24,173 nt of DNA from a virus. How positions within the stretch are numbered: the stretch's first letter is position 1; each line of letters begins with the position of its first letter. The notes below the pieces were generated by a model that was not told the DNA's origin, ran no database searches, and was given only the letters and a program-made list of their open reading frames with translations. The stretch spans positions 1 through 24,173 of IMG/VR virus record IMGVR_UViG_3300032245_000335; one strand, given 5' to 3'. Below, piece after piece: positions 1-24,173 of the stretch. The translations under genes and the position numbers were made by a program.

Positions 1-490
1 ATTGTATTTCCAATGCTGGATTAAACAATACCATTAATTGTTCTAGTAATTGTAATTTTTGTTTAGTATTTGATGTCCAGATATCTAATTTAAGTTCTAT
101 AGTATACGGAACAGGCATCATACGTTCAATAGTAAAGGCATTACCTTGACGATTTTCATACTCCATGGTTGTTTCATTATAAGCACGTTCACGTATTTGC
201 ATCTTACCTACAAAATTAGGTTCTTGTACACGGTCACGATCATAACTAATACCATTGATATAAACAGTCATAGCTGGTACTGGTGGCAAACTATTACCAG
301 CACTGTTATTCTGTATGATACTGGCTACTTGTCGACTGCCATCACCCCAGTAAACAGGCACACGTTGTAGAGTAGTGTGCCCAGCGCGATCTGCGCCAAA
401 CTCAACATTAAAACCTGAAACCATGCGAATAAACTGTGCTAGGAATCGTTCTATCTGAGCATCATAAAAAAATTGTTGATTAGCTGCCAT
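1..490 (-). CDS. gp15: Tail sheath stabiliser / tail completion protein gp15 (3' end cut by window)
   Basis: Reading the minus strand from the ATG at 490-488 gives an uninterrupted 163-codon N-terminal part that starts MAANQQFFYDAQIERFLAQF and continues past the left edge. Marked features are the FYDAQIERFLAQFIRM helix, YWGDGSRQVASIIQNN, YDRDRVQEPNFVGKM, QGNAFTIERMMPVPYT and LDIWTSNTKQKLQLLEQL. These match, from memory, the conserved N-terminal half of T4-like gp15 of marine myophages. In T4, gp15 forms the hexameric ring that caps the finished tail and joins the sheath end to the neck. The start codon shares its A with the TAA stop of gp14 (TAATG), so the two are probably translationally coupled, and the T4 order 14-15 is kept. 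T4 gp15 is about 270 residues, so roughly 100 residues should lie outside the window. Confidence 0.9.
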   Translation of the reverse strand, partial: MAANQQFFYDAQIERFLAQFIRMVSGFNVEFGADRAGHTTLQRVPVYWGDGSRQVASIIQNNSAGNSLPPVPAMTVYINGISYDRDRVQEPNFVGKMQIRERAYNETTMEYENRQGNAFTIERMMPVPYTIELKLDIWTSNTKQKLQLLEQLMVLFNPALEIQ

Positions 491-1860
491 TATAAGTTAT
501 CCGCTGTTGGTCGTAGTGCTTGGCTTAGGCTTTGACGTTCATTGATTGCGTGTCTGTAGATGGTGTATTCTAATAGATCGCCTACTGCCATTACCGTACT
601 GATTGTAAATGATACATTACCTAGTGTATTGCCCATAGTATTAGGAATAATTAAACTATTGACTTTAGTTTTAACACCATATGTGCTGACATAATGAGTT
701 TTAGTGACCACTGTTGAAACATTACCAGTAGCAACATTGCCTAGTGTAAATGATAAGGTTGCTGAGTTGGCGCTTGGAGTATATGGACTTGATATTTTAA
801 TACCATCCCAAACTACAGCATTACTATAGAATTTATTAGTGTCATTGACAAAGCCACTGCGTTGGGTAGTGTTTTGTGCTCCTGGTGTTAGACTAGTTCT
901 CACGGCATCCTCAATCTTGATCCAACGACGGCCATCATAACGGAATAGACGATTGGGTACATAATCTAAACGTAGATAGTAATCACCTGTTGAAGGTGAA
1001 TGTGGGAATGTAATGCCTGCGGATACTGCACCTCCATTAGGTGGTAAACCATCGCCTGTTAAATATCCTTCTACTTTTTGGCTAGAAGTAATAGAAACAT
1101 TAGGTTGAGTATTGGCATCCACAGGTAAAGTATAGATAGCACTAGTATCATATCCAGATTCTGGAACGTCTTCTTCAGCACGTGTGACAATAGCATCATT
1201 AATATCAATGTATTTGTTGTAGGTACTTAGTACGTCTGCTATTGAGCTAGTAGTACCATCACCAGCAGCAATATTATTAATAATATCTTTGTATTCTTGA
1301 CTGTCTACTAGCGGTTGTAGTTTAACACGCCATAGGTGTGGATACCAAGTAGCACTAAACCCTTCTGCCGCACGTGTAGCATCCATGACTACATAATAAC
1401 GTTTAAGAGCAACAGGGATAGTGTCATCTAAAGGATAAAAATCTTTAAGTATTGGTAGTTCTATTACATCACCTATCATGATCTTACGACCAATAGTGTC
1501 AACCATGTCATTTAAATGGAATACAGCAAACATGGTGTCACCAGTTAAGAATAGGCCAAACTGTGTTAGGTCAAAATCATTATCGTTGATACGGAAGATA
1601 CTGCGCATAGTATAGACGCTGGTATCGTACTTGCGATCACGGTTTTCTAAAAATAGTAGATCTTGAATACCAGTTACACCTGTGCTGAGTGTTGAACTAG
1701 TACCAGGTTCGGTATTACTGACGAACGGTTGATTTATGGGCCCTAGATATTTGTGTAGATGAATATCAACACCACCAACCGTAAACATTTCTGAAATACG
1801 GCGATCTGTAAACTTGTAATCGTTGCCCTTGGTTGGACGGTATAAACTTAGACGTGGCAT
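490..1860 (-). CDS. gp14: Neck protein gp14, enlarged by an inserted domain
   Basis: A 456-aa protein, against about 256 aa for T4 gp14. gp14 and gp13 form the head-to-tail neck. Support comes from its place just before gp15 and from segments I associate with marine T4-like gp14: an N-terminal beta domain with GGVDIHLHKYLG (29-40), the region YDTSVYTMRSIFR to WRVKLQPLVDSQEY (78-190), and TGDYYLRLDYVPNRLFRYDG then RRWIKIED (291-318) followed by RTSLTPG. The usual ending ERQSLSQALRPTADN is present at 441-455. Between GFVND (336-340) and that ending lie about 100 residues rich in Ser, Thr and Val, not expected in the family and probably an inserted beta domain. A late-type GATAAATA box stands 21 nt before the ATG, with an AGGA ribosome binding site between. 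The gene faces away from the small genes to its right. Confidence 0.8.
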   Translation of the reverse strand: MPRLSLYRPTKGNDYKFTDRRISEMFTVGGVDIHLHKYLGPINQPFVSNTEPGTSSTLSTGVTGIQDLLFLENRDRKYDTSVYTMRSIFRINDNDFDLTQFGLFLTGDTMFAVFHLNDMVDTIGRKIMIGDVIELPILKDFYPLDDTIPVALKRYYVVMDATRAAEGFSATWYPHLWRVKLQPLVDSQEYKDIINNIAAGDGTTSSIADVLSTYNKYIDINDAIVTRAEEDVPESGYDTSAIYTLPVDANTQPNVSITSSQKVEGYLTGDGLPPNGGAVSAGITFPHSPSTGDYYLRLDYVPNRLFRYDGRRWIKIEDAVRTSLTPGAQNTTQRSGFVNDTNKFYSNAVVWDGIKISSPYTPSANSATLSFTLGNVATGNVSTVVTKTHYVSTYGVKTKVNSLIIPNTMGNTLGNVSFTISTVMAVGDLLEYTIYRHAINERQSLSQALRPTADNL

Positions 1861-1881
1861 TAACTAATCCTAATTATCTAG

Positions 1882-1889
1882 TATTTATC
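1882..1889 (-). promoter_or_regulatory. T4-type late promoter box before gp14
   Basis: On the minus strand the sequence reads GATAAATACTAG. It matches the T4 late consensus TATAAATA except at the first base. It ends 21 nt before the gp14 ATG, and AGGA follows at the right distance for ribosome binding. In T4, such boxes are recognised by the phage sigma factor gp55 with the sliding clamp as activator. Confidence 0.7.
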
Positions 1890-1893
1890 GCCA

Positions 1894-1922
1894 TTGACAA
1901 ACCAACCAAAATGTGTTACACT
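1894..1922 (+). promoter_or_regulatory. Sigma70-type promoter P1
   Basis: TTGACA at 1894-1899 and TACACT at 1917-1922 are separated by 17 nt. The -10 assignment is supported by alignment with P2 at 2191: both share AACCAAAAT(G/C)TG starting four bases after the -35 box. Transcription would start near 1928-1930, that is, at the ATG of the next gene. A better -10 match, TATAAT at 1922-1927, would give a 22-nt spacer, which is too long. Confidence 0.55.
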
Positions 1923-1927
1923 ATAAT

Positions 1928-2194
1928 ATGGCTGAAATTACTACAAGTTTAGATTGGGACAGAGTTTCTATAGAATTAGAAAATAGTGCTAAACGCCTAG
2001 GACGTTATAGCCCAGAAATGCTACGGATCAGCAGTAACATTGGTGCTATGGTTAAGGAATTGGGCAAAGAAGAAATAACCTGCCGTAGACATGGCCGTCA
2101 AACACGCCAACATAAAGAATTATTGGATAAAATCAACCAAGAAATAGCCAATTTTGAAATGTATTTGACGTTTGGTACACTATTAAGTGGTTGA
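1928..2194 (+). CDS. Small hypothetical protein (88 aa), possibly leaderless
   Basis: I do not recognise this protein. It begins MAEITTSLDWDRVSIELENS and is rich in charged residues, with a probable helical character throughout (DRVSIELENSAKRLGRY, then ITCRRHGRQTRQHKELLDKI, then INQEIANFEMYL). It has no membrane segment and a single cysteine. The ATG at 1928 is preferred over an in-frame GTG at 1913 because the GTG lies inside the likely promoter. No ribosome binding site precedes 1928 and the predicted transcription start falls at the ATG, so the mRNA may be leaderless. An in-frame ATG at 2018 is another possible start. It is the first gene of a run of short genes behind sigma70-type promoters, a setting typical of early or middle T4-like phage genes. 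Its role is unknown. Confidence 0.6.
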   Translation: MAEITTSLDWDRVSIELENSAKRLGRYSPEMLRISSNIGAMVKELGKEEITCRRHGRQTRQHKELLDKINQEIANFEMYLTFGTLLSG

Positions 2195-2219
2195 CATTTT
2201 AACCAAAATCTGCTATAAT
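2191..2219 (+). promoter_or_regulatory. Consensus sigma70 promoter P2
   Basis: TTGACA at 2191-2196, a 17-nt spacer and TATAAT at 2214-2219 form a perfect consensus promoter. It begins inside the last codons of the preceding gene and drives the small-gene operon from 2243. The spacer contains AACCAAAATCTG (2201-2212), nearly identical to that of P1 and in the same register. Confidence 0.85.
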
Positions 2220-2242
2220 ACACACAATAAAGGAGCGGTTAA

Positions 2243-2464
2243 ATGAACAATTTTATTGGTAAATTATTAAACAGTTCTGGTACGCTGGCAATTTTAAGTT
2301 TGGTAGCATTGGGTATTTGGGCTAGCAATTTAGATACTAAAATTGCGGCACCTAAAAAAGTTCAAGGTCGGCCTATAGAAGAAATCATCAAAGGCAGTCC
2401 AACTGATGTTAAAGATGAACCTTGGGACAAAGATTTTAAATCTAATATTGAGGTAGTAAAATGA
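2243..2464 (+). CDS. Small single-pass membrane protein (73 aa)
   Basis: This gene begins 23 nt after the perfect promoter P2 and has a strong ribosome binding site, AAAGGAG, ending 9 nt before the ATG. The product starts MNNFIGKLLNSSGTLAILSL. Residues about 13-30 form one hydrophobic segment (GTLAILSLVALGIWASNL), followed by a hydrophilic tail of about 43 residues with many charges (EEIIKGSPTDVKDEPWDKDF). This looks like an N-terminally anchored inner-membrane protein or a signal-anchor peptide. No lipobox cysteine is seen, so it is not a lipoprotein. I do not recognise the family. Small membrane proteins of this kind are common among early T4-like genes. The stop codon overlaps the next start (ATGA), so the two are probably translated together. 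Confidence 0.7.
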   Translation: MNNFIGKLLNSSGTLAILSLVALGIWASNLDTKIAAPKKVQGRPIEEIIKGSPTDVKDEPWDKDFKSNIEVVK

Positions 2465-2646
2465 ACTATCAATGGAATTACAAGTTTACCTATCCACATA
2501 AACCTGAAAGCAAGTACGAACGCTTGTTCCACGCACAGAAGATACTTGAACTAAGCAGGCACATCATGTTGTTAGATACAGTAGAGCCTGTGGAAGATTT
2601 GACTCTAGCGAATAAATATCTCAATAAGTTTAGATTGGAGAAGTAA
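2461..2646 (+). CDS. Small hypothetical protein (61 aa)
   Basis: The start overlaps the previous stop as ATGA, which argues for coupled translation and for a real gene. The 61-aa product begins MNYQWNYKFTYPHKPESKYE and continues with a likely helical part (RLFHAQKILELSRHIMLLDT) and a basic end (YLNKFRLEK). It has no cysteines and no clear membrane segment. I do not recognise it. Confidence 0.6.
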   Translation: MNYQWNYKFTYPHKPESKYERLFHAQKILELSRHIMLLDTVEPVEDLTLANKYLNKFRLEK

Positions 2647-2647
2647 T

Positions 2648-2872
2648 ATGGGTACACCTGTTTATATGGAAATTGAAGAAGCCTACAGTATTGTTCAGTT
2701 CCACGGTAATGAATACGGACACAGCAATCTTTGGGGTGCTCTAAACAGCATGGAAGAAAATTGGGACGATCTAGATAACATGGAACGTGCGGCCTACAAG
2801 CAGGTCAAACGTGAACTTGAAAAAGAACTCCGTGCAGTTCGTATTTTGGAAGATGACGGCCAAATTGACTAG
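2648..2872 (+). CDS. Small acidic hypothetical protein (74 aa)
   Basis: The start lies one base after the previous stop codon, with GGAGAAG just upstream as ribosome binding site. The product begins MGTPVYMEIEEAYSIVQFHG and is strongly acidic, with a predicted long helix in its second half (NMERAAYKQVKRELEKELRAV). No catalytic motif can be seen. Its end overlaps the next gene in another frame. It is a member of the early-type operon from P2; its function is unknown. Confidence 0.6.
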   Translation: MGTPVYMEIEEAYSIVQFHGNEYGHSNLWGALNSMEENWDDLDNMERAAYKQVKRELEKELRAVRILEDDGQID

Positions 2873-3065
2873 CGCAGAAGCACATCAACAGGAACTTGAA
2901 CACCAGCAATGGTTAGAAGAAAATCATCGGTGTTCGATATGTAGTTGCGATTATACATCAGACGAAGGCGGAATCGAAGGCTATATTGGTATACTACCAG
3001 CTAGTTTTTGCCCAACTTGTCTAAGTGGTGTAATTGATATGGTTGAACAGTTGACATCTGAATAA
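2853..3065 (+). CDS. Small zinc-binding-type protein (70 aa)
   Basis: The likely start is the ATG at 2853, which overlaps the end of the preceding gene by 20 bases; an upstream in-frame ATG at 2787 would make a much longer overlap. The product has a helical N-terminus (AEAHQQELEHQQWLEENH), then CSICSC at about 27-32 and CPTC at about 54-57, separated by EGGIEGYIGILPASF. Two Cys pairs at this distance suggest one zinc ion in a ribbon or treble-clef fold. I have an impression of similar short CxxCxC...CPTC proteins in marine T4-like phages, but cannot name a function. The next promoter (3051) starts within the last codons of this gene. Confidence 0.6.
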   Translation: MTAKLTSAEAHQQELEHQQWLEENHRCSICSCDYTSDEGGIEGYIGILPASFCPTCLSGVIDMVEQLTSE

Positions 3066-3078
3066 TACTCTGTATAAT
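3051..3078 (+). promoter_or_regulatory. Sigma70-type promoter P3
   Basis: TTGACA (3051-3056), a 16-nt spacer and TATAAT (3073-3078) make two perfect hexamers. It lies 25 nt before the ATG at 3103, which has TAAGGAA as ribosome binding site. This points to early or middle expression by host RNA polymerase. Confidence 0.8.
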
Positions 3079-3102
3079 AAACATATTAACTAAGGAACTG
3101 GT

Positions 3103-4289
3103 ATGGCAATCAAGATTGATGGTATGAAAAAGAAAGCTAAAGTCAGCAATATCAATTTTAGCGATGAAAATATACAGGCAGTGAACCAATTTGGGACTAT
3201 GACCGTGCATTAACTTTTTCAGATGAAGAATTTGACCACCACTTGCGTAAAAGTTTTGCCTACTACAATTACTATTACGGTCCTAAAGATCTAAAGAAAT
3301 ATGTTGTGGCTTGGCTACGTCAACACGAAGGCGATAAAGGTGTACACAAACTAGATAAAGCCACTATCGATCGCTATCAACGATCAGCGGATGCCTTAAC
3401 ACCATTTACGGTCTGCGCACTGGTTAAAGCACATGATCGAGGTATGCCATTGCGTGATAAACACGTTGAATATATTCTCGATGCCGTTAAACGTGTTTTA
3501 CTATTAAAGTTAGATGAAGAAGAAACAGAAGTAAAGAAGGACGTTAAACCCGCAGTTCAAGTGCCAACTATCCAGGACCGCATGAATGAAGTAGCCAAGA
3601 AACATATCTTGTACTTTGAAATCTTAGAAGATGGATTGTTTGCTGGCGAGACTGTAGATCCTAAGGCCTATGAATATCTAACAAAGAATAACGTACCACA
3701 GGCATTGATTGGCAAGATATCAGCAGTGTTCGAACCACGCTATGCTGAACTTAAAGAAGCACGCAAAGGTGAAGACGAGCAACTTAAAGAAGGATATAGT
3801 CACTACAAAGCCGCAGACTATAAACGCTGTGAAGCATTCTATGAAAAACTATTTGCTGATTTAACCGCCTACAACCAGACTAAAAAGGCTACTAAGAAAG
3901 CTGCAGTCCGTAAGCCACCACAAAAAGAAAAACTAGTTAAGAATTTAAAATATCTCAAACAAGACACAGCTACTAAGTTAGTATCAGTTAATCCTGTAGA
4001 CATTGTTGGTGCTGAAGTGCTATGGGTTTATAATGTTAAAAATCGTAAGATTGGCAAATATGTAGCTGAAGATCAAGGTGGCGCATTGGGCGTTAAAGGC
4101 ACTACGATTACAGGCTACGACGCTAACAAGAGCACACAAAAAACTCTGCGTAAGCCAGACGAACAACTTAAACAATTCCTAACCAGCAGTAAAGTTGAGT
4201 TACGCAAGTATCTTGAAAATATCAAGACTACTGAGATCAAGCTCAACGGCCGTATCAACGCAGATACCATATTACTTAAAGTTCAATAA
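3103..4289 (+). CDS. Conserved T4-like phage protein of unknown function, apparent -1 frameshift near 3168
   Basis: Behind promoter P3 and a good ribosome binding site, an ATG at 3103 opens a frame reading MAIKIDGMKKKAKVSNINFS then DEN; it ends after 36 codons at 3211. The frame one base back is open from 3168 to 4289 and reads KYTGSEPIWDYDRALTFSDE then EFDHHLRKSFAYYNYYYG. This continues smoothly with the large reading frame, whose own first candidate start is a TTG at 3243 with no binding site. Joined, the protein would be about 395 aa. Its parts, including HHLRKSFAYYNYYYGPKDLKKYV and the C-terminal GRINADTILL, fit a family I recall from marine T4-like phages; its role is unknown. The middle (about residues 205-270) is Lys-rich and probably helical. 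The break could be a real one-base loss in an A run, an assembly error, or recoding. Confidence 0.7.
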
Positions 4290-4317
4290 TCCCCCTCAAG
4301 GTAGCGCAAAGGCAAAG

Positions 4318-4357
4318 TTATCCTGTTGTTGAATATAAATACACAATAACAGGATAA
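4318..4357 (+). promoter_or_regulatory. Inverted repeat enclosing the late promoter and gp13 ribosome binding site
   Basis: TTATCCTGTT (4318-4327) and AACAGGATAA (4348-4357) are exact reverse complements. Including a G-U pair and three more pairs, the stem reaches 14 pairs (4318-4331 with 4344-4357), leaving a 12-nt loop. The loop carries the late promoter TATAAATA (4334-4341). The right arm carries AGGA (4351-4354), the ribosome binding site of gp13. A transcript arriving from upstream could fold and hide this site; one started at the late promoter would lack the left arm. Confidence 0.75.
4334..4341 (+). promoter_or_regulatory. T4-type late promoter of gp13
   Basis: TATAAATA is an exact match to the T4 late promoter consensus and lies 21 nt before the ATG of gp13, inside the loop of the inverted repeat. 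Confidence 0.85.
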
Positions 4358-4362
4358 TTTAA

Positions 4363-5556
4363 ATGTCTGAATTACCAGCAAACGTTTCAGCAACCAGCGA
4401 TTTAACAGCGACCTTAAGTTTACCAACGGAGTCACTGTATAACAGTTATACAGGCACAGGCGCTGGACATATCGCTTTTGATGCTAATCTACAAGCACAA
4501 CTAGACTCAGTAAACTCATTGAAGAATGATATCACTGACTATATTCGCTTAAGACTAGGTGATCAAATCATCGATGTAGAAGCAGATAAAGAACACTACG
4601 AAATGGGTATTAAACAGGCACTGATCCGCTATCGTCAAAAGAGCTCGAACGCACAAGAAGAAAGTTATGCGTTTTTAGATCTATATCCAGAAACACAAGA
4701 ATACATACTGCCTAGCTATATTACAGATGTTCGTCAGATTTTCCGTCGTGGTATTGGTAGCGTTACAGGTACTACAGCCAGTCAATTTGAACCATTTAGT
4801 TCAGGTTATTTGAACACCTATATGCTAGTAGCAGGACGTGTTGGCGGGCTTACTAACTATGAACTATTTGTAGACTATCAAAAACTAGCTATGAAGATGT
4901 TTGGTGGGTTTATGAACTTTACTTGGAATAAAGTTACTAAGAAACTGACACTAGTTCGTAAGATGCCAAATCAAGGTTCTGGCGCAACTGTAAGACTAAA
5001 AAGTATGTCATCTACTGGTACAGCACCAGGAAGTACAGTTACTTTCCAAATATCACAAGGAAATCCTTGGACAGGGGTAGCTGTAGGTGGCAAAGTAACT
5101 ATTACAGGGTGTACTGTATCTGGGTACAACGGAACCTATACTGTTACCAGTGTAGACGCTACTCATCAAATATTTACATTCCTTAACACAGCCGCATTAG
5201 GCGCAACTGTTGTAGATGGAATGGCATTATCATCAACTCTTGTTAGTAGTCCTACCTCAGGAGACAGTGCTATTACAGAAACAGTATTGCTATGGTGCTA
5301 TAACTATAAACCAGATATCATGTTGTTAAACGATCCGCAGGTATTTCCATGGATACAGGACTATGCCTATGCTCTAGTCCTAATCAGTATAGGTAATGCC
5401 CGCGAAAAGTTTGCTTCTATTGCAGGTCCACAAGGTGGTAGTAGCTTAAACGGTGCTGTCCTCAAACAAGAAGGCCAAGAGCTATTAAAAGAACTTGATG
5501 AACAGATCAAGAACTTTGTTGATGGTGGTCAACCATTAACTTGGGTAACTGGCTAA
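4363..5556 (+). CDS. gp13: Neck protein gp13 with an inserted beta domain
   Basis: gp13 joins the filled head to the tail together with gp14. The 397-aa protein shows the family pattern I recall from T4-like phages: DYIRLRLGDQIIDVEADKEHYE (59-80), ALIRYRQKSSNAQEESYAF (86-104), YILPSYITDVRQIFRRGIGS (114-133), YLNTYMLVAGRVGGLTNYEL (149-168), MFGGFMNFTWNKVTKKLTLVRK (179-200), and near the end NAREKFASIAGPQGGSSLNG (345-364). Residues about 203-305 are extra: a Thr/Ser/Gly/Val-rich stretch with VTITGCTVSGYNGTYTVTSV, a pattern seen in many phage tail and fibre beta domains. The family sequence resumes at ETVLLWCYNYKP. The ATG has an AGGA site 8 nt upstream. In T4, genes 13 and 14 are adjacent; here gp14 lies 2.5 kb away on the other strand. 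Confidence 0.88.
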   Translation: MSELPANVSATSDLTATLSLPTESLYNSYTGTGAGHIAFDANLQAQLDSVNSLKNDITDYIRLRLGDQIIDVEADKEHYEMGIKQALIRYRQKSSNAQEESYAFLDLYPETQEYILPSYITDVRQIFRRGIGSVTGTTASQFEPFSSGYLNTYMLVAGRVGGLTNYELFVDYQKLAMKMFGGFMNFTWNKVTKKLTLVRKMPNQGSGATVRLKSMSSTGTAPGSTVTFQISQGNPWTGVAVGGKVTITGCTVSGYNGTYTVTSVDATHQIFTFLNTAALGATVVDGMALSSTLVSSPTSGDSAITETVLLWCYNYKPDIMLLNDPQVFPWIQDYAYALVLISIGNAREKFASIAGPQGGSSLNGAVLKQEGQELLKELDEQIKNFVDGGQPLTWVTG

Positions 5557-5563
5557 AAATCTC

Positions 5564-5604
5564 TAGACTTTCGTTTTCAACTATCATACAATATTAGTAT
5601 TGTA
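5564..5604 (+). promoter_or_regulatory. Sigma70-type promoter with a palindrome over the -10 box
   Basis: TAGACT (5564-5569), 17 nt, and TACAAT (5587-5592) resemble a sigma70 promoter (four and five of six matches). TACAATA (5587-5593) and TATTGTA (5598-5604) form an exact 7-bp inverted repeat with loop TTAG, covering the -10 box and ending just before the AAGGAG binding site. It could be an operator or a short hairpin in the leader. Confidence 0.55.
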
Positions 5605-5614
5605 AGGAGAATCT

Positions 5615-6316
5615 ATGTCACAAATCATTGGTATTGTGGGCTTTATTGGTTCCGGTAAAGACACTGTTGCAGACTATCTGGTTAATTTTCATGGTTACAA
5701 AAGAGAAAGCTTCGCTAACAGCTTAAAAGATGCTGTAAGTGTAGTGTTTGGATGGGATCGTGAACTGCTAGAAGGCCGTACTAAAGAAAGCCGCGAATGG
5801 CGTGAAACACGAGATGAATGGTGGAGTAAACGGCTTAAACGAGACATAACTCCTAGATGGGTCCTACAGTACTGGGGAACTGAAGTAGTGCGTAAAGGCT
5901 TTCACGATGACATGTGGGTAGCCAGTTTAGAACATCGCTTACTTAACAGCCAAAACGATATTGTTATTACAGACTGTCGTTTTCCTAACGAAATTAAAGC
6001 TATCCGCAACGCTGGTGGGCGTGTTATTCGTATTAAACGTGGCCCAGAACCTGAATGGTACGATGCAGCTAAAAGTGTAAACCGAGGCCCTAGTCGTAAT
6101 ATGTCGTGGGCTCTAAGCAAACAAAAAATGGAAAAACTAGGAGTCCATGCTAGTGAAACTGCTTGGGTAGGATCTAAGTTTGACGCAGTGTTAAACAATG
6201 ATGGTACGTTGGACGAACTGTACAGTCAAGTTGAACGCGAAATTACTAATAATCAGGCACAAGATCGCCTTGACGCCATCCTAAACCCTCTCGGGCAATT
6301 TCATATTGACAGTTAG
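5615..6316 (+). CDS. gp1: Deoxynucleoside monophosphate kinase (T4 gp1 type)
   Basis: A 233-aa protein, close to the 241 aa of T4 gp1, which phosphorylates dNMPs to dNDPs with ATP in the cytoplasm to supply phage DNA synthesis. The N-terminus has a P-loop, GFIGSGKDT (9-17), followed by VADYLVNFHGYKRESFANSL, the arrangement of this kinase family. Further marks are VLQYWGTEVVRKGFHDDMWV (83-102), a likely substrate-binding part, and DIVITDCRFPNEIKAIRNAG (114-133), which resembles the conserved DxRFxxE segment of gp1-type kinases. It has its own sigma70-type promoter and an AAGGAG site, so it is probably expressed before the late genes, as fits a nucleotide-metabolism enzyme set among late genes. 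Its last 71 bases overlap the opposite-strand gene at 6246. The exact substrate range cannot be read from the sequence. Confidence 0.88.
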   Translation: MSQIIGIVGFIGSGKDTVADYLVNFHGYKRESFANSLKDAVSVVFGWDRELLEGRTKESREWRETRDEWWSKRLKRDITPRWVLQYWGTEVVRKGFHDDMWVASLEHRLLNSQNDIVITDCRFPNEIKAIRNAGGRVIRIKRGPEPEWYDAAKSVNRGPSRNMSWALSKQKMEKLGVHASETAWVGSKFDAVLNNDGTLDELYSQVEREITNNQAQDRLDAILNPLGQFHIDS

Positions 6317-6596
6317 CGCAGACTGTTTTTAAGTTGAGTTGCTTGGCGTTATTTAAATCACCATCAATGTGATAGACAAATAGCTGTTCTTTATATTTGG
6401 CTTTGAAGCCACACTTTTCACAGTGTGGTTTTCTTTTATATCCTTCTAGCATCCAACGAGGTTTGGGCGCAGGTAGATTTCGTTTCTTTCTACAGCAAGA
6501 GTCACACTTAGATCTATAGTAAATCTTGCCATGCATTCGATAGTTCACTGCAACAGGTTTTTTACCACAAATTTCACATATTTTACGGTATTCCAT
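6246..6596 (-). CDS. Small Cys-rich HNH-like protein
   Basis: From the ATG at 6596 the product is 116 aa and begins MEYRKICEICGKKPVAVNYR. It has four Cys pairs: CEIC, CDSC, CEKC and CANC. Before the last pair stands FVYHIDGDLNNAKQLNLKTV, which resembles the HNH nuclease pattern in which a His is followed by an Asp/Asn-rich loop and a closing Cys pair. Short proteins of this design occur in marine T4-like phages and are often annotated as HNH endonucleases; whether this one cuts DNA is uncertain. A longer frame opens at a TTG (6623) with no support. CATAAATA ends only 5 nt before the ATG and no ribosome binding site is visible. The 3' end overlaps the dNMP kinase gene on the other strand by 71 bases. 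Confidence 0.65.
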   Translation of the reverse strand: MEYRKICEICGKKPVAVNYRMHGKIYYRSKCDSCCRKKRNLPAPKPRWMLEGYKRKPHCEKCGFKAKYKEQLFVYHIDGDLNNAKQLNLKTVCANCQYEIAREGLGWRQGDLVPDY

Positions 6597-6601
6597 AACA
6601 G

Positions 6602-6609
6602 TATTTATG
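6602..6609 (-). promoter_or_regulatory. Late-type promoter box abutting the HNH-like gene
   Basis: On the minus strand, CATAAATACTGTT is followed directly by ATG. The match to the late consensus is 7 of 8, extended by ACT as in many T4 late promoters. With only 5 nt between box and ATG, transcription would start at or near the start codon. Confidence 0.5.
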
Positions 6610-6657
6610 GGCGAACCTTTCAAAGGGCACCTAATACCATGAATTTAATCAAATAAT

Positions 6658-6665
6658 TATAAATA
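6658..6665 (+). promoter_or_regulatory. T4-type late promoter of gp18
   Basis: An exact TATAAATA lies 33 nt before the gp18 ATG. Its end forms a 7-bp inverted repeat with CTATTTA at 6678-6684, just before the AGAGGA ribosome binding site. This short repeat does not cover that site. Confidence 0.8.
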
Positions 6666-6698
6666 GTTTAAAGTAACCTATTTAGAGGAACAAATATT

Positions 6699-9600
6699 AT
6701 GGCACTTATTTCACCTGGAGTACAAGTAACGATAATTGATGAAAGTCAATACACTCCAACCGCAGCAGGTACTATTGCTTACGTATTAGTAGCAACAGAA
6801 CAAGATAAATTAACTCCTAGCGGCACAGTCGCTAGCGGCACAACTCAAGTTAACGCTGGTAAACTAATTACAGTTACAAGCCAACGCGATCTAGTTAGCA
6901 TTTTTGGATCACCAGTATTCCAAACTAGTGCTAGCGGTAATCCAATCAATGGTGATGAACGTAATGAATACGGCTTATTAGCTGCTTACTCAGCATTAGG
7001 CGTAAGTAATCAAATGTACATCCAACGTGCTAATGTTGACCTAGCTCAACTAGCAGGCACAAGCATTCGTCCAACAGGCGATCCAGTTGATGCTACATAC
7101 TGGTTAGATTTAGCTAATACTAATTGGGGTATTTACCAATGGGACGCAGATGGCGGTTTTGTAATACAAAATCCAGATATCATTACCAGCACTACTAATT
7201 TAAGTGGCGGTGTACCTATTAGTTCATACGGTAAAATTGGTGATTACGCAGTAGTTACTACAAGCACAAGCAATCCTATTTACTATAAAGGTTATAGTAA
7301 TCAATGGAGCCTAGTAGGGTCAAACAGCTGGAAAGCAAATGTGCCTATTATCACTGGCGCTATTGCTAGTCCAGGCAACTTAACAATCTACGATAAGATT
7401 GTTCTTAACCACACAACAGTTACAACTGGTGCTACAACAATGACAGGCGTAGCGGCAGCTATCAACTCAGCAGGTATTACAGGTGTTACAGCACACATTT
7501 CTAGCGCAGGTACACTAGAATTATTTGCTGATGGTACTGCGGCCAGCTCAGGTAACGTAGCATTACCAGACGGTAAACTATATATTGCTAAAGGTACAGC
7601 CTATGGTGTAGGTAACGTTGACTTATGCGGTAAAGTTGGACTATTTACATCATCTGATGGCTCAGCTAACAACAAAACAATCCTTGGCCCAACCGTTTCA
7701 TACGCTGACTATACAAGTCCTCCAGCTTGGAGATCAACAGATACATATCCTCGTCCATATGGTTCAGTATGGTTTAAAACTTCAGCAACTGGCAACGGTG
7801 CTAATTGGGGTCTTAAAGAATATAGTTCATCATTATCTGCTTGGCAAACATTATCAGCTCCATTGTATTCAAGCGATACAGCAGCTATCCAAGGCCTAGA
7901 CCTAATAGGTGGCGGTGCTAACTTACCAGCAGGTACTACATACGTTAAGTATGACACAGTTGGTAACAACACAGGTTCATTTAAACCATATGTTAAAAAC
8001 GTTAGTGGACTATTAACTATTACAGGTAACGTAGCAGGCGGTTCAGCTACTTACAGTATTGGTAACAGCTTTACATTAGAAGTTTCAGTTCCAGGTTCAA
8101 CAGTTACGCAATCAGCAACTGTTACATTAACTGGTACTACAGCACAAAGTATGGTAGGCGATATTTTAGGTTCAGGTCTACCAAATCTAAGTTCAGGTAT
8201 TAATACTTCAGGTGCTATTTACATCAGTCACCAAGCAGGCGGTACTATTAAGATTACATTAGGTACAGGTAATCCATTAAGCACAGCAGGCTTACTAGCT
8301 GATAGTCATGTACAGACAATCACAGCAGGCAGTATATACTTGGCTAGCCCATTTACAGCACTGACTTATACATACTCAACTACAGCACCATACAGTAACC
8401 CAAATGATGGCACACTATGGTACTTCAACAGTCCATTAGAAGTTGATGTTATGATCAATAATGGTTCAGCGTGGAAGGGTTATAAAAATGTAACTAACGA
8501 TGCTCGTGGTTATAACCTATCTAACACAGATGCTAATGGGGTTATCCTAAGTGCTACACAACCAACAACACAAAGCGATGGCTCAAGCCAACTAGCGGCA
8601 GGTGATCTATGGATTGACACAGGTGATTTAGAAAATTGGCCAGTACTATATCGTTACAACGGTACTACATGGGATCTAATAGACAAAACAGATCAAGTTT
8701 CAGCTGATGGTATTGTATTCGCTGATGCTCGTTGGTCAGCTACAGGTAATGTAAATCCAATCACAGCTGACCTTCCACTAATCACTAGCTTATTAACTAG
8801 CGATTACTTAGATCCTGATGCTCCAGACTACCGTCTATATGCTCGTGGTACATTGTTATTCAATACACGTCGTAGTGGTTACAATGTTAAACAGTTTATG
8901 AGTACAGAGTTTGCTACAGCAACTAATCCACCAGCAGTATTAGCAACATGGGTAAGTCACAGTGGTGTTGATTCCACAACAGGTGTTCCATACTTTGGTC
9001 ATAAAGCACAACGTTCAGTAGTTGTAGAAGCTATGAAATCAGCTATTAGTTCAAGCACAGCACTACGTGAAGAACAATCACAGTTCAACTTAATCTGTGC
9101 TCCAGGTTACCCAGAACTAATCCAAGACATGATCACACTAAACAATGATCGCAAACAAACAGCGTTCATTATTGGTGACACTCCATTGGATCAAAGTTCA
9201 GATACTACTTCATTACAAGCATATATTAAAAATACAAATCTAGCAGCTGATAATGGCGAATTGGGTCTAGTAAGCCATAGTGAATACCTAGGTGTTTACT
9301 ATCCAAGCGGTCTATCTACTAATTTAGATGGTAACAGTGTAGTTGTTCCGCCAAGCCATATGATGTTACGTACATATATTCGTAGCGATAATTTAAGCTA
9401 CCCATGGTTTGCTCCAGCAGGTGTACGTCGTGGGGTAATTGATAACGTTAGCTCAATTGGTTATATTGATATTACTGACAACAATGTATGGCGTAGTATT
9501 GGTGTAACACAAGGTCTACGTGATGTGCTATACACAGACAATGTTAACCCAATTACAGTATTACCTGGTGTTGGTATAACAGCATACGGTCAAAAAACAC

Positions 9601-9944
9601 GTGCATCAACTACTTCAGCAATGGATCGCGTAAATGTAGCACGATTAGTATGTTACCTACGTCTAGTGCTTGATGCTGTAGCTCGTCCGTTCATATTTGA
9701 ACCAAACGACACAATCACACGTAACCAAGTTAAAGCAGGCTTTGAAGCTGTACTAAATGACCTAGTTGCTAAACGTGGTTTATATGACTATCTAGTGGTT
9801 TGTGATACAACTAACAACACTCCAGATCGTATTGACCGTAACGAACTATATGTAGATATTGCTATTAAACCAGTTAAAGCAATTGAGTTTATCTACATTC
9901 CAGTACGTTTAGTTAACACAGGAGCTCCGTTAGCAATCGTTTAA
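6699..9944 (+). CDS. gp18: Contractile tail sheath protein gp18, unusually large
   Basis: gp18 polymerises around the tail tube and contracts on infection. The N-terminus MALISPGVQVTIIDESQYTP and the C-terminal part (about 840-1081), with FIFEPNDTITRNQVKAGFEA, GLYDYLVVCDTTNNTPDRID and VDIAIKPVKAIEFIYIPVRL, are typical of phage tail sheath proteins; the terminal domain carries the links between subunits. At 1081 aa it is much longer than T4 gp18 (659 aa). The excess lies in residues about 130-700, a Gly/Ser/Thr-rich region of likely surface beta domains. There, a G-x-x-W...Y-x-G-x-x-W unit recurs (about 353-383, 569-595, 634-660, with a weaker copy at 176-211). The part from DLWIDTGDLENWPVL to FADARWS and RGTLLFNTRRSGYNV is familiar from marine T4-like sheaths. 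The binding site AGAGGA precedes the ATG. Confidence 0.93.
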   Translation: MALISPGVQVTIIDESQYTPTAAGTIAYVLVATEQDKLTPSGTVASGTTQVNAGKLITVTSQRDLVSIFGSPVFQTSASGNPINGDERNEYGLLAAYSALGVSNQMYIQRANVDLAQLAGTSIRPTGDPVDATYWLDLANTNWGIYQWDADGGFVIQNPDIITSTTNLSGGVPISSYGKIGDYAVVTTSTSNPIYYKGYSNQWSLVGSNSWKANVPIITGAIASPGNLTIYDKIVLNHTTVTTGATTMTGVAAAINSAGITGVTAHISSAGTLELFADGTAASSGNVALPDGKLYIAKGTAYGVGNVDLCGKVGLFTSSDGSANNKTILGPTVSYADYTSPPAWRSTDTYPRPYGSVWFKTSATGNGANWGLKEYSSSLSAWQTLSAPLYSSDTAAIQGLDLIGGGANLPAGTTYVKYDTVGNNTGSFKPYVKNVSGLLTITGNVAGGSATYSIGNSFTLEVSVPGSTVTQSATVTLTGTTAQSMVGDILGSGLPNLSSGINTSGAIYISHQAGGTIKITLGTGNPLSTAGLLADSHVQTITAGSIYLASPFTALTYTYSTTAPYSNPNDGTLWYFNSPLEVDVMINNGSAWKGYKNVTNDARGYNLSNTDANGVILSATQPTTQSDGSSQLAAGDLWIDTGDLENWPVLYRYNGTTWDLIDKTDQVSADGIVFADARWSATGNVNPITADLPLITSLLTSDYLDPDAPDYRLYARGTLLFNTRRSGYNVKQFMSTEFATATNPPAVLATWVSHSGVDSTTGVPYFGHKAQRSVVVEAMKSAISSSTALREEQSQFNLICAPGYPELIQDMITLNNDRKQTAFIIGDTPLDQSSDTTSLQAYIKNTNLAADNGELGLVSHSEYLGVYYPSGLSTNLDGNSVVVPPSHMMLRTYIRSDNLSYPWFAPAGVRRGVIDNVSSIGYIDITDNNVWRSIGVTQGLRDVLYTDNVNPITVLPGVGITAYGQKTRASTTSAMDRVNVARLVCYLRLVLDAVARPFIFEPNDTITRNQVKAGFEAVLNDLVAKRGLYDYLVVCDTTNNTPDRIDRNELYVDIAIKPVKAIEFIYIPVRLVNTGAPLAIV

Positions 9945-9956
9945 TATACGCACATA

Positions 9957-9978
9957 ATGGGAGGAGTGATCCTCCCAT
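9957..9978 (+). other. RNA hairpin with GUGA tetraloop after gp18
   Basis: ATGGGAGGA and TCCTCCCAT form an exact 9-bp stem closed by GTGA, a GNRA-type tetraloop. No T run follows, so it is not a standard terminator. It lies 12 nt after the gp18 stop and could protect the 3' end of gp18 mRNA or mark a processing point between gp18 and gp19. Confidence 0.65.
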
Positions 9979-10029
9979 AATGTAAACGAATAACAGGTAA
10001 ATACTATAAAGTATTAAAAGGAAAATAAG

Positions 10030-10647
10030 ATGGCAACATCATCATTAAGTAAATTTACAGTACCGTTGGCCAGTAACCAAAGTGCAACAGCACAAGGTCT
10101 GTTAATGCCAAAATTAAAGTTCCGCTTTCGCGTGACTTTTGAGAATTTTGGTGTAAGTCAACCTACTACTGAATTAACAAAACAAGTTATGGATTTCAAA
10201 CGTCCTCAACTGAGTTTTGAAGAAATTCTAATTCCTATCTACAACAGTAAAGTATACATGGCAGGTAAACCAACCTGGGCAGAAGTTACTACTACACTAC
10301 GTGACGATGCGGGCGGTGAAGTTGCTAAACGTGTTGGTGAACAGATGCAGAAACAATTTGACTTTATGGAACAATCATCAGCTTCAAGCGGTATTGACTA
10401 TAAATTCTTAACACGCTTTGAAGTACTAGATGGTGGTAATGGCGCTAATACTCCTACAGTTTTAGAAACTTGGGAATTATATGGTTGCTACCTAAGTCAA
10501 GCTGACTATGGTGATTTTAACTACGGCACAAATGATCCAGCTACGATTGCTTTAACAATCCGTTATGACAATGCTATCCAAACTCCAGTTGGTACAGGTA
10601 TTGGTTCAGCAGTGGCTAGAACACTAGGTACTACAATTACTGGTTAA
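10030..10647 (+). CDS. gp19: Tail tube protein gp19
   Basis: A 205-aa protein directly after gp18, as in T4 (gp19, 163 aa). It forms the hexameric rings of the inner tail tube through which DNA passes. Recognisable parts are PKLKFRFRVTFENFGV (28-43), KQVMDFKRPQLSFEEILIPI (51-70), YNSKVYMAGKPTWAEVTTTL (71-90), the central QKQFDFMEQSSASSGIDYKF (108-127), and ETWELYGCYLSQADYGDFNY (146-165). This is the usual layout of the tube fold. A binding site AAAAGGAAAA stands just before the ATG. A weak late-type box, GGTAAATA at 9996-10003, may give it its own transcript besides read-through from gp18. A strong terminator follows, so gp18 and gp19 form one transcription unit, in keeping with the large amounts of both proteins needed. 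Confidence 0.92.
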   Translation: MATSSLSKFTVPLASNQSATAQGLLMPKLKFRFRVTFENFGVSQPTTELTKQVMDFKRPQLSFEEILIPIYNSKVYMAGKPTWAEVTTTLRDDAGGEVAKRVGEQMQKQFDFMEQSSASSGIDYKFLTRFEVLDGGNGANTPTVLETWELYGCYLSQADYGDFNYGTNDPATIALTIRYDNAIQTPVGTGIGSAVARTLGTTITG

Positions 10648-10663
10648 TCCAGACGACAACTTT

Positions 10664-10694
10664 AAAAGCCCGGTTAAAATCCGGGCTTTTTTTT
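10664..10694 (+). terminator. Strong intrinsic terminator after gp19
   Basis: AAAAGCCCGG (10664-10673) and CCGGGCTTTT (10681-10690) form an exact 10-bp stem with a 7-nt loop, followed by a run of eight T in total (10687-10694). It closes the gp18-gp19 unit. Confidence 0.92.
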
Positions 10695-10697
10695 GGC

Positions 10698-10705
10698 GAT
10701 AAATA
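10698..10705 (+). promoter_or_regulatory. T4-type late promoter before the 375-aa tail protein
   Basis: GATAAATA lies four bases after the gp19 terminator and exactly 21 nt before the ATG at 10727. It starts the next long late operon. Confidence 0.75.
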
Positions 10706-10726
10706 ATATAAAGACGGAAAGCAATT

Positions 10727-11854
10727 ATGGCATACGGTGCAGGATTTTTTAATCAGTTCTTAACTCAGTTAGGAACAGGCGATGAGATAAAAGATTATCA
10801 ACACGCCGCACGAACCTTTGTTGACGGATTGTATAGACTTAGTCCTAAGAGTGGTGCTCTGTTCCATGTGTTCATTGATGTCAATAACAGTATAGCCAAA
10901 CGTGATGCAACCAATCCCAATGCCATTTATGAAATAGGGTTGATGGCTAAAACAGCACAGTTACCCAAATTTACTATACAGAATAAAATTCTAAATGCCT
11001 ACAATCGTAAGAACATTGTACAAGAAAGAATAAACTACGACCCAATTAGTCTTACATTTCACGATGATAGCAGTGATGTGATACGTAACTTTTGGGAAGG
11101 CTACTATTCATACTATTACAGAGACAGCAGCCACTCTGCTGAAATATACAATAAAGATCACAAATATAAACCTAGACAAGATCAAAATTGGGGGTTTACT
11201 CCAAAGAATACAGGTCCAGGCGCACCTAACTATATCAACAGTATTAGAATTTATAGCCTACATCAAAAATATTTTAGTTCATATATACTATTCCGCCCAA
11301 CAATTACATCCTTTGCACACGGACAACATGAACAAGGTAATTATGCTCCAATGGAACATAGTATGACCATAGCCTATGAAGCAGTTCAATACGAGCATGG
11401 ACCAGTAAACAAAGGTACAGTTATGGGCTTTAATATCATGCACTATGATAATACTCCAAGTCCGTTGACAAGCGTTGGTGGCGGTACTACTAGTATTCTT
11501 GGTCCAGGCGGCCTAGTAGAAGGTATCGGTGATGCTGTAACTAATTTAGAAAATGGCAACTATGGTGCGGCATTAATTGGATCATTGCGTACATTTAATA
11601 ATTTTAAAAATGCAGATTTAAAAACAGTAGCTGGTGCTGAACTAGCACAAACAGGTATGAATATCTTACGTGGGCAAAACACACAATCAACGGTATTTGT
11701 TCCAACAGCGGCCAGTGTCACAGACGGACTAAGTAAATCAATTCAAAGTATTCCTGGACTAATAGGCAGTACGCCAACAAAACGAGGAATACCAAACATT
11801 AATAGTCAAAGCAATGAAGTTCCTCCTTCTAATGCTGGCACAATCTTTATGTAG
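10727..11854 (+). CDS. Tail-tube-fold baseplate protein, probably gp48/gp54-like
   Basis: A 375-aa protein starting MAYGAGFFNQFLTQLGTGDE. The segments FVDGLYRLSPKSGALFHVFI (27-46), GLMAKTAQLPKFTIQNKILN (70-89), QERINYDPISLTFHDDSSDV (98-117) and the later MEHSMTIAYEAVQYEHGPV show the strand pattern of tail tube and tube-initiation proteins. In T4, gp48 (364 aa) and gp54 (320 aa) share this fold and sit on the baseplate to start tube growth; size and position just after gp19 fit one of them, but I cannot say which. The C-terminal third is Gly/Ser/Asn-rich (TSILGPGGLVEGIGDAVTNL) and probably extended. The family is familiar from marine T4-like phages, usually as an unnamed structural protein. 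The gene begins a new operon after a terminator, with a late box 21 nt before the ATG. Confidence 0.7.
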   Translation: MAYGAGFFNQFLTQLGTGDEIKDYQHAARTFVDGLYRLSPKSGALFHVFIDVNNSIAKRDATNPNAIYEIGLMAKTAQLPKFTIQNKILNAYNRKNIVQERINYDPISLTFHDDSSDVIRNFWEGYYSYYYRDSSHSAEIYNKDHKYKPRQDQNWGFTPKNTGPGAPNYINSIRIYSLHQKYFSSYILFRPTITSFAHGQHEQGNYAPMEHSMTIAYEAVQYEHGPVNKGTVMGFNIMHYDNTPSPLTSVGGGTTSILGPGGLVEGIGDAVTNLENGNYGAALIGSLRTFNNFKNADLKTVAGAELAQTGMNILRGQNTQSTVFVPTAASVTDGLSKSIQSIPGLIGSTPTKRGIPNINSQSNEVPPSNAGTIFM

Positions 11855-11862
11855 GAATAACT

Positions 11863-12228
11863 ATGACAATCTACGGAAATTTACCACCTTTAGCTCCTGA
11901 TTATTCTACTAACAACTTCTTTGAAAACTTTTTCAAACAGAATCCTACGGTTAGTGAAAATACAAACGATGCTATTATTGGCTATTTTCAAACAGTCACA
12001 GGAGATAAAGACAGCGGTACTACACTAGCAGCCGCAGTACTCTACACAGCAGGCCAACAAGGTATCGATCCAATGGAGTTAATTGATGAATTTCGTCGAT
12101 TAAAACCAGGCGAACTTAATGCCTACTTAACTATGTTCCTTAATATTAATCGTGTAAGCACTAGTCTATTAGGACTAAGTAATCAACCACAGACTAGCAA
12201 ATATGTCACAAGGGCAGTTCTTCCATAA
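11863..12228 (+). CDS. Conserved T4-like phage protein, unknown function (121 aa)
   Basis: The product begins MTIYGNLPPLAPDYSTNNFF and has a helical middle (AAAVLYTAGQQGIDPMELID) followed by EFRRLKPGELNAYLTMFLNI and ending KYVTRAVLP. It resembles a short protein that I recall between tail-tube-like and gp4 genes in marine T4-like phages, with the same DPMxxIDEF and LNAYxTMFLNxNRV pattern. No catalytic motif, cysteine or membrane segment is visible. Its place among virion genes suggests a minor tail, baseplate or assembly role, but this is inference. The ATG is preceded by TAGGAATAACT, a good binding site, 8 nt after the previous stop. Its own TAA overlaps the next start (TAATG). Confidence 0.72.
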   Translation: MTIYGNLPPLAPDYSTNNFFENFFKQNPTVSENTNDAIIGYFQTVTGDKDSGTTLAAAVLYTAGQQGIDPMELIDEFRRLKPGELNAYLTMFLNINRVSTSLLGLSNQPQTSKYVTRAVLP

Positions 12229-12659
12229 TGGGCAAGTACGCCAGCGGTAAGTATACAGTTAAGAACCCTGAGAAATACATGGGTAAACGTGCTCCTACTT
12301 ATCGTAGCAGTTGGGAATTTACATTCTGCGCATTCTGCGATAACAATCCAGCAGTACTAAATTGGACCAGTGAAAGCATCAGCATTCCTTATTTTAATCC
12401 AGTTAGTGGTAAGCAAACTGTGTATGTACCAGATTTTTTGGTAGTCTATGTAGATGCTAATCAACGTAAACACACAGAACTAGTAGAAATCAAACCCAGC
12501 AAAGAAACCACAATGGAATCAGCCAAAAGCTACAGAGATAAACTAAGTGTAGCAGTCAACATGGCCAAGTGGGCAGCCGCAGACAGTTGGGCTCGCGCCA
12601 ATGGCATGCGTTTCCGTGTAGTAACCGAATACGATATCTTCAAAAATCAGAAGCGGTAA
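12228..12659 (+). CDS. gp4: Head completion protein gp4
   Basis: A 143-aa protein, near the 150 aa of T4 gp4 (also called gp50/65), which is needed to finish the filled head before tail joining. The sequence YRSSWEFTFCAFCDNNPAVL (25-44), YVPDFLVVY (66-74) and LVEIKPSKE (85-93) gives the pattern E30, D69 and E87-x-K89. These are the core acidic and lysine residues of the PD-(D/E)xK / TnsA-like nuclease fold, so the nuclease site appears intact. The family role may be trimming DNA at the portal, but that is not shown here. The start overlaps the previous stop as TAATG. Confidence 0.85.
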   Translation: MGKYASGKYTVKNPEKYMGKRAPTYRSSWEFTFCAFCDNNPAVLNWTSESISIPYFNPVSGKQTVYVPDFLVVYVDANQRKHTELVEIKPSKETTMESAKSYRDKLSVAVNMAKWAAADSWARANGMRFRVVTEYDIFKNQKR

Positions 12660-12670
12660 ATAGTGTTACT

Positions 12671-13171
12671 ATGACACAAAAACTTGAAGAACTATTTAAC
12701 CTACCACCTTCTGACACCACAACAGCAGAAGAAGCCAAATCCAGCATCGAAGAAAACCGCGCTATTATACAAGAAGTAGATAGTGCTATTGATAAAATTG
12801 ATGCGGCACTACCCTATGTCAATGACCTAGATACTAGTGATAAAGAGCTAGATGATCTCAGCGACCTTGCTAAAGAAAAATTTCAGGACCTAATTGATCT
12901 AGGCATGAATGTTGAAGCACGTTTCAGCGGACACATCCTAGCCACAGCAGGCACCTTATTAGGACACGCTATTACAGCCAAGCAGGCCAAGCTGGATAAG
13001 AAGCTACGTATGGTTGACCTACAGCTGAAAAAAGCACGTCTAGACGCACAAATAGCCAAAGATGCTGAGAAATCCGATGGCGATAAAATTGTTGATGCCG
13101 AAGATGGCCGCGCAGTAGTATTGGATCGCAACGAATTGCTCAAGCAAATCTTGGGCAAATCTGATAAATAA
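12671..13171 (+). CDS. gp16: Small terminase subunit gp16
   Basis: The ATG at 12671 is preferred to the in-frame ATG at 12569, which lies deep in gp4. The product is 166 aa, near T4 gp16 (164 aa), and starts MTQKLEELFNLPPSDTTTAE. The layout is typical: a flexible acidic N-terminus, helices at about 30-80 (IIQEVDSAIDKIDAALPYVN), then a long helix pair with ARFSGHILATAGTLLGHAIT and KLDKKLRMVDLQLKKARLDA, and a C-terminal DRNELLKQILGKSDK. gp16 forms rings that regulate the gp17 motor and help select DNA for packaging. gp17 lies 5 kb downstream in the same operon rather than next door as in T4. GGTAAATA overlaps the gp4 stop 8 nt before the ATG, and no clear binding site is seen. Confidence 0.78.
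   Translation: MTQKLEELFNLPPSDTTTAEEAKSSIEENRAIIQEVDSAIDKIDAALPYVNDLDTSDKELDDLSDLAKEKFQDLIDLGMNVEARFSGHILATAGTLLGHAITAKQAKLDKKLRMVDLQLKKARLDAQIAKDAEKSDGDKIVDAEDGRAVVLDRNELLKQILGKSDK
13163..13170 (+). promoter_or_regulatory. Late-type promoter before the 208-aa gene
   Basis: GATAAATA overlaps the last codons of gp16 and stands exactly 21 nt before the ATG at 13192, with AGGA between. The coding constraint (Asp-Lys-stop) explains part of the match, so the spacing is the stronger argument. Confidence 0.55.
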
Positions 13172-13191
13172 CACTAATAGGATACAAAATT

Positions 13192-13818
13192 ATGAAAACA
13201 TTTTTAGAATATCTAGGCGAAACACAAAAAACCTACGAATTTAAAGTTAAGATCGCCAACCTTGACCCAAAAGAACATATTGAAAGTCTTAAGGTAACAC
13301 TGGCAGCCTATGCTGTAGAAAGCATCAGCACACCAAAACGTTTACCTATTATGGAAAACAACATTGATTTTCCATCAATGAAAAACTGTGAAATCCATGT
13401 GTTTGAAGTAGCACTGAAATATCCAGTGATGTCTAACCAATTACGTGAATTGATCAGCGAACGCTTGTCAATAAGTCTAAGCCAAGTGTTTGTTACTCCA
13501 TCAGCTAATCCAGAAGAACTATGGAGAAATAACGAAGGCGAATTACGTGAATACGTACAAGGTGAAGATGTACTAACTAAATCACTGCCAGAAGCCAGTG
13601 CTGAACAACAAGCAGCCAGCAAGTTCTACAGTGAAGCAGGTACTATTCTTAAAGAATTAAACAAGCCAGTTAAGTTTGAAATTGCTGGTGATGATAAAAC
13701 CATTGGTGGTGAAGCAGACCCAGCATACGCTAAAACATCAAATGACATTGCTCAAGGTAAAGATACACCATTAGGCAAACAAAACACAATACCTAATCCA
13801 GGAAAGAGTCTAAGATAA
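13192..13818 (+). CDS. Conserved phage protein with capsid-targeting-like N-terminus (208 aa)
   Basis: The first ten residues, MKTFLEYLGE, resemble the capsid targeting sequence of T4 internal proteins (MKTYQEFIAE), which is cut off after Glu by the prohead protease gp21. The L-G-E end fits the (L/I)-x-E cleavage rule. A folded domain follows (about 14-105), with alternating strands and helices (YEFKVKIANLDPKEHIESLK, then NCEIHVFEVALKYPVMSNQL, then RLSISLSQVFVTPSA). The rest is an acidic, probably disordered tail ending NTIPNPGKSLR. This may be an internal head protein or scaffold component; that is inference. I recall proteins with this pattern in marine T4-like phages near terminase genes, without a known role. 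The stop overlaps the next start (TAATG). Confidence 0.68.
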   Translation: MKTFLEYLGETQKTYEFKVKIANLDPKEHIESLKVTLAAYAVESISTPKRLPIMENNIDFPSMKNCEIHVFEVALKYPVMSNQLRELISERLSISLSQVFVTPSANPEELWRNNEGELREYVQGEDVLTKSLPEASAEQQAASKFYSEAGTILKELNKPVKFEIAGDDKTIGGEADPAYAKTSNDIAQGKDTPLGKQNTIPNPGKSLR

Positions 13819-16800
13819 TGAGCGATACTAAGATGTATGATATTTTAAGTCAGTTCAGTGGTCTACAAGCCAAAGAACTGCCTACGTCATCATCTCAAGC
13901 AGAGCCCATTTATGAAAGCGTAGAACCTTTAGACAGCGTTACTGAATCAGTAACAGCAATGGAATCAAAATTTGCAGTGTTTAAAGAAAGCCTAGTTGCT
14001 GAAAAGACTAAAAGAAAATCAGCAGAACCAAAATCTAATCCAGAAAATATCAGCAGTGCTGACGCTACTATTCAAAACCTATTAACTAAAGCAAGATTCA
14101 GTCGCCCAGGTGCTAAAACTGACTTAGAAGCTATTGTCTATCATATTGCCAAACAAGACGAAGAACTTGAACGTGCTAAAAATGCTGAACACGAAGATCG
14201 TGAACTGATTAAAAAAGCACAGGCTGTTACTGATCAAATGAACAATAGATTTAAGAAATTGAATGCTAAGGTAGCCGCCGGACAGATTACAGCACAAGAT
14301 CGAGCACAGGCACAGGCCGCACAGCAAATTGAAAAAGATGCCGATGCCGCAAGAGATGCTGTGGCGGCCAATCCAAATGCTCCAATACAGAATATAGCAG
14401 AACCAGAAGTAAAAGTTCAGGCACCAGCACCAGATAAAGAAGTAGAGCCGCCAGTGGTATCACAACCTGCAGCTCAACAGCCAACACCAAATGTTGTTGA
14501 TTTTCCAACTAATACACAACAACCATCTGGACTAGCTATAACTGATCCAAAATATCAGTCAGGTCAAACAGCTACTGGCGGTAAAGTAACAGCGACTCCA
14601 TCGGGATTCAAACACACAGCACCTAAACAAACAACACTTAAAGTTGTACCAAAAAAAGCAAAACAAGTTGATTTAAATACTCCATTATTTAATTTTGCGG
14701 AGAGCATCAACGAAAGTAGACAAATTTCAGAGGAAGATATGGCCGCACCAGATACAATTGATCCTAAGGCAGAGCAAATAGCTAAAACAAATTATGCTAT
14801 TTTCTTTGATGCTTGGAAACAAAGATTGCCTAAGGTAGATCTTAATTTTAGTGGTCGTCCATTAACACTTTGGCTGCCACAGATGTACGCTATAACCAAA
14901 TACTTTCATTTGGTACCTGCTAGACGTCAGCGCGAAGAAATAGTTAAGACTCTGTCAGATGTTAATGAACTAGTAGCTCTTTTAAGTACTAAAAAAGTAG
15001 TTAACTATGTTAATGAATTCCCAACATGGGTCAAAACAGATCCGATAACTAAAGAATTAAAAAGAAAGCAACAACAAGCAGCACAACAAGGACAAACAAG
15101 TATGTTTGAAGGAAACAAAACTATGACGAAACCAAACAGCATCTTAGAAGCAGTTAAGCAGATTGAAGAAAAGTATATGGGCTGGAAGAAAACAGTTGCC
15201 GCAGTTAAGAAAGGTGGCAGTGCTGAAGATCCAGAAGCCGTTGCTGCCGCAATTGGCCGTAAAAAATACGGTAAAGCTAAATTCCAAAAAGCAGCCGCTG
15301 CAGGTAAGAAACTAGGCGAAGACGCTAAACCAGACTTTTTAGATCTTGACAAAGATGGCGACACAGATGAGCCAATGAAGAAAGCGGCTAAAGACGCTAA
15401 AGAGCATGAGCCAGCTAAACCTGATAGCGATGCTGTTGCTAAACGTAAACGTCTACAAGCACTTAAAGACAAGCAAGAAGATGAGCGTGCTGAAAAGGGC
15501 GATTATGATGATGAGAAATCATCTAAACGCACTATTAAAGGTCGTGCTTACGGTGGTGCTGCACAGAAAGATGATGCTGATGATGAAGTTGATGAAGCAA
15601 TGTTTCCAGGTAGCGGCATTGGTAAATCATTGCGTAACACTGATCAAGGGTTGCGTCAAGGCGCTGATGTTGTTAAAGGAGGTGCAGTAGCAACTCCATT
15701 TGCTGGCGCTGGTGCTGCAATAGGCGCCGCGGCACAAGCATCAATGGCTACAGGTGCGGCAACATTATTTGCTCCGATAGCAGGTGCAGGTTTCTTAGCA
15801 GGTGCAGGTTTAGTAGCAGGCACAGCACTAACTTATAAAGCCCTACAATGGTTAGCACGTAAATTATTTGGCACAACAGAAGAAGCAATGGAATTTGCTA
15901 AGGCGCACTTAGCAGCTGCACAAGCAGGTCAACCACAATTCCAATTCCAAGGTAAAAATTATCCTGTTAAAGTTAAACCAAATCAAATACAAGATTTGAA
16001 AGATGAAATCACTAATTTAGAAATACGTTCATCTCAAAAGGAAAGTGTTGACGAAGTAGCACCTCCAGGCGCTAAAGCTGAACGTATGGTTAAACATATC
16101 AAGAAAGGTTATAGCAAAGATGGCAAGCTAACACCTAAAGAAAAATCAATCGCTTATGCTACAGCATGGAAAGCACATAACAAAGGCCAAGTAGAAGAAG
16201 GCACTAATTTTGGAGATACTATTAAAAATAGTAAAGGTAAAATGACTAAAGTAACAGTTAAAGAGGGTAAAGATGCGATCCGTAATCACCCAATCTATAC
16301 AACTAAAGAAGCATGGGATCACTATGCTCAAGAACTAGCAGAACAAGAAGCTATGGACGAAGCAGTTATGACTCCAATGGTTGACGCAGTTCAAGAACTA
16401 GATGAAATTGCAAAACTAGCTGGCTTACCTGTTAAAACATGTGAAGCATGTGGTTGTTCAGAGTCTGCATGTAAATGCGGTGAAAGCATTGTTGACGAAA
16501 GCGCAATTAATGAAGCAGCTACACGTAAAGACTTCCGCATGGTAGCTGACTTAATTAAAAATATTCCTGACAAAGAAAAACGTAAAGAACTAGCACATCA
16601 TCACGCTAGCATTTTCAAACAACAAAACCCACGCTTCAAACACGATGTATTCTGTAAAGCCTGTGGGTTAGATGAATGCGATTGGAACATGGCTCCAGTA
16701 ATGGCTGAAGGTACATGTCCAGCTTGCGATTGCGCACCATGTAAATGTGATGAAAGCATGATGGAAGATGAAATGGACGAAGGCAATGAATTCTCAGGTG

Positions 16801-17270
16801 CACTTGCTAAAGCTAAAGCTGCTGGTGCTAAAGAATTTGAAGTTGACGGCAAGAAATACACAGTTAAAGAAGACATCAACATAAATGTATCAGCAGTTGG
16901 TGAAGAAGATGTAGTTAACTTAATCCGTAAACTATCAGGTATGGAAGCAATTAAAACAGTTACTGATAACCTATCTGCTATGGCTGGCGAAGCATGTCCA
17001 GCTTGTGGTTCTAGTTCATGTGGTTGTGAAGCAGTTGCTGAACAAATGGAAGAAGGTCCTAAAGAACGTGAAATTGAACACACCAACACACCACGTGAAG
17101 AAACAGCTGGTGCTGATGCAGCGTTCCCAGGCGGTACTGATTTGAATCGTCCTAAGAAATCATACAGTGACAAACCATTCCGCGGTGATAATCCAATGGC
17201 AGTGTCTGAAGCTAAAGAAGAACAACTATGGAAAGCATACGAAAGTATGATTAACGACATTAAGGCATAA
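13818..17270 (+). CDS. Very large multidomain phage protein with Cys clusters (1150 aa)
   Basis: An acidic mosaic protein of unknown function, probably virion-associated from its place in the late operon. In order: a coiled coil (about 110-180); a Pro/Gln-rich linker (about 190-270); a helical domain with NYAIFFDAWKQRLPKVDLNF (about 325-420); an AIGRKKYGKAKFQKAAAAGK motif (about 477-497); a possible calcium-binding loop DLDKDGDTDE (509-518); an Ala/Gly-rich hydrophobic segment (about 615-665); a SYSKDGKL-like and AYATAWKAHNKG region (about 765-795); LDEIAKLAGL (861-870); and Cys clusters at 875-887, 946-954, 967-977 and 1060-1070. Several of these motifs recur in large proteins of marine T4-like phages. 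An internal in-frame ATG at 15123 has an AAGGAA site and could give a 715-aa C-terminal form. The start overlaps the previous stop. Confidence 0.72.
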   Translation: MSDTKMYDILSQFSGLQAKELPTSSSQAEPIYESVEPLDSVTESVTAMESKFAVFKESLVAEKTKRKSAEPKSNPENISSADATIQNLLTKARFSRPGAKTDLEAIVYHIAKQDEELERAKNAEHEDRELIKKAQAVTDQMNNRFKKLNAKVAAGQITAQDRAQAQAAQQIEKDADAARDAVAANPNAPIQNIAEPEVKVQAPAPDKEVEPPVVSQPAAQQPTPNVVDFPTNTQQPSGLAITDPKYQSGQTATGGKVTATPSGFKHTAPKQTTLKVVPKKAKQVDLNTPLFNFAESINESRQISEEDMAAPDTIDPKAEQIAKTNYAIFFDAWKQRLPKVDLNFSGRPLTLWLPQMYAITKYFHLVPARRQREEIVKTLSDVNELVALLSTKKVVNYVNEFPTWVKTDPITKELKRKQQQAAQQGQTSMFEGNKTMTKPNSILEAVKQIEEKYMGWKKTVAAVKKGGSAEDPEAVAAAIGRKKYGKAKFQKAAAAGKKLGEDAKPDFLDLDKDGDTDEPMKKAAKDAKEHEPAKPDSDAVAKRKRLQALKDKQEDERAEKGDYDDEKSSKRTIKGRAYGGAAQKDDADDEVDEAMFPGSGIGKSLRNTDQGLRQGADVVKGGAVATPFAGAGAAIGAAAQASMATGAATLFAPIAGAGFLAGAGLVAGTALTYKALQWLARKLFGTTEEAMEFAKAHLAAAQAGQPQFQFQGKNYPVKVKPNQIQDLKDEITNLEIRSSQKESVDEVAPPGAKAERMVKHIKKGYSKDGKLTPKEKSIAYATAWKAHNKGQVEEGTNFGDTIKNSKGKMTKVTVKEGKDAIRNHPIYTTKEAWDHYAQELAEQEAMDEAVMTPMVDAVQELDEIAKLAGLPVKTCEACGCSESACKCGESIVDESAINEAATRKDFRMVADLIKNIPDKEKRKELAHHHASIFKQQNPRFKHDVFCKACGLDECDWNMAPVMAEGTCPACDCAPCKCDESMMEDEMDEGNEFSGALAKAKAAGAKEFEVDGKKYTVKEDININVSAVGEEDVVNLIRKLSGMEAIKTVTDNLSAMAGEACPACGSSSCGCEAVAEQMEEGPKEREIEHTNTPREETAGADAAFPGGTDLNRPKKSYSDKPFRGDNPMAVSEAKEEQLWKAYESMINDIKA
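15109..15125 (+). promoter_or_regulatory. Possible internal translation start in the 1150-aa gene
   Basis: AAGGAA (15109-15114), 8 nt and ATG (15123-15125) form a well-spaced initiation site in the reading frame, at residue 436. It falls at a boundary: after the helical N-terminal part and before the segment MTKPNSILEAVKQIEEKYMG. A separately made C-terminal product is possible. Confidence 0.4.
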
Positions 17271-17271
17271 T

Positions 17272-17715
17272 ATGAGCTCACAAGAACTAAAGAAGTTTAT
17301 TACACTATTAGAAAGCATCGAAGCTGAAACCATGCAGTCAGTTAACGAAGGCGATCAAACACAGATTGCACAAGTTGAAGGTCTATTAGACGATCTTGAA
17401 AACGCACTATATGAAGTAGTTACAATATGTGGCCGATTGAGTCGTGCTGGTGATTGGGTGTCAGGACCATTTAGTGGTCAAATTGATTCATATACACGCC
17501 CATGGATGCAAGCATTCTTAGAAGATCGTAGTCAACCAGGTAGCGTAGTAAGTCTACGTAATATCTTTGAGCGTTCACGTGAAGAAGAAGACGATGAATA
17601 TGACGACCTTGAAGAGGATTTTGCGGCAAAATCACCATCAGATTCATCAAGTCCACTATCACACGCTAATCAACAAGACCTAGTAGTTAAAGGCAATCAC
17701 AATGAAGATCAATGA
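17272..17715 (+). CDS. Conserved-context acidic protein, unknown function (147 aa)
   Basis: The ATG lies one base after the stop of the 1150-aa gene, so translation is probably coupled. The product starts MSSQELKKFITLLESIEAET and has a helical N-terminal domain (about 1-60, including VEGLLDDLENALYEVVTICG), then DWVSGPFSGQIDSYTRPWMQ and a very acidic, probably disordered C-terminus (SREEEDDEYDDLEEDFAAKS). I do not recognise the family. Acidic tails of this sort are common in scaffold or core proteins of T4-like heads, but this is only a hint. The gene overlaps the next one by 14 bases. Confidence 0.68.
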   Translation: MSSQELKKFITLLESIEAETMQSVNEGDQTQIAQVEGLLDDLENALYEVVTICGRLSRAGDWVSGPFSGQIDSYTRPWMQAFLEDRSQPGSVVSLRNIFERSREEEDDEYDDLEEDFAAKSPSDSSSPLSHANQQDLVVKGNHNEDQ

Positions 17716-18082
17716 GATCATTGTAGAAGGTAAGTTTGGTGACAGACCAAATCATGCACGTAATTCAGATACCGGTGAGTGGGTATTCCGCGACAACGGC
17801 ACAGATCGTGTTTACAATCTAAATCGCATTATGATGGCTAGTGCTATGCACGATGGCTCAAGTGATCATGCAGTTGAAATGGATGAAGCAAGTTGGGTTG
17901 AAAAAAATAACATGGCTCGCCCGTATACCGAAGCTGAACACAACATGATGAAAGGTGCATTTAAAACTGTAAAAAGCGACTACCATCATACTAGTCAAGA
18001 TCATCGTAGCCGTGAAGAAGATGACACACATAAAACAAGTCCAGTTCCACATAACTCGGGCGTTAAAAAACGCAAATCATAA
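17702..18082 (+). CDS. Conserved T4-like phage protein with (I)VE N-terminus (126 aa)
   Basis: The product starts MKINEIIVEGKFGDRPNHAR. The first nine residues resemble capsid-targeting peptides, with I-V-E followed by Gly as a possible prohead protease site. The middle contains RVYNLNRIMMASAMHDGSSD, then EMDEASWVEKNNMARPYTEA then EHNMMKGAFKTVKSDYHH, a pattern (DxxSWV...PYTxxExxMMKxAFK) that I recall in marine T4-like phages without known function. The C-terminus is polar and basic (HNSGVKKRKS). It overlaps the previous gene by 14 bases, and its TAA overlaps the next ATG. It was probably made together with its neighbours as part of the late packaging operon. Confidence 0.7.
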   Translation: MKINEIIVEGKFGDRPNHARNSDTGEWVFRDNGTDRVYNLNRIMMASAMHDGSSDHAVEMDEASWVEKNNMARPYTEAEHNMMKGAFKTVKSDYHHTSQDHRSREEDDTHKTSPVPHNSGVKKRKS

Positions 18083-18315
18083 TGGATGAATTAAACGACA
18101 TCAAACGCCTAGCTGGGTTAGACATGACTCAGAACATTGGTCGCCTACAAGAATACAAAGGTGTAGGCAGTGTACAAACAGATGGTAGTAATATGAGTGT
18201 TACTGCTAACGAAAAGATCAAACATCAACAAGAACACAATATACAACCTGGTACTCCGGAATGGTTCAAACTATGGTTCTCAAAACCATATCTAACAGGT
18301 GAAAAACCCTGGTAA
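18082..18315 (+). CDS. Small conserved protein with LAGL motif (77 aa)
   Basis: The start overlaps the previous stop (TAATG). The product begins MDELNDIKRLAGLDMTQNIG. The (D/E)IxxLAGL motif at 3-13 recurs in the 1150-aa and 825-aa proteins on either side. The C-terminal part, HNIQPGTPEWFKLWFSKPYL then TGEKPW, is familiar to me from short proteins just before gp17 in marine T4-like phages. No catalytic residues are evident. Its place between other packaging genes suggests a head or packaging accessory, but no function can be given. Confidence 0.7.
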   Translation: MDELNDIKRLAGLDMTQNIGRLQEYKGVGSVQTDGSNMSVTANEKIKHQQEHNIQPGTPEWFKLWFSKPYLTGEKPW

Positions 18316-18351
18316 TTGTAACACCTCATTAAAGCCAAGATAAGTAACAGT

Positions 18352-19920
18352 ATGGCGACAGCAAAAGGTACAGACAGCGTTCTAGTAAAGAAACCTCATA
18401 CCAAGGAATCTTTTACAGAAGAACAACTTAAAGAATTCGCAAAGTGCGCAGATCCTATCACGGGTCCTGAATACTTTATGAGTCACTACTTCTATATACA
18501 ACATCCTACTAAAGGACGTATGCTGTATGAACCTTTTGACTATCAGAAACGACTGATACACACATACCATGCTTATCGATTCAGCATTTCACTAATGCCC
18601 CGGCAAACAGGTAAGTCAACAAGTGCCGCAGGTTACTTGTTATGGTACGCTATGTTCGTACCAGATAGTACTATCCTAATTGCCGCACACAAATACACAG
18701 GCTCACAAGAAATCATGCAACGTATACGCTACGCTTATGAAAGCGTACCAGATCATATACGTGCTGGTGCTGTGAGTTATAACAAAGGTAGCATTGACTT
18801 TGATAACGGTAGTCGTATAGTTTCAGCTACAACTACTGAAAACACAGGTCGTGGTATGTCTATATCATTACTATACGCAGATGAGTTTGCGTTTGTCCGC
18901 CCTACTATTGGTCGTGAGTTTTGGACTTCTATCAGCCCTACACTAGCAACTGGTGGTAAATGTATTATTACAAGTACACCTAACAGCGATGAAGATCAGT
19001 TCGCCACCTTATGGAAAGGCGCTAACAAACAGTTTGATGAGTTTGGCAATCCTACAGAAATAGGTATCAATGGATTCAAAGCATTTAGATCATACTGGAA
19101 CGAACATCCTGATCGTGACGAAACATGGGCTGCACAACAGCGAGCACAGCTAGGTGATGAACGTTTCCGTCGTGAGATGGACTGCGAATTTATCATCTGG
19201 GACGAAACATTAATCAATCCTGGATTCCTAGTAGAGATGGCTGGCCTAGATCCTATAGAACGTCAAGGACAGGTACGTTGGTATAAACGTCCAGAACCAC
19301 AGTTTACTTATGTAGTAGCATTAGATCCTAGTCTAGGCACAGGCGGAGACCCTGCGGGTATACAGGTATTTGAATTACCTAGTTTTAAACAGGTAGCAGA
19401 ATGGCAACATAATCGTACACCTATACAACAACAGGTAGGTATTCTAACTGAAATTACCAAATATCTAGCTGAAACAGTCACACAAAATAACATATATTAC
19501 AGCGTTGAAAACAACACAGTAGGTGAAGCGGCTCTGATCAGTATCAGTGAAATTGGTGAAGAAAACATACGTGGTATATTCCTAAGTGAACCTCGTCATA
19601 TGGGCGGAGGCCGCAGATTCCGTAAAGGATTTAATACCACAAACAAAAGTAAGATATCAGCCTGTGCTAAACTTAAAAATCTAATAGAAAGCCGTCGTAT
19701 GACAGTATGTAGTCGCCCACTAATATCAGAACTCAAAACATTTGTGGCTAACGGTGCTAGTTATGCGGCTAAACCCGGTGAAACAGACGATCTAGTAATG
19801 AGTTTAATACTTATAGTACGTATGGCACAGATGCTACAATCATTTGACAGCCAACTGGACTTGACTATGAAAGACAGCTTAGAAGACATAGTTGAGCCTA
19901 TGCCATTCTTCATAACTTAA
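18352..19920 (+). CDS. gp17: Large terminase subunit gp17 (packaging motor)
   Basis: The 522-aa ATPase-nuclease that cuts concatemeric DNA and pumps it into the head; T4 gp17 has 610 aa. The N-terminal ATPase has the adenine-binding region PFDYQKRLIHTYHAYRFSIS, Walker A MPRQTGKST (82-90), Walker B LLYADEFAF (173-181, D177 and catalytic E178) and coupling motif ITSTPN (206-211). The C-terminal RuvC-like nuclease has D325 in VVALDPSLGTGGDPAG, E386 in YSVENNTVGEA and D479/D480 in GETDDLVMSL, so all three acidic positions are present. The C-terminus is short compared with T4. GATAAGTA, a late-box variant, ends 5 nt before the ATG; TAAG within it could instead serve as a weak ribosome binding site. 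Confidence 0.96.
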   Translation: MATAKGTDSVLVKKPHTKESFTEEQLKEFAKCADPITGPEYFMSHYFYIQHPTKGRMLYEPFDYQKRLIHTYHAYRFSISLMPRQTGKSTSAAGYLLWYAMFVPDSTILIAAHKYTGSQEIMQRIRYAYESVPDHIRAGAVSYNKGSIDFDNGSRIVSATTTENTGRGMSISLLYADEFAFVRPTIGREFWTSISPTLATGGKCIITSTPNSDEDQFATLWKGANKQFDEFGNPTEIGINGFKAFRSYWNEHPDRDETWAAQQRAQLGDERFRREMDCEFIIWDETLINPGFLVEMAGLDPIERQGQVRWYKRPEPQFTYVVALDPSLGTGGDPAGIQVFELPSFKQVAEWQHNRTPIQQQVGILTEITKYLAETVTQNNIYYSVENNTVGEAALISISEIGEENIRGIFLSEPRHMGGGRRFRKGFNTTNKSKISACAKLKNLIESRRMTVCSRPLISELKTFVANGASYAAKPGETDDLVMSLILIVRMAQMLQSFDSQLDLTMKDSLEDIVEPMPFFIT

Positions 19921-19928
19921 GATAAATA
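19921..19928 (+). promoter_or_regulatory. Late-type promoter box before the 825-aa gene
   Basis: GATAAATA begins directly after the gp17 stop codon and ends 7 nt before the ATG at 19936. No ribosome binding site lies between, so a transcript from it would have almost no leader. Confidence 0.5.
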
Positions 19929-19935
19929 ATGTATC

Positions 19936-22413
19936 ATGCGTGAAATTAATAAAATATCTGAAAGTCTTTTTGAAAAAATTCGTGATCGTTTTGAAGATGT
20001 CAGCTTGGGCGACGATAAAGCCAAAGCCACTCAAGATCCAGAAAAGGCACGTTTTTTCAATTTCGATTATATTGTAGATGACAAAAACTACGGTAATATT
20101 ACTATCAGTTTGATAGATGAAATGAGCCTTAAAGTCTACTTCAGTAAAAATATCAGTAAAGAATTAGATGATCACGAAAAGAAACATTGGTATGGGTTCT
20201 TACGTGAACTACGCGAATTTGCTAAACGTAACCTATTAAGTTTCGAACCACGAGATATTACTCGTTCAACACTTAAACATCGCGATCTAAAACAAGTAAG
20301 CAAAGCAGACAGCACCTATGACAAAGATGAAGTAGTAGCTGAAAGCAAACTCTACGGTACTACAAAATCCAGTTATGAAAAGTTTGGTCCTGTGCGGATT
20401 ATTGTACGTCATACTAAACCAGTAGCAGATGAAGTGGGCGGCGCTCGTAGTCGCAACATTAACAGCATTTACGTAGAAAATCAGCAAGGCGAACGCTTTA
20501 AGATGCCGTTTAAGAGTCTTACAGCAAGCCGCGCAATGGCACGTCATATTAGTGCTGGCGGCACACCGCACGATGAACTAGGCCAACACATTACAGAAAT
20601 GGCTACAGAAGCAACAAAACTTAAACCATTCTTAAACAATGTGCGTCATCGTACATTTGAAGACACAGAAACACAGGCTATGGTAGAGTCAGCTTTTGAA
20701 TACCACGGTCTACTAAAGAATACTTTACAACGCATGAGTGGCAAAAAAGGCTACACAAAATGCAAAGAACAATTTACAGCAACAAGTACCAGCTATATCC
20801 CAGAAGAAGACATGGATGTGGCAGCAATTAAAGAACGTTTTGTTAAACGTGTTTATAACGATAAAATGGAAGAAGCATTACCGCTTGTTTACAAGGCTTA
20901 TGATATGAAGAAAAATAATAAATTTACAGAACAATTTGAAAGCTGGGCTAACGTAGTCAGTGAAGGTGCTTGGGCACTGCCAGAAACTGATGACGAAATT
21001 GGTCAGTTGATTGATATCTTAGAAAAACCTTTACTAGTAGGTGTAGATGCGCAGAATGCTACCAATGCTCTATACAATATTCTAGGTGATGATCGTCTGT
21101 TTGATCGTTTAGGCGAGTTAGCTGATACTGATCCAGAAGCAGATGCTCGTGATGTAGTTATCAATTGGTTACAGGATAATTTACCGCACGTCTATCAACA
21201 GATTGAAAATGAAATTGGTGACGCAGATGTTCCAGCAGAACCAGCAGAAGATAACCAAGAAGTAGATGAAGGTAAAGAATTTGGCGCATACGATTATGAA
21301 AAACTAGCAATGGCACTACCATCAGGCTTAACAGACGAGAACGAAATTTTACGAGCAGGTTACCAGGATCTTAAATTAGTTTTAGGTAAAAAAGCCGCAG
21401 ATTACAAGTTCCATTACGATGAAGACTTTCCGAGCGACTTTGTCAGTGCTTATTTTTGGTTACAAAAGAACCCACAAGAACCAACAGAAGGCAACACATA
21501 TGGCTCTGGTGATGGTGGCATGGACGGTGTAGTATACGAAGATGATGACGACAATGTAGATGACGACGAACAAGTATGCATCTATTGTGGTAATCCGCGC
21601 GGCGACAAATACGGTTGCTGTGATGAAAACCATTGGACAACTAAAGGCGAATTTGAATCAGAACACGGAGTTAATGAAGATGAAGATCATGATACTAGTT
21701 TTGAAGCGATTGAAGCAGCAATTATTCGCAGAATCGCACACAGCCATCATGAACTATTAATGAAAATAGGCCCAGATGGCGTATTAGAAGCGGCCCGTGA
21801 AATAGCAGAATTCGCTGCACCTGTTGAAGAAATTGGTAGCAGTGATGTCAGTGCTTGGGTTCGTATGATTGAACGTGACGCTGGCATTGAACAAGAAGAC
21901 AGTGACCTACACGAAGCATTTGAGCAAGCATTAGGCGAAGGATACGACACACGTGATGCTTATGAATTAGATGATCCAAAACATCCAGACTTTGTTAAGA
22001 ACTATCAAGAATATAAATCTAAACACCCAGATGCTAAACTAGCTGACTTTATTAATTACATTAGAAGTAGAAAACCAAAAAGAGAAGTAAATGAAGATCA
22101 AGTCTCAGACAAACTGCAATCATTTGTAGGACAAACTTTTTATGTTCCAAAAGAAGGCAATAAAGGCACAGTATCGGCTGTAGCAGACCCACGTCGTTTC
22201 TCAAACAGTTTAGTAGTTGATTTAGACAATGGCACAACAACAGTGGTACATTTTGCGGACTTAGAAGCAACAACACCAGGCATTATTAAACAAACACTAG
22301 ACAAACTTAAATCAGTGATTACAGGTGGTGGCACTCCAAAAATGCAACCAAAACCTTATGGCCAAGTAGGCACAGATGTAAAAGATATTAAAAAATTAGC
22401 AGGTTTAAAATAA
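19936..22413 (+). CDS. Large conserved T4-like phage protein, unknown function (825 aa)
   Basis: The N-terminal 300 residues are the conserved part: FFNFDYIVDDKNYGNITISL (40-59), KKHWYGFLRELREFAKRNLL (82-101), SFEPRDITRSTLKHRDLKQV (102-121), SKLYGTTKSSYEKFGPVRII (137-156) and GARSRNINSIYVENQQGERF (169-188). I recall this arrangement in large unnamed proteins of marine T4-like phages. The rest is acidic and modular. It includes a Cys cluster, CIYC at 548-551 followed by CC at 561-562 and H566, that could bind zinc, and a helical region around 610-690. A small beta domain (about 720-765, GQTFYVPKEGNKGTVSAVAD) precedes the extreme C-terminus DIKKLAGLK, which repeats the motif of two upstream proteins. 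It is the last gene before a terminator. Probably a virion or head-assembly protein. Confidence 0.72.
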   Translation: MREINKISESLFEKIRDRFEDVSLGDDKAKATQDPEKARFFNFDYIVDDKNYGNITISLIDEMSLKVYFSKNISKELDDHEKKHWYGFLRELREFAKRNLLSFEPRDITRSTLKHRDLKQVSKADSTYDKDEVVAESKLYGTTKSSYEKFGPVRIIVRHTKPVADEVGGARSRNINSIYVENQQGERFKMPFKSLTASRAMARHISAGGTPHDELGQHITEMATEATKLKPFLNNVRHRTFEDTETQAMVESAFEYHGLLKNTLQRMSGKKGYTKCKEQFTATSTSYIPEEDMDVAAIKERFVKRVYNDKMEEALPLVYKAYDMKKNNKFTEQFESWANVVSEGAWALPETDDEIGQLIDILEKPLLVGVDAQNATNALYNILGDDRLFDRLGELADTDPEADARDVVINWLQDNLPHVYQQIENEIGDADVPAEPAEDNQEVDEGKEFGAYDYEKLAMALPSGLTDENEILRAGYQDLKLVLGKKAADYKFHYDEDFPSDFVSAYFWLQKNPQEPTEGNTYGSGDGGMDGVVYEDDDDNVDDDEQVCIYCGNPRGDKYGCCDENHWTTKGEFESEHGVNEDEDHDTSFEAIEAAIIRRIAHSHHELLMKIGPDGVLEAAREIAEFAAPVEEIGSSDVSAWVRMIERDAGIEQEDSDLHEAFEQALGEGYDTRDAYELDDPKHPDFVKNYQEYKSKHPDAKLADFINYIRSRKPKREVNEDQVSDKLQSFVGQTFYVPKEGNKGTVSAVADPRRFSNSLVVDLDNGTTTVVHFADLEATTPGIIKQTLDKLKSVITGGGTPKMQPKPYGQVGTDVKDIKKLAGLK

Positions 22414-22431
22414 GATACAATATCACAAGAC

Positions 22432-22462
22432 AAAGGCACTTTTTATAGTGCCTTTTCTTTTG
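22432..22462 (+). terminator. Intrinsic terminator after the late operon
   Basis: AAAGGCACT (22432-22440) and AGTGCCTTT (22447-22455) form an exact 9-bp stem with loop TTTTAT. A T-rich tail (TTTTCTTTT) follows. It ends the long operon that starts at 10698 and separates it from the radical SAM gene. Confidence 0.9.
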
Positions 22463-22478
22463 ACTGATAAGTAAGTGC

Positions 22479-23849
22479 ATGAATATTGTTATTTGTAATT
22501 TTCCACCTATGTGGCCTTGGTATATTCCTGCTGCTCCTGGTATATTATTGGGTGCTGCTAAATGGTTAGACATTCCAGCAGATTTTATTGATTTAGCTAT
22601 TATTGAAAAAACTGTATCTTTAAAAGAACAAGCAAATATTATTACAGAAAAGAATCCATCGCTAGTAGCATTTAGTTTATTTTCTTATCTTAGTCAAGAT
22701 CATGCTAAAGAACTAGCACAACATATAAAAGAAATAGATTCTAATATTAAAATTATAGCAGGCGGACCTGGAATTAAGGGCACTTTAAATACTGATAATT
22801 TTAATTATATAAATGAATTAATTCAGCAAGGCGTCATCGATTATTATATTGATGGTGATGGTGAATTAGCTTGGCCAAAATTTTTAATTGATTTTTTTAA
22901 AATTGATAAACAGATAGATTTTGCTGTAACAGCCAGACCTTACCTACCAGACTACACTAAATTTGATATTGACTTTTATAGAAAGTCTGCAATTCAAAAT
23001 AAAGAATTATTTCAAATTCCTATTACTGGGTCGAGGGGCTGTGTTCGTAAATGTACTTTCTGCGAAATTCCAGGTCGATGGGATTTTGTTCAACGTTCGC
23101 CTGATCAAATAGCAGAAGAAATTAGAGAAATAGCTAAATTAATCCCTGAAGGAAATTTTCATTTCACCGATAGTTTGATCAATGGATCTATTCCAGCATT
23201 TGACAAAATATTAGATCATTTTATTTCTATTAAAAAGGATTATCCTCTTATAACATGGAGTAGCCAATTTATCATACGTGATAAAAAACAATGTACTGAA
23301 GAATATTGGAAAAAAATAGCCGACTCTGGCTGTGCTAATTTAGAAATTGGTGTTGAAACTGGCAGTGACCGATTACGATTTGAAATGAAAAAGAATTTTT
23401 ACAATGAAGATTTAGACTCCAGTTTATATTATATGGAAAAATTTAACATTAAATGTTCATTTTTAATGTTTGTTGGATATCCTACTGAAACCATGGAAGA
23501 TCATGAACTAACTGTAGATATGTTTAAAAGATATCAGCAGTACGCTGGTAAAATTATTAGAAAAATTCAACTGGGATATATGTTTACTATAAATCCAGGA
23601 ACACCTGTATATAATGAAGGAATTAAAAATCCACAGTTTATTATATCTAAAAATACCTCTATTTGGTTTAATAAAGATAATCCTACATTGACATTTGAGG
23701 AAAGAATGCGTCGAAGAAAAAATTTAGAAGATACTCTTATAAGACTAGGATACAAATTAGATTTTGATAATCATCAAGCCAAACTAGAAGCAGAAGAAAA
23801 TTATAAAAACAACGGCAAAATTATTCGTTTGATTGAAAAACAAAGGTAA
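22479..23849 (+). CDS. Cobalamin-binding-type radical SAM enzyme
   Basis: A 456-aa enzyme of the B12-binding radical SAM type. The N-terminal domain (about 1-150) has the Rossmann-like pattern of these proteins: SLFSYLSQ (66-73), IIAGGPGIKG (92-101) and DYYIDGDGELAW (121-132), where IxGDGE stands for the usual GEGE. The radical SAM core has the iron-sulfur motif CVRKCTFC (Cys188, 192, 195), FTDSLING (229-236) and the SAM-contacting EIGVETGSDRLR (289-300). Then follow FLMFVGYPTETMEDHELTVD and a C-terminal helical part. Members of this superfamily methylate or rearrange diverse substrates; nothing here fixes the substrate. Base use is more AT-rich than in neighbouring genes, suggesting separate acquisition. 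It follows a terminator; GATAAGTA, a late-box variant, ends 5 nt before the ATG, and the ribosome binding site is weak. Confidence 0.88.
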   Translation: MNIVICNFPPMWPWYIPAAPGILLGAAKWLDIPADFIDLAIIEKTVSLKEQANIITEKNPSLVAFSLFSYLSQDHAKELAQHIKEIDSNIKIIAGGPGIKGTLNTDNFNYINELIQQGVIDYYIDGDGELAWPKFLIDFFKIDKQIDFAVTARPYLPDYTKFDIDFYRKSAIQNKELFQIPITGSRGCVRKCTFCEIPGRWDFVQRSPDQIAEEIREIAKLIPEGNFHFTDSLINGSIPAFDKILDHFISIKKDYPLITWSSQFIIRDKKQCTEEYWKKIADSGCANLEIGVETGSDRLRFEMKKNFYNEDLDSSLYYMEKFNIKCSFLMFVGYPTETMEDHELTVDMFKRYQQYAGKIIRKIQLGYMFTINPGTPVYNEGIKNPQFIISKNTSIWFNKDNPTLTFEERMRRRKNLEDTLIRLGYKLDFDNHQAKLEAEENYKNNGKIIRLIEKQR

Positions 23850-23877
23850 TTTGGTTAAAATATCTTATAATTACCTC

Positions 23878-23906
23878 TTGCGGCATAAATAATATTAGCG
23901 TATTAT
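23878..23906 (+). promoter_or_regulatory. Promoter region of gp32
   Basis: TTGCGG (23878-23883), 17 nt and TATTAT (23901-23906) form a weak sigma70-type promoter. CATAAATA (23884-23891), a late-type box, lies within its spacer, 72 nt before the gp32 ATG. Both early/middle and late transcription are therefore possible, as suits a replication protein needed throughout infection. The rest of this intergenic stretch shows only an AAGGAGAAG ribosome binding site before 23964. Confidence 0.45.
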
Positions 23907-23963
23907 GTAAACATGCATAACACGTTTAGGCATATTTTAAGACCAACTTAAGGAGAAGTAAAC

Positions 23964-24173
23964 ATGGCAACATCATTAGCAGAAATCCGTGCAAAATTAC
24001 AAGCACAAGAAACACGCAGTTCAGGTAGTTCACAACCAGGCGACAACGCCATCTACGCACACTGGAACATCGCAGAAGGGCAAAATGCTCGTATCCGTTT
24101 CCTTCCAGATGCAGACACAAAAAACACTTTCTTTTGGGTAGAACGAGCAATGATCAATTTACCATTTGCTGGC
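23964..24173 (+). CDS. gp32: Single-stranded DNA-binding protein gp32, N-terminal part
   Basis: The first 70 codons of a gene that runs off the right edge. The product starts MATSLAEIRAKLQAQETRSS and contains AIYAHWNIAEGQNARIRFLP (about 29-48) and FFWVERAMINLPFAG (56-70). These fit the start of the gp32 core domain in marine T4-like phages; T4 gp32 has the similar GNGQAVIRFLPS. gp32 coats single-stranded DNA in replication, recombination and repair and, in T4, also controls its own translation. The zinc-binding residues and the acidic C-terminus would lie outside the window. The binding site AAGGAG is strong. The leader from the likely promoter is about 55-70 nt, which would leave space for translational self-control, though no pseudoknot was identified. 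Confidence 0.82.
   Translation, partial: MATSLAEIRAKLQAQETRSSGSSQPGDNAIYAHWNIAEGQNARIRFLPDADTKNTFFWVERAMINLPFAG

Follow-up and report, generated by a model that had tools for sequence, protein, structure and literature searches.

The stretch of DNA analysed here (the window; 24,173 nucleotides, positions 1 to 24,173 of IMG/VR virus record IMGVR_UViG_3300032245_000335) carries the gene for the gp13 neck protein. Ahead of it on the same strand lie two sigma70-type promoters, an upstream gene and a hairpin that encloses a T4-type late promoter box:

2191..2219, + strand: sigma70-type promoter, 12/12 consensus by motif match, conserved in relatives
3051..3078, + strand: sigma70-type promoter, 12/12 consensus by motif match, conserved in relatives
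3103..4289, + strand: upstream gene between promoter and gp13, PHROG match to phrog_11903, split here
4315..4331, + strand: left arm of the hairpin, from the fold and the inverted repeat, with compensatory change in relatives
4334..4341, + strand: TATAAATA, T4-type late promoter box in the loop (4332-4343), from the sequence, with TAAATA kept in all relatives
4344..4360, + strand: right arm of the hairpin, from the fold and the inverted repeat
4347, + strand: predicted late RNA start, about 6 nt past the box and uncertain by a few nt, by analogy with T4 late promoters (PMC2988020)
4351..4354, + strand: AGGA, the gp13 Shine-Dalgarno sequence (SD) in the right arm, from the sequence, with an SD in the right arm of all relatives
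4363..5556, + strand: gene for the gp13 neck protein, head-tail adaptor Ad2 (PHROG match to phrog_211)

The gp13 leader in the window

An earlier note, made from the letters of this DNA, had described an exact 10-bp inverted repeat extending to 14 pairs with one G-U, and both figures hold. The segments TTATCCTGTT (4318-4327) and AACAGGATAA (4348-4357) form the core of the hairpin, which lengthens to 14 pairs between 4318-4331 and 4344-4357, one of them G-U, and the minimum-free-energy fold adds three more to give a 17-pair stem (4315-4331 with 4344-4360) around a 12-nt loop (4332-4343). This is the longest inverted repeat detected within the first 12 kb of the window. Folding 4300-4380 as RNA, a check that the earlier note had proposed, gave -28.2 kcal/mol against -11.4 +/- 2.7 for dinucleotide shuffles (z = -6.33), and none of 200 shuffles equalled it. 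The note had also placed a perfect late box in the loop and the gp13 ribosome binding site in the right arm. Both are indeed there, TATAAATA lying wholly within the loop at 4334-4341 and AGGA at 4351-4354, 8 nt 5′ of the gp13 ATG (4363). We do not use the box by itself as evidence, since its exact matches in the window are no more frequent than chance (2 observed, 2.7 expected); what is unusual is its position within a hairpin. The same box precedes other structural-region genes of the window, and these late genes have their boxes without a hairpin. A stem scan with permuted hexamers was not relied on because the permuted words overlap the same sites and are not independent, and in a search of Rfam the window gave no match to any curated RNA family model. 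Elsewhere in the window, GC-rich inverted repeats at 9952-9983 and 10664-10690 each lie just 5′ of a late box and a structural-region gene, the second being followed by a T-run like that of an intrinsic terminator.

The predicted accessibility of the SD depends strongly on which RNA carries it. In the window, opening the SD is predicted to cost 12.3 kcal/mol on the long RNA and 1.5 kcal/mol on RNA started at 4347, which bears out, as a prediction, the claim that late-started RNA would have a free ribosome site. Across 47 sequences the median predicted costs were 12.7 kcal/mol for read-through RNA and 1.0 kcal/mol for late RNA, and the late value was unaffected by the exact start anywhere from +4 to +9 past the box. 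By comparison, the predicted cost on long RNA is 0-1.8 kcal/mol for six further late genes of the window that share the box. A hairpin of this kind is not a general property of late promoters, an idea that we rejected because only 15 of 174 intergenic late sites in six genomes passed a strict guard test. One feature counts against a guard that acts through timing: the predicted late leader is very short, at about 16 nt, with the SD about 4 nt from its 5′ end.

The two upstream promoters named in the earlier note are both perfect (12/12) matches to the sigma70 consensus, and a terminator scan of the + strand found no terminator-like site between them and gp13. Among 38 sequences (the window and relatives, some of them near-duplicates), the 3 kb 5′ of gp13 contained 73 sense and 0 antisense matches of at least 11/12, against 2.4 in shuffles, and strong promoters of this type were present in 37 of the 38, always on the gp13 strand. 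The intervening phrog_11903 gene has an apparent one-base frameshift near 3170 in the window, either a sequencing error or a real break; the frame is intact in relatives, at about 385-410 codons. Relatives of this gene in phages phiM12, Cr30, OC, DLP6 and RHph_I1_18 lie near genes for RNase H, glycosyltransferase, glutaredoxin or PhoH, and these neighbours are consistent with an early or middle gene. Each of the seven longer genomes, namely RaK2, BF and five of the window type, has a gene for a gp55-like late sigma factor; the window being a genome fragment, this gene was seen in relatives only.

Conservation of the stem and the selected molecule

The comparison set comprised 80 viral contigs with gp13 relatives, their best segments being 52-85% identical, and the loci that include the start codon gave 46 distinct upstream regions besides the window. 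All 46 have a hairpin, TAAATA and an SD in the right arm 5′ of gp13, the SD being AGGA, GGGA or CGGA; the hairpins of L069 and L071 are clearly weaker than those of the other relatives. The loop is invariant within the window group and the arm sequences diverge widely, as in L014 (CCCGTTTAAAG/CTTTAAACGGG), L032 (TCCGTATCAAG/CTTGGTACGGA) and L013 (GTCCTATTAGC/GCTAACAGGAC). Pairs were not counted from a MAFFT alignment, in which the position of the left arm varies with loop size among distant relatives, and the analysis relied on a swap test and a strand test. In the swap test, mean pairing was -15.9 kcal/mol when both arms came from the same phage and -11.6 kcal/mol when the left arm was taken from another; for eight dissimilar representatives the values were -12.3 (own) and -6.9 kcal/mol (swapped). 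None of 5000 permutations matched the observed pairing totals, a count that is no true probability since the sequences are related. Compensatory change is plain among the eight dissimilar representatives. The stem is thus kept by such changes where the box is kept, as the earlier note had suggested should be looked for, and loci that retain the box and lack the stem were found only in more distant phages and in a few exceptions. In most of these distant phages the gene ahead of gp13 is on the opposite strand.

The strand test bears on whether the palindrome is selected as RNA or as DNA. At internal positions flanked by Watson-Crick pairs we counted 30 G-U against 8 A-C combinations (binomial p ~0.0005, uncorrected for relatedness). 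An inverted repeat flanking a promoter could be a binding site, and it is conceivable that the palindrome acts as DNA, for instance by binding a protein that regulates the late promoter. An excess of G-U over A-C is, however, not expected of a double-stranded DNA palindrome; moreover, the arm sequences vary widely with pairing retained, and most other late promoters lack such a palindrome. We therefore regard action as DNA as extremely improbable, and RNA of the + strand as the likely target of selection. Nor does the promoter itself explain the left arm, since in T4 late promoters, which have a TATA box about one helical turn 5′ of the start, the -35 region shows no sequence conservation (PMC2988020).

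Putative guards and genome layout

Similar leaders occur in giant phages. In RaK2, BF, GAP32, CBB and related contigs, gp13 lies behind co-directional genes that are of early type where annotated, and a hairpin covers the SD in 12 of 12 cases, with a predicted opening cost of 12.3 kcal/mol on long RNA and 2.0 kcal/mol on late RNA. The box is here in the paired left arm, and in BF-type phages a T-run follows 3′ of the stem.

These leaders also bear on two other explanations of the hairpin. In the first its main role is to end transcription of the early operon, and the hiding of the SD is a side effect; this would suit both its place at the end of early-type genes and the T-run of the BF type. 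In the window and its relatives, however, no T-run comes after the stem, where sequences such as TTTAAATG or CAACATG are found instead; the gp13 hairpin is not called in the terminator scan, and a terminator has no need of fixed places in the stem-loop for a late box and an SD; we think this account very unlikely. The second, to which we give similarly little credence, sees in the hairpin the operator of an RNA-binding protein, comparable to the T4 gp43 operator, with the conserved TAAATA loop as the element recognised. The invariance of that loop in the window group would fit, but TAAATA also stands 5′ of other structural-region genes that have no hairpin, and in the RaK2/BF type it lies within the paired left arm, outside the loop. 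These two facts fit a DNA promoter box and not a signal in an RNA loop.

The position of neighbouring genes suggests that the hairpin, read as a guard on translation, tracks read-through into the gene behind it. At gp13, strong guards are absent from Atu_ph07, Phosso, Vibrio 2.275.O and five further distinct loci, in all of which the adjacent gene is on the opposite strand. Where the tail sheath gene follows an opposite-strand gene, as in the window and most relatives that include the sheath gene, it too is unguarded; in RaK2, BF and PA5oct it follows the co-directional kinase gene and has a guard. These layout contrasts come from few lineages, with orientation taken from simple ORF calls, and have exceptions. 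In PA5oct-like phages the neighbours are co-directional and there is, in most cases, a short hairpin just 3′ of the box; both PA5oct and L202 have a co-directional gene upstream of gp13 without a strong hairpin, which counts against a timing guard. A simple rule that co-directional genes are guarded holds only in part (exceptions are PA5oct gp13, L202 and L029). Within this assemblage of T4-like and giant phages, we tentatively put forward a possible rule, about which we are somewhat doubtful, that a late structural gene lying behind a co-directional early gene would gain or keep a late-promoter hairpin that hides its SD, and would have none when an opposite-strand gene shields it. Both gp13 and the tail sheath gene conform to such a rule; guards on tail fibre, nuclease and HNH genes are sporadic. 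A guard on the gene for a DNA/RNA non-specific endonuclease, seen in RaK2 and G003, was considered and is not generally conserved (4 of 41).

Several other arrangements were noticed in passing. Both the late box and the SD of the tail sheath gene lie inside a hairpin at L083:7564 (RaK2) and L086:5857 (BF). In the window a small HNH-like gene (6246-6623, - strand) lies between the dNMP kinase and tail sheath genes; in RaK2 a homing endonuclease instead separates gp13 from the kinase. Other strongly guarded late-type loci are L138:1928, L142:4476, L094:14039, L159:18281, L118:879 and L121:13210, their genes being tail fibre-like, two phrog_13789 (in different phages), an HNH endonuclease, RaK2 ORF155 and the RaK2 DNA/RNA non-specific endonuclease. 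There is also a second, smaller design: directly 3′ of the TAAATA box comes a hairpin of 5-7 bp, whose right arm carries the SD and whose left arm contains the predicted late start. It is found 5′ of Endonuclease_NS genes (L258, L249, L264, L269 and L278) and at gp13 (L174, L180, L181 and L186-L192).

A probable timing guard and its counterparts in T4

From the elements seen directly, namely the hairpin, kept in relatives by compensatory change, the box, the position of the SD, the conserved upstream promoters and the gp55 homologs of relatives, we infer that the hairpin is very probably a timing guard on gp13 translation, with the start point, read-through, block and release as its inferred steps. 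Early RNA from the promoters at 2191 and 3051 would pass through the upstream gene into gp13. Such long RNA would contain both arms and form the hairpin, and with AGGA base-paired we propose that ribosomes would be unable to start gp13. Once the gp55-type sigma factor is made, RNA polymerase would start at the TATAAATA box in the DNA of the loop, and the late RNA would begin about 6 nt past the box, inside the right arm; having no left arm, it would not fold and would be translated. The interpretation of the earlier note is thus supported as far as sequence can speak to it.

The T4 precedents that the note had cited are real. In T4 genes e, soc and 49 the SD lies in a helix on the early long RNA, and the late RNA is without the 5′ strand of that helix and is translated; for gene e, the structure on the long RNA cuts lysozyme synthesis about 100-fold (PMC3014915). 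For T4 I-TevI, I-TevII, I-TevIII and segB and for Aeh1 mobE, the position of the late promoter allows none but the early or middle RNA to fold over the ribosome site (PMC2988022). Neither a gp13 nor a neck-gene hairpin was named in any paper that we found in the open-access collection searched; the available passages of the CBB paper (PMC5259590) do not describe a hairpin in the gp13 leader, and we did not find covariation evidence of the present kind in the T4 reviews consulted. The mechanism is known, and it is the controlled gene and the depth of conservation that appear to be new.

The range of a T4 timing device, so far recorded mainly for lysis, accessory and mobile genes, would thereby come to include a virion neck gene. 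Dozens of natural variants, together with some natural controls, mean that sequence can be used to test whether genome rearrangement drives translational guards. There is also a caution here for phage RNA-seq, in that early RNA across a late gene need not amount to expression. As in T4 e, soc and 49, a helix is predicted to hide the SD of gp13 on the long RNA; as in these genes and I-TevI, the box is placed so that late RNA, from its inferred start, would lack the 5′ strand of the helix; and a gp55 late sigma of the T4 type is present, as seen in seven relatives. Unlike e, soc and 49, gp13 encodes a neck protein, belongs to another phage group and has its box in the loop of the hairpin, and its design is kept by compensatory change across very diverged relatives. 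Unlike I-TevI, I-TevII, I-TevIII, segB and mobE, which are homing endonuclease genes, it is a virion gene. There is also a likeness to the gp13 leaders of RaK2-, BF-, GAP32- and CBB-type giant phages, which share the late box, the hairpin, the SD in the right arm and the co-directional early-type genes upstream, and differ from the window in having the box in the left arm and not in the loop and, in the BF type, an added T-run.

Follow-up and report, generated by a model that had tools for sequence, protein, structure and literature searches.

The open reading frame at positions 22479–23849 (+ strand) of the window, by which we mean the whole 24,173-nucleotide stretch of virus DNA analyzed here, encodes an intact class 1 cobalamin-type radical SAM enzyme, as judged from its sequence and predicted structure. 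The gene occupies a variable slot between the structural operon and gp32, where the evidence supports accessory cargo that is old and maintained rather than recent. Enzymes of this type methylate carbons that are out of reach of ordinary methyltransferases. The leading functional proposal, tentative and somewhat short of an even chance, is a cobalamin-dependent radical methyltransferase-like enzyme that acts late on a saccharide or glycoconjugate.

Virus and genomic context

The window is a fragment, a 24 kb virus record in which the gene order (neck proteins, sheath, terminase, structural protein, gp32) is the same as in Pseudomonas phage PA5oct. The terminase large subunit (gene at 18352–19920, + strand) is 55.6% identical to that of PA5oct and 51.7% identical to that of Sinorhizobium phage Phosso. 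Since relatives with the same gp32 region reach 260–354 kb, the window is probably a piece of a jumbo T4-like myovirus belonging to the PA5oct group. Sequence comparison identifies the gene upstream of the slot as a virion structural protein gene (phrog_13484-like; 19936–22413, + strand), which forms the left border. The gene downstream is gp32, encoding the single-stranded-DNA-binding protein, of which only the start is present (23964–24173, + strand) because the window ends inside it.

The structural operon also contains a TnsA-like endonuclease domain (12228–12659; Pfam, 2.7e-23) that is 57% conserved in PA5oct. The tail sheath protein (6699–9944) is unusually long at 1081 aa and carries a sheath C-terminal domain. 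The window holds no RNA family match and no tRNA. Neither a partner enzyme nor a DNA-modification gene was found within it, in agreement with an earlier interpretation of the same DNA made without database searches (the sequence-only reading).

Sequence motifs and predicted structure

The 456-aa product, read from ATG to TAA and supported by ORF calling, profiles, and a structural model, comprises a Rossmann cobalamin-type domain (residues 1 to ~140), a radical SAM barrel (~178–380), and C-terminal helices. Its CX3CX(phi)C cluster-binding motif (C188-x3-C192-x-F-C195; codons at 23040–23063, + strand) reads C188-V-R-K-C192-T-F-C195, and the SAM-contact strand IGVETGS (residues 290–296) lies C-terminal to it. 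Both elements are invariant among the site-A orthologues, that is, the orthologues located in the slot between the terminator and gp32. The three cysteines show no variation across 17 aligned relatives, F194 is likewise invariant in the alignments, and motif and TIM-barrel-type core together place the protein in the radical SAM superfamily. The Pfam Radical_SAM profile matches at E = 1.4e-16 (61.6 bits; cut-off 29.5). Values of dN/dS of 0.08 and 0.10 indicate that the enzyme is under purifying selection.

The AlphaFold2 model (pLDDT 89.6, pTM 0.87) is confident over nearly the whole length. Its strands run in the order E3-7, E34-38, E62-66, E91-95, and E122-124, five Rossmann strands followed by the radical SAM barrel, so that an N-terminal domain of cobalamin-binding type precedes the core as in class 1 enzymes. 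The structures of OxsB, TsrM, and MgmA align from residue 1 or 2 of the enzyme. The sequence-only reading had described the cluster motif, the SAM-contact motif, and the N-terminal domain as intact; motif invariance, Pfam, and a confident model of the whole Rossmann domain bear this out.

Among solved structures, VIA-align, in whose results folds missed by Foldseek cannot appear, ranks AprD4 (6fd2) on top (Z 25.4, rmsd 3.3 over 376 residues), with MgmA at 23.5, OxsB at 23.1, and TsrM at 22.9. The architecture is also common to MiaB and RimO (Z 20–22). Foldseek places MgmA and TsrM first, with MgmA as the closest solved structure. MgmA is a peptide glutamine methylase and AprD4 a radical SAM diol-dehydratase acting on an aminoglycoside sugar. 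AprD4 shares its fold with B12-type enzymes but is not known to use cobalamin.

In cobalamin-dependent enzymes of this class, the position beneath the cobalt is filled by a residue of the loop after strand 3, Trp76 in TokK (review, PMC13331322). In the window enzyme, the predicted counterpart is Tyr70 (codon at 22686–22688, + strand), which lies in the loop after strand 3 of the model, aligns with TokK Trp76 in a HMMER alignment of E 0.0075, and is invariant among site-A orthologues. The sequence-only reading held that loss of cobalamin-contact residues in a model would argue against B12 use. Model and alignment retain the fold and an aromatic residue at the predicted lower-face position. The Pfam B12-binding profile stays below its cut-off in the window enzyme (E = 1.3e-5; 25.4 bits vs 32.1). 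The orthologue in L007 exceeds that cut-off with 36.7 bits.

Relation to curated families and known systems

The window enzyme reaches no curated family at NCBIfam cut-offs. The best score belongs to the PhpK model (TIGR04479; 98 bits over residues 52–352, cut-off 600), which all 17 aligned relatives also match; no phosphinate pathway genes were seen, a difference from PhpK-family P-methyltransferases. MgmA (TIGR04014) scores 45.6 bits against a cut-off of 360, and AprD4 (NF033070) 21.4 against 500. The remaining NCBIfam matches, to a RiPP C-methyltransferase and B12-binding radical SAM proteins, are all far below cut-off, and lipid and hopanoid B12 enzymes occur among the weak family matches.

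With the class 1 enzymes OxsB, TsrM, TokK, CysS, and MgmA, the protein has in common the cluster motif, the Rossmann domain, a candidate lower-face residue, and the overall fold. In contrast to them, it is only 14–20% identical over the aligned part, reaches no family model, is phage-borne in a gp32 cargo slot behind a late-promoter box, and has relatives paired with a protein resembling carbohydrate-binding module family 60 (CBM60).

Radical SAM genes have been reported as variable cassettes in aquatic myophages, in the host-recognition regions of pelagimyophages (PMC7029224). Those cassettes lie in a host-recognition cluster and not in the gp32 slot, and that report does not mention cobalamin or B12, nor do the passages considered describe the partner protein. 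In the literature searched, neither this B12-type family nor the enzyme–partner pair was found described in phages.

A variable cargo slot beside gp32

The slot opens behind the intrinsic terminator of the structural operon (22432–22455, + strand), predicted as a 9-bp stem with a T-rich tail. It closes at the gp32 leader/promoter region (23850–23963, + strand), which directly follows the terminator in empty-site relatives. Terminator-like sites across the region are no more numerous than in shuffled sequence; the element at this position recurs in orthologues and in empty-site relatives, which upholds the earlier placement of the gene behind a terminator. The borders are precise, and most carriers, as well as the nearest relatives with an empty site, have them in common: a terminator of similar form and the same leader of gp32. 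Orthologues that are 48–57% identical occupy it in the IMG/VR stretches L001, L002, L004, L006, L007, and L094, and the more distant relative in L120 does so as well.

PA5oct and Phosso have no copy of the enzyme gene between the structural gene and gp32. In a survey of gp32 loci, a sample weighted to gp32s resembling the one in L001, the slot could be seen in 61 relatives among the matches listed: 44 slots were empty, 17 held other genes, and none held the enzyme. Such variability fits the proposal, made earlier from location, that the gene is a candidate for cargo.

Base composition sets the gene apart, as the sequence-only reading had noticed. Its GC content of 29.8% and GC3 of 16.8% are the lowest among 18 genes tested, the others having 37–45% GC. 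Synonymous codon-usage likelihood does not mark it as an outlier, and the signal is one of base composition. The gene is AT-richer than its neighbors in four of five orthologues, L007 being the exception. Conservation at this place in all related phages with the same base composition, which the sequence-only reading would have counted against recent cargo, is not the pattern found: the slot lacks the gene in all 61 sampled relatives, in PA5oct, and in Phosso, and the gene is AT-richer in most carriers. The cargo part of the earlier claim is thereby supported, but recency is not, given that several lineages keep the gene in the same slot at 48–57% identity, with a conserved promoter box and the low dN/dS values above. 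Absence in relatives and base composition, taken together with purifying selection, support old and maintained cargo.

Between the window and L002, the enzyme is 56.6% and the terminase 62.5% identical; between the window and L007, the values are 49.1% and 84.7%. These distances suggest that the enzyme has moved horizontally among lineages. A branch with 97/97 support in the tree also points to such movement, but the AU test (p 0.098) does not reject the alternative.

The gap between gp32 and RecA is variable too: in the gp32 survey, 38 of 55 such gaps among the matches listed were occupied, 15 of them with a radical SAM gene. With both gaps around it variable, gp32 sits amid a hotspot of cargo in which radical SAM genes are frequent. 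In L001 and L007, two other radical SAM genes, an SDR gene, and a sulfotransferase-like ORF lie just past gp32, a region outside the window. In relatives, the gp32–RecA gap repeatedly holds sulfotransferase-like, twitch radical SAM, SDR, and SPASM radical SAM genes together as a cassette (L001 3659–6127; L007 10482–13705; many of L013–L092). In the slot on the other side of gp32, behind the structural gene, alternative cargo at L018 3987–5919 and similar loci consists of two overlapping genes for proteins of ~325 and 334 aa with no Pfam match.

Late-promoter-like box and probable late expression

A late-promoter-like box, GATAAGTA (22466–22473, + strand), lies 5 bp before the enzyme ATG and is conserved in L001, L004, L006, L007, L094, and L120. 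The window contains 10 sites of the KATAARTA motif, overall no more than in shuffled sequence. Their placement is informative: 8 of the 10 lie 5–33 bp ahead of a gene start and in matching orientation (binomial P 3e-11), at 1882–1889 (− strand) and at 4334, 6658, 10698, 13163, 18339, 19921, and 22466 (+ strand). The genes concerned include those for the sheath, the terminase, structural proteins, and the radical SAM enzyme. In the related jumbo phage CBB, an ATAAATA motif has been proposed for late genes (PMC5259590).

We infer that the enzyme gene is transcribed late, together with the terminase and structural genes. For the terminase, the gene starting at 19936, and the radical SAM gene, the distance from box to ATG is 5–7 bp, a spacing that leaves no room for a ribosome-binding site and suggests leaderless late mRNAs; the enzyme mRNA is possibly one of them. 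Late transcription points to the virion, surface glycans, or some component present at lysis as a likelier target than host metabolism rewired at an early stage.

The wider family and its CBM60-like partner

A profile search finds relatives of the enzyme encoded in 492 IMG/VR stretches. Single-protein and three-sequence queries had returned few viral relatives and none in genome contigs, and wider alignments found more. Among 50,697 deposited phage records, Streptomyces phage SF3 provides a 26% match and a faecal phage a short one, with no others. A single clade (100/100) unites the site-A enzymes; at its base stands L120, which retains a weak version of the partner protein.

This partner, a protein of ~170 aa here called S, is encoded near the enzyme, mostly directly beside it, in 47 of 71 loci by BLAST clustering, and within 300 bp of it in 48 of 83 when one representative per distinct enzyme is taken. 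Across 80 gp32 loci, S is present only beside the enzyme. A scan with S as query, which used a closer subset of the S alignment and covers mainly phages with S after RecA, yielded 28 loci; nearly all that have room show the enzyme gene adjoining, typically with an overlap of a few bases. The enzyme is missing beside S in L211/L212 and beside several S copies of jumbo genomes, and deposited phages gave no match to two S queries.

Pfam gives no match to S above cut-off, and PHROGs none that is significant. The S model (pLDDT 84) aligns with the CBM60 structure 2xfd at Z 10.1, with an rmsd of 2.5 over 101 residues, and the next unrelated match reaches Z 5.3. CBM60 is a calcium-dependent carbohydrate-binding module. 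The best S member scores E 0.0047 against Pfam CBM60 (17.8 bits, below the cut-off of 28.2), and it is the fold match that supports the relationship. Next to this member lies a gene with a weak match to the Anp1 glycosyltransferase family. Where S stands unpaired in jumbo genomes, its neighbors are genes with weak matches to the Anp1 and cytidylyltransferase families, an aminotransferase-like gene, and a SPASM radical SAM gene. Among 70 distinct neighbor proteins of the enzyme family, other radical SAM enzymes dominate (16), and glycan genes are few.

Further family members were seen in other settings. In a different phage group, carbamoyltransferase and phosphomannomutase-like genes lie beside a radical SAM/S pair (L151 5900–8172, L154 6085–7599). 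A Bdellovibrionia MAG contig of chromosomal appearance (L103 5773–8737) carries two tandem family-related B12-type radical SAM genes and no S. The 349 kb jumbo genome G012 has 4 matches to the B12-type family, and G001, G005, and G006 carry a longer, distant type with reading frames of 628–646 aa.

S is absent from the window and from beside the window-clade enzymes, and a search of the full contigs carrying close orthologues, which are fragments of up to 99.6 kb, did not find it either. The N-terminal segment between strands 2 and 3 measures 17–25 residues in the window branch vs 43–57 in all S-paired enzymes. The short form goes with absence of S (Fisher p 9e-4, kinship ignored; the short form amounts to roughly one clade plus L105). 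The window enzyme looks like a form that works without a partner beside it, S elsewhere in the genome being possible, and its clade would have lost, or never gained, S at this position. That the window carries a stripped-down, partner-free, late-expressed version is part of one reading that is less likely than not.

Proposed mechanism and substrate

Fold and motifs predict SAM cleavage and cobalamin-assisted methyl transfer. In the proposed mechanism, a [4Fe-4S] cluster of the enzyme would hold SAM, and cobalamin would be bound base-off above Tyr70. A 5'-deoxyadenosyl radical would form and abstract a hydrogen from an unactivated substrate carbon, after which a methyl group would pass from methylcobalamin to the substrate, or a related radical rearrangement would occur instead. 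For the phage, the probable outcome would be a late change in the chemistry of the surface or the virion.

The sequence-only reading had left the substrate open. Several classes indeed remain in play, with family context placing sugar against peptide. A saccharide or glycoconjugate, be it a cell-surface glycan, a glycosylated virion part, or a precursor, is a plausible choice that we hold at less than even confidence. It is favored because the small CBM60-fold protein is encoded next to most relatives in other viruses, and the top VIA-align match, AprD4, acts on an aminoglycoside sugar. Against it count the lack of S in the window clade, the few glycan genes among neighbors, the peptide methylase MgmA as Foldseek's closest structure, and the S copies beside SPASM radical SAM and aminotransferase-like genes, a setting that fits peptide modification.

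Modification of a protein or peptide in the manner of MgmA or RiPP enzymes is an unlikely but credible alternative. The enzyme would C-methylate a virion or host protein, and S would be the substrate or a scaffold shared by radical SAM enzymes in relatives. This possibility is kept alive by the many radical SAM neighbors and the similarity to MgmA, and the RiPP C-methyltransferase matches, the overlap of the S and enzyme genes, and expression alongside structural genes, which suits a virion target, are consistent with it. However, S has a carbohydrate-binding fold, glycosyltransferase-like and cytidylyltransferase-like genes adjoin other copies of it, and the window has neither S nor an obvious precursor peptide gene beside the enzyme.

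The best VIA-align match being to AprD4, and the B12-binding score of the window enzyme being below cut-off, a non-methylating AprD4-type activity without cobalamin (a sugar or nucleotide sugar being dehydrated, epimerized, or deoxygenated) also deserves mention, but it is clearly unlikely. The lower-face residue appears to be kept, with Tyr70 invariant at the predicted position among site-A orthologues; the B12-binding profile is exceeded in the L007 orthologue, and the AprD4 family model itself is far from reached.

Action on nucleic acid, a host cofactor, or a lipid during infection, as by MiaB/RimO-like or HpnJ-like enzymes, is improbable. The architecture common to MiaB and RimO and the lipid and hopanoid B12 enzymes among weak matches speak for it. 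Yet the N-terminal three-cysteine domain of MiaB and RimO has no Pfam match here, and C6 is the sole cysteine ahead of the radical SAM motif, too few to build the second cluster that methylthiotransferases have; nor is any DNA-modification or lipid gene nearby, and all scores are far below cut-offs. Counter-defence or exclusion, in which an enzyme of common ancestry with a candidate defence protein would block a host system or superinfecting phages, is highly improbable: a weak PADLOC match to the candidate PDC-M51A (30 bits) and the variable hotspot location hint at it, but any B12-type radical SAM protein might give that match, and a late promoter speaks against early counter-defence.

An extensive enzyme family of this sort among uncultured viruses, associated with a carbohydrate-binding-type protein and moving around gp32, would imply that phages often apply radical chemistry to components of the cell surface or the virion, and would link infection with the host's vitamin B12 supply. 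The enzyme–S gene pair offers a direct, testable handle on the substrate.
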